Below, one piece after another: positions 1-64,000 of a stretch of DNA of 64,000 bases. The DNA is taken from assembly GCA_004297765.1 (NCBI GenBank), contig SCTZ01000073.1, positions 1 through 64,000 on the forward strand. Direction: 5' to 3'. The notes under the pieces were generated by a model that saw only the letters and a list, made by a program, of their open reading frames with translations, ran no database searches and was not told where the DNA came from. The position numbers were made by a program, and so were the translations under genes. How positions within the stretch are numbered: position 1 is the stretch's first letter; every line of letters begins with the position of its first letter. The stretch comes from Chloroflexota bacterium (GTDB lineage Bacteria > Chloroflexota > Dehalococcoidia > FW602-bin16).

Positions 1-294
1 CGATATCTCCGCTACGCTCCCACACCTGGCTGATCCGGACGGCTCACATCAAGCGCCACGCCAATCGTCTATCTTGTCGCTGGGGTTGATTTCAACCCAC
101 TTGATCTACTGCGATGTCCCATCCATTCCGCGCGTTGACAAGGCCCGCCACGGTCAGTAAGATGGCTATAGTCTACTGCTTTACGCAAATACATCCACAT
201 TACAAATAACACGCGCTAGATCCGCCTGCGGCGCTCGATCCATCGTAGGAAGGCTCACGAGACCGGGGCAGGACGGCCGGAGGTATCACCGGAG
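1..294. other. Intergenic stretch, nothing recognised
   Basis: No convincing reading frame ends or starts here apart from the approach to the radical SAM gene. An AT-richer patch at about 160-215 could hold its promoter but shows no clear -35/-10 pair. The Shine-Dalgarno (SD) sequence GGAGGT (279-284) lies 10 bases before the ATG at 295. Confidence 0.5.
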
Positions 295-1410
295 ATGTCT
301 GATTCTGTTCCAAAGGTCATTGCATGGGAAACCACAATTGCTTGTCCTCTGGCCTGCATACACTGCCGAGCGGAGGCGCGGCACCAACCCGATCCGCTTC
401 AGTTGACGACGGACGAGGGCAAGAACCTCCTGAAGCAGATTGCCGAGTTGAATCCCCATGCCATCGTCATCCTGACGGGAGGCGAACCCCTCACGCGGCC
501 GGATATCTTCGAGCTGGCCAGTTCTGGGACGGCCCTGGGCCTCTACATGGTTGCCTCGCCGGATGACGGCCGTCTGCTGACGCCGGAGACGGTGCAGCGT
601 CTCAAAGACGCCGGCATACAGCGCATCTCTTTCAGTTTGCACTATCCTGATCCGGCCGAGAACGACTACTTCGCTCGGACCGAGGGAGCCTTCGACGCGG
701 CCATGCGCGGTCTAGCCAATCTCAAGGCTGGCGGTCTGCCGTTCCAGATCAACACGACCGTCACGCGCCGGAACGCCGATCGCTTGCCACAGATGTATGA
801 CCTGGTGCGTCGGGTGGAGGCGCTGACCTGGGATCTCTTCTTCCTGATTCCTACCGGTCGGGCTCGCATGATGGAATCGGACGAGATGCCTCCGGAGCAG
901 TACGAGCGAGTTCTCAACTGGCTGTACGATCTTCAGAGTAGCTCGCCCATTCCTGTCAAGCAGACCTGCGCGCCTCATTTCCGGCGCATCGAGCGACAGC
1001 GGGCTAAGGCGACCGCATCCGAGGGACAGAGCGAGCCGTCTGGCCATCGCCTTGGGAGCAACCTGCCTATCGAACGCGGTCGGCGCCACGGGGCGACCTC
1101 GCGTGGCTGCATGACCGGCGATGGATTCATCTTCATCTCGCACACCGGCGACGTTTGCGGCTGCGGCTACCTCCCCATCGCCGTCGGCAATCTGCGCGAG
1201 AAGTCTTTCCGAGAGATCTACTACGGCTCCAAGGTCTTCAACGACCTGCGGGACGTGACGCTCCTACGCGGAAAGTGCGGCGCCTGCGAGTATCGCGCTG
1301 TGTGTGGTGGATGCCGGGCACGTGCATATGCCGCGGATGGAGACTACCTGGCGGAAGAGCCATACTGCGTATATGAGCCACTGTCGGCTGAAAAGGCAGG
1401 CACCCCTTAG
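295..1410 (+). CDS. Radical SAM/SPASM protein, AhbD/NirJ-like
   Basis: Radical SAM enzyme with an N-terminal CPLACIHC motif (CxxxCxxC, residues 17-24) for the SAM-binding [4Fe-4S] cluster and the TGGEP motif at about 61-65. The C-terminal third is a SPASM domain with the cysteine series GCM, CGC, CGACEYRAVCGGCRAR and a final Cys near 358, expected to bind auxiliary Fe-S clusters. The CEYRxVCGGCRARAY signature is typical of heme-pathway members such as AhbD (heme b synthase) and NirJ, but peptide-modifying SPASM enzymes share this architecture and no other heme gene is in the window. A basic, low-complexity linker (about 230-262) before SPASM is unusual. A good SD precedes the ATG. Family sure, substrate not. 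Confidence 0.85.
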   Translation: MSDSVPKVIAWETTIACPLACIHCRAEARHQPDPLQLTTDEGKNLLKQIAELNPHAIVILTGGEPLTRPDIFELASSGTALGLYMVASPDDGRLLTPETVQRLKDAGIQRISFSLHYPDPAENDYFARTEGAFDAAMRGLANLKAGGLPFQINTTVTRRNADRLPQMYDLVRRVEALTWDLFFLIPTGRARMMESDEMPPEQYERVLNWLYDLQSSSPIPVKQTCAPHFRRIERQRAKATASEGQSEPSGHRLGSNLPIERGRRHGATSRGCMTGDGFIFISHTGDVCGCGYLPIAVGNLREKSFREIYYGSKVFNDLRDVTLLRGKCGACEYRAVCGGCRARAYAADGDYLAEEPYCVYEPLSAEKAGTP

Positions 1411-1440
1411 CGGTGCATCCGCCAACACCAATCGACATCC

Positions 1441-1550
1441 GTAGTGGCGGACCGCCGTGTCCGCCAGGGGTGGGGTAGGGCGCGCCCCCCAGCCCCTGGC
1501 GGACAGTCTCCGAAGGCGACTTGCCTCTGGCGAGAGCCGTCCGCCACTAC
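1441..1550. repeat. Palindromic element, family A (GTAGTGGCGGA ends)
   Basis: Begins GTAGTGGCGGA (1441-1451) and ends with its reverse complement TCCGCCACTAC (1540-1550). A second inverted pair lies inside (CCGCCAGGGG / CCCCTGGCGG). Related copies are at 14021-14175 and 25051-25241. It lies between the radical SAM and CitE-like genes. No protein is encoded. Confidence 0.75.
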
Positions 1551-1650
1551 GAAAGCGCAAAAGGACTTGGTGGATGTGGCGCCTAGGAATGTGGAAGATA
1601 TGCAGGTCATCGAGTTGGAGAACGTCGGCACGCTTCTGGAGGGCTAAGTG

Positions 1651-2526
1651 ATGCGTCTCATTCGTTCCGCGCTGTATGTTCCTGGCAACTCCGCCAAGAT
1701 GTTGCAGAAAGCCAGGGCGGTTTCGGCCGACGCGCTGCTGCTCGATCTGGAAGACGCGGTGTCCGCGGCTGGCAAGGATGAGGCGCGGGCGCTGGTCGTC
1801 TCCGCTTTCTCGGAGCCCTGGCCGGCCGACAAAGCAATCTTCGTCCGGCTGAATGCGCTTTCTTCCGATATCTGGGAACGAGATCTGGAATCCGTCCTCC
1901 CATGTCTTCCCGCTGGCCTCGTCATCCCCAAGGTGGAGTCCGCCGAACAGGTGTGCCTGGTCGATCGCAAAATCGCCGAGGTGGCGCGTGCCACGGGGGT
2001 GGACGCCTCGGATGTCGCGTTGATCGCTATGCTGGAGACTGCCTTGGGGATCCTAAGAGCGCTGGAGATAGCCACGGCGTCGCCGCGAGTATGCGCACTG
2101 CTCCTCGGGTCGGAGGATCTGACATTGGATGCCGGTCTCCAGCGAACCCCCGAAGGGCTGGAGTTGCTGTACGCGCGCTCGCAAACAGTATTCGCCGCAA
2201 CGGCGGCTGGGATACAGACCCTGGATGGCGTCTGGGCCGACATCGCCAACCTGGAAGGATTGCGCCGCGAGTCCATGCGCGTCCGATCTCTGGGCTTCTC
2301 CGGGAAGAGCCTCATCCATCCCAGCCACGTTCCCGTAGTGAACGAGGTCTTCTCTCCGTCCCAGGAAGAGATCGAGCGGGCCCGTCGCCTGGTCTCCGCC
2401 TTTGCGGCAAGTGAAAGCCGTGGCATAGGTGCGATCTCATTCGAGGGGCAGATGGTGGATCGCCCTCACCTTGAAAAAGCGCGCCGCCTTCTGAGAGTTG
2501 CTGGAGAGGACCTATCCGAGCGGTAG
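1651..2526 (+). CDS. CitE-like HpcH/HpaI aldolase family lyase
   Basis: About 291 residues, the usual length for the citrate lyase beta / malyl-CoA lyase family (TIM barrel, Mg-dependent C-C bond cleavage of acyl-CoA substrates). Visible: N-terminal LYVPGNSAKML, the DLEDAV motif (about 32-37, metal and substrate region), a conserved VRLNAL arginine segment (about 71), PKVESAEQV (about 95), GSEDLTLDAG (about 154) and KSLIHPSH near the C-terminus. citC, citD and citF are absent, so it is more likely a stand-alone malyl-CoA, methylmalyl-CoA or citramalyl-CoA type lyase than a citrate lyase subunit. GTG at 1648 is also possible; ATG 1651 has better spacing to TGGAGGG (1637-1643). Confidence 0.85.
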   Translation: MRLIRSALYVPGNSAKMLQKARAVSADALLLDLEDAVSAAGKDEARALVVSAFSEPWPADKAIFVRLNALSSDIWERDLESVLPCLPAGLVIPKVESAEQVCLVDRKIAEVARATGVDASDVALIAMLETALGILRALEIATASPRVCALLLGSEDLTLDAGLQRTPEGLELLYARSQTVFAATAAGIQTLDGVWADIANLEGLRRESMRVRSLGFSGKSLIHPSHVPVVNEVFSPSQEEIERARRLVSAFAASESRGIGAISFEGQMVDRPHLEKARRLLRVAGEDLSER

Positions 2527-2536
2527 TCCGATCTTC

Positions 2537-2989
2537 TCAGCCGGTTTGCCGCTCAGCGCGGGTTCTTGCCCTCTGCTTCTTTCCTGTGGTTGATTTGTCC
2601 TCAGCCTTGCTGTTTCCGTGGACTGCCTCGGGGTGGAGGCGCTCATGTAATCGATGGAACTCCTTCTCGAGGCTATCCAGCTCATCTTCCGACATCTTCT
2701 CCAGGTCGACCAAACCCGTTCGGGCGCCTTTCACGGCACGGATCAGCTCGTCCAGCTTGAGGTGAATGGCCTTGGCATCTCGGTTCTGCGTGTTCTGGAT
2801 CAAGAAGACCATCAGGAACGTGATAATCGTGGTGCCGGTGTTGATGACGAGTTGCCAGGTATCCGAGAAGCCAAAGATCGGCCCGGTCACCGCCCAGAAG
2901 ACGATGATCATGAGGGCCGCCACGAAAGCCCAGGCTGAGCCCAGCAGGTGCGACGCCGTTTCAGCAAAGGTATGAAAAATATCGTTCAT
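2537..2989 (-). CDS. Low-affinity iron permease family membrane protein
   Basis: 150-residue protein with two membrane segments (about 17-37 and 48-66) separated by a conserved GPIFGFSDTWQLVINTGTT stretch, then FLIQNTQNRDAKAIHLKLDELI, the signature of the bacterial low-affinity iron permease family (PF04120). The rest is a charged, probably coiled-coil cytoplasmic tail. Transport of iron has been shown for yeast Fet4; for short bacterial members the function is only assumed. It is convergent with the CitE-like gene (10-base gap) and shares a strand with the ChaB-like gene just upstream, so the two may be co-transcribed. No strong SD is visible. Confidence 0.8.
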   Translation of the reverse strand: MNDIFHTFAETASHLLGSAWAFVAALMIIVFWAVTGPIFGFSDTWQLVINTGTTIITFLMVFLIQNTQNRDAKAIHLKLDELIRAVKGARTGLVDLEKMSEDELDSLEKEFHRLHERLHPEAVHGNSKAEDKSTTGKKQRARTRAERQTG

Positions 2990-3004
2990 AGGCTAGTACC
3001 GCCA

Positions 3005-3217
3005 CTAGGCCGCTCTCTTGCGCTCCCATCGGCCGGTTTTCTCGTCCTTCTCATATTCGTGCTCTACCGCGCTCCACGCCACGCGGTGCGCCCGACTTTC
3101 GTCGTGGCCGTACTCGTCCCAAGCATTGTTGAAGGCTGCGCGATAGATCTCCTGGGCGTGTCTGGGCAGGTGCTCACGCACGCTCTCAGGCAGATCGGAG
3201 AGGCTATCGTACGGCAT
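3005..3217 (-). CDS. ChaB-like protein
   Basis: 70 residues starting MPYDSLSDLPESVREHLP and containing AQEIYRAAFNNAWDEYGHDESRAHRVAWSAVEHEYEKD, the full small ChaB fold (PF06150). ChaB was named as a regulator of the ChaA cation exchanger in E. coli, but most homologues lie away from chaA and are uncharacterised, often near stress genes. SD GGGAGGAAG lies about 5-6 bases before the ATG. It lies 15 bases upstream of the iron-permease-like gene on the same strand. Confidence 0.85.
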   Translation of the reverse strand: MPYDSLSDLPESVREHLPRHAQEIYRAAFNNAWDEYGHDESRAHRVAWSAVEHEYEKDEKTGRWERKRAA

Positions 3218-3390
3218 GGTCGCTTCCTCCCTGTCTTGTCAATATGGCCGACGCCAAGGGACATTTGCAAGAGCCGCGCCAGCGCAAACGTGGAGGAGTC
3301 CTGAGGCATCCGTCTTGCTGGGACAAGGGATGGGCACCGCAGTTAGCAGGAGGCACACCAGCCTCTATGTTTTGGGATGGAGGTATGAAG

Positions 3391-3453
3391 ATGGCAGATG
3401 AAATGGAAACGATAGACGAGGAGCTTCAGGAGAACACGAATGCCATACATTGA
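3391..3453 (+). CDS. Possible acidic leader peptide (20 aa)
   Basis: Short frame starting ATG GCA GAT, preceded six bases earlier by a perfect GGAGGT (3379-3384). It encodes a strongly acidic peptide (MADEMETIDEELQENTNAIH) and overlaps the start of the next gene (ATG 3440) in another frame, so translational coupling is possible. There is no homology evidence and it may be chance. Confidence 0.25.
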   Translation: MADEMETIDEELQENTNAIH

Positions 3454-3721
3454 TCAAAAAGCTCGCCCCGAGATGGACTCTCTCATGGATCCCCTCATCG
3501 ATCACATCAAGTCCCTGCCACTGGAGCAGCAAGATGCCGTACTCGACTATGTTTTGACCCGGATGCTGATGAGCCTGTACCACCCACCGTTTTTCAACTT
3601 TAATCGAGCACTGGGGGTGCTAACCGCCGTCACGCAGGAATACTACAGGGTCGTTATCGCGCCGTATGAAGATGAGAAGATTCGAGACCCTGGTCCGGTG
3701 AGAGCCAAGCCTGAGGACTGA
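3440..3721 (+). CDS. Small conserved hypothetical protein (DUF6899-like)
   Basis: 93-residue soluble protein beginning MPYIDQKARPEMDSLMDPLIDHIKSLP and containing LDYVLTRMLMSLYHPP and ALGVLTAVTQEYYRVVIAPYEDEKI. It resembles a family of about 90-residue proteins (assigned from memory to DUF6899) with the same MPYI start and a conserved N-terminal Tyr/Arg pattern. No catalytic motif or membrane segment. The function is unknown; such proteins turn up in phages and bacteria. CAGGAG lies upstream at about 3428. Confidence 0.65.
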   Translation: MPYIDQKARPEMDSLMDPLIDHIKSLPLEQQDAVLDYVLTRMLMSLYHPPFFNFNRALGVLTAVTQEYYRVVIAPYEDEKIRDPGPVRAKPED

Positions 3722-3931
3722 TCAGATCGACTATTGGGACGAAGGTCCCCCGTTCAGCATCACGCCCGCTGCGTACAGGTATGGTACGAGTCTTGCAGAA
3801 ATGGAACATTTGCCATGTAACTCGGCACTGCAGCTAGCTCAGACCTATCGCGCCATCGGTCCGCCGATTCATGAACATGACAACTGACCGACGAATCGAG
3901 CCGCGTGCAAACGAAAGGAAGCAGGTGATAA

Positions 3932-5074
3932 TTGCCACGACTGAGCCTGAGAGCAAAGCAGTTCGCAAGCTTTGTGGTGATTCTGCTTCCGATTCTCGGC
4001 CTGCTCATCTATGGCTATCGTGAGGCGGACGACCGGCAGGTCGAAACGATTCTCGACGATCAGATGCAGACCGCCCAGGCCGTCTCGGCAGTGGTGGATG
4101 GCAGCTTCGACGAGGCCCTCACCCTTGGGTGGGCGCTTGCCAACGACCCTGTTGTTCTGACCCTTGATCCGTCCCAACTGGACCCCTACCTCGAACAGCT
4201 GATCCTCTACTATCCGCAATACGAGCAGATCGGTGTTGTCAATGCCCTGGGGGATCAGGTAGGTACAGCCCGGCCTTTTCCTGCAGGCACCCAACGCGCA
4301 GGACTTGCGGCAGACATCCCAACCGTTCAGCAGGTGCTGTCCACCGGGCAGCCGGTGCTCGGGACAGTCTCCATCTCGCGATTGACGCTTAGTCCTGCAA
4401 CAGGCATGGGCGTACCCATACGCGATAAAAGGGGCCAGACGGTGGGCGCCGTCTTTGTCTCGTACCGTTTGGAAACGCTTTCACGCGAGCTTGGGGGCGT
4501 GATACTGGGACCGCAGCAGAGCATCCTTCTGGTCGACACGGTAGGGACAGCGCTGTTCCACACGGCCCTGTCAGAACTGCCTTGGGAGGAGCGCAACCTC
4601 AGCGGCTTCGAACCCGTGAAAGCGGCTCTGGAAGGTAGGCCAACCGAGGTCAGACGTTTCGTTTCGCCTGTCACCGGCGATACCCGCATGGGTGCTTTCA
4701 CCCCAACTCCCAAATACGGCTGGGTGGTGGGAGTGACCATACGGGAAGACGTGGCCCTGGCTCCGGTCAGGGCCGCGCTCAGAGACCAACTGCTCGGCTT
4801 CGGCGCGATCGTCGTTCTAAGCATGGGTTTGGTCTTCATCTTCTCCTATGCTCTGCTAAAGCAAGTTCGCCAGCTGAGCGACCAGGCCCTGGCCCTGGGA
4901 CGAGGTGATCTGACTCGGCGGGTGGCTATCAAGACCGGTGACGAGATCAAGGGAAGAACTTTTACTTCACCCTTCCCCTGCAGGGTAAGCGTGCCAGTTC
5001 TGATGTGCCGCCAGAATGGGGGATCGAGGATGTCCAGGGGGACACCCTTGATAACAGATGAGCATGCATCGTGA
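3932..5074 (+). pseudogene. Truncated CACHE-HAMP sensor protein
   Basis: The TTG start follows AGGTGATAA. Residues 10-28 form a membrane segment, 30-290 a double-CACHE-like extracellular sensor (motifs such as YYPQYEQIGVVNALGDQVG and FVSPVTGDTRMGAFTPTPKYGWVVGV), about 292-315 a second membrane segment, then a HAMP domain that begins normally (DQALALGRGDLTRRVAIKTGDEI) and stops. From about residue 340 (base 4950) the frame runs into about 40 residues unrelated to HAMP or any output domain. No kinase, cyclase or MCP output follows in any frame; the next gene is an independent kinase. I read it as a sensor that lost its output through a rearrangement at about 4950. It could still be made as a membrane protein. 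Confidence 0.7.
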
Positions 5075-7019
5075 TTGCCGAAAACCCATTGACCCATTCA
5101 TAGGCTGGCTTGCAGGCGTCGCCATCGGCCTGGCGGTACTCCACGGGGTCTTGGCCCTCCTTTGGGGTCGTGGGCAGTTCGTGGCTGTCCTTCCCTGGTA
5201 CGTGCCGATGATGCATGGCTTCGCCGTACTGGCCGCGTTCAGCATTGCCTTTGTCGCCTTTGGGCGCTACCACGCGCTCGGCATGGCAGATGCCTTCTGG
5301 ATCGGCACGGCCTTCAATGCCTTCGGCATACTGGCCGTGTTCTACGTTCTCTCTTGGCCAGGTCTTCTGCCTGATGAGCGGGGACTCATCGCCCAGCTCC
5401 CCAACACGTCGGGCTGGCTCTTGGGTCTCAAGTTCGGCGCCCTGGCCGTATTCCTTCTGGTGGCACCCTTCGCAACCTGGCCAAGGCCGGGAAAGACCGG
5501 AGAGCACCGATGGCTCTGGCCGATTCTCGCTGAGCTCGGTCTGATGGTGGCCGTGGCGGCGGTGGGTGGGCTATCGGTAGCCTTCGAGCAGTTCCTGCCT
5601 TTGCTCGTGGTAGACGGGGCCTGGACGCCTCTTTTTGTTGGAATCTTCGCCGTTCTCCTAGTGGCATTCGCGGCTGGCACAACACTCTCGGCTCTTCGCT
5701 ATCGACAGACCAATGATCCCCTCCTGGGATGTGTAGCCTTCACGCAACTGGCGCTCGCGTTCTACGTACTCACGGCCATCATCGGCGGCGAGCGATATGA
5801 CACATGGTGGTATTGGCAGCGTATTCTCATGGTCAGCGGCTTCTCGACCCTGCTATTCGGGCTGCTCGCCGAGTATGTCGGGCTGTACCAGCGCGAGCGA
5901 GAGAGAACGCGTGAATTGGAGGCGCTGCAAGAGCAGGCCCAGGATGAGCGCAACCACCTGCGGGTGCTCATCGACACCGCGCCCATCGGTATCGCCTTCC
6001 ACGCCGCCCCAGATGGCCGCCTGCTGCTCTTCAACAGGGCGGCCGAGGACATCCTGGGCCGGCCTCTGGCGCCGGAGGTGGGCGTTGTCGGCCAACCTGC
6101 TTTGTATGGCATCTATCGACCGAGTGGCGAGCCCTTCCCACCTGAGGAACTACCAGCCAGCCGTTCACTGCGCGGGGAGACCTGTGTTGGAGTAGAAATG
6201 ATGATTCGCCAGGCCGTAGGCCCGGGGGTGTTCATCCTGGCCAACTCGGCCCCATTGCGCGACGCCGAGGGTCAGATCAGCGGGGCGGTGGTCGTCTTCC
6301 AGGATATCACACCCATCAAGGAGCAGGAGCGGTTGCGGGATGAGTTCGTCTCCGCCGCCGCGCATGAACTGAAGACTCCCGTCACCACCATCAAAGGCTA
6401 TGTCCAGTTGATGCGCCAGTGGGCACCCGCCGGGCATGAGCCGCGCGAGGGAGAGGCCTTTAAGGTGATCAACGCCCAGTGCGACCGCATCAGCCGACGC
6501 GTGCAGGAGATGCTAGAAACCCTCCGTTTCCGCACTGCTCCGCCATCTCTAGAGCGGGTGCGCTTCGATCTGGGCGAGCTTGCCTCACAGGTGGTGCGGC
6601 GCATGCAGACCACAACCCAGCTTCATCGGCTGCTGCTCGAGAGTGAGGCGCCGGCGCCGGTGGAGGCCGACCGCGAGCGCATCGAGGAGGTGCTGGTGAG
6701 TCTGCTCGATAACGCCATCAGGTACTCGCCAAAGGGCGGCGATATCGAGGTGCGGATCTCGACCCAGAAGAGGGAAGCCATCGTCACGGTGAGGGACCAC
6801 GGTGCGGGTATCGCCAGGGACCGACAGCCGCACATCTTCGTGCCCTTCTATGAGGCCGTGCCCACTGGCGCCCCTGGCTACCGCGGGGTCGTGGCTCTCA
6901 GCCTTTATCTCAGCAAGCTGATCGTTGAACGTCACAAAGGCCGCATCTGGTTCGAGAGCGAGGAGGGACGAGGATCGACCTTCTACTTCAGTTTGCCACT
7001 GGCCGCTCCCGACACGTGA
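5058..7019 (+). CDS. Membrane PAS sensor histidine kinase
   Basis: 653 residues. Residues 12-270 hold about seven to eight hydrophobic helices resembling the MASE-type membrane sensor modules. A charged coil (about 275-298) leads to a PAS domain (about 300-420), a HisKA dimerisation domain with H-box SAAAHELKTPVTTIKGY (about 432), and a HATPase_c domain with N-box EVLVSLLDNAIRYSPKGG, G1 box VRDHGAGIA and F box IFVPFYEAV. The G2 box is degenerate: YRGVVALSLYLSK stands where GxGLGLYLS is expected, so both key glycines are replaced by Ala and Ser. No response regulator is adjacent. The start overlaps the tail of the truncated sensor frame. Class certain, signal unknown. Confidence 0.9.
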   Translation: MSMHRDCRKPIDPFIGWLAGVAIGLAVLHGVLALLWGRGQFVAVLPWYVPMMHGFAVLAAFSIAFVAFGRYHALGMADAFWIGTAFNAFGILAVFYVLSWPGLLPDERGLIAQLPNTSGWLLGLKFGALAVFLLVAPFATWPRPGKTGEHRWLWPILAELGLMVAVAAVGGLSVAFEQFLPLLVVDGAWTPLFVGIFAVLLVAFAAGTTLSALRYRQTNDPLLGCVAFTQLALAFYVLTAIIGGERYDTWWYWQRILMVSGFSTLLFGLLAEYVGLYQRERERTRELEALQEQAQDERNHLRVLIDTAPIGIAFHAAPDGRLLLFNRAAEDILGRPLAPEVGVVGQPALYGIYRPSGEPFPPEELPASRSLRGETCVGVEMMIRQAVGPGVFILANSAPLRDAEGQISGAVVVFQDITPIKEQERLRDEFVSAAAHELKTPVTTIKGYVQLMRQWAPAGHEPREGEAFKVINAQCDRISRRVQEMLETLRFRTAPPSLERVRFDLGELASQVVRRMQTTTQLHRLLLESEAPAPVEADRERIEEVLVSLLDNAIRYSPKGGDIEVRISTQKREAIVTVRDHGAGIARDRQPHIFVPFYEAVPTGAPGYRGVVALSLYLSKLIVERHKGRIWFESEEGRGSTFYFSLPLAAPDT

Positions 7020-7094
7020 GCAAGAACAACGAACGGTGACGGAGCTACCCAGTCCACCCAGTTGGATGAGACATGGTCATGAACCCTGGCCGGC

Positions 7095-7129
7095 CCTGGG
7101 AGCGCGGGCGAGACGCCCGCGCTCCCAGG
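7095..7129. repeat. Hairpin repeat, family B
   Basis: Perfect inverted repeat: CCTGGGAGCGCGGGCG, three-base loop AGA (or longer), CGCCCGCGCTCCCAGG. It lies between the kinase gene and the convergent CBS gene, so it could also act as a bidirectional terminator, although no T-run follows. Longer members occur at 17720-17780 (inside a gene) and 43789-43851. Confidence 0.75.
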
Positions 7130-7196
7130 AGGCGTCCTCCTAGAGTTTTGACCACGTCCCAGCTGGACCACCTGGGCGGCGAGAGAATGCGCTCAG

Positions 7197-7655
7197 CTAT
7201 GCGGCGCGCTGACGCATTGTCGTCTGCTGAGGCACACGACTCGGGACAGAGATCCGCGTCAGAGCGTCAAGCACCGCTTGCTCTTGCGGCATGCATACCG
7301 CCAGATCCCCGAGTGATACCACCCCAATCAGCCGCCCGTCCTGGACAACCGGCAGACGCCGAATCTGCTCTCGCGCCATCAGCTCGCACGCCTGAGTCAA
7401 CTCCATATCCGGGCGCGCCGTGACGGGGTTCTGCGTCATGAATTCCCGTACCTGGGCGTGCCTGACATCAACATCGGAGGTACAGCACTCGATGGCTAGG
7501 TCGCGGTCTGTAATGATGCCGACCAACTGGCCGTTCCCATCACAGATGGGCACCGTGCCGATATGGTGACGAAGCATCAGCCCCGCCACCTCACTCAGCG
7601 TGCTGGAGGGACCGGCATAGTAGACCTCTTTGGAGAGGATCTCCTTCAACTGCAT
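7197..7655 (-). CDS. Two-CBS-domain protein
   Basis: 152 residues from the ATG at 7655, which has an SD (AGGAGGC) seven bases upstream; the frame extends further upstream but without signals. Two CBS motifs: about 7-58 (GTVPICDGNGQLVGIITDRDLA) and about 72-125 (IRRLPVVQDGRLIGVVSLGDLA), together a Bateman module that usually binds adenine nucleotides. No other domain is present. Last of three minus-strand genes (BON, BCAM0308-like, CBS) divergent from the por operon. In other bacteria such stand-alone CBS proteins appear with BON proteins in stress or low-oxygen gene sets, which fits but does not prove the role here. Confidence 0.9.
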   Translation of the reverse strand: MQLKEILSKEVYYAGPSSTLSEVAGLMLRHHIGTVPICDGNGQLVGIITDRDLAIECCTSDVDVRHAQVREFMTQNPVTARPDMELTQACELMAREQIRRLPVVQDGRLIGVVSLGDLAVCMPQEQAVLDALTRISVPSRVPQQTTMRQRAA

Positions 7656-7794
7656 CTTCTTGCCTCCTAAGCTTGCTCGTTCCACCTGGATTCGGATGGC
7701 CCGCAGTTCTCGGGGCCGCAGTCTCGCGGCTGAGCTGCGTCCATCCCTATATCCGAGTCGGGCAAGGGGTGTGCCACAGGCGAGAGGCACAGGC

Positions 7795-8346
7795 TTAGAG
7801 ACGCTCCCAGTACACCCGCGAGAACTTCTCTCGCGGCAGCTTGCTGATGCGTAGGCGACCGTCAAAGGCTTTCTTGAACTCCTTGCCGATCCGCTCGGCC
7901 AGGAAGGGCGTGGTGGTAATAACCGCGATCTCCTCGCCATGATCCTGCACGGCCGCGACGCGCGCGATGGGGTTCTCCTGCATGGCCTCCCGCTCTTGAT
8001 GGCGGATCATCGCCAACGCTTGCTGCTTGTTTTGCACGAGCAGTGGGCTGCGTAGATGCACCTCGCCCTCATAGAACTGACGGTCAAGGCGATCGCAGCC
8101 CGGACAATTGATCATTCCCGTGCCCGGTTGGTCCTTGAGTTGTTCATAGCGCGCCTCGTCGTAGTACCAGCGCTTGATATCCGAGATGGCGTGGCAGCGT
8201 GGGCAAATCAACGTGCCCGGTCGATCCTCGCCTTCCTGGTACTTCTTGTCCGGCGGGCGCCAATCTTCCGAAGCGCCGACGGTCGCGCGATCGAGAGAGC
8301 GACGGGTGGGCTTAACTCGTCCTGGTATGGGTCTGTTGTCCGGCAT
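7795..8346 (-). CDS. BCAM0308/NMD3-like zinc-ribbon protein
   Basis: 183 residues from the ATG at 8346 (SD GAGGTGG). An N-terminal zinc ribbon (CPRCHAISDIKRWYYDEARYEQL ... MINCPGCDRL, about 47-90) is followed by a region (about 130-183) with VITTTPFLAERIGKEFKKAFDGRLRISKLPREKFSRVYWERL. The pair resembles bacterial BCAM0308-family proteins, which share the zinc-binding part of archaeal/eukaryotic NMD3 (60S export adaptor). No ribosome role is established in bacteria. It lies between the BON and CBS genes, 43 bases downstream of the BON gene. Family moderately sure. Confidence 0.7.
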   Translation of the reverse strand: MPDNRPIPGRVKPTRRSLDRATVGASEDWRPPDKKYQEGEDRPGTLICPRCHAISDIKRWYYDEARYEQLKDQPGTGMINCPGCDRLDRQFYEGEVHLRSPLLVQNKQQALAMIRHQEREAMQENPIARVAAVQDHGEEIAVITTTPFLAERIGKEFKKAFDGRLRISKLPREKFSRVYWERL

Positions 8347-8389
8347 AGCTACCACCTCACATGTGCTTTGAGAAGGTCGTCATCTCGCT

Positions 8390-9394
8390 TCATTGCTTTC
8401 CTCCGCGCCGAGGCTTAGTGCGTCGTAGCCTCACGCCCTCGCGATCGGTCCCCCAGTGCGGGAAGCGCCCCAGGATAATGATGTTGTCCAGCACCTTTTG
8501 CACACCCGGAACGCCCGCGGTCACCGACAGGGCGGCGTCGTGATCCTCGATGCTGTCCACCTGGCCCGAGAGGACCACCGTGCCGTTAGTAGCGACCGGC
8601 ACCACCTGGGCGGGGCTCACTCGACCGTCTTGGCTTAGCGCACGTACGATACGCCCCACCAGGGCCTCGTCCGCATTGCGGCTCGACGCGTCGGCCCGCA
8701 CGGTCAGCTCGTTGCGCACGCTCTGTACGCCTGGCACACGCCATGCCGCCAACACGGCGTGCCGCAGCGCCCTGCGATCATCTACCAGACCGCGCAGATG
8801 GGCCACTCCATCGCGCACATCGCTTTCGTTGTCGTAGATCGTGATTCCGGCATCTGCAATAGCGGCCATCACCTCGCCGAGCATTGTGGCGTCGTCGACC
8901 ATAGGCACCGGCTGGTCGGTGGGCTCGATCTGACCAACCTTCAGTCTACTGACCACCTCGCGCACACCCTTGACTTTCTCTGCCGCCTCCAGTGCCGCCC
9001 TCTCCTCCGCCAGGGTATCCACGCGCCCGCGCAGAGTCACTGCACCATGTCTGATATGTGCATCGATAGAATGGCGCGCCGCGAGCGGCTCCGCGGCGAG
9101 CGCGGCCTGAACGCCCTCCAGCAGCTCGTCGTCGGCCAAGTACTGATCGATGGAGACGGTCAAACGATCATCCACCCGTTTTACACCCGGCACCCATAGG
9201 GCAACACGCTTCGCCTCGCTGCGCTCGAAGGGGGTGTCCACGGTGCCCAGCAAAGTGACCACCCCATCTTCGACGAACACTCGCAAATCGTCGCTCTGGA
9301 CCTGTCCATCGAGGGCCAGGGCGGCCAGAATACGTCCGCTGAGTTCGGCATCCTTGATCTCACGGGGATAGCGTAATCCAATGGCTTTGCTCAT
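8390..9394 (-). CDS. Four-BON-domain protein
   Basis: 334 residues from the ATG at 9394, which follows GAGGTGA by seven bases; a longer upstream frame has no support. Four BON domains in tandem (about 15-80, 86-152, 165-231, 240-307), each with the typical pattern: charged helix, GxVxLxGxVD strand, VxGVxxVxxxL end. No signal peptide or lipobox is visible, so it looks cytoplasmic, unlike OsmY. BON domains are thought to bind phospholipid or to bridge proteins. A basic tail ends the protein (RLRRTKPRRGGKQ). First gene of the BON/BCAM0308/CBS group. Confidence 0.9.
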   Translation of the reverse strand: MSKAIGLRYPREIKDAELSGRILAALALDGQVQSDDLRVFVEDGVVTLLGTVDTPFERSEAKRVALWVPGVKRVDDRLTVSIDQYLADDELLEGVQAALAAEPLAARHSIDAHIRHGAVTLRGRVDTLAEERAALEAAEKVKGVREVVSRLKVGQIEPTDQPVPMVDDATMLGEVMAAIADAGITIYDNESDVRDGVAHLRGLVDDRRALRHAVLAAWRVPGVQSVRNELTVRADASSRNADEALVGRIVRALSQDGRVSPAQVVPVATNGTVVLSGQVDSIEDHDAALSVTAGVPGVQKVLDNIIILGRFPHWGTDREGVRLRRTKPRRGGKQ

Positions 9395-9504
9395 ATTCTC
9401 TGTCACCTCACTTCCCTTGAGAGCATATGGCATGCCCAGCCACACACCATGAAGAGGGGAATCGCACCTGGCCATCGAATACCCGGCTTGAGCACCTGAT
9501 AACC

Positions 9505-9534
9505 TTGTAAACTCGACCCTGCTTGCCTTATACT
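9505..9534 (+). promoter_or_regulatory. Sigma-A type promoter of the por operon
   Basis: TTGTAA (9505-9510), 18-base spacer, TATACT (9529-9534). A transcript start near 9541 would leave a leader of about 27 bases containing the SD AAAGGAGAGGA of porC. It lies in the divergent gap shared with the BON gene. Confidence 0.6.
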
Positions 9535-9567
9535 TGTCTCGATTAGCCATGCGCGAAAGGAGAGGAC

Positions 9568-10140
9568 TTGGGGAAGCTAACCGAAATCAGATGGCATGGC
9601 CGGGCCGGCCAGGGGGTCGTGACCGCGGGCGAGTTGCTCGCTCAGACGGCGCTCGACGATGGAAAGTACTTTCAGGCCTTTCCCGACTACGGTCCAGAGA
9701 GGATGGGTGCGCCGATCAGAGCGTTCACGCGCATCAGCGATTCGCCCATCTACACGTACTGTGCTGTCGTGAACCCTGATGCAGTTGTGGTGACTGACGC
9801 AACCCTGATCGGTGTGGTCGACGTGACCGAGGGGCTGAAAGAGAACGGTGTGCTCGTCATCAATACTCAGTTGTCGCCACAGGATGTGCGGCGCAAGCTG
9901 AAGTACGATAAAGCGACGGTCTTTACCGTGGATGCCACCGCCATTGCGCTGGAGGCTCTTGGCAAGAACATTACCAACACGCCTATGATCGGCGCGTTGC
10001 TTCGGGCTGTTGCCCTCATCGACAAGGACGCGGTCGAACGGGAGATCAAGAAGCGACTGAGCGGGAAATTCAGCTCTGCGGTGGTCGAGTCGAACTTGCG
10101 AGCATTCCAGCTCGGATACGACCAGGCCCAGCAGGGATAG
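9568..10140 (+). CDS. porC: 2-oxoacid:ferredoxin oxidoreductase, gamma subunit
   Basis: 190 residues; TTG start with SD AAAGGAGAGGA. Contains WHGRAGQGVVTAGELLA near the N-terminus, FPDYGPERMGAPIRAFTRIS and NTPMIGALLRAV, all typical of the PorC/KorC (POR gamma, PF01558) subunit. This subunit helps assemble the enzyme that oxidatively decarboxylates a 2-oxoacid (pyruvate most likely) to acyl-CoA and reduced ferredoxin. First gene of a gamma-delta-alpha-beta operon, the order seen in four-subunit pyruvate oxidoreductases. Confidence 0.92.
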   Translation: MGKLTEIRWHGRAGQGVVTAGELLAQTALDDGKYFQAFPDYGPERMGAPIRAFTRISDSPIYTYCAVVNPDAVVVTDATLIGVVDVTEGLKENGVLVINTQLSPQDVRRKLKYDKATVFTVDATAIALEALGKNITNTPMIGALLRAVALIDKDAVEREIKKRLSGKFSSAVVESNLRAFQLGYDQAQQG

Positions 10141-10171
10141 TGGCATATGCAAAGGAGGACATGTAGGTCGG

Positions 10172-10495
10172 ATGAGTAATAACGGCTGGCGAGACATACC
10201 CATCGGCGGCGTCCTGGAGACGCCGGGGAGCTCCGTGGGTTACAAGACGGGTGGCTGGCGCGCGTTTCGACCCATTCGGGATGCAGCGAAATGCACTGAC
10301 TGCATGCTGTGCTGGATGTTCTGTCCTGACAGCGCCGTGCAGGTGAGCAATAGCCAGGTTATCGGTATAGACTTCGAGCACTGCAAGGGATGTGGCATCT
10401 GTGCCAGAGAGTGTCCGCTCAAGTGCATCGAGATGATCGAGGAGACTCAGGCGCAGGCACAGGCCGAGGCCCGGGCGGAAGGGATTAGCTCATGA
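10172..10495 (+). CDS. porD: 2-oxoacid:ferredoxin oxidoreductase, delta (ferredoxin) subunit
   Basis: 107 residues carrying two [4Fe-4S] motifs: CTDCMLCWMFCP (about 46-57) and CKGCGICARECP (about 71-82). It is the electron-transfer subunit that passes electrons from the TPP site to external ferredoxin. An Ala/Gln/Glu-rich tail ends the protein. AGGAGG lies at 10152-10157, somewhat far from the ATG. The stop overlaps the alpha-subunit start by four bases (ATGA), indicating translational coupling. Confidence 0.93.
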   Translation: MSNNGWRDIPIGGVLETPGSSVGYKTGGWRAFRPIRDAAKCTDCMLCWMFCPDSAVQVSNSQVIGIDFEHCKGCGICARECPLKCIEMIEETQAQAQAEARAEGISS

Positions 10496-11724
10496 CACTA
10501 GCGCTAAGCGAGCACGCAGAGCAGAAAGGCGGTCGTCCGGTGACAGGGGAGTTGGTGGCGCTCGACGGCGCCAAGATCGTGGCCGAGGCGATGCGCCAGA
10601 TGAACCCGGACGTGGTTGCGGCGTATCCCATCACGCCACAGACCGAGATCGTGCAGACTTTCAGCGAGTTCGTGGCTAACGGCGAAGTTGCGACAGAGTT
10701 CGTGACGGTGGAGAGCGAGCATGCCGCCATGAGCGCGTGCATCGGGGCCGCGGCGTCCGGTGGACGTGTTCAGACGGCCACCACGTCGGCCGGCATGGCT
10801 TTCATGTGGGAAGTGCTGTACGTAGCGGCCAGTTGCCGTCTGCCGATCGTCATGCATTTCGTCAACAGGGCTCTCTCGGCCCCGCTGAATATCCACTGCG
10901 ACCACTCCGATTCGATGGGTGCGCGGGACTCCGGTTGGATCCAGCTCTACGCGGAGAACGTCCAGGAAGCTTACGACAACGCCATCCAATCGGTTCGGAT
11001 CGCGGAGCACCCGGATGTCCTCACGCCTGTGCTGCATTCGCAGGATGGCTTCATTATTAGCCATGGCATGGAGCGCGCTGAGATCCTGCCCGATGCCGCG
11101 GTACAGAAGTTCATCGGACCCTTCAAGGCGCCCATCTCACTGCTCGATGTCGACAACCCGATCACGGTTGGTCCCGTCGACCTCCAGGACTACTACTTCG
11201 AGCACAAGCGACAGCAGGTAGACGGCATGGACAAAGCTCTGCAGGCCATCATTGAGGTGGGGTCCGAGTGGGGCAAGCTAACCGGACGCCCCTATGGGCT
11301 GATTCAGCCGTATATGATGGACGATGCCGACGTGGCAATTGCTGTGCTCGGCTCAACCGCTGGAACCGTGCGAACCGCGGTGGACGAGTTGCGGGCCGAA
11401 GGCATCAAGGCTGGACTTCTCAAGATCCGCTGCTTCCGCCCCTTCCCTAGCGCAGCCGTCGCGGAGGCGCTGCGTCACGTGAAGGCTCTGGCTGTACTCG
11501 ACCGTGCCATCTCGTTTGGAGGCGCGGGTAACCCGCTCTTCATGGACGTGTGCACCGCTATGGTGAGCCGCGACGTTCGCGTGCCGGCCGTGAACTACGT
11601 CTACGGTCTGGGCGGACGCGACACAGTTACCAGCCAGATGCGACAGGTCTACCAAGACCTGCTGCAGATCTCCGCTGACGGACGAACAGGCCCGGTGTCG
11701 CGCTACCTCGGATTGCGTGAATGA
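10492..11724 (+). CDS. porA: 2-oxoacid:ferredoxin oxidoreductase, alpha subunit
   Basis: 410 residues, the normal length for POR alpha. Motifs: AAYPITPQTEIVQ (about 43-55), EFVTVESEHAAMSACIGAAASGGR (about 67), TTSAGMAFMWEVLYVAA, ALSAPLNIHCDHSD and a C-terminal domain with CFRPFPSAAVAEAL and GLGGRDT. The PITPQTxIxE-type signature and the D-S-M-G-x-R-D-S-G-W segment fit pyruvate rather than 2-oxoglutarate enzymes, but substrate calls in this family need phylogeny. Coupled to porD by a 4-base overlap and followed by the beta subunit. Confidence 0.93.
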   Translation: MTLALSEHAEQKGGRPVTGELVALDGAKIVAEAMRQMNPDVVAAYPITPQTEIVQTFSEFVANGEVATEFVTVESEHAAMSACIGAAASGGRVQTATTSAGMAFMWEVLYVAASCRLPIVMHFVNRALSAPLNIHCDHSDSMGARDSGWIQLYAENVQEAYDNAIQSVRIAEHPDVLTPVLHSQDGFIISHGMERAEILPDAAVQKFIGPFKAPISLLDVDNPITVGPVDLQDYYFEHKRQQVDGMDKALQAIIEVGSEWGKLTGRPYGLIQPYMMDDADVAIAVLGSTAGTVRTAVDELRAEGIKAGLLKIRCFRPFPSAAVAEALRHVKALAVLDRAISFGGAGNPLFMDVCTAMVSRDVRVPAVNYVYGLGGRDTVTSQMRQVYQDLLQISADGRTGPVSRYLGLRE

Positions 11725-11755
11725 GATCGGCTGGAAATAGGAGCGAAGTGAAGTA

Positions 11756-12688
11756 ATGGCGGCAATCAATATCAAACAACTTGCAAACCAGGAGGACCGC
11801 TTTGCCTCGGGACACCGGCTCTGCGCCGGATGCGGCGAGGGCATTGCCGTTCGGCAGGTCCTGCAAGCGATCAAGTATCCGGTCGTAGTCGCCAACGCGA
11901 CCGGTTGTCTCGAGGTGGCGACCAGCATTTATCCCTTCACGGCCTGGCGCGTGCCGTGGATCCATAATGCTTTCGAGAACGCGAGCTCAACCATAAGTGG
12001 CGTCGAAGCCATGTACCGCTCTCTCGTTCGGCAGGGCAAGATCGAGGACCGGAACACCAAGTTCGTGGCCTTCGGAGGGGACGGGGCGACCTACGACATC
12101 GGTCTGCAGTTCATCTCCGGCGCCATGGAGCGCGGCCATCGCTTCCTGTACGTCTGCCTAAACAACGAGGCATACATGAACACCGGCATCCAGCGGAGCA
12201 GCGCCACTCCCAAAGGGACGTGGACTACTACCTCGCCGGTCGGTTCTGCCGTGGTGGGCAAGCAGCAGCGGCGCAAGGATATGATGGCCATCGTGGCGGC
12301 GCACAACATCCCGTACGCGGCCCAGGCCGCCCTCTACCAGTGGCGTGATTTGATGACCAAGGTCGAGAAGGCCGTGGAGGCCGATGGACCGGCGTTCATC
12401 AACATCCTCGCTCCCTGCCCGCGCGGCTGGCGATTCGACGGGGCCGAGACGGTGGAGCTGACAAAGCTGGCTGTCGAGGCATGCCTCTGGCCGCTGTACG
12501 AAGTGGTAGACGGCCAGTATCGAATCACGGTAAAGCCCAAGCAGAAGCGCCCGATGATGGACTGGTTCAAGAGCCAGGCGCGCTTCGCCCATCTGCTCAA
12601 GCCGCAAAACGCGGCCCTGGTCGAGGAGATTCAGAGCGACGTCGACAAGGAATGGGAGAAGATCTTGAGGCTAGCCGGGGAAGCCTAA
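11756..12688 (+). CDS. porB: 2-oxoacid:ferredoxin oxidoreductase, beta (TPP) subunit
   Basis: 310 residues. Early CAGCGEG (about 22-28) and a later Cys (ATGCLEV) supply cluster ligands. The TPP motif is GDGATYDIGLQFISGAMERG ... NNEAYMNTGIQRSS (about 105-145). The ending LKPQNAALVEEIQSDVDKEWEKIL is typical of PorB. Completes the operon. The enzyme is normally very oxygen sensitive, which contrasts with the caa3 oxidase at the other end of the window. Confidence 0.94.
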   Translation: MAAINIKQLANQEDRFASGHRLCAGCGEGIAVRQVLQAIKYPVVVANATGCLEVATSIYPFTAWRVPWIHNAFENASSTISGVEAMYRSLVRQGKIEDRNTKFVAFGGDGATYDIGLQFISGAMERGHRFLYVCLNNEAYMNTGIQRSSATPKGTWTTTSPVGSAVVGKQQRRKDMMAIVAAHNIPYAAQAALYQWRDLMTKVEKAVEADGPAFINILAPCPRGWRFDGAETVELTKLAVEACLWPLYEVVDGQYRITVKPKQKRPMMDWFKSQARFAHLLKPQNAALVEEIQSDVDKEWEKILRLAGEA

Positions 12689-12897
12689 TACCAACTGTGT
12701 TTGCCCACGTCCTGATTTGTTGGCGCGACGCCGTTGAATGCCCGGGGCTGAAGCCGCCAGGCTGAGTCAACAAAGCCGGCTGAAGCCGGCTGAATACCGC
12801 GCCCAGCCTCTCGGGAGGGGCTTCGTTGCCTCAGCCCGCTCGCTTTAGCGGCGGGCGGACGGTGGACAACAGGATGCACTCAGGGACAATTGGTATA
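12689..12897. repeat. MITE-like repeat (GCCGGCTGAAGCCGGCT type)
   Basis: This gap holds a compound palindromic element. The outer ends TACCAACTGT (about 12691) and ACAATTGGTA (about 12886) are inverted repeats with one mismatch. Inside are several short pairs around GCCGGCTGAAGCCGGCT (about 12776-12792) and CCGCTCGCTTTAGCGGCGGG. No reading frame of note. Confidence 0.55.
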
Positions 12898-12908
12898 ACG
12901 TTTGTTCT

Positions 12909-12936
12909 AGCCGGTAGGCCGGATGGCCTACCGGCT
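12909..12936. terminator. Hairpin between porB and a convergent gene
   Basis: AGCCGGTAGGCC, loop GGAT, GGCCTACCGGCT: a perfect 12-base-pair stem followed by TCTCTC, not a proper T-run. Its position between convergent genes suits a bidirectional terminator. Confidence 0.6.
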
Positions 12937-12970
12937 TCTCTCAGACTGCCTCTCGCGCCTCCGCGAAAGG

Positions 12971-13738
12971 CTACGGACCAATCGCCAGGCTAGAGATATC
13001 TACCTGTTCGATCCCGCCGACGCCCTGGGCCGTCCAGGCCGTCGGTCCTGGTCTGAGGTAATCTGCAAAATGCTTCCGAACATACGAAGGCAGTGCGGTC
13101 AGGTCGCCGCCGCTTAACTCCGCCAGATGGGCGTACGTCTCCAGGATGGGGTTGTACTGTTTGCCCTCCTCGGCAAAGTGCAGCGCGACTGCCAGCTCTT
13201 CCCGCAGGACCTCTCGGGCTTCCGCATTCCGCGGGTTCTCGTCGTACCACAGCCGAAGCATGTCGGCTGCCCAGGTCAGCTTGTTCCAAACGGGTTTGTG
13301 CTGGAAGTTGGCATGCGCAAACTCATGGATCACAACCGGCACGTAGGGCTCGCTGATGGAGATGGAGTTGTTCCTGGGGTCGAATGACCCCCACTCCACC
13401 ATGTCTCGGTATTGAATCTTTAGGCCAGCCATCCATTGGCGCGCCTGGGGTCGAATGTTGTACCAGTCAAACGCGATATCGCGCAAACCTTGCGCGGACG
13501 GTAGCGGACTGGGGACCGGACCCGGATTGGTCATGACCCTGGTTGATGGCAGGCTCTTGACCGACCGCGACATGATGTAGTATAGCTCCCCTGGCATCGG
13601 ATAACCCTCGACGAGAAGAACCGCCAAGAGCAGAAACAGTAAGAGTAGACCGGCAGCAGAGCCGCCGACCGCCAGCAACAGCGCCTTTGTCTTCTTCCTC
13701 ACCACTTTCATCCCCCTGATCAGCGCAGAAACTGGCAT
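12971..13738 (-). CDS. Membrane-anchored protein with HExxH motif
   Basis: 255 residues from the ATG at 13738 (GGAG six bases upstream). N-terminal basic stretch then one strong hydrophobic helix (about 19-44). The soluble part contains PVVIHEFAHANFQHKP (about 148-163), an HEFAH zinc-protease motif, followed about 45 residues later by LREELAVALHFAEEG, which could provide the third ligand or catalytic Glu as in gluzincins. I do not recognise the exact family. Likely a single-pass metallopeptidase facing the cell exterior; substrate unknown. It is convergent with porB. Confidence 0.6.
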   Translation of the reverse strand: MPVSALIRGMKVVRKKTKALLLAVGGSAAGLLLLFLLLAVLLVEGYPMPGELYYIMSRSVKSLPSTRVMTNPGPVPSPLPSAQGLRDIAFDWYNIRPQARQWMAGLKIQYRDMVEWGSFDPRNNSISISEPYVPVVIHEFAHANFQHKPVWNKLTWAADMLRLWYDENPRNAEAREVLREELAVALHFAEEGKQYNPILETYAHLAELSGGDLTALPSYVRKHFADYLRPGPTAWTAQGVGGIEQVDISSLAIGP

Positions 13739-13980
13739 TTGGGTCTCCGCTCTCCTACAAAGCAAGACGCGGGCCACAGGCGTGGGAAGACTGGCTTTCC
13801 TGGATCTGGAGGTTGGGGAGTGCTCTGTGACTAGAGGGTGTCTGAGAAGCCATAGCCGATGTCCCCCGTCCCTGCCCCCGGGCACATGCAATGTGCCCCT
13901 ACAGCGCGCCTCCCGTAGGGGCACATTGCATGTGCCCTTGGGGGTGGGGATGCGAGGTCCGCCTTTCCAGACACCCTCTA
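13739..13980. repeat. Intergenic region with nested palindrome (GTAGGGGCACATTGC type)
   Basis: The outer inverted repeat TAGAGGGTGTCTG (13832-13844) / CAGACACCCTCTA (13968-13980) is perfect. Nested inside are GGGCACATGCAATGTGCCCC (about 13878-13897) and GTAGGGGCACATTGCATGTG (about 13916-13935), inverted copies of each other. This appears to be one element inserted in another. No gene. Confidence 0.7.
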
Positions 13981-14020
13981 CGGCAGCTCCCAGAGTGACT
14001 GAGCACTCATACTAGCCCAC

Positions 14021-14175
14021 GTAGGGGCGGACGGCTCTGTCCGCCCCGGGGGCGGGGAAGGGCAGGCGGTGGTGCTGGAGGCGTAATCGTTCTCTCGCGG
14101 ATCCAAGGTGCGGGCGATGATGATGGAACCACCGTGGGCCCCACCACCCCAGGGCGGACAGAGCCGTCCGCCCCT
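14021..14175. repeat. Palindromic element, family A, copy 2
   Basis: Starts GTAGGGGCGGACGGCTCTGT and ends with its near-perfect inverted copy (14150-14175). Each end is itself palindromic (GCGGAC..GTCCGC). The sequence CATACTAGC lies just outside the left end, as it does at the 25051 copy. Non-coding. Confidence 0.75.
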
Positions 14176-14230
14176 GCAATAAGTTGTACAATTAGTGACC
14201 TTTGTGCGAACTGCTGTAATGTGGATCGGT

Positions 14231-14256
14231 CGGATCGGACCGATCGGTCCGATCCG
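14231..14256. repeat. 26-bp perfect palindrome (GATCGG family)
   Basis: Perfect palindrome made of repeated CGGATCGGACC units, in the gap downstream of the 479-residue membrane protein gene. A related palindrome is at 59977-60011 between coxC and coxA. Confidence 0.7.
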
Positions 14257-14326
14257 CATGTTTTCGCCTGTCAGGTCACGGGTGACACAGCATTAGAGGT
14301 CTTTGCGATGGGGTGGGCGGGGCTCC

Positions 14327-15766
14327 CTAGTGAGCAACCTCCGCGGTCGGCTCCGAGGTGTGCGATGGTAGGAAGAGCGTGCCGACGACGACACCGCATA
14401 GCGCCAAGCTCAGGGCAAAAAGAACGGTAGAGCTCGTCACCCAGAAGGAGGCGAGCAGAGGCCAGACGAACATGTTGGCAGCGGTCAGAACCAGGCAAGC
14501 CAGGACCAGCGCGGTCAGAGCGGCGCGCGGCAGCGGTCGCGTGCAGAGCGCCAGAGCGTACGCGGCCAACATGACCACGGCGTATTGCGGGCTGAAGACG
14601 CGGTTCAGCACGATAAAGGCCAGCACCGCCAGGGCGGCCAGCTTGAGACCGCGCGGCCTGGGCCCGGGCGCGACCAAAGCCGCCAGAGCGATCACGCCGA
14701 TGGTCGCGAACTGAATGAGCGACGTGGTTGAATTGGTGAAGATATCGCTGCTGAATCCGTCCCAGGGTGCGGCATTGGGGGCCAGGCGGTGCAGCGGCTC
14801 CAGCCAGTAGGTCGGCAGATAGAAGATGCTCTCTGCCATCGCTCCCCGGTCGGCATGAAAATGATAGGTGAAGAGAAACCGCTCCGCATCGGCAAGCCAG
14901 AACGGCAAGCCGATGGCGATCATCCCAGCCGCGAGGGCAACGGAGAGCTTGACCAGAGCACCCCATTCCTGCCGCCTGAGCAGGTAAAGCCACATGATCG
15001 GGACCGCCAGGGCCGGAAACCATTTGGCATAGAATCCGGCGGCCAGCGCTAGCCCCAGTAGCCACTCGCGCCGGGCGATGAACAGATAGGCACTCAGGGC
15101 GAAGAACGCCGCGGGCAGGGCGTCGAACTTGGAGAACCAAAGGATCAGGCTGAACGGTGAAACGGCAACGAATAGGGCCAGTAGCCATGCCGATTGCCGG
15201 GATTGGCAGCGCAGCCCAACACCCCAGATGCACGCGATGACCACCAGATCGCAGACCAGGTTCAGCAGCGGCAGAGCTATCCGGAAAGAGTCCAGCGCCC
15301 CGCCGGCCAGAGAGTACGCGCCCCAGAAATAGAGCAGGGCCAGCTGTGGGTACTCCATTTTGGGATAGGTGCCCTGGGCCAGTTGCTGTGCGTAGCTGAA
15401 GAACAGCTTGACATCGGGATCGACGGTCATGTCCGCGAAGCCAATGCGGAAATATAGATAGGACAGGCGCGCCACGATTGCGACGACAAGCAGTCCGACT
15501 AGAGCCAATGGCAGGCTCGACAGCCGACGCGAAAACCAGGACACAAGTGCCAGCACCGCCGCGCCGAGTACCAGAGGCGGGAAGAACGGCATCAACCTAT
15601 CAGCGGAGTATATCTCGGCGTTATTGGGCGGGAAATGCGGGATGAGCAGCAGGTAGGACTCGACCACGATAAAGACCGCTAGGCCGAGATAGAACAAGGC
15701 CATCCATGCCAGCTTACCCTGTCTGCGATCGCCTGTCCCGAGAGGGGCCGCGCGTTCATCGCTCAC
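14327..15766 (-). CDS. GT-C-like integral membrane glycosyltransferase
   Basis: 479 residues with about 11-12 hydrophobic helices across the whole length. The GTG start overlaps the stop of the 1329-residue gene by four bases (GTGA), so the two are co-translated. A loop after the second or third helix contains TVDPDVKLFFSYAQQLAQGTYPKMEYPQ, and FSKFDALPAAFFALS and AGFYAKWFPAL follow; this resembles polyprenol-phosphate-mannose-dependent transferases (GT87/DUF2029 type). Expected role: transfer of a sugar from a lipid carrier on the outer face of the membrane. The specific sugar and acceptor are unknown. Confidence 0.75.
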   Translation of the reverse strand: MSDERAAPLGTGDRRQGKLAWMALFYLGLAVFIVVESYLLLIPHFPPNNAEIYSADRLMPFFPPLVLGAAVLALVSWFSRRLSSLPLALVGLLVVAIVARLSYLYFRIGFADMTVDPDVKLFFSYAQQLAQGTYPKMEYPQLALLYFWGAYSLAGGALDSFRIALPLLNLVCDLVVIACIWGVGLRCQSRQSAWLLALFVAVSPFSLILWFSKFDALPAAFFALSAYLFIARREWLLGLALAAGFYAKWFPALAVPIMWLYLLRRQEWGALVKLSVALAAGMIAIGLPFWLADAERFLFTYHFHADRGAMAESIFYLPTYWLEPLHRLAPNAAPWDGFSSDIFTNSTTSLIQFATIGVIALAALVAPGPRPRGLKLAALAVLAFIVLNRVFSPQYAVVMLAAYALALCTRPLPRAALTALVLACLVLTAANMFVWPLLASFWVTSSTVLFALSLALCGVVVGTLFLPSHTSEPTAEVAH

Positions 15767-18700
15767 CTGGTGCCTCCTGTTACGTCAACTTCGAGGAGCC
15801 GGACGAAATCCGTTCCAATTGGCAAAGTCAGCCGAGCTCCACTGGCCGGGTCGTAGAGCCCCACGATCACCGCGTATTTCTCGGGGGGCAGCGTGGCCGG
15901 CAGCTCCACGCGGTGCGTGTCAGTGACCACTTCGCCGATCTGCCAGCCCGTGGTAGGCAACTGTCCGTCTCGCGGTTGAGAATCATGCTGGGCGACCAGA
16001 CGCCCCGATGGGTCCAGGAGTTGCACGAACACTTTGTAAGAAGTATTCATCTCCTGGATGGCTTGCCAGTACAGAGCTACCGAGAGCGGAACGCCCGCGG
16101 CGACCTTTGCTCTGCCGCTCGGACTGGCTACGTCGGTGGTTCCCACGCCTGAAGACGGCAGGTCGTAACCGATCAGTCGAACGCGATTTCCAAGGGTCTC
16201 AGCCCGGGGAACCTGTGGAGACGCCTGGAAGACCCGCGGCCGATCCTTGATCCGCACGATTCCCAGAATCTCCTCTAGCAGCACTTGGTGACTATCATGG
16301 GCAACCACCTGCGCCCGGAGAGTAGCGGAGCCGACAGGTGTGCGTGCAGAGAGGTTAAGCAGATATTGACCCCGCACGATCTCGCCGGCCCGCCAGCGCG
16401 AGGTTGGGTACTGAGAGACGAGCGGAACGGTCTCATCGAACGAAGGGCGGTGATCGGCGTCCTCCAGAATCAGGCGGAGATCGAGATCCCTGTTCTGGCT
16501 CTTGCGGGCCAGCCAGCGCAGATCTACGTGCAGACGATCTCCCGGTTGAGCTTCGATAGATCCCAGGCGTTTGCCAAGCAGAACCAGGTCTTGCTCGGGG
16601 CTCTGGCTTCCTGCAATCGTACTGGATGTCGTCTGTCCTGTCAGATTGGCCGGCTCTACCTGAATCTGACCGAGCAGTACGGTCGGCCCCATTGGGATGT
16701 CATCGGGTCCGAGCACGCTGAGGGGATGATCCGAGCCAACCACCTCCAACTGCAATCGGTAGACTCCCGGCGGTGTATCGGATGGGACGCTCATGTTCAG
16801 CTTATCTGCTACCGGCGTCTGAGCTGGCCAGAGGGAGATAGGGTAGCTGCGGTCCGAGGGCAGGATATCCTTCACCGCCCACAGCAATCCCTGATCGTCC
16901 GCCAGCCGAAACGTCATGGTATAGTCGTCGGGCAAGCCACGGGACAACTGCCATAGCGCGTCTATGTGGATCTCCTCGCCGGCCCGAACCGAGATCTGAT
17001 TGGCGACCGTACTCGCCGGCTCCCAGGGGGCTCGCGCGGCGGCGACATCGGCCTTCTTCAAGAACAGCGTTCCCTCCAGATTGGCGAGCTGACCATCAGT
17101 GACCAGCGTTGCCGTCCGGAGTGATCGATCCTCGCCGATCACCAGCGGTCCTATCTGTGCCGCCTGGACGGTGGGTAACAGATCCACCACGCTCGCACTC
17201 TGAATAGGCGCGGGACTGCCGCCGGAGATCAAGCCCGCCTCCAGACGATAGACGCCAGATGGAAGCGGACTGTCCGACCGCAAGTCGAGCCGTACGTCGA
17301 TCGGACTACCCTCAGCTGGCTGTCCCTCCGACAAGGAGGACTCCGCATAGGCCCAGGTTTGCTGGTCACGGCCGGTAAGCCGCGTGAAGGCGCGACTAGC
17401 GACGGCCGCAACGTCTGTTTGCCAGAACAGGCGAACGGAAAGCGGCCCACCCACGACCGGCTCGGAATGTGCCGTGAGTTGTGTTCCGTTGCTCTCCACG
17501 GCATAACCGAGCAAAGTGGCGGAGGGGAATTTTACCAGTGTGGGATCAGGCACGTCCGAGGGAACTGCGTAGTAGCGGTCGTGCGTGATCTTCAACCCTG
17601 CCGTGGCCACGAGCAGCAACGCCGCACCTGTCAGCCAGATGGCCGAGGAAGATAGCCCCGGTCTCGGTGTCACGACCTCAGACCGCCGATGCACATTGTG
17701 GAAGAGGGATAGACCTCCTGGGAGCGCGGGCGTCTCGCCCGCGCGAGCGCTCGCGCCCGCCTTAGGCGGGCGCTCCCAGCGCAGACGCGTGTGCGCCACT
17801 CCCCGACCATGTGCATCACGCGTTTTCAGTCCCCGCCAACTGAGCCCGCCGACCAGACCGAGACCGAACAGAAGCGAAACGATATCCGCGGCAAGTCGAA
17901 GCGGCGTCTCGCCAAAAACGACCGCTAGCTCGTGTTGGCCTGCCGGCACGGTGACCTGCGCCAGTCCTTCGCGTTTCTCGGCGACGAGAGACAACGGGTG
18001 TCCATCGAGGCGCGCTTGCCAGCCGGGGAAGTACAGCAGATTCAGAGTGAGCGTTGTTTGCGCAGGCGCGCTGATCCTATAGATCCTGTCATAGGCTCCG
18101 CGCGACTCCACGGCTACCCTGGTCGTCGGGTTTGATGTAGCCCGCACGGCTGGCACTTCTCGCCCGAGCAATCGGGCTAGCGCCAGAGGCGAGGAGACGG
18201 GCGGGTTTGTCACGGCGCTCGGCAGATACTCGCCCGCGATGGATGTTCCGATCACTCCGTAGACCAGCTCGTAGCGTAGGATGTCGTCCGGTCCCAGCTC
18301 ATTCGTGCGGCTGCTGACCTGAGTCGGTCGAAGCAGCAACATACTGGCAGCGAGTATGACAAAGATAGCCACCGAGGCGATCGCAGAGCGCCAGCGCCTG
18401 GGCGCGGATTCCACGGCCAGTGCCCCGAGCACCGCCACGGGCAAAGCCGCGAACCCCAAGAAGCGCCAGGGAAACTGGACCAACGCTAGAACAGCCACGC
18501 GCTCCCAGAGCCAGGTGGAAGCCGGCAGGACGAGAAAGAGGGCCATTCCTGCGATGCTAAGTTGAAAAACGGACTCCACGCGCAGCCGCCGCGCTAGACT
18601 GCGCCAGCGGAGCACCAGTGCGAGTACGCCGAACACGAGCAACAGGCTCTGCCACAGGGCCATCTGGTGGTTCAGCGCGTCGTCCGTGTTGAAGATGCTT

Positions 18701-19752
18701 CCATATGGCTGAAGCCGGCTGAGCGAGATAAGGTCGGTCAGCCCGACGAAGTGCGCGTGGTAGTCCAGCTTCTCGACGAGCCGCTGCATAGAGATCAGAG
18801 ACGTCTCGGCCACTGCTGGCAGCCAGAAGAAGGCAGTCAGCCCCGCCGCGGCAGCCGCGCAGCCAATGACGGCGGCCACAGAGCGAGCCATAGCACATCC
18901 CTTCAGACGCACTATCCCCTCTCCCTTTCGCAAAAGGGAGAGGGCTAGGGTGAGGGTTCCCGTTCCACCGTCTCGAAGATTTGCTCCAACAAAGATTCCT
19001 TGTCGGGATCTGATCGACCCCTCTTCATTGGCTCCGGTCGGCGGCCCATCGGCGTCGGGGGCTGAACCCTCACCCTCGCCCTCTCCCTTTTGCGAACGGG
19101 AGAGGGATAAACCTAGTGGGGCGTTGCGCTGTCCAGTGACAACCCAGGCCAGAACGTAGCACACCAAGACCGGGGCGAAGAGGAGCGCCGAGAGGTTGTG
19201 GCTGAGCACCAGCCCGCCAAGCGAAAGCACTAGCGAGAGCGCATAGCCCGGTCGCCGTGTCTGCAGAACCCGCGTGACAGACCAGAGGATCATCGGATAC
19301 CAGGCGAGAGCCAAACTTTCGGCCAGGTCGCCGCGATAATAGAGCGTCACCAGGTGATACGGTGCGTAGGTAAAGGCGGCCGCGCAGACCGCCGCCGCTG
19401 GCCGCGACAAGAACAAGCATGCGTAGAGGTAGGCGCCCGCGCCAGAGAGCACCAGGGAGAGCAGTACAACCAGCTTGGTCGCCAGGATCGGGTCCGCACG
19501 CAGCCAAAGAAACGGAAGCGCAGCGTAGTAAGCTAGTGGTGCGTAGTAGTTGAAGACGGGGTAGCCGTAGCCAAAGTAGAAGTCGGGCGCCCAACGTGGA
19601 TACAGGATGCCCTGTCGCCACAGGCTCTCGTACTCCACCAGTCGAAACAGATGGAAGGGACCGTCGCCCGAAGCAAAGAAGAACGGTTGCAGAAGGACGG
19701 CCGCGGCCGGGCCCACCAAAGCCAGCAAGAACGCCAGGATGACCAGCCGCAC
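15763..19752 (-). CDS. Giant membrane protein, 6-pyruvoyl-tetrahydropterin synthase-related
   Basis: 1329 residues; GTG start. Residues about 1-560 carry roughly 10-12 membrane helices with an early FFASGDGPFHLFRLVEYESLWRQG, GYGYPVFNYYAPLAYY and YYRGDLAESLALAWYP, typical of the PTPS-related domain (PF10131), a GT-C-like fold despite its name. Another helix lies near 735. The C-terminal half consists of repeated extracellular beta-sandwich units, each with pattern VRLFWQ/ALYWQ ... G ... P..G.Y.L. Two stretches look foreign: about 214-285 is translated from a family C palindrome (18914-19106) and about 660-685 from a family B hairpin (17720-17780), both in frame. Co-translated with the downstream GT-C protein. 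Probably surface polysaccharide or glycoprotein work. Confidence 0.8.
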   Translation of the reverse strand: MRLVILAFLLALVGPAAAVLLQPFFFASGDGPFHLFRLVEYESLWRQGILYPRWAPDFYFGYGYPVFNYYAPLAYYAALPFLWLRADPILATKLVVLLSLVLSGAGAYLYACLFLSRPAAAVCAAAFTYAPYHLVTLYYRGDLAESLALAWYPMILWSVTRVLQTRRPGYALSLVLSLGGLVLSHNLSALLFAPVLVCYVLAWVVTGQRNAPLGLSLSRSQKGEGEGEGSAPDADGPPTGANEEGSIRSRQGIFVGANLRDGGTGTLTLALSLLRKGEGIVRLKGCAMARSVAAVIGCAAAAAGLTAFFWLPAVAETSLISMQRLVEKLDYHAHFVGLTDLISLSRLQPYGSIFNTDDALNHQMALWQSLLLVFGVLALVLRWRSLARRLRVESVFQLSIAGMALFLVLPASTWLWERVAVLALVQFPWRFLGFAALPVAVLGALAVESAPRRWRSAIASVAIFVILAASMLLLRPTQVSSRTNELGPDDILRYELVYGVIGTSIAGEYLPSAVTNPPVSSPLALARLLGREVPAVRATSNPTTRVAVESRGAYDRIYRISAPAQTTLTLNLLYFPGWQARLDGHPLSLVAEKREGLAQVTVPAGQHELAVVFGETPLRLAADIVSLLFGLGLVGGLSWRGLKTRDAHGRGVAHTRLRWERPPKAGASARAGETPALPGGLSLFHNVHRRSEVVTPRPGLSSSAIWLTGAALLLVATAGLKITHDRYYAVPSDVPDPTLVKFPSATLLGYAVESNGTQLTAHSEPVVGGPLSVRLFWQTDVAAVASRAFTRLTGRDQQTWAYAESSLSEGQPAEGSPIDVRLDLRSDSPLPSGVYRLEAGLISGGSPAPIQSASVVDLLPTVQAAQIGPLVIGEDRSLRTATLVTDGQLANLEGTLFLKKADVAAARAPWEPASTVANQISVRAGEEIHIDALWQLSRGLPDDYTMTFRLADDQGLLWAVKDILPSDRSYPISLWPAQTPVADKLNMSVPSDTPPGVYRLQLEVVGSDHPLSVLGPDDIPMGPTVLLGQIQVEPANLTGQTTSSTIAGSQSPEQDLVLLGKRLGSIEAQPGDRLHVDLRWLARKSQNRDLDLRLILEDADHRPSFDETVPLVSQYPTSRWRAGEIVRGQYLLNLSARTPVGSATLRAQVVAHDSHQVLLEEILGIVRIKDRPRVFQASPQVPRAETLGNRVRLIGYDLPSSGVGTTDVASPSGRAKVAAGVPLSVALYWQAIQEMNTSYKVFVQLLDPSGRLVAQHDSQPRDGQLPTTGWQIGEVVTDTHRVELPATLPPEKYAVIVGLYDPASGARLTLPIGTDFVRLLEVDVTGGTR
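17720..17780. repeat. Family B hairpin inside the giant membrane protein gene
   Basis: CTGGGAGCGCGGGCGTCTCG ... ending GGCGGGCGCTCCCAG: the same ends as the copies at 7095 and 43789. It is read through in frame, giving an Ala/Gly/Arg-rich segment between a helix and the next domain. Confidence 0.7.
18914..19106. repeat. Family C palindrome inside the giant membrane protein gene
   Basis: The left end contains CCCCTCTCCCTTTCGCAAAA, GGGAGAGGG and AGGGTGAGGG; the right end is the inverted copy (CCCTCACCC, CCCTCTCCC, GGGAGAGGG). The whole about 190-base element is translated without a stop in the gene's frame. Its sister copy is at 19990-20125. Confidence 0.8.
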
Positions 19753-19857
19753 TGTCCTTTCTTCTCTCCTCCGCCGATTTGCTCCATGATCTTACCGTCA
19801 GCGTCCCCACTCCGCAAGCCCCTGCAATCCCAGGCTCACTTCTTCTCATGACTGTAT

Positions 19858-19881
19858 TGTCACCGTCTGTCGACGGTGACA
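19858..19881. promoter_or_regulatory. Operator-like inverted repeat
   Basis: TGTCACCGTC - TGTC - GACGGTGACA, a perfect 10-base inverted repeat about 105 bases upstream of the giant membrane protein gene. It could be a regulator site or a small hairpin; no regulator gene is nearby. Confidence 0.35.
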
Positions 19882-19947
19882 GACAGTTTCATTTCGCTGA
19901 ACGGTGCTAGCATTTCAAGTAGAGGATCTTCTGTTTGTCAAACCTGA

Positions 19948-20235
19948 CTAAGTGCGTCGTTCCTCAAGTACAGCGAGCGGGCGGCGCTATTCCCTCTCCC
20001 TTTCGCAAAAGGGAGAGGGTTAGGGTGAGGGTTCAGCCCCTGGCGCCGATGGATCGCCGTCCCGGACCAATGAGGACCCGGGGTACCCTCACCCTCGCCC
20101 TCTCCCTTTGCGAAGGGCGAGGGGATGGCACGTCAGCTATCCCGATGTCATCGAGATCGAAGAGTGTCCATCCTTGATCTTTCCGCTGAAGAACGTCCCA
20201 CAAAGGACATCGCACTTGAGGAACGACGCACTTAG
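19948..20235. mobile_element. MITE-like element with 22-bp perfect ends, nested repeat
   Basis: 288 bases bounded by a perfect 22-base inverted repeat (19948-19969 and 20214-20235; core AAGTGCGTCGTTCCTC). A complete family C palindrome (19990-20125) lies inside, as if inserted later. No transposase frame and no obvious target duplication. It fills most of the divergent gap between the giant membrane protein gene and the hydrolase gene, and the right end is only 24 bases from the latter's start. Confidence 0.75.
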
Positions 20236-20258
20236 GTCTTAATCGATTGGGGGAAGCA

Positions 20259-21551
20259 ATGTTCGAAGAACCTCTTCCTCGGAATACATCCCGGGCAGAC
20301 GGCGGGAGCCGGTGCTCCAAGAGAGGCGGCCCAGCCGACAGGCGCAAGCGCAGGATTTGGCGAGCGATGGTCAGCGCGCTGCTCGCGACGGTGCTTCTGG
20401 CGTCGCTGGTCCTGTTCAAATTCGTTGTCCCATCGGACCCGGACGAATCTGTTCGTGCGGAAGACAGCCAGCCGGCGACGCTCGTCTCCGACGCGGACCT
20501 TGTCAGCAGATCCGTTCCCGACGGCAACCCAAGCCCACCACCCAGCGTCGTTTCCTCAACTGACCCAACCCGACACTACGTCCTCTTCCTGGCCGGCATC
20601 GATTCCTGGAGTATTCCCGGGGAGCCAATCTACGGTCTGTTTGGATACGTTCGAGATAGACTGTCGCGTGATCTCCAGGTGTCGCGCTTTGTCTACTTCA
20701 GCTACAAGGCCGCCGCGGTCCACAATGCGGGCCGCGACTACTGTGAAGGCTGGGTTGACGGGTGCTCATCATCCGAGCCTGCTACAGTTCGATTTGCTGG
20801 TCCTGTCTACTCAGTGGAAGAGACTCATCTCTCGATTGACGACCAGGTCATGGCGCTCGATTGGATGCTGACCCAGATCGTCAAGGCCGATGCCGGAGCA
20901 CAGATCGATGTAGTCGGCTACAGTCTAGGCGGCATTGTTGCGGCTCGCTGGGCAGCACTGCGGGGGTCTGAATCTGCTTTGAGCGATCGCATCCAATCGA
21001 TCATCCTGCTGGAGAGCCCCGTGGGCGGCATACCTCTGGCCAATCTGATCGAGGGACCGGTCTGCACCAGGTTCAATTTCTGCCAACCACTCAAGAAGTT
21101 CGCGGAAGGTAAGTACGGCGGAGTCGTCCTTCGCCAGCTCCAGGTGCCGAGCGACGACCGCAGTCGCTCCGAGAGCATCGTCCCCTCTCTATCCCAGGCT
21201 GGTCTCCTGTTCAAGGTCACCTCTATTCAGTCCACGGCGGACTACCTGGTGAGCGGCACACCCCTGGAGTTTTGTCTCGACGCGAGCTGCATCTCCCGGG
21301 GCAGCTTCACCGCGGGCAGCGGAAGTCAAGGCTGGCCAGCGACGTCACAGACCCTCCACTACGAATATCTTGGCGGAGACACCGCGCCCATCCGGGCCGA
21401 GGATCTGCTGAGCCTGATGGAACCCGCCACGCAGCGACTCATGACCAACCACGGCCTTCCACTCTTCGACCCATCCTTCCGAGTCCAGACGGCCACCTGG
21501 ATAGCCGAGGCGGTAAGCGGGGGAGTGGCTAACACACCGAGCGTGCCCTGA
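20259..21551 (+). CDS. Membrane-anchored alpha/beta hydrolase (lipase/PGAP1-like)
   Basis: 430 residues from ATG 20259, preceded by TTGGGGGAAG. Basic N-terminus, then one hydrophobic helix (about 37-57), a Pro/Ser linker (about 60-100), then the hydrolase fold: HYVLFLAGIDSW (oxyanion region, about 105), and VVGYSLGGIVAARWAAL with the nucleophile elbow GYSLG (about 220). ILLESPVGGIPL follows the fold's next strand. Four or more cysteines (DYCEGWVDGC, VCTRFNFC, FCLDASC) may form disulfides, in line with an extracytoplasmic location. Substrate unknown; acyl-ester or lipid hydrolysis is likely. Confidence 0.75.
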   Translation: MFEEPLPRNTSRADGGSRCSKRGGPADRRKRRIWRAMVSALLATVLLASLVLFKFVVPSDPDESVRAEDSQPATLVSDADLVSRSVPDGNPSPPPSVVSSTDPTRHYVLFLAGIDSWSIPGEPIYGLFGYVRDRLSRDLQVSRFVYFSYKAAAVHNAGRDYCEGWVDGCSSSEPATVRFAGPVYSVEETHLSIDDQVMALDWMLTQIVKADAGAQIDVVGYSLGGIVAARWAALRGSESALSDRIQSIILLESPVGGIPLANLIEGPVCTRFNFCQPLKKFAEGKYGGVVLRQLQVPSDDRSRSESIVPSLSQAGLLFKVTSIQSTADYLVSGTPLEFCLDASCISRGSFTAGSGSQGWPATSQTLHYEYLGGDTAPIRAEDLLSLMEPATQRLMTNHGLPLFDPSFRVQTATWIAEAVSGGVANTPSVP

Positions 21552-21581
21552 TGGGCGTTGGCAAGGGGTAGGATGGAGTCC

Positions 21582-21656
21582 TGGTGGGCCTGCCGGGATT
21601 CGAACCCAGAACCAGCCGGTTATGAGCCGGATGCTCTGCCATTGAGCTACAGGCCC
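21582..21656 (-). tRNA. tRNA with CAU anticodon (Met or Ile2)
   Basis: Read on the minus strand: acceptor GGGCCTG/CAGGCCC, D arm GCTC..GAGC, anticodon loop CTCATAA (anticodon CAU), T arm CTGGG-TTCGAAT-CCCGG, discriminator A and an encoded CCA; 75 bases in total. The 27-43 pair is a T/C mismatch. It is not an initiator by its acceptor (the first pair is normal). Elongator Met or lysidine-modified Ile2 cannot be separated by eye; the anticodon loop occurs in both. Confidence 0.93.
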
Positions 21657-21775
21657 GCGGATTGCCACAGGCGGGCTGTCAAGAATTGTAGCAGAAACAT
21701 GGCGCGGCTTCAAACACACCAACCACCATGTGGGCAGGCGTCAGTATTCCGCAGAAGCCTGCCGGACGTGGGGGT

Positions 21776-21957
21776 GCTGTCAACGGATTCGGGATCGGAT
21801 TGCACGGATGGTCGCGGCAGGAGGCGGGGTCCTCCCTCAGGGTGCTTCGCATCTCAGCCAGTCAGGCACGCCTAGCCACTAGTTGTGAACGCGGTGTTCC
21901 CTGATCCTTGGCTGGAGGCAAGTGTCCGTTCAATCCGATCCCGAATCCGTTGACAGC
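21776..21957. mobile_element. MITE-like element with 27-bp perfect ends
   Basis: 182 bases with a perfect 27-base terminal inverted repeat at 21776-21802 and 21931-21957 (core GGATTCGGGATCGGATTG on the left). The inside has no usable frame. It lies between the tRNA gene and the LmbE-type gene. No other copy in the window. Confidence 0.75.
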
Positions 21958-22044
21958 AGTGTCACCGTCCGGATGCACGGCGCGGAATCGTGACGCGAAC
22001 CCAGCGACTGTCCCTGATCTGTCCAGGTTGCAAAGGTCGGCGAG

Positions 22045-22959
22045 ATGCTGTACCGTTGGGGAGACATGATGAGCTCTGTATCTTCCTCACAAACGGACGG
22101 TCGCCGGCTGTTGGCTGTGTTCGCGCATCCGGACGATGAGACCTTCGGCATCGGTGGCACTCTGGCGCTCTACGCTCGGCGCGGAGTCGAGGTTTCCCTC
22201 GTCTGCGCCACGCGGGGCGAGGTGGGGGAGGCGCCGCCAGATCTCAAGGGCTTCGCCACCGTCGGCGAGATGCGCGAGGACGAGCTGCGCCGCGCGGCGT
22301 CGATCTTGGGATTGAAGGACGTGTACCTGCTTGGCTACCGGGACTCGGGCATGCCCGGCTCGCCCGACAATCGTCACCCCCAGGCGCTGGCCGCGGCTCC
22401 GGTCGAGCAGGTCGCACGGCAGGTGGCCAGCTATATACGCCAGATTCGCCCGCAGGTCGTCATCACCTTCGATCCGCTTGGCGGCTATCGCCATCCGGAC
22501 CACATCGCCATCCACCGGGCCACGGTGACGGCCTTCGCCATGGCGGCAGACCCAGCCCTGGAAATGGACGATCTGCCACCCCACGCGCCTCAGAAGCTCT
22601 ACTACGCCACGTTCTCCCGCCGCCTTCTGCGCTGGGTCGTGCGTTTGACGCGCTTGCTGGGACGCGATCCGCACCGGCTTGGCCGCAACAAGGACGTGGA
22701 CCTGGCATCGCTGGTGGAGACAGAGTTCCCTATTCACGCCTCCGTTTCGATCCGCGAAGTGCTGTCGGCAAAAGAGCAGGCCTCAGCCTGCCATGGCAGC
22801 CAGATCGGAGGACTCGGCCGCCCTATCAGGTGGCTGCAACGTTGGCTAGGTGGAACCGAGACGTTCATGCGCGCGATCCCAGCGGAGCCCCCTGCACACA
22901 TCGAGAAGGACCTGTTTGAAGGACTCGACATGACCGAGGATATCGTCCACGGTCATTGA
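22045..22959 (+). CDS. PIG-L/LmbE family deacetylase
   Basis: About 300 residues. The zinc motif AHPDDETFGIGG lies near residue 28 and the second metal-binding segment YRHPDHIAIHRAT near 150; SLVCATRGEVGE and GYRDSGMPGSPDN are further family hallmarks. These enzymes remove acetyl groups from GlcNAc conjugates (MshB, BshB, PIG-L) or other N-acetyl compounds. The MshB-like GEVGE segment hints at a thiol-cofactor or glycolipid substrate, but no mycothiol or bacillithiol partner is nearby. ATG 22066/22069 are alternative starts. Followed by a terminator at 23049. Confidence 0.88.
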   Translation: MLYRWGDMMSSVSSSQTDGRRLLAVFAHPDDETFGIGGTLALYARRGVEVSLVCATRGEVGEAPPDLKGFATVGEMREDELRRAASILGLKDVYLLGYRDSGMPGSPDNRHPQALAAAPVEQVARQVASYIRQIRPQVVITFDPLGGYRHPDHIAIHRATVTAFAMAADPALEMDDLPPHAPQKLYYATFSRRLLRWVVRLTRLLGRDPHRLGRNKDVDLASLVETEFPIHASVSIREVLSAKEQASACHGSQIGGLGRPIRWLQRWLGGTETFMRAIPAEPPAHIEKDLFEGLDMTEDIVHGH

Positions 22960-23048
22960 CTACGCGCGAGCTTCGCCCCGGAAAGATGCCTTGGTCCAGC
23001 CCCCGACAAGACATGAGTCCTTTCTAACTATTGTCTTCAACAGGTGCA

Positions 23049-23086
23049 ACAGCCCCGAGCTCCGCTTGGAAGCTCGGGGCTGTTTC
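23049..23086. terminator. Strong hairpin terminator, copy 1
   Basis: ACAGCCCCGAGCT / AGCTCGGGGCTGT stem with a small bulge and loop, followed by TTTCT on the plus strand. It serves the LmbE-type gene on one side and the exported protein gene on the other. Repeated at 24045 as part of the tandem duplication. Confidence 0.75.
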
Positions 23087-23157
23087 TGCCTGAACCTGTC
23101 GTGGGCTGCTCTCCAGACGACTTGCTACACTATGGAGTTACCTTGGTGACAACCGAG

Positions 23158-23643
23158 CTAATCTTCTACTACCGTCGCTACCCCGGCTGTGCCCTTGAAC
23201 TTGTTGAGGTTCGTGTAGACGGTCACGTCGTTGAGGATCCTGGTTCCCCCTGAGTCGTCGTCCGTTTGCGCCGAGATGAATACGTCGCAGACCGTCGAAG
23301 CAGGGATGTCGCCCAGCTTGATCTCGATGTCGTCGCGGGTAGCAGTATCGAGCTTCTGGGTCACGACCAGCTTGGTGCCGCAGGTGGCGGATACGCTGCT
23401 GGTAAGGTAGTCCTGCTTACCCCGCATAACGTCCAATAGCCTCACATCTTCGACATTCTGGTTGAAATGCAGCTGGATCTTGTAGGTAACGGGAGTGCCC
23501 TCCTCCACCGGCAAAGGTTCCCAGACAATCTTCTGCAGTATCGTCAGCGGGGGCTGGAACGCCAGGGCTCCCCCTGCCGTCATGACGATGAGGGACAGCG
23601 CGGCCAGGACGGCGTTAAGAATCAGTAGCCTTCGTCGTTTCAC
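23158..23643 (-). CDS. Small exported protein, tandem copy 1
   Basis: 161 residues from the GTG at 23643, which follows AAGGAG by nine bases. A basic start (VKRRR), a hydrophobic core (LLILNAVLAALSLIVMTAGGALA) and an AFQ site make a clear signal peptide or anchor. The mature part is beta-rich with two Cys (ATCGTKL and ASTVCDVF) that may pair; its pattern YKIQLHFNQNVEDVRLLDVM resembles DUF11/CARDB-like adhesion folds, but I cannot name a family. Nearly identical to the next gene. Upstream is a long conserved leader. The farther-upstream ATG is not used in my view, because a one-base indel between the copies changes that frame. Confidence 0.7.
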   Translation of the reverse strand: MKRRRLLILNAVLAALSLIVMTAGGALAFQPPLTILQKIVWEPLPVEEGTPVTYKIQLHFNQNVEDVRLLDVMRGKQDYLTSSVSATCGTKLVVTQKLDTATRDDIEIKLGDIPASTVCDVFISAQTDDDSGGTRILNDVTVYTNLNKFKGTAGVATVVED

Positions 23644-23890
23644 TGTCTGCGTCTCCTTTTCTTGTTCTCGGGCATGTATGCCCATGCATGTCTTCAGCCT
23701 AACGATGGGGTCTGTCTGGAGAGTGCCTCCACGGCGGTTCTTTGCCCTGGACGTCGCATACGTACCTGCGTCACCGTCCGGGGAGCGCACTAGTCAACGG
23801 CATTGCCGTTGGCTAAAGTGCTTCTTCAGTGTAATGCCATATAACGAGCTTGTCAGTAAGCGAAGGGCCAGCAGTATACATAGTTAAATA
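23644..23890 (-). promoter_or_regulatory. Long conserved leader of exported-protein gene, copy 1
   Basis: About 250 bases upstream of the GTG are kept between both copies as well as the coding part. On the minus strand a TATACT box (about 23872) could start the transcript. A perfect palindrome CAACGGCAATGCCGTTG (23796-23812) and a GGACG..CGTCC pairing around 23751-23781 suggest a folded 5' leader. GGGCATGTATGCCC lies close to the gene start. No known riboswitch class was recognised. Confidence 0.4.
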
Positions 23891-24044
23891 TCGAGGCTGA
23901 TGGGACCGAGGTGGCATCCATACGGGGCATACCCTACACAGAGCGGGTATTCGATTCGGCACAGAAAACTCGTTGGCAGGGTTGCCACGCAGTCGACGAG
24001 GACGTTGCCGGCCAGGGCGATACCACTGTGTGCCATCATACGTA

Positions 24045-24083
24045 ACAGCCCCGAGCTCCGCTTGGAAGCTCGGGGCTGTTTCT
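24045..24083. terminator. Strong hairpin terminator, copy 2
   Basis: Same stem-loop as at 23049 with TTTCT following. Here it separates the two exported-protein copies. Confidence 0.7.
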
Positions 24084-24153
24084 ACCTGAACCTGTCGTGG
24101 GTTGCTCTCCAGACGACCTGCTACGCTATGAAGCTAGCTTGATGGCATCCCAG

Positions 24154-24642
24154 CTATAGCTCGTCTACTACCGCAGCGACCCCAGCTGTTCCCTTGAAAT
24201 TGTTGAGGTTCGTATAGACGGTCACGTCGTTGAGGATCCTGGTTCCTGCTGAGTCGTCGTCCGTTAGCGCCGAGATGAATACGTCGCAGACTGTCGAAGC
24301 AGGGATGTCGCCCAGCTTGATCTCGATGTCGTCGCGGGTAGCAGTATCGAGCTTCTGGGTCACGACCAGCTTGGTGCCGCAGGTGGCGGCTACGCTGCCG
24401 GAAATGAAGTCCTGCTTACCCCGCATAACGTCCAGTAGCCTCACATCTTCGACATTCTGGTTGAAATGCAGCTGGATTTTGTAGGTGACGGGAAGACCCT
24501 CAATCACCGGCAAAGGGGCCCAGACAACCTTCTGCAGTATCGTCAGCGGGGGCTGGAACGCCAGGGCTCCCCCTGCCGTCATGACGATGAGGGCCAGCGC
24601 GGCAAGGACGGCGTTAAGAATCAGTAACCTTCGTCGTTTCAC
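24154..24642 (-). CDS. Small exported protein, tandem copy 2
   Basis: 162 residues, GTG start at 24642 with AAGGAG upstream. Same layout as copy 1: signal peptide, then a beta-rich domain with two conserved cysteines. Differences cluster just after the signal (APLPVIEGLP versus EPLPVEEGTP) and at the DFISGSVAAT/DYLTSSVSAT site; the rest is almost unchanged, so both copies appear to be under selection. Function unknown; a surface or cell-wall role is inferred from export alone. Confidence 0.7.
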   Translation of the reverse strand: MKRRRLLILNAVLAALALIVMTAGGALAFQPPLTILQKVVWAPLPVIEGLPVTYKIQLHFNQNVEDVRLLDVMRGKQDFISGSVAATCGTKLVVTQKLDTATRDDIEIKLGDIPASTVCDVFISALTDDDSAGTRILNDVTVYTNLNNFKGTAGVAAVVDEL

Positions 24643-24890
24643 TGTCTGCGTCTCCTTCTCTTTGTTCTCGGGCATGTATGCCCATGCATGTCTTCAGCCT
24701 AACGATGGGGTCTGTCTGGAGAGTGCCTCCACGGCGGTTCTTTGCCCTGGACGTCGCATACGTACCTGCGTCACCGTCCGGAGAGCGCACTCGTCAACGG
24801 CATTGCCGTTGGCTCAAGTGCTTCTTCAGTGTAATGCCCAATAGCGACCTTGTCAGCAAGCGAAGGGCCAGCAGTATACATAGTTAAATA
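24643..24890 (-). promoter_or_regulatory. Long conserved leader of exported-protein gene, copy 2
   Basis: Matches the leader at 23644-23890, including the CAACGGCAATGCCGTTG palindrome (about 24796) and the TATACT box. The one-base indel near 24656-24662 relative to copy 1 breaks any upstream reading frame and so argues that the region is untranslated. Confidence 0.4.
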
Positions 24891-25050
24891 CCGAGGCTGA
24901 TGGGACCGAGATGGCGTCCATACATGGCATACCTCACTCGGCAGGTGTATTAAACTCGGGACAAAAATTCGACGCCGACGATCTCCGGGCTTGTGAAGTG
25001 CACTTGCAAGGGCTCGGTCTGCAATTGACTGGGCTATCATACTAGCTAAC

Positions 25051-25241
25051 GTAGTGGCGGACGGCTCTGTCCGCCTGGGGTGGGGCAGGGTGGGTGGTGG
25101 TGCCGGGGGCGTCCTCGTTTGTTCGCAGATGCGTGTGCCACTTTGGCAGGTCGAGCGTTGAGTGATCCAACGTGCCGGCGTTGGTAGTGGGATCGCGGCC
25201 GGACCCCACCACCCCAGGCGGACAGAGCCGTCCGCCCCTAC
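25051..25241. repeat. Palindromic element, family A, copy 3
   Basis: Starts GTAGTGGCGGACGGCTCTGT and ends with the inverted copy (GACAGAGCCGTCCGCCCCTA). The inner part resembles the 14021 copy (GGTGGTG ... CCCCACCACCCC). It lies downstream of the GH113-like gene, close to its stop. Confidence 0.75.
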
Positions 25242-25301
25242 GCACGGATGGACTGTTCCCTCGCCTTTGTGAAAGCCACGGTAATCTGCGGTTTAGACCG
25301 T

Positions 25302-26573
25302 CTAGAATGGCTGAGCAGGAGGGGCAGGCGTGTTCTGGCCCGGGCCGTGCACGTACAGCGGCCCGCCGCAGCTCCGGGGAACATAATCCCGGACGGGGCG
25401 CACAGTGGGGGCGGAGTGGTCTGACACCAGTTGGGACCCCAGACCGAACCAGGACGAGATGATTCTCTCGGCCGGTTTGTTCTGGACAACGTAGCTGGTG
25501 TCGTTGGGTCCGCCGGCGTCTGGCTTGGCTTCCCAGTTCCAGATCTGCAATCCGGCCACCCACGGCACGTTGCTCCAGTACTCGAAGAAGGCGCGGTAGA
25601 GCGTGGCCTGGCTCTGCGGGCTCAGCCGGCTCTGGAGGCCATAGTCCCAGGGGTGCACGGCCGCGCTGGCGATGCTGCGGTAGCCCACCTCGGTGAACAG
25701 CAGCGGCATGTCGTGCTTAGCCTGGAACGGCGTGATGCGGGTACGGTTCCAATCGTCCCAGGCCGACATCAGGGCATCCAGGGAAGGCTCGTCCGTCTTG
25801 CTCAGCTCGAAGTAGGCGGAGATCCCCAGGTAGTCCAGGTAGTCCCAGAACTGAATATGGGTGAACTCCTCCAGCGGATCGTCGCGATACTGCGCCACGT
25901 TGCTGCCCCAGTTGGCGCTGTAGGTCAGGTAGCCATCGTATCGGCCGCGGACCTGGCAAATGAGATTGATCCAGTCCGACGTATGATTCGACCCCGATAG
26001 GGCCACCAATTCCTTTCCGATCACCAGCCCCTCCACGCCCTGATTGGCTGCCAGATCGGCGTAGTGAGTCACCATCTGGCTGTAGGAAGCGAACCAGGAT
26101 TTGGCGTCTCCTGGATTGATGAAGCCGCGCCAGCTATTGTCCTTGGAATCGACGTGGAGGGTCAAGAGAACCCGCAGCCCAGCCGCGTGCGCGCGCTGGA
26201 TGAAGGCAGAGAGCTGGGCATCGGTCGGTGTCGCGGCGTCGCGATGAACGCCGGCCGCCCATGGGCTGTCCACGTACCAGGTGACCACGGGAGCCACGTA
26301 GTTCGCGCCGGTCGCCCGCATGCGCTGGAGCGAGTGTGCGGTCTCCGGTGCGCCGTACGCCTCCGGACGATCGTAAAAGGCGAACCCTTTCTGCCAGTGA
26401 CCAACGTGTGCCGTAGGTGACAGGACCATCGCTGGAGCCGAGGAGCCAGGGGAGGACGCCGTCCAGCCCGGCGCACTGGACACCAGAGCTGCCAGCAGTA
26501 CCTGAGTGAGTAGTATTCCGATCCTCTTCGCCGATAGACGGCCCGGAAGAGTCCGCGCAATCCGGCTGATCAC
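25302..26573 (-). CDS. Exported GH113-like glycoside hydrolase
   Basis: About 423 residues from a GTG at 26573 with AGAGGGTGG six bases upstream. Signal peptide about 18-40. A TIM barrel follows: GANYVAPVVTWYVDSPWAAG, GLRVLLTLHVDSKDNSWRG, GLVIGKELVALSG (acid/base Glu), LGISAYFEL, MPLLFTEVGYRS (nucleophile Glu) and LQIWNWEAKPDAGG. The GKEL and FTEVGYRS pair fits GH113 (beta-mannanase type); related TIM barrels with unknown activity exist. A Pro/Gly tail with one Cys ends the protein. It is divergent from another TIM-barrel protein across a repeat-rich gap. Confidence 0.8.
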   Translation of the reverse strand: MISRIARTLPGRLSAKRIGILLTQVLLAALVSSAPGWTASSPGSSAPAMVLSPTAHVGHWQKGFAFYDRPEAYGAPETAHSLQRMRATGANYVAPVVTWYVDSPWAAGVHRDAATPTDAQLSAFIQRAHAAGLRVLLTLHVDSKDNSWRGFINPGDAKSWFASYSQMVTHYADLAANQGVEGLVIGKELVALSGSNHTSDWINLICQVRGRYDGYLTYSANWGSNVAQYRDDPLEEFTHIQFWDYLDYLGISAYFELSKTDEPSLDALMSAWDDWNRTRITPFQAKHDMPLLFTEVGYRSIASAAVHPWDYGLQSRLSPQSQATLYRAFFEYWSNVPWVAGLQIWNWEAKPDAGGPNDTSYVVQNKPAERIISSWFGLGSQLVSDHSAPTVRPVRDYVPRSCGGPLYVHGPGQNTPAPPAQPF

Positions 26574-26625
26574 TTGCCACCCTCTTATTTTCCTGCCCAG
26601 CAATAGCGTGCAAGGGCCATGCCCA

Positions 26626-27060
26626 ATACTCTTTCACGCTGACGAATTCGCCATAATATCGACGCCACCAGCGCGGCTGTCGGCGCGGGGTCATCCAGCG
26701 TTTGCCATGCGGCTCCCACGCCTGTTTGTCATTCTGAGGAGCGAAGCAATAGTGGAGCGGACATATGGTAGAGTGGCGCCGTGAGAGCACAGGGTCCGTT
26801 GCTGGTGGGCGCAGCGACGAAGAATCCGCGCCCCTGCACCTCGGAGGGATAAGAGGCGCGGATTCTTCGTCGCTGCCTGGGACCGCCAAATTCCCTGGTT
26901 CTAAATCATACGCCAGGCAGACTATCACGGCCGTTCGTATGCCTCGCTCCTCAGAATGACCAGCAGGCGTGGGCACTCTAGGGCGGATGATATCATAGTC
27001 GCCACGTCAAGTTACCGTGTGTGGCCAACTGGAGATCGTGCCGAACTCACCACCCCAGAA
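26626..27060. repeat. Long dispersed repeat (TCATTCTGAG family), copy 1
   Basis: About 434 bases shared in direct orientation with 30385-30818 (roughly four-fifths identical by eye). Its core is a palindrome around CAGCGACGAAGAATCCGCGC ... GCGCGGATTCTTCGTCGCTG with GTCATTCTGAGG/CCTCAGAATGAC ends. It occupies the divergent gap between the GH113-like gene and the 27282 gene. Reading frames across it are not credible genes. Confidence 0.75.
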
Positions 27061-27243
27061 GAACACAGAAGCATGTTCATGCGACGAGCCATATCGGAGT
27101 GGACGCCGCATTAGAGCAGTGCCTGACCTACCCTCGACGGCACGGCTATTGCTGTCGCGTCCGGCGTATGGATCAGACGAGCGGTATCGGCCGCCGACTC
27201 ATGGCATTTCTCTGGCATTGGGGTGGTCACCAGCTAGCTGAGC

Positions 27244-27272
27244 TTCGACGATGGCTCCGCGTGTGGTATAAT
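27244..27272 (+). promoter_or_regulatory. Sigma-A promoter, probably leaderless transcript
   Basis: TTCGAC (27244-27249), 17-base spacer, consensus TATAAT (27267-27272). The predicted transcript start (about 27279) is only a few bases before ATG 27282, and no SD is present. Confidence 0.6.
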
Positions 27273-27281
27273 GGCGCCCCT

Positions 27282-28703
27282 ATGAGACAGCGTTATGTCG
27301 AGATCCTGACCATGGTGCTGATGGCTGTCGCGGTGTTCGCTCTGGTCCGCCAGGCGCAGACGTGGAATCAGCGGCCAGGTCCATTCGTCATACCAAGAGG
27401 TCTTCCGGATCACCTCATGCTGGGGCTGTCCAACCACCCGGATGAGTTGTCCTGGATGGTCGAGTCGAACACATCCTGGGACGCGCGCTACTACTATATG
27501 ACCGGCGGAGTCAATACCGGAGCCAGTTGGGCCAACTGGCTGCCGAACGGACAGTTCGCCACCGACTACATGGAACAGAGCCGGCGCAACGGTTACCTCA
27601 CGGTCTTCACCTACTACCAGCTCGTGAAGTCTTTGCCCATGGTTGGAGCTAACGAAGCGGAACAGGACTTCACCAACCTGAACAATCGGCAGACCATGGC
27701 CGCCTACTATGCCGATTTCGTGTTGCTGTTGGACAAGGCCAACGAGTTCGGAGACCCGATGATAGTGCACGTGGAGCCGGACCTGTGGGGCTACATGCAG
27801 CAGCGCATCAATGGCGGCGAGGACGCGGCCAGCATCCCGGCCGCCGTCTCGAGCTCGGGCTACAAAGAGGTGCGCGGCTACGCCGACAATCTGACGGGTT
27901 TCGGGAAGGCCCTCATCCATCTCAGAGACGTGCACGCACCGAACGTCATCCTTGCCGTGCACGCCTCTCCCTGGTCCACCAACCTGGACGTGACCACCGA
28001 TCCGTCCCCCTCTCTGGACGTGGACAGCATAGCGGGGCGCACGGCGCGCTTTCTATCCGCCACCGGCAACTGGGACCTAGTTTTCGTGGACCTGGCCGAC
28101 CGCGACGCGGGCTACCACGAGGTCATCGGCAACGACCGCGGCGCGCACTGGTGGGACATGTCCAACCAGCGCTACCCGAACTTCGCGCGCTTCGCTGACT
28201 ACCTCTCCGATCTGTCACGCGGTACTGGTAAGCGCATTGTTCTCTGGCAGGTTCCCATCGGCAACACCGTCATGCGAGCCTCGAACAACACGGAGGGCCA
28301 CTACCAGGACAACCGGGTGCAGTACTTCCTGGGCGGAGCCCCCACGCAACTCGAGGAATACGCCAGAGCCGGCGTGATCGGTATCCTATTTGGGCGCGGG
28401 GTCCCAGGACCGAGCACCTACAGCGATGCGATGAAAGACGGGGTGACCAACCCTCTGCCTATCGGCGACAACGACCAGATGAGCGACGTGCCAGACGATG
28501 ATGGCGGCTACCTGCGCGCCCGCGCGCAGAACTACTACGCCGCAGGCGCGCTCGCTTTGCCGAAGCCCGTTCTTCCACCTCAGGCGCCGCAATTCCTACG
28601 GGTGTTGGGTGTCTCACTGGTTCTCGCGCTGATCCTCCTGTTGGCAGCCAGGCGCGTCAAGATGGCGGTCGAGGGAGATGCTCTGGCCTCCAAGAGTTCC
28701 TAA
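27282..28703 (+). CDS. Membrane-tethered TIM-barrel protein, putative glycoside hydrolase
   Basis: 473 residues from ATG 27282. N-terminal hydrophobic helix (about 7-25), a large extracytoplasmic domain, and a C-terminal helix (about 440-460) followed by a short basic tail. The domain has TIM-barrel-like strands: LMLGLSNHPDELSWMV, YLTVFTYYQLVKSLPM, DPMIVHVEPDLWGYM, NVILAVHASPWSTN, WDLVFVDLADRDAGY, RIVLWQVPIGN. Acidic residues in HVEPDLW and VDLADRD are candidates for catalysis. It resembles uncharacterised cellulose or exopolysaccharide-associated proteins; no firm GH family. The frame upstream of 27282 lacks signals and runs into a repeat. Confidence 0.65.
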   Translation: MRQRYVEILTMVLMAVAVFALVRQAQTWNQRPGPFVIPRGLPDHLMLGLSNHPDELSWMVESNTSWDARYYYMTGGVNTGASWANWLPNGQFATDYMEQSRRNGYLTVFTYYQLVKSLPMVGANEAEQDFTNLNNRQTMAAYYADFVLLLDKANEFGDPMIVHVEPDLWGYMQQRINGGEDAASIPAAVSSSGYKEVRGYADNLTGFGKALIHLRDVHAPNVILAVHASPWSTNLDVTTDPSPSLDVDSIAGRTARFLSATGNWDLVFVDLADRDAGYHEVIGNDRGAHWWDMSNQRYPNFARFADYLSDLSRGTGKRIVLWQVPIGNTVMRASNNTEGHYQDNRVQYFLGGAPTQLEEYARAGVIGILFGRGVPGPSTYSDAMKDGVTNPLPIGDNDQMSDVPDDDGGYLRARAQNYYAAGALALPKPVLPPQAPQFLRVLGVSLVLALILLLAARRVKMAVEGDALASKSS

Positions 28704-28716
28704 GCCGCGTTGGGCC

Positions 28717-30228
28717 TCATAGCCCCTCATACCGCTGCGCCAGCGGCCCTATGTCGAACGGCCTGCAGCCTAGCTCCGACAGCATAGCCTCGGCGTCCAT
28801 CTTGACGCCGCTGCGCCACAGCTCCCTTAAGAGACGGCCGGCTTGGGGGTCCTTGTACCAGCGATTTCCGTAGTGGCTGGTCAGGTATCCGTTCAGTTGA
28901 GCCTCGCCAAACCAGGCTCTGAGGTAGTCGGCCACGTAGAGCCACGGGTCCACGTCGTCCATGTAGGCCTCCGCGGGATAGCTGAAGCCGGTGATCTGTC
29001 CGAGAATGCTGACGTAGGCGGACGAGTTTCGGTTAGCGTTTAGAGGATCCTGGTAGAGCTGCAGCTCGTACTTGATCTTGCCGAGATAGCGTCGGAGCAG
29101 GGCCAGGTCTAACAGCCAGGCTTGCCGCCCCACTTCTTGCGCGATGTCTGGCGCGATTCCCAGGTAGTCGGTCATCCAGCCATCGTTGCGCACTAACGAC
29201 TGGAATAAGTAGGCGTACGTCTCGGTCAGTCCATTCGAGACGGCCAGCCGCCGGTAGGCGAAGGGCAGCCGTGGACTGGTCAGTCCGAAGTGTAGCGCGT
29301 GCCCGAGCTCATGGAAGAAGCTGCTGTAGTCGCTCCATCCACCCCGCGGACGTACGAGTAGGTGCACCTCGCGTGGGGCATCGGCGTCGTAGCAGGAGGC
29401 ACGGGGGTTCTTCTTATCTCGATCCTCGGCGTCGATGTGGATGTTGGTCAGCGCGTCCGGGTCGATCCCCAAGTCACGCAATGTAGCCCAGGCCGACTCG
29501 ATCAATCGATCGGGCGTGAAGGCCGCATCGTGCTGACTGAGCGACGAGACGTACCAGCCATGGCATTGTCGCAAGCCAGGCCATTGACGCCCGGTAGTGC
29601 GCTCCACGAGCGCGCCGTAGGATCGGAAGTACGTTTCCGACGTGAGCTGATCCAGAGGACGCAGATTCTCCGCAAAGCGGTTGTAGTCTAGTTGCTTGAC
29701 TTCAGAGCAATATCCTACGTAGTCCGGGTAGCCGAAGCGGCAGAGCTCGCTGAGCGTGGTGGCCAGGATCTCCTGGCGCGCGGGATTCGCCTCAGCCTGA
29801 GCGTGTCCCAGCGCGTCGAATAGTCGATCGCGCTTGTCCGCGTCTGGCTCCTTCGCGATGCGTGGTTGGAGAGCGTAGTAGTTGATGCTCTCCCCGTCCA
29901 CTTCCACGAATCGCCGCAGGAGGCGCTCGGCCAGGGCATCGCGCAGGGCCGCGATCGGCCGCTCCATTGCGAAATCGAGGAGCGCAAGATACAGGCGCCG
30001 TCGGCGCTCGCACGCGTCGGTATCCGCGGCACTCCGATAGGCCTGCTCAGCGAATCGAACGACCTCAGGCTCATACAGGTCAGCGTAGCGTTCGATGATG
30101 GCGGACATCTCGCTGGTGTCCTTGAGTCCCGCGCGAACCAGCCGGCTCTCTGTGGCCAGCTCGTACATACATTTTCCAAGTCTGCGCTCCAGACGTCCGA
30201 CGTCAGGACCTTCCTCCCGTTGCGTCAT
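28717..30228 (-). CDS. M3-like zinc metallopeptidase (oligoendopeptidase type)
   Basis: 503 residues from ATG 30228 (GGAG six bases upstream). The active site FFHELGHALHFG (HELGH, about 312-316) is followed by NGLTETYAYLFQSLV, whose Glu would be the third zinc ligand about 25 residues on, as in M3/gluzincin peptidases. The whole protein is alpha-helical with no signal peptide, fitting cytoplasmic peptide turnover. Shorter than typical PepF (about 600), and similarity outside the active site is not obvious to me. It is convergent with the TIM-barrel gene (13-base gap) and has a copy of the long repeat upstream. Confidence 0.75.
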   Translation of the reverse strand: MTQREEGPDVGRLERRLGKCMYELATESRLVRAGLKDTSEMSAIIERYADLYEPEVVRFAEQAYRSAADTDACERRRRLYLALLDFAMERPIAALRDALAERLLRRFVEVDGESINYYALQPRIAKEPDADKRDRLFDALGHAQAEANPARQEILATTLSELCRFGYPDYVGYCSEVKQLDYNRFAENLRPLDQLTSETYFRSYGALVERTTGRQWPGLRQCHGWYVSSLSQHDAAFTPDRLIESAWATLRDLGIDPDALTNIHIDAEDRDKKNPRASCYDADAPREVHLLVRPRGGWSDYSSFFHELGHALHFGLTSPRLPFAYRRLAVSNGLTETYAYLFQSLVRNDGWMTDYLGIAPDIAQEVGRQAWLLDLALLRRYLGKIKYELQLYQDPLNANRNSSAYVSILGQITGFSYPAEAYMDDVDPWLYVADYLRAWFGEAQLNGYLTSHYGNRWYKDPQAGRLLRELWRSGVKMDAEAMLSELGCRPFDIGPLAQRYEGL

Positions 30229-30384
30229 AGCTTTCTCCATAAGTTGATTCTGACTAACATTGCCCCGCGCAACCCCGCGTTCAGTTGGGATCTTCGGGGG
30301 ACACCCCCGAGCCCCGGTCTGACGGCACACTAGGAATTCTAGCAGGAACCTACTGCCTCAGCATAGCAGGAAGGCGCCTGTGTT

Positions 30385-30818
30385 ATACTCTTTCGCGCTG
30401 AGGAATTCGTCATATGATCGGCGGCACCAGCCCGGCTGCCGGCGCGAGATCATCCAGCGTCCGTCATACAGCTCCCACGCCAGCTTGTCATTGTGAGAAG
30501 CGATGCAATCTCCGATCGTCCGTCTTGTCGCATGGCATTTGCGAGAGCACGGGGTCAGTTGCTGATGGGCGCAGCGACGAAGAATCCGCGCCCCTGGACT
30601 TCGGAGGGCCGGTGGCGCGGATTCTTCGTCGCTGCCTGGGAGCGCCAAGTTCCCTGGTTCTAGATCCTACGCCAAGCAGACCATCACGGCTATTCGTATG
30701 CCTCGCTTCTCAGAACGACAATCATGCGTGAGAGCCACATAACGGACCCTATCATAGTCGCCACGTCAAGTTGCCGTATGTGGCCGACATGAGGTCGTTC
30801 CGAACTCACCACTCCAAG
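30385..30818. repeat. Long dispersed repeat (TCATTCTGAG family), copy 2
   Basis: Direct-repeat partner of 26626-27060. Again in a divergent gap, between the M3-like peptidase and the DUF3090 gene. Contains the GACGAAGAATCCGCGCCCC palindrome core. The remainder of the 30229-30957 gap shows no gene. Confidence 0.75.
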
Positions 30819-30957
30819 AGAGTACTGGTATGGGGCAGCAGATGGCCGGATTGTCATCGACTCCGGAGCCTCTTCGCTGTCGTGTGCAGCGCGTTTGAGC
30901 GCCTTTCAGGTTGAACAGATCAACGCGCTGTGGCAATATGTTAGTGAGGGGAGAAGT

Positions 30958-31482
30958 ATGGAGAATCTGCGGTTTCAGTTCGATAGCGTCGAGCGACTGG
31001 GCGTCGTGAGCCGCGGCAAGCCAGGACATCGGACGTTCTACGTGTTCGCTGGCGACGACCGCAGTTGGGCTCGCTTCTGGATGGAAAAGGAAGAGCTTCA
31101 GATGCTTGCGGTGGCCATCGACGAGGTATTGGAGTCCTTTCCGGAGAAGGAGGAGCTCGACCGGGAGCCGGCGCAGCACCTCATCGAGCCGACCGAGCCT
31201 CCATCGGTTGAGTTCAAGGTCACGCGTCTGGCGCTGGCGTATGATGAGTCGAGAGGCCGCGTCGGTCTGCTGGCCTTCGAGACACCTGAGGAAGGAGATG
31301 AGGAGCAGCCGCCCATCGTCTCCTGCTGGGCGACCCGCGAGCAAGCTGAGCATTTGAGCGAGCAGATTCAGGAGGTGGTAGCGGCAGGCCGTCCGATCTG
31401 CCGCCTGTGCGGAGGACCCATCGATCCCGAGGGCCACGTATGCCCGCGGCTCAACGGCCATAGAAACGTCCGACCGGAGTGA
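30958..31482 (+). CDS. DUF3090 family protein
   Basis: 174 residues from ATG 30958, preceded by GTGAGGGGAGAAGT. Motifs: DSVERLGVVSRGKPGHRTFYVFA, WMEKEELQMLAVAIDEVLE, LALAYDESRGRVGLLAFE and a C-terminal zinc knuckle (CRLCGGPIDPEGHVCPRLNGH). This is the DUF3090/TIGR03847 family known mainly from Actinobacteria and Chloroflexi. The function is unknown. The frame continues directly into the SCO1664-type gene; the TGA stop overlaps a possible GTG start, so the two are one operon. Confidence 0.88.
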   Translation: MENLRFQFDSVERLGVVSRGKPGHRTFYVFAGDDRSWARFWMEKEELQMLAVAIDEVLESFPEKEELDREPAQHLIEPTEPPSVEFKVTRLALAYDESRGRVGLLAFETPEEGDEEQPPIVSCWATREQAEHLSEQIQEVVAAGRPICRLCGGPIDPEGHVCPRLNGHRNVRPE

Positions 31483-31490
31483 GACGGCGC

Positions 31491-32276
31491 ATGGAGCCTT
31501 CCCGTCGTTCAGGAGCTTCTCGGCGAGTGCGTTCCGTGAGCGCGGTGGAGGCGACCATCTGGTCGCCCGATCGTGCTGACGTCAGTGAGTTGTTGCGTAA
31601 CTCCGAGATGGCAATCGTGGGACTCATCACGCGCGGATCGAACGGCACCTTTCTGGTGACGCTTTCACAGGCGGACGCCGAGGCAGGTCTGGGAGTGTGG
31701 AAGCCGCGGCGCGGCGAAACCCCGTTGTGGGATTTCCCCGCCGGGACGCTCTACAAGCGCGAGTACGCCGCGTATCTCGTCAGCCGGGCTCTCGGTTGGC
31801 CGAACATCCCGCCCACCGTCATTCGCGACGGTCCGTATGGCATCGGAGCCCTGCAACTCTTCATCGACGCGCACCCGGACTCCCACTACTTCACCTTCGG
31901 CAATGCCCACCCCCTTGAATCGCGCCAGATCGCCGTCTTTGACGTGCTGGTGAACAACGCCGATCGCAAAGCCGGGCATTGCTTGGAAGGATCAGACGGT
32001 CGCATCTGGGTGATCGACCACGGCCTGACGTTTAGTGCAGAGCCGAAGCTGCGCACAGTGATCTGGGACTTCCACGGTCAGCCCATCCCGCAGGAGCTGA
32101 CCCAAGACCTGGCGCAACTGGATGCCGAACTGGACGATGAATTGGGCTTCCAGTTGAACGATCTCTTGGCTTCGGACGAGATCTCGACCCTACGTGAGCG
32201 TCTGCGCCAACTGCTGGCTACCCCTCGGTTCCCCGAACCGGGCCCCTATCGCTGTGTGCCCTGGCCGACGATCTGA
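31491..32276 (+). CDS. SCO1664 family protein (phosphatidylinositol-kinase-like fold)
   Basis: About 261 residues; ATG 31491 sits about ten bases after GGAG, while GTG 31479 would overlap the DUF3090 stop. Motifs: GLITRGSNGTFLVTL, LGVWKPRRGETPLWDFPAGTLYKREYAAYLVS (Lys as in kinase-like ATP-binding), AVFDVLVNNADRKAGHCLEG (N.DRK.GH catalytic-like loop) and IWVIDHGLTF (DHG, metal-binding-like). These are the hallmarks of TIGR03843/SCO1664, related to PI3/4-kinase folds. The partner in Actinobacteria is DUF3090 plus a histidine phosphatase, the last of which is absent here. Confidence 0.87.
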   Translation: MEPSRRSGASRRVRSVSAVEATIWSPDRADVSELLRNSEMAIVGLITRGSNGTFLVTLSQADAEAGLGVWKPRRGETPLWDFPAGTLYKREYAAYLVSRALGWPNIPPTVIRDGPYGIGALQLFIDAHPDSHYFTFGNAHPLESRQIAVFDVLVNNADRKAGHCLEGSDGRIWVIDHGLTFSAEPKLRTVIWDFHGQPIPQELTQDLAQLDAELDDELGFQLNDLLASDEISTLRERLRQLLATPRFPEPGPYRCVPWPTI

Positions 32277-32682
32277 CGGTGAGCCAGAGCACGCAGTCCT
32301 TTGAGCGCCGTGCGTTCTGGACCAGCTCTTTAAAGCCGCCCTCCTCTTCGCCCGGTATCAGGATCAGAGTGTAGCGCCTCATAACGGTACTTTGTCATTC
32401 TGAGGCGCGCACGCCGAAGAATCCGTACTCCCTTGCCGCACAAGGGTCGAAAAGGCGCGGATTCTTCGCGCTGCGGCGCTCAGAATGACAAGAGTCCACT
32501 GAAATAAGGTCAAGCTCACGGGCAGGGTCGATGGCAATCCCCACTTTGGCGCCCAGGGGGCGCGGAAATAGGGAGGAGCGCCACGAATAATGGCATCTTG
32601 CCGGGGACTTCCCCCACCGGTCATTCGCGAGGGACCTTCTTTCAGACGACTCATGACAAACTACGGATAGTAGCCTCCCAAA
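32277..32682. other. Intergenic region with a TCATTCTGAG palindrome
   Basis: Between convergent genes. It holds the inverted repeat described separately at 32392-32491; the rest shows no reading frame, RNA or terminator that I can support. Confidence 0.5.
32392..32491. repeat. TCATTCTGAG-family palindrome, short form
   Basis: TTGTCATTCTGAG (32392-32404) and CTCAGAATGACAA (32479-32491) are perfect inverted ends; inside are GAAGAATCCG and CGGATTCTTC. 100 bases. Related to 26626, 30385, 37055 and 46410 elements. Confidence 0.8.
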
Positions 32683-33591
32683 CTACCGCCCCAACAGGGC
32701 CCGCAGCCGGCCGATCAGCGACAGGCGTGGCACGAGATTCCGCGCCACAAACCAGGCGATCTCTTTGTTGCCCGCGATAAGCGGATTCCACCATTGCCGC
32801 AGCGACGTCAAGGCGTCGGTTGCTCCGCGGTTGTTGATTTCGAAACGCTCCAAGGGATGCCAGGTGCCGCGCTTGCGGTCGTACGTGAGGCATTGTCCTC
32901 CCGCCTCTTTCACGAGCACAATTCCCGCCGCGATGTCCCAGAGGCGCGGGCCGCCAAAGACGCTGTAGAGCAGGCTGCCCGATGCGATTAGCGACATCTC
33001 GGTCGCGATACTGCCGAGGGTGCGCAACTCGCCCTCGTGGCGCCGCAGCTCGCGTGAGCGCACGAAGCGCTCCAGGTAGCGCCCCGGAACCGCAACCAGG
33101 TCGGCGGTGTTGGCTTGCGTCGCTAGGGACACGCTCACCGGACGATCCTCCAGGAACGCGCCTCCGCCCGCGCGGGCGTGATAGACGGCTGGTCTGCCCA
33201 GCGGAGACGTCGGCACGAAGATAGCACCCGCCACCGGCCTCATCCGGTAGAGCACACCGATCGAGCAGGCAAAGAAGGGGATGTGGTTGAGGAAGTTCGT
33301 GGTCCCGTCCAGAGGGTCCACGACCCAGAGGAATTCCTCGTCCTGACCAGCTTGGCCGGTGCCTTCCTCTCCCAGGATGCCATGGGTGGGGAAATCGCGA
33401 CTGATCGAAGTGCGGATGTACTGCTCGGACTCTCGATCGGCGATCGAGACGGGCTCGCGACGCTTCTCTCCCTTGAATTCTATTTCGATGGGTTGTTGGA
33501 AGAACTCCAGCAGCCTGTGCCCGGCCGTCCGCGCGTACTCCACAGCCCGGGCCTCGATCAATTCCAGGGTTTCTCCAGAAAGCTCAGTCAC
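32683..33591 (-). CDS. Inositol monophosphatase family protein
   Basis: 302 residues from a GTG at 33591 (AAGG about five bases upstream); the longer frame runs through a palindromic repeat and is not supported. Mg-dependent phosphatase motifs: VSIADRESEQYI (about 46), GILGEEG (about 75), WVVDPLDGTTNFLN (about 95-108) and RLWDIAAGIVLVKEAGG (about 228). Substrates in the family include inositol phosphates, PAP (3'-phosphoadenosine 5'-phosphate), histidinol phosphate and NADP. It lies next to hisD-hisC and no hisN is otherwise visible here, so a histidinol-phosphatase role is an attractive but unproven option. The C-terminus has a basic extension of about 40 residues. Confidence 0.85.
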   Translation of the reverse strand: MTELSGETLELIEARAVEYARTAGHRLLEFFQQPIEIEFKGEKRREPVSIADRESEQYIRTSISRDFPTHGILGEEGTGQAGQDEEFLWVVDPLDGTTNFLNHIPFFACSIGVLYRMRPVAGAIFVPTSPLGRPAVYHARAGGGAFLEDRPVSVSLATQANTADLVAVPGRYLERFVRSRELRRHEGELRTLGSIATEMSLIASGSLLYSVFGGPRLWDIAAGIVLVKEAGGQCLTYDRKRGTWHPLERFEINNRGATDALTSLRQWWNPLIAGNKEIAWFVARNLVPRLSLIGRLRALLGR

Positions 33592-33645
33592 AGTGACCTT
33601 CGTGTTGCTCCTCGGCGAACTCCCCTGCGTGGCCGATCGTAGGTT

Positions 33646-33747
33646 CTCAGAAAGTGTGAGATGGGCAGTTAGGCTCGGAGCCTCGTTCCGTCGTTCCCGC
33701 GAAAGCTGGAATGACGGGTCTGGGAAGCTTCTCACACACTTTCTCAG
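33646..33747. repeat. Inverted repeat between IMPase-like gene and hisD
   Basis: CTCAGAAAGTGTGAG (33646-33660) and CTCACACACTTTCTCAG (33731-33747) are inverted copies with a two-base indel. It separates the divergent IMPase-like and hisD genes. Confidence 0.55.
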
Positions 33748-33803
33748 GCGAGGGCGTATTGTCTGCATTGTAGGACGAGCGGCCAGACGTGTCAAATGCG
33801 CAT

Positions 33804-33832
33804 TTGAAGTACGGCGGTCCCTGCGCTAGAAT
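33804..33832 (+). promoter_or_regulatory. Sigma-A type promoter of hisDC
   Basis: TTGAAG (33804-33809), exactly 17-base spacer, TAGAAT (33827-33832). The start would lie near 33839, about 35 bases before hisD. Confidence 0.6.
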
Positions 33833-33873
33833 GGCACGACAACGATTCCTACTCCTCGATCGGGGTGCTTGGT

Positions 33874-35220
33874 GTGAAGATCATTCGTGGCGCTGATGCC
33901 GCTCGGACGACTATCCTGAAGCGGGTCCTATGGGAAAACGTGCCGCCTGCTCCGGCCACGCAGCAGCGATTGCGCGAGATATTCGGCCGCGACGTGACAC
34001 CTGATCAAGCGGTCGACCTCATTATTCAGCAGGTGCGAGCCGACGGCGACGCCGCCCTGCGCGACCTGGCGAAGCGCATCGACGGCGAGACCATCGCGGA
34101 GTTGATTGTTGACCCGGCCACAATCGCCGCGGCCCGAGCCCAGCTACCAGCCGAGCTACTCAGCAGCCTCGAGCTGATCGCCGAGCGGGTACGGCAGTTC
34201 CACGTCCAGCAGATGCACAAGACCTGGCTGACCTTCTCCGATGGAGCCATGGGGCAGATCTGGCGAGCCATCGATCGCGTCGGCATCTACGTGCCGGGCG
34301 GCACTGCCGCCTATCCTTCCACGGTCCTCATGACCGCCATCCCGGCGCGCGTGGCGGGCGTCAAGGAAATCGTGCTCTGCACGCCCGCGAAGAACGGGCG
34401 GGTGCCGGCCAGCATTCTGGCCGCCGCCGAGATGGCCCGGGTGGATCGCATCGTGATGACCGGCGGAGCCCAGGCGATCGCCGCCCTGGCCTTCGGCACG
34501 GAGAGCGTTCCCGCCGTGGACAAGATCGTTGGCCCCGGCAACCTATTCGTCGTCATCGCCAAGAAGAAGGTCTTCGGCGTAGTCGGCATCGACGGTCTGC
34601 CTGGTCCGACCGAGACGGTTGTGATTGCCGACGACACGGCCGATCCGGCCTACTGCGCGGCCGACCTCCTGGCCCAGGCCGAGCATGACGTCCTGGCCTC
34701 GGCCATTCTGATCACGCCCTCCGAGACGTTCGCCGGCCAGGTGAGCGACGAGGTGGACCGACAGATGGCCATGCTGGATCGCTCGGAGATCATGGCCCAA
34801 TCTCTGGAGAACCGGGGCGGGATCGTACTGGTAGAGAGCATCGAAGAGGCCATCGATCTGGCCAACGAGTACGCCCCCGAGCACCTGGAGCTGATCGTGG
34901 CGGACGGCTGGTCATACCTGGACCGCATCCGCCATACAGGTGGGATCTTTCTCGGCGAATGGTCGCCCGAGGCCTTGGGCGACTACGCCGCCGGCCCCAG
35001 CCACGTAATGCCCACCGGACGGACCGCGCGGTTCACGTCGCCGCTGGGTACGCTCGATTTTCTTAAGTCCACCAGCTTCGTGGCGGTGAGCGGCAACGCC
35101 TTCGACGCATTGGCTCCGGCCGCCGCCCTGCTGGCCCGGTCCGAGGGTCTGACCGCGCACGCCAACGCGCTGGAGCTCCGCATGCGCGGACGGCAAGACA
35201 AGATCCAGCGCGACAAGTAA
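33874..35220 (+). CDS. hisD: Histidinol dehydrogenase
   Basis: 448 residues from GTG 33874 (CGGGG eight bases upstream; GTG 33865 is possible). Carries out the last two oxidations from L-histidinol to histidine with NAD and zinc. Motifs: YVPGGTAAYPSTVLM, GGAQAIAALAFGTESVPAVDKIVGPGN, DGLPGPTETVVIADD, LLAQAEHDVLASAIL (zinc/catalytic region), NEYAPEHLEL and HTGGIFLGEWSPEALGDYAAGPSHVMPT. Followed by hisC after 261 bases that contain a half-copy of a TCATCCTGAG repeat (about 35346). Confidence 0.95.
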   Translation: MKIIRGADAARTTILKRVLWENVPPAPATQQRLREIFGRDVTPDQAVDLIIQQVRADGDAALRDLAKRIDGETIAELIVDPATIAAARAQLPAELLSSLELIAERVRQFHVQQMHKTWLTFSDGAMGQIWRAIDRVGIYVPGGTAAYPSTVLMTAIPARVAGVKEIVLCTPAKNGRVPASILAAAEMARVDRIVMTGGAQAIAALAFGTESVPAVDKIVGPGNLFVVIAKKKVFGVVGIDGLPGPTETVVIADDTADPAYCAADLLAQAEHDVLASAILITPSETFAGQVSDEVDRQMAMLDRSEIMAQSLENRGGIVLVESIEEAIDLANEYAPEHLELIVADGWSYLDRIRHTGGIFLGEWSPEALGDYAAGPSHVMPTGRTARFTSPLGTLDFLKSTSFVAVSGNAFDALAPAAALLARSEGLTAHANALELRMRGRQDKIQRDK

Positions 35221-35481
35221 CAGCATAGGTTGTTTTGCAGCCACATGCCTGCGGAATATGGTCGAATGTATCATCCGGACGAATCGCCTGTTTTGCTCAA
35301 CCTTGACCGCGGCGTAGAGACCTGTCAAATGGAAAGACGCCTGCCTGTCATCCTGAGCCGCAGCGAAGGATCTCCCGGTCGGAGGATCGAATAGCGACTG
35401 AGTTCTGGATGCTCCAGACCGACTCGGTTTCGGAAACCGCGTCGGTCTCGCCGTACGCGACGACCAACGAGGAGATTCTTC

Positions 35482-36561
35482 ATGGAACTGCCCATTCGCC
35501 CGGACATCGCCAAGATCGAAGACTATATTCCCATCGAGCCGCTGGAGATATTGAGCGAGCGGCTGGGCATTCCGATCGAGCGGCTGATCAAGCTGGACGG
35601 TAACGAGAACCCCTATGGCTGTTCCCCGGCGGCCCAGGCGGCGTTGGCCAGCTACCCGCGCTACAACATCTATCCGGACCCGTCGTCCATCGAGCTGCGG
35701 CGCTGCCTGTCGGAATTCCTGGGCGTCGGCGTCGAGCACATCTTCGCGGGGAGCGGCTCAGACGAGCTTTTGGATCTGATCGTCCGTCTGTTCATCCTGC
35801 CGGGCGACAAGGTTATCAACTGTACCCCCACCTTCGGCATGTACAGCTATCTCACCGAGATCGCCGCCGGTGTCGTGACCGAGGTGCCACGCAACGCGGC
35901 GTACGAGGTCGACATCCCCGCAATCAAGGCGGCCATCGACCAGCGGACAAAGCTCATCTTCGTCGCCTCGCCGAATAACCCCAGCGGAAACCTGGTGTCC
36001 GAGTCGCAGATCCGCGATCTGCTGGAGACCGGTCTGGTGGTCGTGGTGGACGAAGCTTACCACGAGTTCGCGCGGGAGACAGTTCTGCCTCTCGTCTTCG
36101 AGCACCCCAACCTGATCGTGCTGCGCACGTTGAGCAAGTGGGCCGGGCTGGCGGGACTGCGCGTCGGCTACGGCGTCTTTCCACTGGAGATCATTCGTCA
36201 CCTCTGGAAGATCAAGCAGCCCTATAACGTGAACGTGGCCGGCCAAGTGGCCGCCGTGGCCACCCTGCGCGATTGGGAGCGCATGCGCGGTTACATCGAT
36301 TTGATTATCCGCGAGCGAGAACGGCTGACCGCGCTACTCGCCGCGGTGCCCTGTCTCCGTCCCCTGCCGTCCTCTGCCAACTTCGTCTTATGCAAAGTTC
36401 TCGACGGCAACGCCCGCGCCATCCGCGACGCCTTGGCCGCGCGCGGCATCCTGATCCGCTATTTCGACACGCCGCTGCTGCGCGGCTACATCCGGGTCAG
36501 CGTGGGCACACCAGAGCAGACAGACGTCTTGATCCGAGCGCTGAACGAGATCCGTCGGTGA
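35482..36561 (+). CDS. hisC: Histidinol-phosphate aminotransferase
   Basis: 359 residues. PLP enzyme converting imidazole-acetol phosphate and glutamate to histidinol phosphate. Visible: LDGNENPYGCSPA (about 37), GSGSDELLDLIVRLF (about 90), SPNNPSGNLVS (about 163), VVVDEAYHEFAR (about 190), the Schiff-base lysine in RTLSKWAGLAGLRVGYG (about 214-230) and RGYIRVSVGTPEQ near the end. The SD is GAGGAG just upstream. hisB is 8 kb away, so the pathway genes are scattered. Confidence 0.95.
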   Translation: MELPIRPDIAKIEDYIPIEPLEILSERLGIPIERLIKLDGNENPYGCSPAAQAALASYPRYNIYPDPSSIELRRCLSEFLGVGVEHIFAGSGSDELLDLIVRLFILPGDKVINCTPTFGMYSYLTEIAAGVVTEVPRNAAYEVDIPAIKAAIDQRTKLIFVASPNNPSGNLVSESQIRDLLETGLVVVVDEAYHEFARETVLPLVFEHPNLIVLRTLSKWAGLAGLRVGYGVFPLEIIRHLWKIKQPYNVNVAGQVAAVATLRDWERMRGYIDLIIRERERLTALLAAVPCLRPLPSSANFVLCKVLDGNARAIRDALAARGILIRYFDTPLLRGYIRVSVGTPEQTDVLIRALNEIRR

Positions 36562-36564
36562 CCG

Positions 36565-36590
36565 GAGCCATCGGCTTGCGCCGATGGCTC
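36565..36590 (+). terminator. Hairpin after hisC
   Basis: GAGCCATCGGC, loop TTGC, GCCGATGGCTC: a perfect 11-base-pair stem four bases after the hisC stop, with no T-run. Confidence 0.5.
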
Positions 36591-37454
36591 TGCCGCCTCC
36601 ATGCTTCCTCTACCTCGATATTCTCTCCTTAGCACAAGATAAGGGGACCTGTTCGGGAATCCCATCGGCCTGCGCCGCGTCGGAGCGGGGAATTCTCGGT
36701 GGCCTGTCTCCGTAGGCAACTCGCCCATGGCGAGAGGCGACCGAACCATCGACCTGACGGCGTATTGAGTACTGCAGTACTGGCCAGCATAGTCGTCTGG
36801 TCGGGCGAAGGCTGATTCCTCAGCACCTGTCTTACGCCTGCCATGGACGAATACTATATATGACAGCCGCATGGCTCGTCTGGCAGGAGGAGGAGATAGG
36901 GAGAGAATGATCGCCGATCGCCCGTTTGCGCATTGTCGCGCACCCAGGGCCGTTTCTCCCTCTTCCTGATTGTACTGCAGCTCGAATCCTTTCGTCGCCT
37001 GGTTCCACGGCAACGACGCCCAGTCCCGGTACATTGTTCGCGGCACGCGCCCAACTAGTGTTCGACCACACTGGTTTGTCATTCTGAGGCGCGCACGCCG
37101 AAGAATCCGCGCCCTGGGGATACGGATTCTTCGCGCTGCGGCGCTCAGAATGACAGATAGCGTCTTCTCTGTGGTCGAACACTAGCGTCCCTAGCCTGAG
37201 TTCATACTGATTCGCTAACTGGTCGATCCGACGAGCGCCCCTAGCATACGTGTAAGACGACTGCTTGATCTACTGTCGCCCGCAGCGTTATTGAGGAGCC
37301 AAGATCGGCTCCGCAAGATCATCCCGGGGCACGCCGAGAGAATGTCACGAGAAAGGAGGGCCGAGACAAGAAGCCAGACGGGCGAGACCTATCAACACGG
37401 TGTGTCGCCTGAGCCCTGTACCATACCATCATTCGTTAGGAGGTAAGATCGGGA
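36591..37454. other. Long gene-free region before the chemoreceptor
   Basis: About 860 bases. It holds short hairpins around 36690-36745 (e.g. GGCAACTCGCCCATGGCGAG), the 37055-37185 mobile palindrome, and then an untranslated approach to the MCP gene ending in SD AGGAGGT (37438-37444). Minus-strand frames here have no family features. Confidence 0.5.
37055..37185. mobile_element. MITE-like TCATTCTGAG element with CTAG ends
   Basis: 131 bases. Perfect 16-base ends CTAGTGTTCGACCACA / TGTGGTCGAACACTAG enclose the TCATTCTGAG..CTCAGAATGA palindrome. Almost identical internal sequence is at 46410-46565. Both copies begin and end with CTAG. Confidence 0.8.
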
Positions 37455-39170
37455 GTGCTAAAGGAACTGACCATCAGAGCGAAGCTGATCGCGGCCTTTA
37501 TCGTGGTGGCGGTCATTGCCGCGTTCATAGGCTACATGAGCTGGAGTACTCTAAGAGCAGCCGAGGCCGACTATAACGAAGTAGCGAACGTCCGCCTGCC
37601 CAGCATCGTGGCGCTCAACTCGATATCAGAGGCACTAACTGCCATCAGCGGGGCAGAGCGCAACCTGTTGATCCAAGATCTCACGGCCGTGCAGTTGAAT
37701 GATCTGATCGACCAGTCAACTGCTAAGTGGGAGAAGGCAGACAAGGAATGGAAAACCTATGAGACGCTGCCCCAAACTGAAGAAGAGGCCGTGATCTCGA
37801 GTCAGTTTGTGCCCGCCTGGAACCAGTGGAAGAAGGATAATCAGACCGTAATCGATCTAATCAAGAAAGGGGCGAGTGATAGCCTGATTCAAGCCAAGGC
37901 GCTATCTTATGGCCAAGCAGACGTATCACATAAGAAGGTTGCGGCTCTGCTCGATCAGTTAGTCCAAATCAACCGACAAGTGGCCGAAGACACCACCAAA
38001 TCCACTCAGGCTCGAATGACCGGCAGCACGATCACGTTAGTCGTCGCCATCGCGATTGGCGGGCTCCTGTCTCTCGTCTTCGGGATTGTGCTGTCGATGA
38101 CCATCGCCCGTGGCATCAGCAGGGTGATAGTGGTAGCTGAGCAGATCGCCCAAGGGGATCTCACCAAGCGCATCACGATCAGATCCCACGACGAGATGGG
38201 CAGACTTGCCTTCTCCTTCAACCGCCTTGCCGATAGCTTGCATGAGACTATCGAGCAGATCGCCGATTCCAGCGAACGCATCGCCTCTGCCTCCGAGGAG
38301 CTCTCCGCTACGACCGAGCAGTTCTCCTCGGGCGCCGACTCCCAACTCAGCCAAAGCCAGCAGGTCGCCTCTGCCATGCACGAGATGAGCGCCTCTATCC
38401 TGGAGGTAGCCAAAAACGCCCAGGAAGCCGCTAACGCGGCCCAGAAGGCAGCGGCTACAGCTAATAGCGGCTCACGCATCGTGGGAGAAACCATCGACGG
38501 CATCAAGCGCATCGCCACAACGGTGGACGAGACGGCCGAGAAGGTGGCGACCCTGGGGCAGTCCTCCTCCCAGATTGGGGAGATCATCGGAGTGATCGAT
38601 GACATCGCGGACCAGACCAACCTCCTGGCCCTCAACGCGGCCATCGAGGCCGCCCGGGCCGGAGAGCAGGGACGGGGCTTCGCTGTGGTGGCGGACGAGG
38701 TCCGCAAGCTGGCCGAGCGCACCAGCAAGGCCACCAAGGAGATCGCCACCATGATCACCAGTATTCAGCGCGAAACGCAGCAGGCTGTCCAGGCTATGGA
38801 AGGTGGACGCATGCTGACGGTCAAAGGGGTCGAGATGGGCAGCGAAGCCGAGGCAGCCCTGGGCCAGATCGTACAGATGGCCGACCGCGTAGGAGGTATG
38901 GTAGCGCAGATAGCGACGGCTGCCGAGGAGCAGAGCTCGGCCACGGAACAGATCAATGCCAGCGTCGAGAACATCACGAGCGTGATCGAGCAGACTGGAG
39001 ACGGCGCCCGGCAGAGCGCGAAAGCCACTGAGGAGCTTGCCCAGCTAGCGCTCGATCAACGTAATCTCGTCGGCAAGTTCAAGCTGAGAACTGGAACCTC
39101 GGCCCCACATCTAAGAATGATCGAGCCAAAAAGAAAGGATATGCCGACTTTGAAAGGGGCCGCGGTATGA
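37455..39170 (+). CDS. Methyl-accepting chemotaxis protein
   Basis: 571 residues; GTG start after AGGAGGT. Membrane helix 1 (about 9-30), four-helix-bundle ligand domain (about 31-190, like 4HB_MCP), helix 2 (about 192-216), HAMP (about 217-268, [21 protein letters not shown]) and a long signalling coiled coil with the hairpin tip [52 protein letters not shown]. No NWETF-type CheR tether at the C-terminus. No che genes are nearby. It may regulate motility or another coupled pathway. Confidence 0.95.
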
Positions 39171-39216
39171 TTGCCGGGAGTAGTATTCTGTCACGGTAGT
39201 TCCTTCGTGATTGACC

Positions 39217-39255
39217 AGACCGAGCCGGTCCTTCTGGGAGGGACCGGCTCGGTCT
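39217..39255 (+). terminator. Strong hairpin after MCP gene
   Basis: 15-base-pair perfect stem AGACCGAGCCGGTCC / GGACCGGCTCGGTCT with a nine-base loop, about 45 bases after the MCP stop. Followed by CGTGA, so not a T-run type. Confidence 0.6.
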
Positions 39256-39457
39256 CGTGATCCCCACCACGAACTCCCTGAGTTGTTGCCTTGTTCCGGT
39301 TAGGACGCCGCAATCCATCGATCCGAAGGCCCGGCTGGGCAGGTCGGATGGCCGGCTGGTGGTACGCTTCTTGCCGCGCTTTCGCCAGTGTGATCCTCAC
39401 TTTTTGAACCCGGGCTTCGCGGCCCCGGGGAGTCAAAAGAAAGCGCGGAGGTATGAT

Positions 39458-40273
39458 ATGCGGACTACCCTGGGGTTCTTAGCGATCTTGGCAATTCTCC
39501 TCGCCTCTTTCTCTGTCGCCCCGACACCGGTGGGCGCACAGAATTGTCAATTCATTCTCGGCTTCGCAACGCTTCACAGCCTGATCCCCAATATCGTCGG
39601 CAACTGTCTGGAGAACGAGCAGTTCAATCCGCAGAACGGAGATGCCCTTCAACTGACGACAGGCACGAACACCGACGGCAGCGTTGGTGGTCTGCTCGTC
39701 TGGCGAAAGGCCGACAACTTCACGGCCTTCACTGACGGCTTCAACACCTGGGTCAACGGGCCCTTCGGTCTCCAGCAACGCTTGAACAGCCAGCGCTTCT
39801 TCTGGGAGACGAACCCGGCGGGACTGCCGATCATCCCAACGCCGGTGGCTGGCCAACAGTGCCACACGGCCGGCTTATCCCTTAGCGTTGGACAAGGGCA
39901 AGCTGCCGTGGGACACCAGGGGGCCACCTATATCTTCACCAACAATTTGGACGTCAGTTGCACCTTCTTCGGCTACCCTGGCGCGCAGATGCTGGACGCT
40001 CAGTTCAACTTCTTGCCAACCAACGTGGTCCGGGGCGGCGGGTTCATCTTCCAGGACCCGGGACCCCAACTTGTCGTGGTGCCTGCCGGCGGGACGGCAT
40101 CCTTCGGGCTGGAGTTCGTGGTCGTGCCAACCGGCGACGAGACCACGTGCCCTGCCGCCAGCCAACTAGAAGTTACGCCGCCCGATGAGTTCGATCCGAT
40201 CATCATCTCCTCGACCATCGCGCCCTGTAACAACGGCACCATCCACGTGACCGCGGTTCAGCCGGGCAGCTAG
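39458..40273 (+). CDS. Exported DUF4232-like protein
   Basis: 271 residues from ATG 39458 (GGAGGT five bases upstream). Signal peptide about 1-27 ending VGAQ. The middle part has LLVWRKADNFTAFTDGFNTWVNGPFGLQQRLNSQRFFWE, a motif common in exported actinobacterial and chloroflexal proteins. The C-terminal half (CHTAGLSLSVGQGQAAVGHQGATYIFTNNLDVSCTFFGYPGAQMLD) matches DUF4232. Cys residues are paired in number. Function unknown; a cell-surface or secreted role is expected. Confidence 0.8.
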   Translation: MRTTLGFLAILAILLASFSVAPTPVGAQNCQFILGFATLHSLIPNIVGNCLENEQFNPQNGDALQLTTGTNTDGSVGGLLVWRKADNFTAFTDGFNTWVNGPFGLQQRLNSQRFFWETNPAGLPIIPTPVAGQQCHTAGLSLSVGQGQAAVGHQGATYIFTNNLDVSCTFFGYPGAQMLDAQFNFLPTNVVRGGGFIFQDPGPQLVVVPAGGTASFGLEFVVVPTGDETTCPAASQLEVTPPDEFDPIIISSTIAPCNNGTIHVTAVQPGS

Positions 40274-40300
40274 AACCCTCGATCGAGCGGGCCAGCTTTT

Positions 40301-40765
40301 TCAGCGCAGCTCTTTGATCAGCCACGAGCCGTCGACCTTCTGGAGCAGGCCCGCTCTGCTCACTGGACGCCCACGCGCCGGCAGCACTTCGTCGAAGTGG
40401 ACGATGATGTGGTCGGTCCAATCGGTCAGCTGAGCATGGAAGTTCTTCAGCACCAGCTCGTCTACCGCGAGCTTGGCGTACCTATCGGCCTGACGCCGGG
40501 CGGATGTCTTGTTGTTCGCGGTCCACAGAGCGGTCTGGGCTTCCACGTCGCGCTGACGCACGGCCTCCAGGTAACGTTGCAGCATGGCCTCGGCCGCAGC
40601 CGCATCCGAGCCTCGCACATCTTGAGAGGGATTAAAGGACAGAGACAGGCTATCCCTATCGACCCCGCAGGCTGATCCTAGCTCGACCGCGGCGAGGACG
40701 AGTAGCGCTATGATGCCGCCGAGCGCGGCTCGACGGGCCCTAGATCCTTCTGAGAATATCCTCAC
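40301..40765 (-). CDS. Small membrane-anchored/exported protein of unknown function
   Basis: 154 residues. Basic N-terminus, hydrophobic helix (about 16-32) ending LGSACG, which only loosely fits a lipobox. The mature part (about 50-154) has the helix-then-sheet pattern AEAMLQRYLEAVRQRDVEAQTALW ... GLLQKVDGSWLIKEL, reminiscent of NTF2/SnoaL-like folds. Its GTG start overlaps the ABC ATPase stop (GTGA), so it is the last gene of the exporter operon and probably an accessory protein of it. Confidence 0.6.
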   Translation of the reverse strand: MRIFSEGSRARRAALGGIIALLVLAAVELGSACGVDRDSLSLSFNPSQDVRGSDAAAAEAMLQRYLEAVRQRDVEAQTALWTANNKTSARRQADRYAKLAVDELVLKNFHAQLTDWTDHIIVHFDEVLPARGRPVSRAGLLQKVDGSWLIKELR

Positions 40766-41451
40766 GGGTTCCCCCTCTCGCTGTGAATGGCACCGTCTTG
40801 CATCGTGATAACCCGCTGAGCTATCTCGGCGGTCCGCGGGCTGTGAGTGACGACCACGATCGTATGGCCCTGCCGATTCAGCTCCGCGAACACCTCCAGG
40901 ATCGCCCCTCCCGTGGCGGAATCCAGGCTCCCCGTCGGCTCGTCGGCTAGAATGAGGTGTGGATCGTTCACGATGGCGCGAGCGATTGCGACGCGGCCTT
41001 GCTCCCCACCCGACAACTGATCCGGCAGGTGGTGGGCCCGCTGTCGCAAGCCGACCCGCTCCAGGGCCGCCAGAGCGCGATCGGCGCGAGAGCGGCCGTT
41101 CGAATGATTGCGATCGACGGCCAGGGGCAGAAGTACGTTCTCCAGCGCCGTCAGATACGGGATCAGGTGGTGCTGTTGGAAGACGAAGCCCAGGTGATTG
41201 CGCCGGAAATCGGCCAGCGCGTCTTGCGAGAGTCGAAACACTTCCACGTTACCGATCACGACGCGCCCGGTTGTCGGGGTCATCATGCCTCCCAGGATAT
41301 GAAGCAGGCTGCTCTTGCCTGAGCCCGAAGGTCCGACGATGGCCATGAACTCCCCACTCCAAATGGACAACGAGATATCCCGCAGAGCCAGCACCCCTCC
41401 ATCTGGCCCGGCATAGGTCTTCGATACGTCTTGCAGCGTGACCAACTCCAT
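40762..41451 (-). CDS. MacB/LolD-type ABC transporter ATPase
   Basis: 229 residues from ATG 41451 (GAGGGAGAGGG upstream). Walker A GPSGSGKSS (about 40), Q-loop FQQHHLIPYLTALENVLLPL, signature LSGGEQGRVAIARA, Walker B LILADEPTGSLDS and switch His VVVTHS. Pairs with the FtsX-like permease just upstream (11-base gap). MacB/LolD-type pairs move lipoproteins, peptides or drive periplasmic processes without classical transport. The nearby propeller lipoprotein and the small accessory protein suggest an envelope function. Confidence 0.93.
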   Translation of the reverse strand: MELVTLQDVSKTYAGPDGGVLALRDISLSIWSGEFMAIVGPSGSGKSSLLHILGGMMTPTTGRVVIGNVEVFRLSQDALADFRRNHLGFVFQQHHLIPYLTALENVLLPLAVDRNHSNGRSRADRALAALERVGLRQRAHHLPDQLSGGEQGRVAIARAIVNDPHLILADEPTGSLDSATGGAILEVFAELNRQGHTIVVVTHSPRTAEIAQRVITMQDGAIHSERGNP

Positions 41452-41462
41452 CGCCCTCTCCC

Positions 41463-42629
41463 TCACAACGACCGCAGGGCGGCCACAGGATCCAGGTTGG
41501 CAGCCCGCCAGGCCGGGTACACCCCACCCAGCCCTCCAACGACCAGAGCCAGGAGAGTTGCCCCAAGCCCCAGCAACGGATCCCAGCCCACGTCGAAGCT
41601 AACATCGGACAACTGGCGGCCGATGATCTTGGTCGCGAGGGTGCCGACCACAAAGCCTGCCACACCACTCGCGGTGCTGATCATCAGGACCTCCGTCAGC
41701 ACCAGTTGCATCACGTGCCGCTGGCGAAACCCCACCGCCCGAAAAACCCCGATCTCGCGAACGCGTTCGCTCACCGAGGCCATCATTGCCATCAGCATGA
41801 CCACGCCGCCGATGAGCAGAACCAGCACCGATAGGCCGAGTGCGAACTGCGTCAGGAAGCTCAGGAACTGCTCCTTGGCCACGATCGATTGTCTCACGGC
41901 GGACACCCTCGCGTTCGGCAGCTTCAGGGAGATCTCCAGGGCCAGCGTATCGATAGGACAGGAGGCACACCACGCGCTCACCTCGATCAGGCTGATGCGG
42001 CCGGGCTTGCCCAGCAGAACTTGCATCTCGCCGAGATCACCATAGACGGCCGTGTCCTCGGCTGAACCGGCGGTCTCCAGCACGGCCGCCACCCGATAGC
42101 TGCGCCCATTGATCTGCAATTGGTCCCCGACATCTCGCCCAAGCTTGCGCGCCACCTCGCTGCCGATGACAACCTGATCAGACCCGGTCGGCGGCTCTCC
42201 GGACCAGCGCCACCACTTCCGCATCACCATCTCGTCGGGGAAGCGGGCGCCCACCACAACGTGGCGGGCGCCCTCTACCTCAGCTAACCCGATCAGTTTG
42301 GGGGCGACCAGGTTGATATTCTCCTTGTGACGGATCGTGCGAATAGCCTCCACATCCGCCTGGCTTAGCTCCGTGGCCGTCGCGGAAACGTTGGTCACCG
42401 CGATGCCGCCATAGGTGAGCGCCAGGTCGGCCGCGTCCGGCTGAACGATCAGATTGGCTCCGAACTCGTCCAACCGACGATTCATCTCGGCAGTCATGGC
42501 AGAGGTCGCGGATAGCACAGCCACTACGCAAGCCACTCCAACGATCAGGCCGGCGGACAGGAGGGCTGTCCGCATCTTGCGCCGGCGCAGATTGCGCCAG
42601 GCGATGTGGCGCAACTCCAAACTTCTCAT
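41463..42629 (-). CDS. MacB/FtsX-type ABC transporter permease
   Basis: 388 residues. Membrane helix about 22-45, a periplasmic domain of about 220 residues (about 50-265), then three helices in the FtsX domain (about 268-295, 320-345, 358-378). ALRNLxRRxxRT-type start (HIAWRNLRRRKMRTALLS) and SVSERVREIGVFRAVGFRQRHVMQLVLTEVLMIS, both typical. The extracytoplasmic domain carries a WCASCPID CxxC pair (about 222-227), unusual for this family, which could bind metal or form a disulfide. Ten bases downstream of the propeller lipoprotein gene; one operon. Confidence 0.9.
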   Translation of the reverse strand: MRSLELRHIAWRNLRRRKMRTALLSAGLIVGVACVVAVLSATSAMTAEMNRRLDEFGANLIVQPDAADLALTYGGIAVTNVSATATELSQADVEAIRTIRHKENINLVAPKLIGLAEVEGARHVVVGARFPDEMVMRKWWRWSGEPPTGSDQVVIGSEVARKLGRDVGDQLQINGRSYRVAAVLETAGSAEDTAVYGDLGEMQVLLGKPGRISLIEVSAWCASCPIDTLALEISLKLPNARVSAVRQSIVAKEQFLSFLTQFALGLSVLVLLIGGVVMLMAMMASVSERVREIGVFRAVGFRQRHVMQLVLTEVLMISTASGVAGFVVGTLATKIIGRQLSDVSFDVGWDPLLGLGATLLALVVGGLGGVYPAWRAANLDPVAALRSL

Positions 42630-42638
42630 CGCCGTCTC

Positions 42639-43745
42639 CTACCTCGCCTTCACGGCGATGCCTCGCGGTGCTTTCCCAACTGGAATCGTCGCCATGACCT
42701 TGAGACCGACCGCATCGATGACGGAGACGTCGTTGGAGTCCTTGTTGGTCACGAATGCGCGGCGCCCATCCGAGGAGAGCGCGATTCCCGATGGATTCTT
42801 CCCCACCGCGAGCGTGGCCATGGGCTTCAAGCTAGCCGCGTCGATCACCGTCACCTCGTTGGAGCCATGGCTAACCACGAAGACCCTGCTCCCATCCGGG
42901 CTAATCGCAATGACGATGGGCATGATCCCGCAGGTAACCAAACCAAGCTGACTACCGGAAGCCGCATCCATAACCCGCACGTCGCGATTGCGCGAATCCG
43001 CCGCTGACGCGGACGGCGAGCTCATGGCGTGTCCACCTTGTCCCGACATGCCCCCCATGCCACCCATCTTGCCATGTCCACCCACAAAGAGCCGCTTGCC
43101 GTCCGGCGTCACCGCCAGTCCGGCGGGTCCTTGCCCAGCGTCGAATTTACGGACGTTGCTGAGAGAAGAGCCGACGGCCCAGACCTGTCCCTGCCTCAAG
43201 CTAACCACGTATATCGTCTCTCCATCGGGAGAGACCACGACTGCCTGGGGCGCTTCTCCGACCGGCATGCTTCGAACGACTTTCTGCTGCCGTAGATCGA
43301 CCACGGTCAGCTCGTTCGAGTCGTAGTTCGACACGTAGGCCAGGTCTCCCTTCGGCGCGATGGCCACATCTTGTGGGTCTTTCCCGACCGGGATGCGGGC
43401 CTGCACGCTGAGCGCGGAGACGTCGACAACGGTTAGCTCCCCGCTCTCTCCGCTCGTCACGTAGAGCTTGCCGCCGTCCGGACCGAATGTGGCGTTGTGC
43501 GGGAACTTGCCGACGTCAACCGTGGCCGTGACCTTCCCCTGTGCCACGTCGACGACGGACAGGCTATCCTCGTCCTCGTTGACGACGAAAAGGGTATAAG
43601 CTTCGGCACCCGCCGCGGATGAGGCGGGAGATGGCGTTGTCCCGACAGATGCCGAGCAGGCCGTGAGCAGAGTGGACAACACCAGGGCAAAGCAGATCAG
43701 AGCAGCCCCCATGCGATGGGCATAGGGCTTGGTTATAGGTCGCAT
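42639..43745 (-). CDS. YVTN-type beta-propeller lipoprotein with Met/Gly/His loop
   Basis: 368 residues from ATG 43745 (GGGAGGAT upstream). Lipobox LLTACS (about 26-31) after a hydrophobic stretch. Seven or so blades of pattern VSPDGxxxYVxxxxxxxVxVVDxxxxxVxxxIPVGxxP, i.e. YVTN/NHL-type propeller. Between two blades an insertion GHGKMGGMGGMSGQGGHAM (about 233-251) is rich in Met, Gly and His, like copper- or silver-binding loops. Probably anchored outside the membrane and working with the ABC exporter operon that follows. Metal binding is inference. Confidence 0.8.
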   Translation of the reverse strand: MRPITKPYAHRMGAALICFALVLSTLLTACSASVGTTPSPASSAAGAEAYTLFVVNEDEDSLSVVDVAQGKVTATVDVGKFPHNATFGPDGGKLYVTSGESGELTVVDVSALSVQARIPVGKDPQDVAIAPKGDLAYVSNYDSNELTVVDLRQQKVVRSMPVGEAPQAVVVSPDGETIYVVSLRQGQVWAVGSSLSNVRKFDAGQGPAGLAVTPDGKRLFVGGHGKMGGMGGMSGQGGHAMSSPSASAADSRNRDVRVMDAASGSQLGLVTCGIMPIVIAISPDGSRVFVVSHGSNEVTVIDAASLKPMATLAVGKNPSGIALSSDGRRAFVTNKDSNDVSVIDAVGLKVMATIPVGKAPRGIAVKAR

Positions 43746-43788
43746 GTTGATCCTCCCACGAATCTTGCAGCGCCAAGTGGCAGCAGTA

Positions 43789-43851
43789 CCTGGGAGCGCG
43801 GGCGTCCCGCCCGCACGAGTTCCACGTGGGCGGGACGCCCGCGCTCCCAGG
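43789..43851. repeat. Family B hairpin, long form
   Basis: CCTGGGAGCGCGGGCGTCCC ... inverted end GGGACGCCCGCGCTCCCAGG, in the upstream region of the propeller lipoprotein gene. Confidence 0.8.
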
Positions 43852-43880
43852 ATCAACGGCAGTCTATGACCAAATTGCGT

Positions 43881-44324
43881 CTACGCGGTAGGAGGATGCT
43901 CGGGAGGATGAGCCTTGAACTCAGGTGGAGTTGCGCGCGCCTCCAATCGGAAGCGCACACCGCCAGCCGGTGGCTGGAAGGTCTCGGCGTTGGAGAAGAG
44001 AGTATCACCCGCGCCCGTCTGTGCCGGAATCATCGTGGCAATCCGCAGCCCTTGGTGATCGCGGTTCGGGCAGTCTGTCAGGTCGAGCGAGTCGGGCTCG
44101 ACCATCGCGGCTGGTCCCGACATGTCAGATCCGCCGGTGGGGACATTCGCCGACGGCCATCCCACGACGGTCGCCGGCGGGATCGCATGCGCATGCATGC
44201 CGGCAACCGCGGTCTGCGCACGGCCGGCGCTCAGACAACAGAGAGCGCAGAGTATAGGCCCCTGCAGCGTCACACTGATGAGCGCCAACAGGGAAATGGC
44301 TAGCGGCGAGATGCGGACAGGCAC
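43881..44324 (-). CDS. Small membrane/exported protein with CxxC and His-rich tail
   Basis: 147 residues from a GTG at 44324 with AGAGGT four bases upstream and a TATAAT box (44341-44346, minus strand) ahead of it. Hydrophobic segment about 5-30 containing LCALCCLS (three Cys), then MHAHAIPP and a Pro-rich tail ending HPPEHPP. No family recognised. Cys, Met and His content and its place next to the propeller lipoprotein suggest a metal-linked envelope protein; this is conjecture. Confidence 0.5.
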   Translation of the reverse strand: MPVRISPLAISLLALISVTLQGPILCALCCLSAGRAQTAVAGMHAHAIPPATVVGWPSANVPTGGSDMSGPAAMVEPDSLDLTDCPNRDHQGLRIATMIPAQTGAGDTLFSNAETFQPPAGGVRFRLEARATPPEFKAHPPEHPPTA

Positions 44325-44427
44325 GGTTACCTCTGGTTTTGCATTATACGCCGCTTGCAACTAAAATGCAGCCACCAACCGGGCACGAGGTTTGGATCTC
44401 ACTGGCAGAAACGGACGGAGGCGAACG

Positions 44428-45027
44428 ATGCTACAGAGACACGCGGCGCTCACGCGAGAGACCGGAGAGACCAGAGTCAGCGTCGATATCGACATCGACG
44501 GCCGCGGAGCGGGGCAGGTCGATACGGGCGTTGGCATGCTGGATCACCTGCTGACAGCCTTTGCCAAACATGGGCGCTTCGACCTGGCCGTCAAGGCCAC
44601 GGGGGACATTCATGTGGACGACCACCATTCGGTAGAGGACGTAGGCATCGCACTAGGACGTGCCTTCGCTCAGGCTATCGGCGAGCCGCGCGGGATCTTC
44701 CGCATGGGCGACGCGCTCGTGCCGCTGGACGAGGCTCTGGCCCAGGTGGCCGTGGACCTGGGAGGTCGAGGCTACGCGGTGATAGAGGCCAGCTTCTCGG
44801 AGCACGGACCAGGCGCTCTCTCGGGTCACATGATCACACACTTCCTCGAGACGCTCGCCATCGAGGCCAGGATGAACCTCCACGCCCGCATCATATCCGG
44901 CGCCAACGACCACCACAAGGCGGAGGCACTGTTCAAGGCCCTTGGTCGCGCGCTGGATCAGGCCACGCAGATCGACCCGCGCATTGCGGGCCAGGTTCCT
45001 AGCACCAAGGGCGTGATCGAGACGTAG
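44428..45027 (+). CDS. hisB: Imidazoleglycerol-phosphate dehydratase
   Basis: 199 residues from ATG 44428 (GGAGG six bases upstream). Mn-dependent dehydration of IGP to imidazole-acetol phosphate. Paired metal motifs DHLLTAFAKHG and DDHHSVEDVGIALG, then a second set FLETLAIEARMNLHARIISGANDHHKAEALFKALGRAL. The length fits the monofunctional enzyme with no phosphatase part. Ends VPSTKGVIET, the normal tail. It is convergent with hicA. Confidence 0.96.
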   Translation: MLQRHAALTRETGETRVSVDIDIDGRGAGQVDTGVGMLDHLLTAFAKHGRFDLAVKATGDIHVDDHHSVEDVGIALGRAFAQAIGEPRGIFRMGDALVPLDEALAQVAVDLGGRGYAVIEASFSEHGPGALSGHMITHFLETLAIEARMNLHARIISGANDHHKAEALFKALGRALDQATQIDPRIAGQVPSTKGVIET

Positions 45028-45051
45028 AAGCGGGAGCGGACAAATTCACTT

Positions 45052-45276
45052 TCAAGCGTCCAGGAATTCCTCAGGATCCACGCTGGCCTGCCGGAGTATG
45101 GCCCGTAGCATCCCCTCCGATATGTCGCCTGGATGGTTTGGGATGGTCGTGTAGCGATTGGTTGTCGCATTGAACCAGATTTCGTGGCTACCCGCTGCAT
45201 GGCGATCGAAGACAAACCCCAGTGTCTTCAGTCGTTTGGTGACATCTCGATAGCGAAATCCGGCCAGCCGCCCCAC
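45052..45276 (-). CDS. hicA: HicA-type mRNA interferase toxin
   Basis: 74 residues with YRDVTKRLKTLGFVFDRHAAGSHEIWF and IPNHPGDISEGMLRAILRQASVDPEEFL, the dsRBD-like HicA fold with its catalytic His in GSHE. It degrades mRNA when freed from HicB. One base downstream of hicB, same strand, antitoxin-first order. Confidence 0.9.
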   Translation of the reverse strand: MGRLAGFRYRDVTKRLKTLGFVFDRHAAGSHEIWFNATTNRYTTIPNHPGDISEGMLRAILRQASVDPEEFLDA

Positions 45277-45277
45277 T

Positions 45278-45508
45278 CTAGCTATCCACGATCAGCGGGT
45301 AGTCGAATGACTCCGCCAGCGGGGACAGCCGCGGAGCGGACTGACGCTCCGCCTGCGCCTCGAGGAGCTTGCGCGCAACATCTCTAGCGATCTCGAGTGT
45401 TTCGGCGATAGTGCGCCCCTGTGCCACGAGGCCTTGAACGTCATCAGACGTGGCTAGGTAGGCGCCCTCCGGCAACCTCTCGATGTGCAAAGTGATTACC
45501 CGTTCCAC
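45278..45508 (-). CDS. hicB: HicB-type antitoxin
   Basis: 76 residues: RVITLHIERLPEGAYLATSDDVQGLVAQGRTIAETLEIARDVARKLLEAQ, the partially degraded RNase H-like HicB fold. No clear ribbon-helix-helix or HTH DNA-binding domain at the C-terminus, so autoregulation may be weak or absent. Toxin gene follows directly. Confidence 0.9.
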   Translation of the reverse strand: MERVITLHIERLPEGAYLATSDDVQGLVAQGRTIAETLEIARDVARKLLEAQAERQSAPRLSPLAESFDYPLIVDS

Positions 45509-45656
45509 CGCGCCCGTAACCTCCCAGGAGCAATATCCGTGTCACCTCTCCAATTATGGACTGCCGAGAGGCGTTTGGCAACCGGTTATCGGACAATCGA
45601 TGCTTGTTTGCCTCCAGTGGAAGAGCTTCGAACTTGAGGTAGCCCGAATTGGCTGC

Positions 45657-45686
45657 TTGACCGTGTTCCCTGCCCCTTCGTATAAT
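45657..45686 (+). promoter_or_regulatory. Sigma-A promoter of unknown gene
   Basis: TTGACC (45657-45662), 18-base spacer, consensus TATAAT (45681-45686). The start would leave about 140 untranslated bases before ATG 45831. Confidence 0.6.
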
Positions 45687-45830
45687 GTAATCAAGGAACG
45701 CAAACGGTTATTCGATCTACCACTTCATTCGCAGCCCGTGGATGGCTGCGATGGCCAACGAGACCGCGCGGGCACGCGGTCCGTTGCAGGATCCACGAAA
45801 CATTTCAGCCCGGAAAGCGAGGTGGGGAAA

Positions 45831-46133
45831 ATGGCCGACAAGACGTTCGTCGATCCGCAAAAGCCGAATATGCCGGAGGGCATCGAGCATCCGTCTCTGA
45901 AGTCCTACTCCACCCTGCAGATGTTCTTCTTGGTCCGACTGGGGCACCTGTTGCGGATGCGCCGAGAATGGGCGGGGAAGTTGAGCGCTGACCACTGGCG
46001 ACTGCGGCTGTTGAGCAAGGCCATCTACTCCACGTACCAGGATTGCCTGGCACAGGGTGTCAGCGCCGATGCCAAATCGCTGTTCGAGCGCGAAAGACAA
46101 GCGCAAGGCGAGGACGACCATCCCGAGAACTAA
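45831..46133 (+). CDS. Hypothetical protein, about 100 residues
   Basis: 100-residue soluble protein from ATG 45831, preceded by GAGGTGGGGAAA. MADKTFVDPQKPNMPEGIEHPSLKSYSTLQ then a basic helical stretch (MFFLVRLGHLLRMRREWAGKLSADHWRLRLLSKAIYSTYQDC) and an acidic tail. Nothing I recognise. The good upstream promoter and SD support that it is real. The long frame before 45831 lacks coding character. Confidence 0.6.
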   Translation: MADKTFVDPQKPNMPEGIEHPSLKSYSTLQMFFLVRLGHLLRMRREWAGKLSADHWRLRLLSKAIYSTYQDCLAQGVSADAKSLFERERQAQGEDDHPEN

Positions 46134-46409
46134 TGCCGTGCTATCGCTTCTGCGCTCTGCCCCAAAAGAAAGCGCGCGGCGGCTAATACAGCGTGAAGAA
46201 ATCGTCCGTGGGGGCGCGATTGATCGCGTCCAGCGGCCGGCCTCACCAACTGCGCTGCTTTGCCAGCATGCCTACCGCCCGGGCGTGACGATGCCGGTTG
46301 AGGAACTGCTGAGAGTCAGGCCCGGCCCCCTCAGTAGGCGTTAGATCGCGCCCTTGCGTTTCGGACCAAACCGCTTGGTGCACCACGCGGACACCCCACT
46401 CCACCGGGA

Positions 46410-46565
46410 CTAGCGTTCGACCACACTGGTTTTGTCATGCTGAGGCGCGCACCCTTCGGCTCGGCTCAGGGCAGGCGCCGAAGAATCCGCGCCCTGGGGA
46501 TACGGATTCTTCGCGCTGCGGCGCTCAGAATGACAGATAGCGTCTTCTCTGTGGTCGGCCACTAG
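46410..46565. mobile_element. MITE-like TCATTCTGAG element with CTAG ends, at purS stop
   Basis: 156 bases, ends CTAGCGTTCGACCACA / TGTGGTCGGCCACTAG; a second copy of the 37055 element with a short insertion (CTTCGGCTCGGCTCAGGGCAG). The right-hand CTAG provides the TAG stop of purS on the minus strand (46562-46564). The rest of the 46134-46561 gap holds nothing I can call. Confidence 0.8.
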
Positions 46566-46810
46566 GCCGGGGCGACCTCGAAGACAAAATTCTCGATCAC
46601 CGGGTTCGACAGCAGCTTCCTACACATCTCGCGGACCATCTCCTCAGCCTCGCTCTGTGAAGGAGCTTCGAGCAAAATCTCCATGTACTTCCCGACCCGC
46701 ACGCTCTCCACGGTCTCGAAACTCAGCGACCGCAGAGCGCCCTTGATCGTGAGACCCTGTGGATCGTTCACGACGGGTTTCAGTGTGACGTGTACCTTGG
46801 CTAGCCACAT
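46562..46810 (-). CDS. purS: Phosphoribosylformylglycinamidine synthase subunit PurS
   Basis: 82 residues. VHVTLKPVVNDPQGLTIKGALRSLSFETVESVRVGKYMEI is the PurS signature. It couples PurL and PurQ in small-type FGAM synthase. It starts inside the end of purC (10-base overlap). Its stop lies in the terminal repeat of a mobile palindrome. purQ and purL, normally next, are absent here. Confidence 0.93.
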   Translation of the reverse strand: MWLAKVHVTLKPVVNDPQGLTIKGALRSLSFETVESVRVGKYMEILLEAPSQSEAEEMVREMCRKLLSNPVIENFVFEVAPA

Positions 46811-47712
46811 GGCTCTAACTCTCTTCCCGCCAGCCTTCTGAAGGCTTCGCGATACTTCTCAGCCGTTCCGTTCACGATCTCCGGCGGCAACACGGGGGCC
46901 GGCGGCTCGCGGTCCCACCCAGAGGCCGTAAGCCAATCGCGTACGAACTGCTTGTCGAAGCTAGACTGAGGCCGACCAGGCTCGTATTCATTGATGTCCC
47001 AGAAGCGACTGCTATCGGGCGTCAGCAACTCGTCGATGAGGATAAGCTCGCCATCGACCAGCCCGAACTCCATCTTGGTGTCGGCGATGATGAGCCCCCT
47101 GGACCGGGCGTAGGCGTCGGCCTCCAGGTACACCGCGATACTCGCTTCGGAAAGCTTGCTCGTCAGATCAGCGCCCACCAGGCGCCTCATCTCATCCACC
47201 CCGATGTTCATGTCGTGACCGCTTTCGGCCTTGGTGGAGGGCGTGAAGATGGGCTGGTCAAGCTTCTGGCTCTCCACCAACCCTGCCGGAAGCGGGCTAC
47301 CACAGACCGTACCTGCCTTGCGGTACTCCTCCCAGGCCGATCCGGCCAAATAGCCGCGCACCACGCACTCGATGTCGATGCGCTGCGCTTTGCGCACGAT
47401 CATGCTGCGTCCCAGCAGAGGCAAGAGCTCCGATCGGGCCGTGCCCAGCTCTCCCGCCAGACCGTCCAGGTCCTCCGACCGCACCACCCGTCCGTAGTGG
47501 TTTGCTATCACATTTCTGGTCCGCTCCAACCAGAAGGCCGAGAGCTGGGTCAGCACTGCGCCTTTGTCCGGGATGCCGGTTGGAAGAATCACATCGAACG
47601 CGGAGAGGCGATCGGTTGCGACGATCAGCAGCTCACTGCCCAGGTCGTAGGTGTCGCGCACCTTGCCCCGGGCGAAGAGCCGCGGATATCTGGTCTCCAG
47701 CACAACATTCAT
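46801..47712 (-). CDS. purC: SAICAR synthase
   Basis: 303 residues. FARGKVRDTYDLG, VATDRLSAFDVILPTGIPDKG (ATP and Mg region), ECVVRGYLAGSAWEEYRKAG, LIIADTKMEFGLVDGELILIDELLTPDSSRFW are all present. The length of about 300 is the longer form. The ATG overlaps the purB stop (TGATG). Confidence 0.95.
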   Translation of the reverse strand: MNVVLETRYPRLFARGKVRDTYDLGSELLIVATDRLSAFDVILPTGIPDKGAVLTQLSAFWLERTRNVIANHYGRVVRSEDLDGLAGELGTARSELLPLLGRSMIVRKAQRIDIECVVRGYLAGSAWEEYRKAGTVCGSPLPAGLVESQKLDQPIFTPSTKAESGHDMNIGVDEMRRLVGADLTSKLSEASIAVYLEADAYARSRGLIIADTKMEFGLVDGELILIDELLTPDSSRFWDINEYEPGRPQSSFDKQFVRDWLTASGWDREPPAPVLPPEIVNGTAEKYREAFRRLAGRELEPCG

Positions 47713-49004
47713 CAACTCAACCCCACCCGGCGAAAGACCGCGTCCACGTGGCGCGTGTAATACTCTACGTCGAAGAGAGCGGTCAACTCGTCCGGGCTAA
47801 TAATCGCTGTCACATCTGCGTCCTGCTGCAGCAACTGTAGGAAGGGAACCTTCTCCTTCCAGGTGCGCATGGCGTTACGCTGCACCAGCGCATAGGCCTG
47901 CTGACGAACCAGCCCGCGCTCCAGCAGGGTCGTCAGAATCCGCTGGGAAAAGACAAGACCTTGCGTCCGGTCGAGGTTCTCGCGCATGTGCTCCGGGTAG
48001 ACCAGCAGCCCCGCCATGACCTTGGTGAAGATATGCAGCATGTAATGCAACAGGTGAAAGCCATCCGGGAGAATGATCCGCTCGGTGGACGAGTGGCTGA
48101 TATCGCGCTCGTGCCACAGCGCCACGTTTTCCAGCGCGGTCACGGCATGGCCGCGGATGACGCGCGCCAGGCCGCAGATCCTCTCTCCTAGCTCCGGGTT
48201 CCGCTTGTGCGGCATAGCCGAGGATCCGGTCTGACCATCCGAGAAGGGCTCTTCCACCTCGAGCACCTCGGTGCGCTGGAGTGCACGCAGCTCTGTCGCG
48301 AATTTCTCCAGGGATGCCGCCACGAGTGCCAGGGTCGTGACGAGTTGTGCGTGCCGATCGCGCTGGACGATTTGCGTGGAAACCGGTGCGGGCACCAGAC
48401 CCAGCCGCGCCATGGCGTGTTCTTCCACTGCGGGCGGAATCGTGGCGTACGTGCCCACCGCTCCGGACATCTTGCCGACCGCGATGGCCGCGCGTGCGGC
48501 GCGTAGGCGCTCCTGATTGCGACCGTTCTCTGCCACCCAGCCGGCCAGCTTCAAGCCAAACGTGATAGGCTCGGCGTGCACGCCATGCGTCCGTCCGACC
48601 ATCACGGTGTACTTGTGGCGCTGAGCCAGATCGCGTAGCACTACGTCTAGCCGCTCCAGGTCCCGGGCGATGATGTCGCACGAGTCGACCAACTGCAAGG
48701 CCGTGGCCGTGTCCATGACGTCCGAGGACGTCATTCCCATGTGGACGAAGCGACTCTCTTCGCCCAGGCTCTCCGCGACAGACGCGAGAAAGGCGGTCAT
48801 GTCGTGATGTGTGCGCTCGAAGATCTCCTCGACCCGAGCCAGGTCGAAGTGGGCCTTGCGAATCTTGGCCAGATCGGACTCGGGCACCACACCCAGCGCG
48901 GCCCAGCCCTCACAGGCGGCGATCTCCACTGCCAGCCATTTGTCGAGCTTACTCTTCTCTGACCAGATAGCGGCCATGTCCGGGAGAGTATAACGCTCTA
49001 TCAT
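47712..49004 (-). CDS. purB: Adenylosuccinate lyase
   Basis: 430 residues. The signature GSSAMPHKRNPELGERI (about 264) supplies the catalytic loop; HHDMTAFLASVAE and MTSSDVMDTATALQL are further family motifs, and H141-type VGRTHGVHAEPITFG provides the general acid. Acts on SAICAR and adenylosuccinate. 99 bases after purE, still one operon probably. Confidence 0.95.
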   Translation of the reverse strand: MIERYTLPDMAAIWSEKSKLDKWLAVEIAACEGWAALGVVPESDLAKIRKAHFDLARVEEIFERTHHDMTAFLASVAESLGEESRFVHMGMTSSDVMDTATALQLVDSCDIIARDLERLDVVLRDLAQRHKYTVMVGRTHGVHAEPITFGLKLAGWVAENGRNQERLRAARAAIAVGKMSGAVGTYATIPPAVEEHAMARLGLVPAPVSTQIVQRDRHAQLVTTLALVAASLEKFATELRALQRTEVLEVEEPFSDGQTGSSAMPHKRNPELGERICGLARVIRGHAVTALENVALWHERDISHSSTERIILPDGFHLLHYMLHIFTKVMAGLLVYPEHMRENLDRTQGLVFSQRILTTLLERGLVRQQAYALVQRNAMRTWKEKVPFLQLLQQDADVTAIISPDELTALFDVEYYTRHVDAVFRRVGLS

Positions 49005-49103
49005 TGTGAACTTCGGATTGCGGATTGCGGAATTAGGCGCTCAACCATCGAATCCTGCTCCATGCAGTTGGTGGTACCTACCTTTTAGATACTAAAGAAT
49101 GCA

Positions 49104-49571
49104 TCAGCCCTCGGCGAGCTTGTGCCGATGATGCTCGTAGCGCATGGCCACGGTGGCATCCCACAACCCGACGATCTGGGCCGCAAAGTAGGCCGCGTTG
49201 CGCGCACCGGCGAGCCCGATGGCCATGGTCGCGACGGGAACGCCGCTGGGCATCTGCACGATGGACATCAGAGAATCCAGCCCTTTGAGATCGCTGCCCG
49301 GTAGAGGCACGCCAATCACGGGTAGCGTGCACCAACTGGCCAAGACCCCAGGCAAATGCGCCGCAGCCCCCGCCCCGGCGATCAGCACCTTCAGACCCCG
49401 ATCACCCGCCGTAAGAGCATACTGGCGCGCCTTTTCGGGCTGGCGATGAGCCGAGCAGATGACCACCTCGTGTGCGATGCCCATCTCAGTTAGAATGTCG
49501 GCGGTGGCCTGCATGGTAGGCAGATCACTCTTGCTGCCGAGCACGACTCCTACGACCGCTTGTTGACTCAC
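49104..49571 (-). CDS. purE: N5-carboxyaminoimidazole ribonucleotide mutase
   Basis: 155 residues. VVLGSKSDLPTMQATADILTEMGIAHEVVICSAHRQPEK and AGAGAAAHLPGVLAS are class I PurE hallmarks. The class I enzyme needs PurK for N5-CAIR; purK is not in the window. GTG start overlapping the purD stop (GTGA). Confidence 0.94.
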   Translation of the reverse strand: MSQQAVVGVVLGSKSDLPTMQATADILTEMGIAHEVVICSAHRQPEKARQYALTAGDRGLKVLIAGAGAAAHLPGVLASWCTLPVIGVPLPGSDLKGLDSLMSIVQMPSGVPVATMAIGLAGARNAAYFAAQIVGLWDATVAMRYEHHRHKLAEG

Positions 49572-50857
49572 GATTGAACCTCTCGCAGTGCAATATCTGT
49601 TCGATAGTGGCAGCCATCGAACTGCACCCTGCTAACGTTGCCGTACACCTTCTGGCGCGCAGCATCCATCGTAGGGCCAGTGGCCACCACGGTCAATATT
49701 CGTCCGCCGTCGGTCACAGTGCGACAGTCCACGAGATCCACCAGCTTGGTGCCAGCGTGGAAGACGATCACATCCTTGTCGACCTGATCCAGTCCACGGA
49801 TGGTCTTCCCCTTCTCGTAGCTCCCCGGATAGCCGCCGGACGCCAGCACCACACCTACCGCTGGCTGCGGCTGCCAGCGCACGTCGAGGCCGGCCAGCCT
49901 GCCCTCGCTCACAGCGAAGATCACATCCACCAGGTCTGTCGCAAGGCGCGGCAAGATGACCTGCGTCTCGGGATCACCGAGCCGGGCGTTGAACTCCAGA
50001 ACTTTGGGGCCATCCGCGGTCAGCATCAGCCCCGCGTACAGAACGCCTCTGTAGGGCCGCCCCTCGGCGGCCATCGCTCGCACGGTCGGGAGTAGTATCG
50101 TCTCCAAGACGCGACTGATGAGGGCCGCGTCCACCCGCGCGGGAGGGCTGTAGCATCCCATTCCCCCGGTGTTCGGTCCCTGGTCGCCATCCCCAACGCG
50201 CTTATAGTCGCAGGCCGGAACCATCGGAACGACGGTCGTGCCATCGGTAAACGCCAGCAGGCTCACCTCGGTACCGACCAGGCACTCCTCGATCACGACC
50301 CGATCGCCGGCCGTGCCGAAGGCTTGCTGTGCCATGATCAGGTCCAGGGCAGCCCCTGCCTCCTGACGAGTGGTCGCGATAATGACACCTTTTCCGGCGG
50401 CCAACCCATCGGCCTTGACGACCACCGGTAACTCATGACGGTCCACGTAGTCCCGCGCCTCCTGCAGCGACTCGAACGTGGCGGAGCGGGCACACGGGAT
50501 CTCATACTTCTGCATGAGCATTTTGGCGAAGGCTTTGCTGCCCTCGATCACGGCAGCATCCTGACACGGGCCCAGGGTGGGGATTCCACTCTGAAGAAGC
50601 ACATCTACCAGCCCGCCGACGAGAGGCGCCTCAGGACCAACTACCGCGCAGTCGACACCATGAGAAAGGGCGACCTCAGTTAGAAGCTTGACGTTCTCGG
50701 CGGGCACGGGAAGATTCTGACACTTCGCGGCGACGGCGGTGCCGCCATTGCCGGGCGCCACGAGGATCTCTTTGACCTGGTCGCTCTGGGCCAGCTTCCA
50801 CGCGATGGCATGCTCACGCGCGCCCCCGCCAACCAGAAGGATACTCAATCCGGCCAT
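49568..50857 (-). CDS. purD: Phosphoribosylamine-glycine ligase
   Basis: 429 residues. N-terminal GGGAREHAIAWKL, ATP-grasp core with FAKMLMQKYEIPCARS and VVKADGLAAGKGVIIA, then GGMGCYSPPA, FNARLGDPETQVILPRLATDLVDVI and VLASGGYPGSYEKG. Five bases after guaA; purE is coupled downstream. Confidence 0.95.
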   Translation of the reverse strand: MAGLSILLVGGGAREHAIAWKLAQSDQVKEILVAPGNGGTAVAAKCQNLPVPAENVKLLTEVALSHGVDCAVVGPEAPLVGGLVDVLLQSGIPTLGPCQDAAVIEGSKAFAKMLMQKYEIPCARSATFESLQEARDYVDRHELPVVVKADGLAAGKGVIIATTRQEAGAALDLIMAQQAFGTAGDRVVIEECLVGTEVSLLAFTDGTTVVPMVPACDYKRVGDGDQGPNTGGMGCYSPPARVDAALISRVLETILLPTVRAMAAEGRPYRGVLYAGLMLTADGPKVLEFNARLGDPETQVILPRLATDLVDVIFAVSEGRLAGLDVRWQPQPAVGVVLASGGYPGSYEKGKTIRGLDQVDKDVIVFHAGTKLVDLVDCRTVTDGGRILTVVATGPTMDAARQKVYGNVSRVQFDGCHYRTDIALREVQS

Positions 50858-50862
50858 CTACG

Positions 50863-52545
50863 CTACTCCCACTCGATGGTCGACGGCGGCTTGCTGCTGA
50901 TGTCATAGACGACCCGGTTGACCCCCGGCACCTCGTTGACGATGCGGGTCGAGATGCGAGCCAGGACATCGTACGGCAGCCGTGCCCAGTCGGCAGTCAT
51001 AGCATCTGTGCTGGTGACCGCCCGAATGGCGACCACACCTGCGTAGGTCCGACCATCGCCCATGACGCCAACTGTGCGCATGGGAGTCAGGATGGCGAAG
51101 CTCTGCCACAGTTGACGGTACAGCTTGGCCTTCTTGATCTCGTTCATCACGATCCAGTCTGCCGAGCGCAGCGTCTCGAGGCGCTCCCTGGTCACCTCGC
51201 CGATAATGCGAATGGACAGTCCCGGACCTGGGAAAGGCTGCCGCCAGACGACCTCCTCTGGCAGACCAAGGGTCAGACCCACTTCGCGCACTTCGTCCTT
51301 GAAAAGGTATCGCAGTGGCTCCACCAAACGAAAAGCCATGCGCTCGGGTAGTCCACCCACGTTGTGATGCGTCTTGATCTTCGCGGAGGCCTTGCTCTCC
51401 GGGGTTTTGCTCTCGATGACGTCCGGATAAAGCGTGCCCTGAGCCAGGAAGTCGATATGCCCCATGCCGGTAGCATGCTCTTCGAAGACACGAATAAACT
51501 CCTGCCCGACACGACGGCGCTTCTCCTCGGGATCGATCACGCCGGCAAGCCGGTCCAGGAAGCGGTCGGTGGCGTCCACGTAGACGACGTTCACCTTGAG
51601 ATGACGCTGGAACAGGGACAGAGTTCGCTCGGCCTCTTCTCTTCTAAGCAGACCGTTGTTCACGAAGATACAGGTCAGTTGATCACCCACGGCCCGATGG
51701 ATCAACGTGGCGGTGACGGAGGAATCGACGCCCCCGGACAACGCACAGATCACGCGGCCGCTGCCGATCTCCTCCCTGAGCCGATAAATGCTCTGCGCGA
51801 CAAAGTTGGCCGGCGTCCAGGAGCCAGTGCACCCGCAAATGCGCTTGAGGAAGTTATCCAGAAGTGTCTTACCATACGGAGTGTGGACAACTTCCGGATG
51901 GAACTGCAACCCAATCAACCCCGCCCCGTTGCCCATGACCGCGACGGGCGAGTTCTCGGTGTACGCCATGGAAACAAAGCCGGGTGGAAGCTCGACGATG
52001 CGATCTCCGTGGCTCATCCAGACGGGCATAGATTCCGGGAGACCGGCGAAGATCGGAGCATCCCCTTCGCTCTGGTGCAGGATCGAATGACCGTACTCGC
52101 GGCGCGGCTCCGGCTCGACCCGTCCGCCCAATTGGCTAGCCAGAAGCTGCATACCATAGCAGATGCCAAGCACAGGCAGACCGCTGGCGAAGACGTAGGC
52201 AGGGGCCTGAGGTGCCCCTTCCGTATAGACGCTGGCCGGCCCGCCCGAGAGGACGAACCCCCTGGGATGCAAGGCCGCGACCTTGTCCCACGGCGTGTCG
52301 TGGGGCAACAACTCGCAGTAGACGTGGCACTCCCGAATTCGGCGCGCGATGAGCTGGCTGTACTGCGAGCCAAAATCGAGCACGACAACAGTTTCGGGCC
52401 CCTGTTCGGCAGTGCCTTCAACACCCGCTAAGAGCTGCTCACCACTGGCAAGCTTCTCGCGGGCTATCTCTAGATACGTGGAAACTTCGAGGTCACCGGT
52501 GGTCGAAATACGACGGCTATCGCCTTCGGGCTTATCTTGCGGCAA
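50863..52545 (-). CDS. guaA: GMP synthase (glutamine-hydrolysing)
   Basis: 560 residues. Class I amidotransferase domain from about residue 52 ([20 protein letters not shown]), catalytic [12 protein letters not shown] (Cys) and [10 protein letters not shown] (His, Glu); ATP-pyrophosphatase loop [15 protein letters not shown] (about 270); C-terminal dimer domain ending [13 protein letters not shown] start with SD GGAGG six bases upstream gives an extra N-terminal stretch of about 50 residues compared with standard GuaA (about 510-525), partly helical and charged. No other in-frame start between fits. First gene of the purine operon. Confidence 0.95.
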
Positions 52546-52619
52546 TCCAGGCCTCCGTGGAAGTATCGGCCCCCAACTGTAGCACCTGTGCTATACTACC
52601 GTCAAGGGGGCAACGCGCC

Positions 52620-53279
52620 TTGACCGCCACGATTCTTCCCGCAAACGAAAAGGTTGTTCGCCTTGCCGCCAAGAAGCTGGCGGACGGTGCGCTCATTGTA
52701 TTGCCAACGGATACCGTTTACGGGCTGGCCGCCGACGCTCTGCTCCCCGCCGCGGTCGAGGCCGTCTTTCGCATCAAAGAGCGCCCCGTCGATAAGCCGC
52801 TTCCCCTCCTTCTGGCGGATCCGGAAGATGTGCACCGCGTCGCTGAACGTGTCCCATCCATCGGTTGGCTCCTGGCCGAGCGCTTCTGGCCGGGTGGTCT
52901 CACCATTGTCTGCGAGAAATCGCGCGCACTCCCCGATCTCCTGACGGCCGGTCGGCCGGGGATTGGGCTCCGCGTCCCGGACCATCCCACAGCTCGCGCC
53001 ATCATTCGCGCGCTAGGCGCCCCGGTGACAGGCACGAGCGCCAACTTATCCGGTCGACCAAGTGCGCGCACTGCGGGCGAGGCGCACGCGCAACTGGGAA
53101 ACCTGGTCGATCTCGTCGTCGATGGCGGGATCTGCCCGGGCGGCATCGAATCGACGGTGATCGACGTCACGCTTGACCCGCCGCTGGTCTTGCGCGAGGG
53201 CGCCGTGAGCATTCAGCGGTTGCGTCAGGTTTGTCCGAAGGTGGCAAGCTCGTTTGACAATACCGGTCCTGGTTGTTAA
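52620..53279 (+). CDS. L-threonylcarbamoyladenylate synthase (Sua5/YrdC)
   Basis: 219 residues from TTG 52620, nine bases after AAGGGGG. YrdC fold: LIVLPTDTVYGLAADAL, KERPVDKPLPLLL, RFWPGGLTIV, GIGLRVPDHPTARAII, TGTSANLSGRPSART and ESTVIDVT. Makes TC-AMP for tRNA t6A37. The short form lacks the Sua5 C-terminal domain. A TATACT box (52592-52597) may serve it. It is divergent from guaA and followed by dxs after 12 bases. Confidence 0.93.
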   Translation: MTATILPANEKVVRLAAKKLADGALIVLPTDTVYGLAADALLPAAVEAVFRIKERPVDKPLPLLLADPEDVHRVAERVPSIGWLLAERFWPGGLTIVCEKSRALPDLLTAGRPGIGLRVPDHPTARAIIRALGAPVTGTSANLSGRPSARTAGEAHAQLGNLVDLVVDGGICPGGIESTVIDVTLDPPLVLREGAVSIQRLRQVCPKVASSFDNTGPGC

Positions 53280-53291
53280 CATGGCGCAGCC

Positions 53292-55211
53292 ATGAGCAAC
53301 AATGCCAGACCAGCGGACCGCACCATACTTAGCCAGATCGACGGTCCCGACGACCTGAAGAGACTCTCCCCCAGACAACTGGAGAGCCTGGCGGCGGAGA
53401 TCCGCACTGAGCTCGTCTCCACGGTCACCCAGACCGGCGGGCACCTGGCCTCGAACCTCGGGGCGGTCGAGCTGACGATCGCATTGCATACCGTTTTCGA
53501 CAGCCCACGTGACCGTATCGTCTGGGATGTGGGCCACCAATCTTATGTCCACAAGCTCCTCACCGGTCGCCGCGAGAGCTTCGGCACGATTCGGCAGTAC
53601 GGAGGTCTGTGTGGCTTTCCGGTGCGCGAGGAGAGCCCCCATGACGCCTTTGGCGCCGGGCACGCCAGCACGTCCATCTCCGCCGCGCTGGGCATTGCCA
53701 CGGCGCGCGACCTGCAGAGCGATGACTTCCACGTCGTAGCGGTGATTGGCGACGGGGCCATGACCGGCGGAATGGCCTTCGAAGCCCTGAACCATGCCGG
53801 TAACGCCGCGACGCGCCTGATCGTGATTCTGAACGACAACCAGATGTCCATCGCCCCGAACGTTGGGGCGCTCTCGAAGGCCCTCAACCATCTGCGGCTG
53901 GACCGTCGCTACCATCGCATGAAGGAAGACGCCGAGCACTACTTGTCCAGCAAGCCGATGGGCAATCAGATGTTGGACGTCGCCAAGCGTCTCAAGAACA
54001 GCGTCAAGGGTCTGGTCATCCCCAAGATGATGTGGGAGGAGCTGGGTTTCACCTATATGGGGCCAGTGGACGGCCACAGCATCCCGGTGCTACTGGCCGC
54101 AATGCTCCAGGCCAAAGAGTACCCCAGCAAGCCAACGTTGATCCATGTAATCACCAAGAAAGGCAAAGGCCACGCTCCGGCCGAGGCCGATGCTATCCGC
54201 TTCCACGGGGTCGCGCCGACGGGCGCGGCCAAGGGCGCCGGACCTTCCTACACGCAGGTCTTCGGCGACACTGCTCTCAAGATCGCCAGGATGGATCCCG
54301 ACGTGGTGGCCATCACGGCGTCGATGGCCGATAACACCGGTCTGGTCACCATGGCACGGGAGTTCCCCAAGCGCGTCTTCGACGTGGGGATCTGCGAGGA
54401 GCACGCAGTCACCTTCGCCGCTGGACTGGCCGCACAGGGGAGGAAACCCCTGGTCGCCATCTACTCCACGTTCCTGCAAAGGGCGTACGATCAGATCATC
54501 CACGACGTGTGCATCCAGGAACTGCCGGTGGTGTTTGCCCTGGATCGCGCCGGCATCGTGGGCGACGACGGCAAGACCCATCAAGGCACGTTCGATCTAT
54601 CGTTTCTGCGCACCGTTCCCAACATGGTCGTAATGGCGCCAAAGGACGAGAACGAGCTGCAACATTTGGTTTACACAGCCATCAAGTCGGGCCGCCCGTC
54701 TGCCGTGCGCTACCCGCGCGGGAGCGGCACGGGCGTAGTCCTCGACTCGGACCTGCGTGAGATTCCAGTCGGCAAAGCCGAGGTGCTGAGGGAAGGATCC
54801 GACGTCGCCATCCTGGCCATCGGATTCATGGTCGCACCTGCCCTCGAGGCGGCTGGATTGCTGCAAGAGGCGGGCGTCTCCGCCTGCGTCGTCAACGCCC
54901 GCTTCGTGAAGCCGCTGGACGAAGAACTGATCCTCGCCCTGGCGCAAAAGCCCGGCAAGCTCTTCACCGTCGAGGAGAACACTCTGACGGGTGGATTCGG
55001 CTCCGCGGTTCTCGAGCTGCTCGAGCGGAACCGCGTCGCGGGAGTACACGTGCGACGGCTCGGGCTCCCTGATGAATTCATCGAACATGGCACTCAGCAA
55101 GTCCTGAGACAGAAGTGCGGTCTGGATGCCGTGGGCATCGCCACCGCCGTACTCGAGGCGTTTCCCGATTCGGCCGCGAAGCTCGCCTCCGCCATCTCTC
55201 CCCGAGGATAG
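53292..55211 (+). CDS. dxs: 1-deoxy-D-xylulose-5-phosphate synthase
   Basis: 639 residues. TPP enzyme joining pyruvate and glyceraldehyde-3-phosphate, first step of the MEP route. ASNLGAVELTIALHTVFDSPRDRIVWDVGHQSYVHKLLTGR, GHASTSISAALG, VIGDGAMTGGMAFEALNHAG (TPP motif), GPVDGHS, DVGICEEHAVTFAAGLA, and transketolase C-terminal VVNARFVKPLDEELI. Next gene starts four bases after its stop. Confidence 0.96.
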   Translation: MSNNARPADRTILSQIDGPDDLKRLSPRQLESLAAEIRTELVSTVTQTGGHLASNLGAVELTIALHTVFDSPRDRIVWDVGHQSYVHKLLTGRRESFGTIRQYGGLCGFPVREESPHDAFGAGHASTSISAALGIATARDLQSDDFHVVAVIGDGAMTGGMAFEALNHAGNAATRLIVILNDNQMSIAPNVGALSKALNHLRLDRRYHRMKEDAEHYLSSKPMGNQMLDVAKRLKNSVKGLVIPKMMWEELGFTYMGPVDGHSIPVLLAAMLQAKEYPSKPTLIHVITKKGKGHAPAEADAIRFHGVAPTGAAKGAGPSYTQVFGDTALKIARMDPDVVAITASMADNTGLVTMAREFPKRVFDVGICEEHAVTFAAGLAAQGRKPLVAIYSTFLQRAYDQIIHDVCIQELPVVFALDRAGIVGDDGKTHQGTFDLSFLRTVPNMVVMAPKDENELQHLVYTAIKSGRPSAVRYPRGSGTGVVLDSDLREIPVGKAEVLREGSDVAILAIGFMVAPALEAAGLLQEAGVSACVVNARFVKPLDEELILALAQKPGKLFTVEENTLTGGFGSAVLELLERNRVAGVHVRRLGLPDEFIEHGTQQVLRQKCGLDAVGIATAVLEAFPDSAAKLASAISPRG

Positions 55212-55214
55212 CAC

Positions 55215-56240
55215 ATGACCCTGCAGGAGTCTCTAGCGCCCTACATCTCAGAGGTCGAGACCGAGCTTCGCGCCGTCCTCATCGACAAGCCCCTCCCCTT
55301 CTACGGCATGATGCGCTACCATCTCGGCTGGACCGACGAACGCTTCGGCCCCATAGAGACACGCGGTGGAAAGCGACTGCGCCCCGTCCTGTGCCTTCTC
55401 GCCTGCGAGGCCGTACACGGCTCACATGAGATGGCGCTTCCCGCGGCGGTGGCCGTGGAATTGCTCCACAACTTCTCACTGATCCACGACGACATCGAAG
55501 ACCGCAGCGCAGAGCGCCACCATCGCCGAACGGTTTGGAAGGTGTGGGGCGAGCCACAGGCCATCAACACCGGCGACGGCATGCATGTCCTGGCCCGATT
55601 GGCCCTGTCGCAACTGGGCGAGCGTGGTGTCCCTCCCGCCACCGTGCTGCGGGCTCTCCAACTGCTCGACGAGACGGCCCTCAGGCTATGCGAGGGGCAG
55701 TACATGGACATGGGCTTCGAGACCCGTCTGGATATCGGCGTGGGCGAGTACCTGGCGATGATTCAGCGTAAGACCGGCGCTCTATTGGAATGCTGTCTGG
55801 AGCTCGGAGCGATGCTGGGAACCTCAGACCAGCAAAGCATAGATGCTCTTCGCCGATTCGGTGCGGAGCTCGGGCGGGCCTTCCAAATGCGCGACGATCT
55901 ACTCGGCATATGGGGCCAGTCAGAGATCACGGGCAAGGCGACCGGAGACGATATTCGGCAGCGCAAAAAGACGCTTCCCGTGATCCACGCCATGGAGGCG
56001 GACGGAGGCCGTTGGCGGAGCGAGCTAGCGCGGATCCTGAGCGCCGAAGCCATAGGCGAAGGCGAGGTGGGTCGAGTGCTAGAGATCCTGGAGCTGGCGG
56101 GATCCCGCCAGGCCGTCCAAGCGACAGCGGACAGCCACTACGGCCAGGCCATGGAAGCCCTCAACACCGTGAACGGAATGCAGCCAGCCATAACCCTACT
56201 CGAGCAACTGGCCGTTTACGTCACCCAGCGCGATTCGTAG
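55215..56240 (+). CDS. Polyprenyl/geranylgeranyl diphosphate synthase
   Basis: 341 residues. First Asp motif LIHDDIEDRSAERHHR (DDxxD), GGKRLRPVL substrate segment near 57, second Asp region FQMRDDLLGIWGQ (RDDxxG, a variation of DDxxD). Chain-elongation class cannot be read with certainty; Chloroflexi homologues next to dxs make C20 or longer prenyl chains for quinones, carotenoids or lipid carriers. Coupled with dxs. Its 3' end overlaps the convergent HgdB-like gene by 20 bases. Confidence 0.92.
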   Translation: MTLQESLAPYISEVETELRAVLIDKPLPFYGMMRYHLGWTDERFGPIETRGGKRLRPVLCLLACEAVHGSHEMALPAAVAVELLHNFSLIHDDIEDRSAERHHRRTVWKVWGEPQAINTGDGMHVLARLALSQLGERGVPPATVLRALQLLDETALRLCEGQYMDMGFETRLDIGVGEYLAMIQRKTGALLECCLELGAMLGTSDQQSIDALRRFGAELGRAFQMRDDLLGIWGQSEITGKATGDDIRQRKKTLPVIHAMEADGGRWRSELARILSAEAIGEGEVGRVLEILELAGSRQAVQATADSHYGQAMEALNTVNGMQPAITLLEQLAVYVTQRDS

Positions 56241-57339
56241 CCCCAGCGCCCTGCTCCAGGCGCCTGCGGCGCCTCTGCATGAGATCCACGAACGCCTCCA
56301 CCCGCGTCACCAGACCGGCCTTGCCCATCTGCTCGTCCAACACGATCGACAGTACCGGAATCTCGAAGTCCTTGGTCACTTGCGGGAAGATGTTCTGGGC
56401 GATGATCTCGGGCATGCAGGTGAACGGCAACACGTGGACTATGCCGTCGAAGCCGTCCTGCTGGTGGAGGATCGTCTCTCCCAAAGATTGGATGGCATCG
56501 CCCGACACGTCTCGACTCAAGTAGGGGCCGGCCACCTTCTTGACCTTCTTGCCGTGGCTGAAGCCCAGCGCCTCGAGGAACAGCCAGGCCTTGGCCCACT
56601 CCATCAGAAAGGCCGAGCGATGCACCTGCACACCCCGCTTGCCGAGCTCCTCTTCCACATCCATGTTGCAGAAGGAGTCCATGGCCATGAAGAACTCGCC
56701 GAGGAAGCCCACTTGAAGCGGTCGAGCGCTCGGATTAAGGGGTAGGGCGGCCAACTCGGCGAGGACCGCCTCGCGCACGGTCTGCAGATCGGAGGGCGCA
56801 TAGGCAGCCCGCACCCTCTCCGGCGCTCCGCGCCAGATGCGGCTGGCCCCTCCCGGCGTCAGCTCACGTGGGCGCACCCAGTGGACCTGCTTCTCGATGT
56901 CCTCCATCACCTTGAGCTGGGTGAGCCCATGCTTGACTTCGGCTACTACGCGCCGCCAGGGCAGCTTTCCCCCTAGCAGTTGTCGAATGACCTTGGCCAG
57001 GTTGATGATGCCGCCTTCCTCCCAGTTGAAGACGATCATCTCGAAGTCGTAGCCGATGTCGCGCAGGGCGCGCTCATGGAGCTTGGCGTAATAGCCCAAT
57101 CGGCACATGCCTGGGCCGCCAACGTTGATGATGGTATCGGCACCCAGCTCGCACGCCTCGACCAGATTGCCCAGCAGCACCTTGTACGGCATGCAGACCC
57201 ATTCGGGAGAGTACTTCACCCCAAGCGACAGCGTGCGTTTGCTGGTCGAGGGGGGCACAATGCACTCGATCCCATGCCGATCGAAGAGTGATTTCAGGGG
57301 AACCCAGGCCGATCCGCAGTGCGGAAAGGTGATCTTCAT
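56221..57339 (-). CDS. HgdB/activase-related protein (2-hydroxyacyl-CoA dehydratase superfamily)
   Basis: 372 residues. FPHCGSAWVPLKSLFDRHGIECIVPP, YSPEWVCMPYKVLLGNLVEACELGADTIINVGGPGMCRLGYYAKLH and LPFTCMPEIIAQNIFPQVTKDFEIPVLSIVLDEQMGKAGLVTRVEAFVDL are typical of COG3580/3581-type proteins, related to the subunits of 2-hydroxyacyl-CoA dehydratases and their activators. Conserved Cys at about 8, 49, 79 and in FTCMPE could hold an Fe-S cluster. No ATPase (BadF-type) activator is adjacent. ATGA overlap with murE indicates coupled expression. Function unknown. Confidence 0.8.
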   Translation of the reverse strand: MKITFPHCGSAWVPLKSLFDRHGIECIVPPSTSKRTLSLGVKYSPEWVCMPYKVLLGNLVEACELGADTIINVGGPGMCRLGYYAKLHERALRDIGYDFEMIVFNWEEGGIINLAKVIRQLLGGKLPWRRVVAEVKHGLTQLKVMEDIEKQVHWVRPRELTPGGASRIWRGAPERVRAAYAPSDLQTVREAVLAELAALPLNPSARPLQVGFLGEFFMAMDSFCNMDVEEELGKRGVQVHRSAFLMEWAKAWLFLEALGFSHGKKVKKVAGPYLSRDVSGDAIQSLGETILHQQDGFDGIVHVLPFTCMPEIIAQNIFPQVTKDFEIPVLSIVLDEQMGKAGLVTRVEAFVDLMQRRRRRLEQGAGATNRAG

Positions 57340-58859
57340 GCCGTCCTCCGCTGTAAGACCTCTCGTAGTACCTCGCGCACCACCTCCACCTCATCCCAGG
57401 GCACCTCGCTGGTGCCCACTGACATCGACCGCTCGTGCCCTTTGCCCGTGATGAGCACCACATCTCCCGGTCGCGCTCGCTCCAGCGCAATCCGGATGGC
57501 CTCGCGCCGATCGAGGACAACTGCGTAGCTCTGGTCACGCACGCCCCCGGCAGCAACGATGCCGGCTTCGATCTGGGCAATGATCGCGGCCGGATCCTCC
57601 TCGACGGGGTCCTCGTTGGTTACGATGCAGAAGTCGGATAGCTCCACGCCCAGGCTACCCATTAGCGGCCGTTTCTCCTTGTCCCGTCCCCCGGCCGCAC
57701 CAAAGACAAGAACGACGTGACGAGGCGCAGCCTGCAACCTGGCCGTTTCCAGCACTTTGCGCAAGCCGTCCGGAGTGTGCGCGTAGTCCACGTATACCGC
57801 AAAGCTCTGGCCGCAGTCGATGGGCTGCAGCCGGCCGCGTAGCCCTGGAAAGCGCGCCAATGCCCCGACTACCACATCGAAATCAACGCCTAGCGCAAGA
57901 GCGGCCCCAGCAGCCGCCAGGGCATTGTGCACGTTGTGGCGACCCGGCACGGCCAGGCCGAGCGACGCCTCGCGCCCCAGGGCATGCAACCGGAAAGTCG
58001 GCGAAGGTCCGGCGAAGACCAGATCCTTCGCCATCACCTCGGCCGCGTTGTCTATGCCATACGCTATCACCCTGGCCGGCGACACGTCCCGCAACACGCG
58101 GATCGTCTCGTCGTCGGCGTTCAGGACGCTGGTCTTGGGGAGCCCCTTGTCGGCGGCCTCCGCCAGAGACTCGAACAGGATGGCTTTGTCGGCCAGGTAC
58201 TGCTCGCGGCTCTGATGGAAGTCGAAGTGGTCCCGAGTCAGGTTCGTGAAAACGGCCACGTCGAAGTCGCAATCGGCAACGCGCTGCAGAGCCAGGCCAT
58301 GTGACGTGGATTCGATAATCGCGTACTCAACCCCGGCTTGAGCCATTTCCGCCAGCAGCGCCTGGGTATCCAGCGATTCCTGGGTCGTACGCCGTGTCTC
58401 GTTGGTGCGCGTGACGTCGCCGACCTTGATCTCGATGCTGCTGAGCACACCCGTGCGATATCCGGCGGCTTCCAGAATGGCGCTCAGAAGATACGCCACG
58501 GTAGTTTTGCCGTTCGTGCCTGTTATGCCGATCGTGCGCATCTTACGCGCAGGGAAATGATAGAAGGCCGCCGCCAACCGCGACAGAGCGCGGCGGCCAT
58601 CCGGGGCGCTCACGAGCGCGACGCCCGACGGCACCACCAGATCCGCGTGCTCTTCGTCGACGACAACCGCGGCCGCTCCATTCGCGATCGCCTGAGGAAT
58701 GAAGGCGTGGCCATCGGCCCGATAGCCCCGAATAGCTACGAACAGATAGCCCCGCCGCACCTTGCGCGAATCGTAAGCCACCCCGGCGATCTCGGTGTCA
58801 GCGGAGCCGGTCAATAGGCGTCCCTGCGGGAACGCCCCGAGTAATGTGCTGAGTTTCAC
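57336..58859 (-). CDS. murE: UDP-MurNAc-tripeptide ligase
   Basis: 507 residues from GTG 58859 (GAAAGGG about 11 bases upstream). MurE fold: VAYDSRKVRRGYLFVAIRG, P-loop GITGTNGKTTVAYLLS, ESTSHGLALQRV, TNLTRDHFDFHQSREQYLADKAILF (with carbamylated-Lys-type lysine), GRHNVHNALAA, GRLQPI, VDYAHTPDGLRKVLE, FGAAGGRDKEKR. In the amino-acid specificity loop, NEDPVEEDP replaces the DAP-type DNPRxEDP, so the third residue is probably not meso-diaminopimelate. Followed by the HgdB-like gene with ATGA overlap. Confidence 0.93.
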   Translation of the reverse strand: MKLSTLLGAFPQGRLLTGSADTEIAGVAYDSRKVRRGYLFVAIRGYRADGHAFIPQAIANGAAAVVVDEEHADLVVPSGVALVSAPDGRRALSRLAAAFYHFPARKMRTIGITGTNGKTTVAYLLSAILEAAGYRTGVLSSIEIKVGDVTRTNETRRTTQESLDTQALLAEMAQAGVEYAIIESTSHGLALQRVADCDFDVAVFTNLTRDHFDFHQSREQYLADKAILFESLAEAADKGLPKTSVLNADDETIRVLRDVSPARVIAYGIDNAAEVMAKDLVFAGPSPTFRLHALGREASLGLAVPGRHNVHNALAAAGAALALGVDFDVVVGALARFPGLRGRLQPIDCGQSFAVYVDYAHTPDGLRKVLETARLQAAPRHVVLVFGAAGGRDKEKRPLMGSLGVELSDFCIVTNEDPVEEDPAAIIAQIEAGIVAAGGVRDQSYAVVLDRREAIRIALERARPGDVVLITGKGHERSMSVGTSEVPWDEVEVVREVLREVLQRRTA

Positions 58860-59096
58860 CCTTTTCGCGCCCTTTCGCGCACGCTTTCGCGAGCTTCGTG
58901 ATCCAGACGCGCCTACAGCGCTTCGTGATCCAAACAATCATATGTGCAAGCAGTATGCCTGTCAACATACATGGGCACGCTCAACCCCAATGCTACCTGG
59001 TAGATACGGCGCGGAACATGGCCTAATCGCCATGAGAACACATACGGCGGGCGACGTGATGGCTGCGAGAAGACGCGGCGTCCGAGGAGTTGCTGC

Positions 59097-59915
59097 TTAC
59101 CGAGCCAGATACAACGTGGTGAACAAGAAGATCCAGACAACGTCGACGAAATGCCAGTAGGTGCTGGCTACCTCAACAGGGAAGGCGTTTCGTGCGGAGT
59201 ACCCACCGCGCATCGAAAAGATCGTGACGGTGATCAGAAGTCCAATGCCGACGATGACGTGCAGGCCATGGAAACCAGTCAGAACGAAGAAGCCGGTCGC
59301 GAAAGTGTTGTCGCCAAAGGCCAGGCCCAGGATCATGTACTCGTAGCCTTGTCCGGCAAGAAAGATGGCGCCCATGACCGCGGCCAGCACTAGCCCGATC
59401 TGCAGTCCTCTGAAGTTGCCTCTCTTGATGGCCCTCTGCGCGAAGTAGGCCGGAACGCCGCTTAGCAACAGAATGATTGTGTTCACGATAGGAAAGAGTA
59501 GCTCCGGCTGCGGCGTGCCCACGGGCGGCCAGGTCGTGCTAGAGGCACGCAGGTACAGATAGCCCGCGATCAGATTCGCGAAGAAGACGGCCTCAGTCGC
59601 AATAAACCAGACCAGCCCCCACCAGCTAGCATCTCTTCTGATTTCCACCGGCGCTTCGATCGCGGCCGCACCCTCGCCGCGGGCCGGCAAGTGGACCTTC
59701 TCAGCTCGCACACGGGGCTCCTCGGGCGCTGCCTGAAACCCCTGGAGAGCCCAACCCACCATGGCTACGACGGCTATTACTACTCCAATCGCGGTGACCA
59801 CGAGATTGACGATCACGCCGACGAAGATCAGGCTCACCGCCGCGGCCAGAATGATCGGCCAATAGCTGAACTGCTGTGCGTGGACCTCTTCTGTCGCCGC
59901 CTGCTGTCGAGTCAA
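59097..59915 (-). CDS. ctaE: Cytochrome c oxidase subunit III with fused small N-terminal segment
   Basis: 272 residues; TTG start after GGAGGAGCAGCC. Residues about 15-60 hold two extra helices like subunit IV of caa3/prokaryotic oxidases; from about 95 a standard five-helix subunit III (WGLVWFIATEAVFFANLIAGYLY with the conserved Glu, FFVLTGFHGLHVIVGIGLL, YWHFVDVVWIFLFTTLYL). It stabilises proton uptake into subunit I. Last gene of coxB-coxA-coxC. Confidence 0.92.
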   Translation of the reverse strand: MTRQQAATEEVHAQQFSYWPIILAAAVSLIFVGVIVNLVVTAIGVVIAVVAMVGWALQGFQAAPEEPRVRAEKVHLPARGEGAAAIEAPVEIRRDASWWGLVWFIATEAVFFANLIAGYLYLRASSTTWPPVGTPQPELLFPIVNTIILLLSGVPAYFAQRAIKRGNFRGLQIGLVLAAVMGAIFLAGQGYEYMILGLAFGDNTFATGFFVLTGFHGLHVIVGIGLLITVTIFSMRGGYSARNAFPVEVASTYWHFVDVVWIFLFTTLYLAR

Positions 59916-59976
59916 GGCTGCTCCTCCGGATCAATCCTCTCGTGTGTTCCGTGTACGCTCCACGTAGCCGATCAGT

Positions 59977-60011
59977 CCGATCAGTCGGATCGGACCGATC
60001 CGACTGATCGG
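59977..60011. repeat. GATCGG-family palindrome between coxC and coxA
   Basis: Inverted repeat built of CCGATCAGTCGGATC, five-base centre GGACC, GATCCGACTGATCGG. It lies in the 141-base gap between coxA stop and coxC start. A cousin is at 14231. Confidence 0.7.
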
Positions 60012-60056
60012 TCCCACGCGTCGTCTTTCGCGGGACAAATCACACTTATCGTAACA

Positions 60057-61700
60057 CTAGTGCCGATGCCCCCAGTCAGGAGTCTCGGGATGCTTCTGGT
60101 CCCACAGCGGGCGCCGGCTCCGAACCTCGGGCAGGCGCTCGAAGTTGTGCGGCGGCGGCGGCGAGGAGGTGGACCACTCCAGCGTCCAGGCATCCCATGG
60201 ATCGTCCCCCGCGACCTGCCCGTTTCGTACGCTTGCGAAGAAGTTCCACAAAAAGACGATCACCGAGAGCGCAATGATGAACCCACCGATGGTCGAGATG
60301 AAGTTCGGCGTATCCCAGCCCAGGCCAGGGGCGTAAGTGTAGACACGACGGGGCATGCCGAGCAGACCCATGATATGCATCGGGAAGAATGTGAGGTTGA
60401 AGCCGATAAATGTCAGCCAGAAGTGCAGCGTGCCCAATCCATCCTTGAGCAGGCGCCCTGTAAACTTTGGCATCCAATAATAGAGGCCGGCGAACAGCCC
60501 GAATAGCGCACCGCCGAAGAGCACGTAGTGGAAATGGGCCGGCACGAAGTAGCTGTCGGTTACCTGCCAATCGAATGGTACCGTGGCCACAAAGACGCCC
60601 GTTATTCCGCCGACAACGAACTGACCGATGAAGCCGAGAGCGAAGAGCATGGGCGGCTTCAGAATGAGGTTGCCCCGCCAGATGGTACCGAGCCAGTTGA
60701 AGATCTTCACACCCGTAGGCACAGCGATGGCAAAACTGGTGGCTGCGAAGAAAGCCTGCACGACTACCGGCAGACCGACCGCGAACATGTGATGGGCCCA
60801 GACCGTGAAGCTCAAGAAGCCGATGGCAACGGTAGACCAGGCGATGAAAGGATAACCGAATATCGGCTTGCGGGAGAAGGGAGGCAAAACCTCCGAGATG
60901 ATCCCGAAGGCGGGCAGGATCAAGATGTACACTTCTGGATGGCCGAAAGCCCAGAACAGATGCTGCCAAAGAATTGGGTCGCCGCCGCCGGCCGCAATGT
61001 AGAAACTGGCACCCAGGTTGCGGTCGATGAGCAGCAGCAGCGCCGCGACGGTAATGCTGGGAAAGGCGAAGATGATGATCAGGCTGGTGACTAGCATCGC
61101 CCACACAAAGAGCGGCATCAGGTTGAAAGTCATGCCGTGGGAGCGCAGCGATGTAATGGTGACCACGAAGTTGATGGCACCGGCCGTCGAGCTGATGCCC
61201 AGTAACAATATGGCCAGCGCCCAGAAATCCATATTCAGACCAGGCGAGAACTTCAGCTCCGTCAAGGGCGCGTAGGCGAACCAGCCCGCATTGGGCGCGG
61301 CTCCCAGCAGGAAACTGGAGTACATGAAGAGACCACCGAAGAGGAAGACCCAGTAACCGAAGGCATTAAGGCGAGGGAAGCTCATGTCTCGCGCGCCGAT
61401 CATCAAGGGCACCATGTAGTTGGCCATTCCGGTGAAGAACGGCATGACGAAAAGAAAGATCATGGTGGTGCCATGCATTGTGAAGATCTGGTTGTACGCC
61501 TCAGGCCCCAGAAAGGTACTGCGAGAGGTGGCGAGTTGTACGCGCATGAGCATGGCCTCGACGACACCCGCCAGGAGGAACGCGAAGGCGGTGACCATGT
61601 AGAGGCTGCCGATTCGCTTGTGATCCGTCGTGGCGATCCACGACAAAAAGCCGGATCCCTCCCTTAGACCCGTGGGCATGGCGCCCGCGTGGCTGGCCAT
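60057..61700 (-). CDS. ctaD: Cytochrome c oxidase subunit I (caa3/aa3 type, A-family)
   Basis: 547 residues. Twelve helices. Haem and CuB ligands: MHGTTMIF (low-spin haem His), WAFGHPEVYILILPAFGIISE (CuB His, Tyr cross-link, and GHPE), VWAHHMF (two CuB His) and FHYVLFGGALF/HFHYVL (haem a3/a His). A GHPEVY with Glu marks the A1-type proton channel; VPLMIGARDMSFPRLNAFGYW supplies D-channel Asp/Asn. Start preceded by GGGAGGAAG. 25 bases downstream of coxB. Confidence 0.96.
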   Translation of the reverse strand: MASHAGAMPTGLREGSGFLSWIATTDHKRIGSLYMVTAFAFLLAGVVEAMLMRVQLATSRSTFLGPEAYNQIFTMHGTTMIFLFVMPFFTGMANYMVPLMIGARDMSFPRLNAFGYWVFLFGGLFMYSSFLLGAAPNAGWFAYAPLTELKFSPGLNMDFWALAILLLGISSTAGAINFVVTITSLRSHGMTFNLMPLFVWAMLVTSLIIIFAFPSITVAALLLLIDRNLGASFYIAAGGGDPILWQHLFWAFGHPEVYILILPAFGIISEVLPPFSRKPIFGYPFIAWSTVAIGFLSFTVWAHHMFAVGLPVVVQAFFAATSFAIAVPTGVKIFNWLGTIWRGNLILKPPMLFALGFIGQFVVGGITGVFVATVPFDWQVTDSYFVPAHFHYVLFGGALFGLFAGLYYWMPKFTGRLLKDGLGTLHFWLTFIGFNLTFFPMHIMGLLGMPRRVYTYAPGLGWDTPNFISTIGGFIIALSVIVFLWNFFASVRNGQVAGDDPWDAWTLEWSTSSPPPPHNFERLPEVRSRRPLWDQKHPETPDWGHRH

Positions 61701-61725
61701 CGATCACTTCCTCCCGTGTGGCTCG

Positions 61726-62757
61726 TTACTTCAGCGTCTCCAGATAAGCCACCAGATCCTGAATTGCGTCCTGCCTCAACGGCGGGATAACCATCTTGTT
61801 ATGGGGCTTGACGGCCTGGGGATCCTCCAGCCAAGTGGCCAGATTCTCGGGTGTGTTTTCCAAGGTGAGCGCGGCAATAGTCCTGCGACTGGCGAAGTGG
61901 GTCAGATCCGGCCCGATCTTCGCCTGAGCTCTGGTGCCCTGGATAGTATGGCACGTGAAGCAGGGAGACGTCGAGACGAATACCTGTGCTCCCCGTGCAG
62001 CCGGGCCCGTGGTCGGCACCTCGGGTACCGTCTGCATCTCCTTGACCCAGTTGTCGAACGTCTCACTCGAATCGACGACAACCTCGAAACCCATGTTGGC
62101 GTGCTGAGCCCCGCAGAACTCGGCACATTGACCCCTATAGACGCCGGGCTGATTAGGCGTGAAGCGCAGGAAGTTGCTGTGCCCGGGTATCACATCTATC
62201 TTGCCGGCTAGCTGGGGAGCCCAGAAACTGTGGATGACGTCGGCTGAGACAACCTCGATTTCAACGGGGTAATCGGCCGGCACGTGCAGGTCAGTGGCCG
62301 TAACGATGTTCAGGTCAGGGTACTCAATCTGCCAGAACCACTGATGCCCGGTCACCAGCACGCGAAGAGGACTCTGCTGACGCTCCGTTACCGCGACCAT
62401 GGTCGAGGCTGTGGCCACGAAGACGCCCGCGAGGATCAGGGCAGGCGCCAGGGTCCAGGCCGTTTCAAGAGTCCAGTGACCATGGATCTGCGGCGGCTGG
62501 GGCGAGTCAGGCCGCTGGCGGAAGCGAATGATCGAGTAGATCAGCACGGTCTCCACGCCGATGAAGATGACGGCGGCCACTGCGAAGACGCCCCAGAACA
62601 AGCCGGCGATCTGGCTGCCCTGGGGCGAGGCTGGCGATAGCACGGAGGGCGCTCCTGAGCAACCGGACAGCATCGAGGAGAGGACGATAGCAAGTCCCGA
62701 CCCAAGAAGAATTCCGGGCGTCCGTCGGTAGGGATGCTTGTTACAGAGCGACGACAC
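61726..62757 (-). CDS. ctaC: Cytochrome c oxidase subunit II, caa3 type, with cytochrome c domain
   Basis: 343 residues from a GTG at 62757 with SD AGGAGGGAAC. Lipobox LSGCSG (about 28-33), two helices (about 52-78 and 93-115), CuA cupredoxin: DVIHSFWAPQL and CAEFCGAQHANMGFEVVV (about 205-222), then a C-terminal cytochrome c domain with CFTCH (about 262) and axial Met in HNKMVIPPL. The covalent c-type domain makes it a caa3 oxidase. First gene of the oxidase operon, divergent from ctaG, with which it overlaps in the longer alternative frame. Confidence 0.95.
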   Translation of the reverse strand: MSSLCNKHPYRRTPGILLGSGLAIVLSSMLSGCSGAPSVLSPASPQGSQIAGLFWGVFAVAAVIFIGVETVLIYSIIRFRQRPDSPQPPQIHGHWTLETAWTLAPALILAGVFVATASTMVAVTERQQSPLRVLVTGHQWFWQIEYPDLNIVTATDLHVPADYPVEIEVVSADVIHSFWAPQLAGKIDVIPGHSNFLRFTPNQPGVYRGQCAEFCGAQHANMGFEVVVDSSETFDNWVKEMQTVPEVPTTGPAARGAQVFVSTSPCFTCHTIQGTRAQAKIGPDLTHFASRRTIAALTLENTPENLATWLEDPQAVKPHNKMVIPPLRQDAIQDLVAYLETLK

Positions 62758-62987
62758 GTTCCCTCCTGGCTCGACCCTGTTGATGGCTGCGCTGTCGGTG
62801 GGAGTCCGGCCGTAAGTCTGGTCTGGAGCACTCGGGCCCGTAACCCGTTGGCCCCTACTATCGATTATACTATGAATTAGATGTTGCACGGGACTAGCGG
62901 CTTTTCGCCAGGTCGCGAAAAGACAGAGTCTGGAGGCGCAGTGCTGCTCGATGGGGGAACTCACGCGATGCTGAGTGAGAGCCAGGG

Positions 62988-63839
62988 GTGAAGCTGTGGT
63001 GGCAAGCGCTTCAGCCACTCGTTCCGGGGCTGCCACATGGCGCGGGACATGAGGACCCAGGGCAGTGGAGCTGGGAGCCTAGCATCGTCGTCGGTACGGC
63101 GGTCCTGGTGGGAGCTTACCTGTACGGCGTCGGTCCACTCCGACGCAGGTACGGCTGGGCGGATAGGGTCGATCCCTGGCAAGTGGCCCTCTTCCTTCTC
63201 GGAAATCTGATCCTGCTTCTCACTCTGGTCTCGCCGCTGGACGTACTGAGCGACGACTACCTGTTCAGCGCTCACATGGTACAACACGTCCTGCTGGTCG
63301 CGATCGTGCCACCTTTGTGGCTGCTTGGAACCCCCGACTGGCTCCTGCGGCCGCTTCTCAAGCCCCCTTTCGTCCTCCGCTTGGGACGGTTCCTGACCCA
63401 CCCCTATGTGGCCTTTATCATATTCAACCTGACCTTCTGGCTCTGGCATTGGCCCGTCCTGTACGACCTGGCCCTGACCAGTGAGCCTGTGCACGCACTG
63501 CAGCACCTGACTTTTCTAATCACGGCCGTGATCAGTTGGTGGCCTGTTCTCAGCCCTCTGCCAGAGCTGCCGCGGCTCAGCCCTCCAATGCAGGTGGCGT
63601 ATCTTTTCGCGATCTGCCAACCCAACGTCACCCTTGGCGCCCTGTTTGTTTTCTCGCGCGGTCCCCTATACCAGGGCTACCTGGACGCACCACCCTTGTT
63701 CGGCATCTCGCCCGTGATGGATCAGCAGATCGGCGGCCTCATCATGTGGATCCCTGGCAACCTGATTTATCTGGTTGCACTCTCGATCATTCTGCTGAGA
63801 TGGCTGCACCAGTCGCAACCGGGACGCGCACTTGGATGA
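62988..63839 (+). CDS. ctaG: Cytochrome c oxidase assembly protein CtaG (caa3 type)
   Basis: 283 residues, GTG start. About seven hydrophobic helices. Motifs: FLLGNLILLLTLVSPLDVLSDDYLFSAHMVQHVLLVAIVPPLWLLG (conserved His), FIIFNLTFWLWHWPVLYDLALTSEPVHALQHLTFLITAVISWWPVL, QPNVTLGALFVFSRGPLYQGY and DQQIGGLIMWIPGNLIYL. CtaG is needed for copper loading of caa3 oxidases in Bacillus-type systems. Divergent from coxB. Confidence 0.9.
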   Translation: MKLWWQALQPLVPGLPHGAGHEDPGQWSWEPSIVVGTAVLVGAYLYGVGPLRRRYGWADRVDPWQVALFLLGNLILLLTLVSPLDVLSDDYLFSAHMVQHVLLVAIVPPLWLLGTPDWLLRPLLKPPFVLRLGRFLTHPYVAFIIFNLTFWLWHWPVLYDLALTSEPVHALQHLTFLITAVISWWPVLSPLPELPRLSPPMQVAYLFAICQPNVTLGALFVFSRGPLYQGYLDAPPLFGISPVMDQQIGGLIMWIPGNLIYLVALSIILLRWLHQSQPGRALG

Positions 63840-63862
63840 TACGAACGCATCATATCCTGCGC

Positions 63863-63891
63863 TTGCCGGCTAGAGCGATCTGTGTTACCAT
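63863..63891 (+). promoter_or_regulatory. Possible promoter before final partial gene
   Basis: TTGCCG, 17-base spacer, TACCAT (63886-63891). The start would lie very close to ATG 63901, so a near-leaderless transcript is possible. Confidence 0.4.
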
Positions 63892-63900
63892 GCACCAGAA

Positions 63901-64000
63901 ATGGTGGATAACAAGAAGAAGATCGTCAGCTTCCCTCACATGGGCAACATATACGTGCCCATGCAGGTCCTATTCCGGCAGTTGGATATCGAGTACGTCG
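63901..64000 (+). CDS. Activase/HgdB-related protein, 5' part only
   Basis: First 33 residues of a gene running off the window: VSFPHMGNIYVPMQVLFRQLDIEYV. It looks like the start of COG3581/DUF2229-type 2-hydroxyacyl-CoA dehydratase activase-related proteins (compare FPHCGSAWVPLKSLFDRHGIE of the gene at 56221). No Cys is at the equivalent of the first cysteine (FPHM instead of FPHC). Identity rests on a short stretch. Confidence 0.6.
   Translation, partial: MVDNKKKIVSFPHMGNIYVPMQVLFRQLDIEYV

Follow-up and report, generated by a model that had tools for sequence, protein, structure and literature searches.

Two unrelated dispersed palindromes, belonging to families that we call B and C, lie in frame inside one open gene for a predicted GT-C-type membrane glycosyltransferase. 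The two very probably inserted independently and survived through a kept reading frame and tolerant inter-helix loops, and such survivors are concentrated in the loops of GT-C proteins. The window, i.e., the whole stretch of 64,000 nucleotides that was analysed, comes from an assembly of 5.6 Mb in 256 contigs with an estimated contamination of 8.95%, the nearest named relatives found being Chloroflexi/Anaerolineae MAGs. We sampled 1.66 Mb of the 5.6 Mb genome (116 pieces, 1201 genes, 79% coding), with genes called by a home-made codon-score script in place of a standard caller. The features of the window are as follows:

15763..19752, minus strand, host gene of both inserts, PTPS_related (PF10131) polytopic membrane protein (ORF, Pfam and AlphaFold)
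14327..15766, minus strand, adjoining 479-aa ORF, weak GT87-like membrane glycosyltransferase, no insert (Pfam PF09594)
18904..19107, unstranded, family C element, in-frame insert of 204 nt = 68 codons, residues 216-283 (copies elsewhere, absent from relatives, low pLDDT)
17688..17823, unstranded, family B element, in-frame insert, residues 644-689 (copies elsewhere, absent from relatives, low pLDDT)
17718..17779, unstranded, inner B hairpin, CTGGGAGCG..CGCTCCCAG, 62 nt (nhmmer model)
19990..20130, unstranded, short-form family C copy, intergenic, 141 nt (repeat search of the window)
43790..43850, unstranded, family B hairpin that precedes another ORF or sits at its mechanical 5' end, probably not within the real coding sequence (repeat search)

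The host gene and its two palindromic segments

The host ORF (15763-19752) starts with GTG and encodes 1329 aa with no internal stop. Its product matched PF10131 (PTPS_related) at residues 67-208 with an E value of 4e-11, above the cut-off, and the fold neighbours of its AlphaFold model were AftA, OST/PglB, Pmt4 and AftD, with E values from 6e-4 upwards and modest TM-scores of 0.3-0.4. With both a profile match and a GT-C fold found, the two signs by which membership of the superfamily was judged, the protein is a predicted GT-C-type membrane glycosyltransferase. The PF09594 match of the adjoining 479-aa ORF reached 21.6 bits, which is under the cut-off of 25.

When the 3990-nt host gene was compared by blastn with 1.66 Mb of the same genome, the C and B segments were the only repeated stretches, with up to 72 and up to 85 matches elsewhere, respectively, and the C insert is intact in the gene. 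The sequence-only reading of this DNA had proposed that two different dispersed palindromes are held in frame within this membrane protein, and the open ORF together with the genome-wide repetition of both segments confirmed it. The family C repeat, which it had placed at 18914-19106, is slightly longer by blastn (18904-19107). For family B, which it had placed at 17720-17780, the hairpin is real but makes up only the inner 62 nt of a repeated unit that spans 17688-17823. The statement that both families also occur outside genes in the window held as well, with C at 19990-20130 and B at 43790-43850.

Family C elements are imperfect inverted repeats of ~195 nt bearing a hairpin of CCCTCTCCCTT..AAGGGAGAGGG type at each end, and a shorter form of ~140 nt exists as well. 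In the B element of the host gene, outer inverted repeats GATGCACAT..ATGTGCATC, which are seen complete in other copies, frame the inner hairpin; the repeated run is 136 nt, no multiple of three, and its true ends are uncertain. The inner B hairpin was also found elsewhere within different outer repeats, GACCTGGTCATAATTGTGAGA...TCTCACAATTATGACCAGGTC, which suggests that the elements are modular. The two outer inverted-repeat sets occur at L051, L052, L056, L075 and L174 versus L047, L048, L053 and L067, and in one of these sets another inner hairpin, CGAGCCCCAGCTCGGCG, is found as well, in the manner of nested modular palindromes.

The sampled DNA holds at least 54 copies of family C and at least 60 of family B, of which 52 are intergenic in either case. 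The arm pattern of C gave 78 matches in this genome; of 293 further genomes from the class, 14 had it, each no more than 13 times. The two B arm patterns gave 42 and 38 matches here and one each in a single other genome. As a control, the C and B hairpin patterns were read backwards in the same genome and gave 0 matches, compared with 78 for C and 42 + 38 for B, and the abundance of both families is therefore far beyond chance.

Three full-length relatives, namely L107 (G017), L108 (G020) and L127 (JACPRP010000069), whose best segments are 36%, 32% and 39% identical to the host protein, align along the host gene and skip both segments; at 32-39% identity, the insert junctions are placed to within a few residues. 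The C-type hairpin occurs ten times in the G020 genome, yet not once in its relative of the host gene, and 20 further, more distant homologues have a short loop where the C element would lie. The AlphaFold model, which covers residues 1-760 and was built with 10 relatives, has pLDDT values below 50 at residues 211-279 (C site) and 651-703 (B site), in stretches that sit between model helices 186-210 and 267-305 and between helices 617-654 and 702-727, respectively. Codon scores were -0.03 and -0.04 inside the inserts and 0.07 to 0.15 in the flanking sequence. Since the relatives lack either segment and AlphaFold confidence is very low between the helices, both segments are, as judged from alignment and model, in-frame insertions into inter-helix loops. 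This bears out what had been proposed from the letters alone, and the gaps that it had predicted for relatives without the repeats were found in all three, the insert residues being unconserved. The inserts would be translated into predicted peptides such as DGGTGTLTLALSLLR and AGETPALPGGLSLFHNVHR, and according to the model these residues are probably extra and unstructured.

The palindromes might have been taken for assembly artefacts that arose where contigs were misjoined at repeats, as the 256 contigs, the 8.95% contamination estimate and the presence of these repeats at the ends of many contigs could suggest. However, the frame runs on across each insert, and the sequence on either side is homologous to the same relatives. 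False joins would rarely bring back gene order and frame at two sites of one gene and then in some eleven others as well; we regard an artefact as barely credible.

The proposal that the inserts take up an extracytoplasmic position was not supported. The native loop ends are rich in Arg/Lys (TGQRN...RLKGCAMARS and WRGLKT...HRRSE), and under the positive-inside rule these positive charges indicate that the insert-bearing loops are probably cytoplasmic.

Palindromes in GT-C genes across the genome

With 79% of the DNA coding, 346 of the 391 dispersed-repeat segments are intergenic, 15 lie at gene edges and 30 are internal, some of the latter being ordinary protein repeats. Flanks in different frames were seen for one of the 299 repeat segments of the first sample. 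About 7% of the copies of the families are intragenic. Palindromes were found in frame in about 12 genes, 10 of them GT-C or GT-C-like. With few exceptions, the repeated DNA of these 12 or so genes is confined to the insert stretches. Besides the host gene, they are:

C123:2528-5260, YfhO, family A in frame
C251:20422-23649, YfhO, family A in frame
C141:7148-10225, YfhO, family F in frame
C5:19259-20854, PMT_2, family G in frame
C224:35024-37999, PMT_2, family E in frame
C199:1451-3766, AglB, family F in frame
C123:7128-9248, GT-C-like by topology and motifs, no Pfam match, family B twice and family E in frame
C123:564-2555, GT-C-like by topology and motifs, no Pfam match, family F in frame
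C5:14149-16092, GT-C-like by topology and motifs, no Pfam match, family A in frame
C245:52091-53440, GT4, family B in frame
C135:20643-21920, HemN-like radical SAM protein, family B insert between its two domains

The gene at C123:7128-9248 (L061), which encodes a GT-C-like membrane protein of 707 aa, has at least three in-frame insertions from two families and four repeat stretches. X123 was rejected as a family of its own, since its palindrome, GCCGCGGTTTC, is that of family F. Among the internal repeats, those in C89, C133 and C224 (54583-59997, 61120-62853) were left out for their resemblance to NHL-/SBBP-type protein repeats; repeat matches close to the starts of CbiG (C232:16790) and a Proton_antipo_M protein (C234:11520) were left out for a probable misassignment of the start site.

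Other repeats were observed in the window. Family A-like palindromes (CATTCTGAG..CTCAGAATGACA) lie at 32391-32490, 37075-37185 and 46431-46565; two YfhO genes in other parts of the genome carry family A in frame. A tandem duplication of ~1 kb, with copies 90-94% identical, lies at 23048-24961, and short tandem arrays of 9-nt units of GATCGGTCG / GATCGGACC type occur at the distant positions 14224-14263 and 59970-60018.

The results showed that palindromes are carried by 6 of 45 Pfam-defined GT-C genes versus 5 of 1156 others (Fisher p=8e-7) and, when AglB and two GT-C-like genes are added to the class, by 9 of 48 versus 2 of 1153 (p=6e-12), the gene at C5:14149, which was found later, being counted as repeat-bearing in neither test. 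Fisher's test assumes that genes are independent and do not differ in length; when scaled to length, the contrast persists, with 5.9 repeat-bearing genes in 100 kb of coding sequence for GT-C versus 0.4 for others. The GT-C class was defined after the first cases had been seen (5 of 7 genes in the first sample), and some stretches of the second sample were chosen for holding GT-C genes. Among 18 stretches chosen blind to repeats and to GT-C genes, the single palindrome-bearing gene was that of AglB, which is of GT-C type, and the non-GT-C sample had more than its share of repeat neighbourhoods, a bias that runs counter to the GT-C enrichment.

Inserts of five genes (the host gene in the window, C123:2528, C251, C141:7148 and C5:19259) fall in the same loop, as placed by one alignment of four genes and another of the YfhO set, and they come from four families (C, A, F and G). 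The shared site is between the helix that follows a conserved H(N)/GH motif and the helix after it (FWLPA, AAVQL(V/I/L)P or an equivalent position). None of the inserts reaches into a predicted membrane helix. Our limited literature search, which covered few subscription papers, found no description of a concentration of palindromes in a GT-C loop; nothing on in-frame insertion was found in the literature on dispersed palindromes of Chloroflexi, and no mention of the insert peptides (DSRFRGND, LTPTLSP and others) was found either.

Mobility and survival of the inserts

Family G is a GTAG-tagged palindrome (CGTAGTGGCGGAC...) whose inverted pairs bracket two Y1/HUH transposase ORFs, so that this family has both the stem-loop tag and the inverted pair flanking a Y1 gene that are looked for in GTAG-REP/RAYT systems:

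C135:37827-38492 (L186), RAYT-like unit, inverted family G pair spanning 666 bp, Y1_Tnp ORF at C135:37955
C216:21959-22583 (L193), RAYT-like unit, inverted family G pair spanning 625 bp, Y1_Tnp ORF at C216:22087

Copies of family G are also present in the window at about 1440, 14020 and 25050. For families B and C, no inward arm pairs around a transposase were found in the sampled 1.66 Mb, and thus no RAYT arrangement; the sampled DNA likewise yielded no parent insertion sequence or mobilising enzyme, and inspection by eye gave no clear target-site duplication at either junction, the junctions being resolved to a few residues. Both families have the terminal inverted repeats that are characteristic of MITEs and are presumably mobile.

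In the explanation that we favour, short mobile palindromes of two unrelated families, MITE- or REP-like, would have inserted independently into the GT-C glycosyltransferase gene. The palindromes would spread widely over the genome with many target sites, those that land in genes would mostly be purged, and survival would occur where the frame stays open and an inter-helix loop is dispensable and tolerates extra residues. Only one of the three sense frames is open in the C copy of the host gene and two of three in the B copy, which suggests that the surviving inserts are a filtered subset. The inserts themselves may be neutral.

If the repeat-bearing GT-C genes were instead decaying or dispensable, the in-frame inserts would reflect relaxed selection and not loop tolerance. 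With about 45 GT-C genes here redundancy is plausible, and one gene (C123:7128-9248) has accumulated four repeat stretches. However, the palindrome-bearing ORFs are all intact (426-1329 aa) with positive codon scores, the inserts avoid helices, and of the frameshifted or stopped GT-C copies that decay would produce almost none was seen (1 of 299 segments in the first sample), which makes decay unlikely.

The inserts could also be functional, with the loops or the encoding mRNA hairpins recruited, for example, to serve as spacers or to make translation pause between helices. The occurrence of four palindrome families at the same loop in five GT-C genes does resemble convergence, and all inserts are inter-helix, where a pause could aid membrane insertion. 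On the other side, 39 of the 45 Pfam-defined GT-C genes have no insert, nor do the relatives of the host gene, the insert peptides vary by family and reading frame, and simple tolerance with selection predicts the same pattern. We thus consider recruitment very improbable, and the use of the inserts as loop spacers, which had been suggested earlier, finds no support where toleration suffices. Even less credence is given to a specific form of it, in which the GT-C loop would be a recurrent palindrome acceptor because inter-helix mRNA hairpins hold up the ribosome to the benefit of membrane insertion, insertions there being retained and not just tolerated.

In general, palindromes of at least six families have entered genes of this genome, and the survivors mark one structural position, a single inter-helix loop of GT-C proteins. 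They amount to a natural map of the sites at which a large family of membrane enzymes tolerates insertions of 13-70 residues, and this map makes the choice between toleration and recruitment directly testable.

Comparison with known palindromic elements

The phenomenon of in-frame palindromes was first described in Rickettsia, and Rickettsia and intragenic REPs provide its best-known cases. Rickettsia palindromic elements (RPEs) were reportedly described by Ogata and colleagues in 2000 and 2002. Two papers present them as short dispersed palindromes that are translated in frame in unrelated genes and also occur between genes (PMC10969869, PMC2229807), and nearly half of the R. conorii copies are given as lying within ORFs in one of them (PMC10969869). 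The palindromes described here are likewise found in frame inside genes and between genes, and by the tests used for that kind of element they are dispersed palindromes with many intergenic copies, a host ORF that is kept open and relatives that lack the insert. They differ in that the host is a member of the Chloroflexota, few of the copies (about 7%) are intragenic, and those few are concentrated in one protein superfamily; the comparison is one of behaviour and claims no membership in the ten described RPE families.

GTAG/CGTC REPs associated with RAYT are found within coding sequence as well, where a single gene may hold two of them and where they presumably lie in linkers or loops; an intragenic REP was found once at about the same recB site in two Xanthomonas species, and that survey of intragenic REPs stresses DNA repair genes (PMC3733652). 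Here, too, a double insertion in one gene was found, as well as a family (G) with a GTAG tag and flanked Y1 transposase genes, whereas GT-C membrane proteins dominate and no linked transposase was found for B and C. MITEs such as ERIC, Correia and YAPL have terminal inverted repeats, measure 100-200 bp and occasionally form in-frame fusions (PMC2229807); families B and C resemble them in their terminal inverted repeats and in-frame fusion and differ in that we found neither a parent insertion sequence nor a target duplication for them. The best reading is that the inserts behave as RPEs or intragenic REPs do and are a further example of a known phenomenon.
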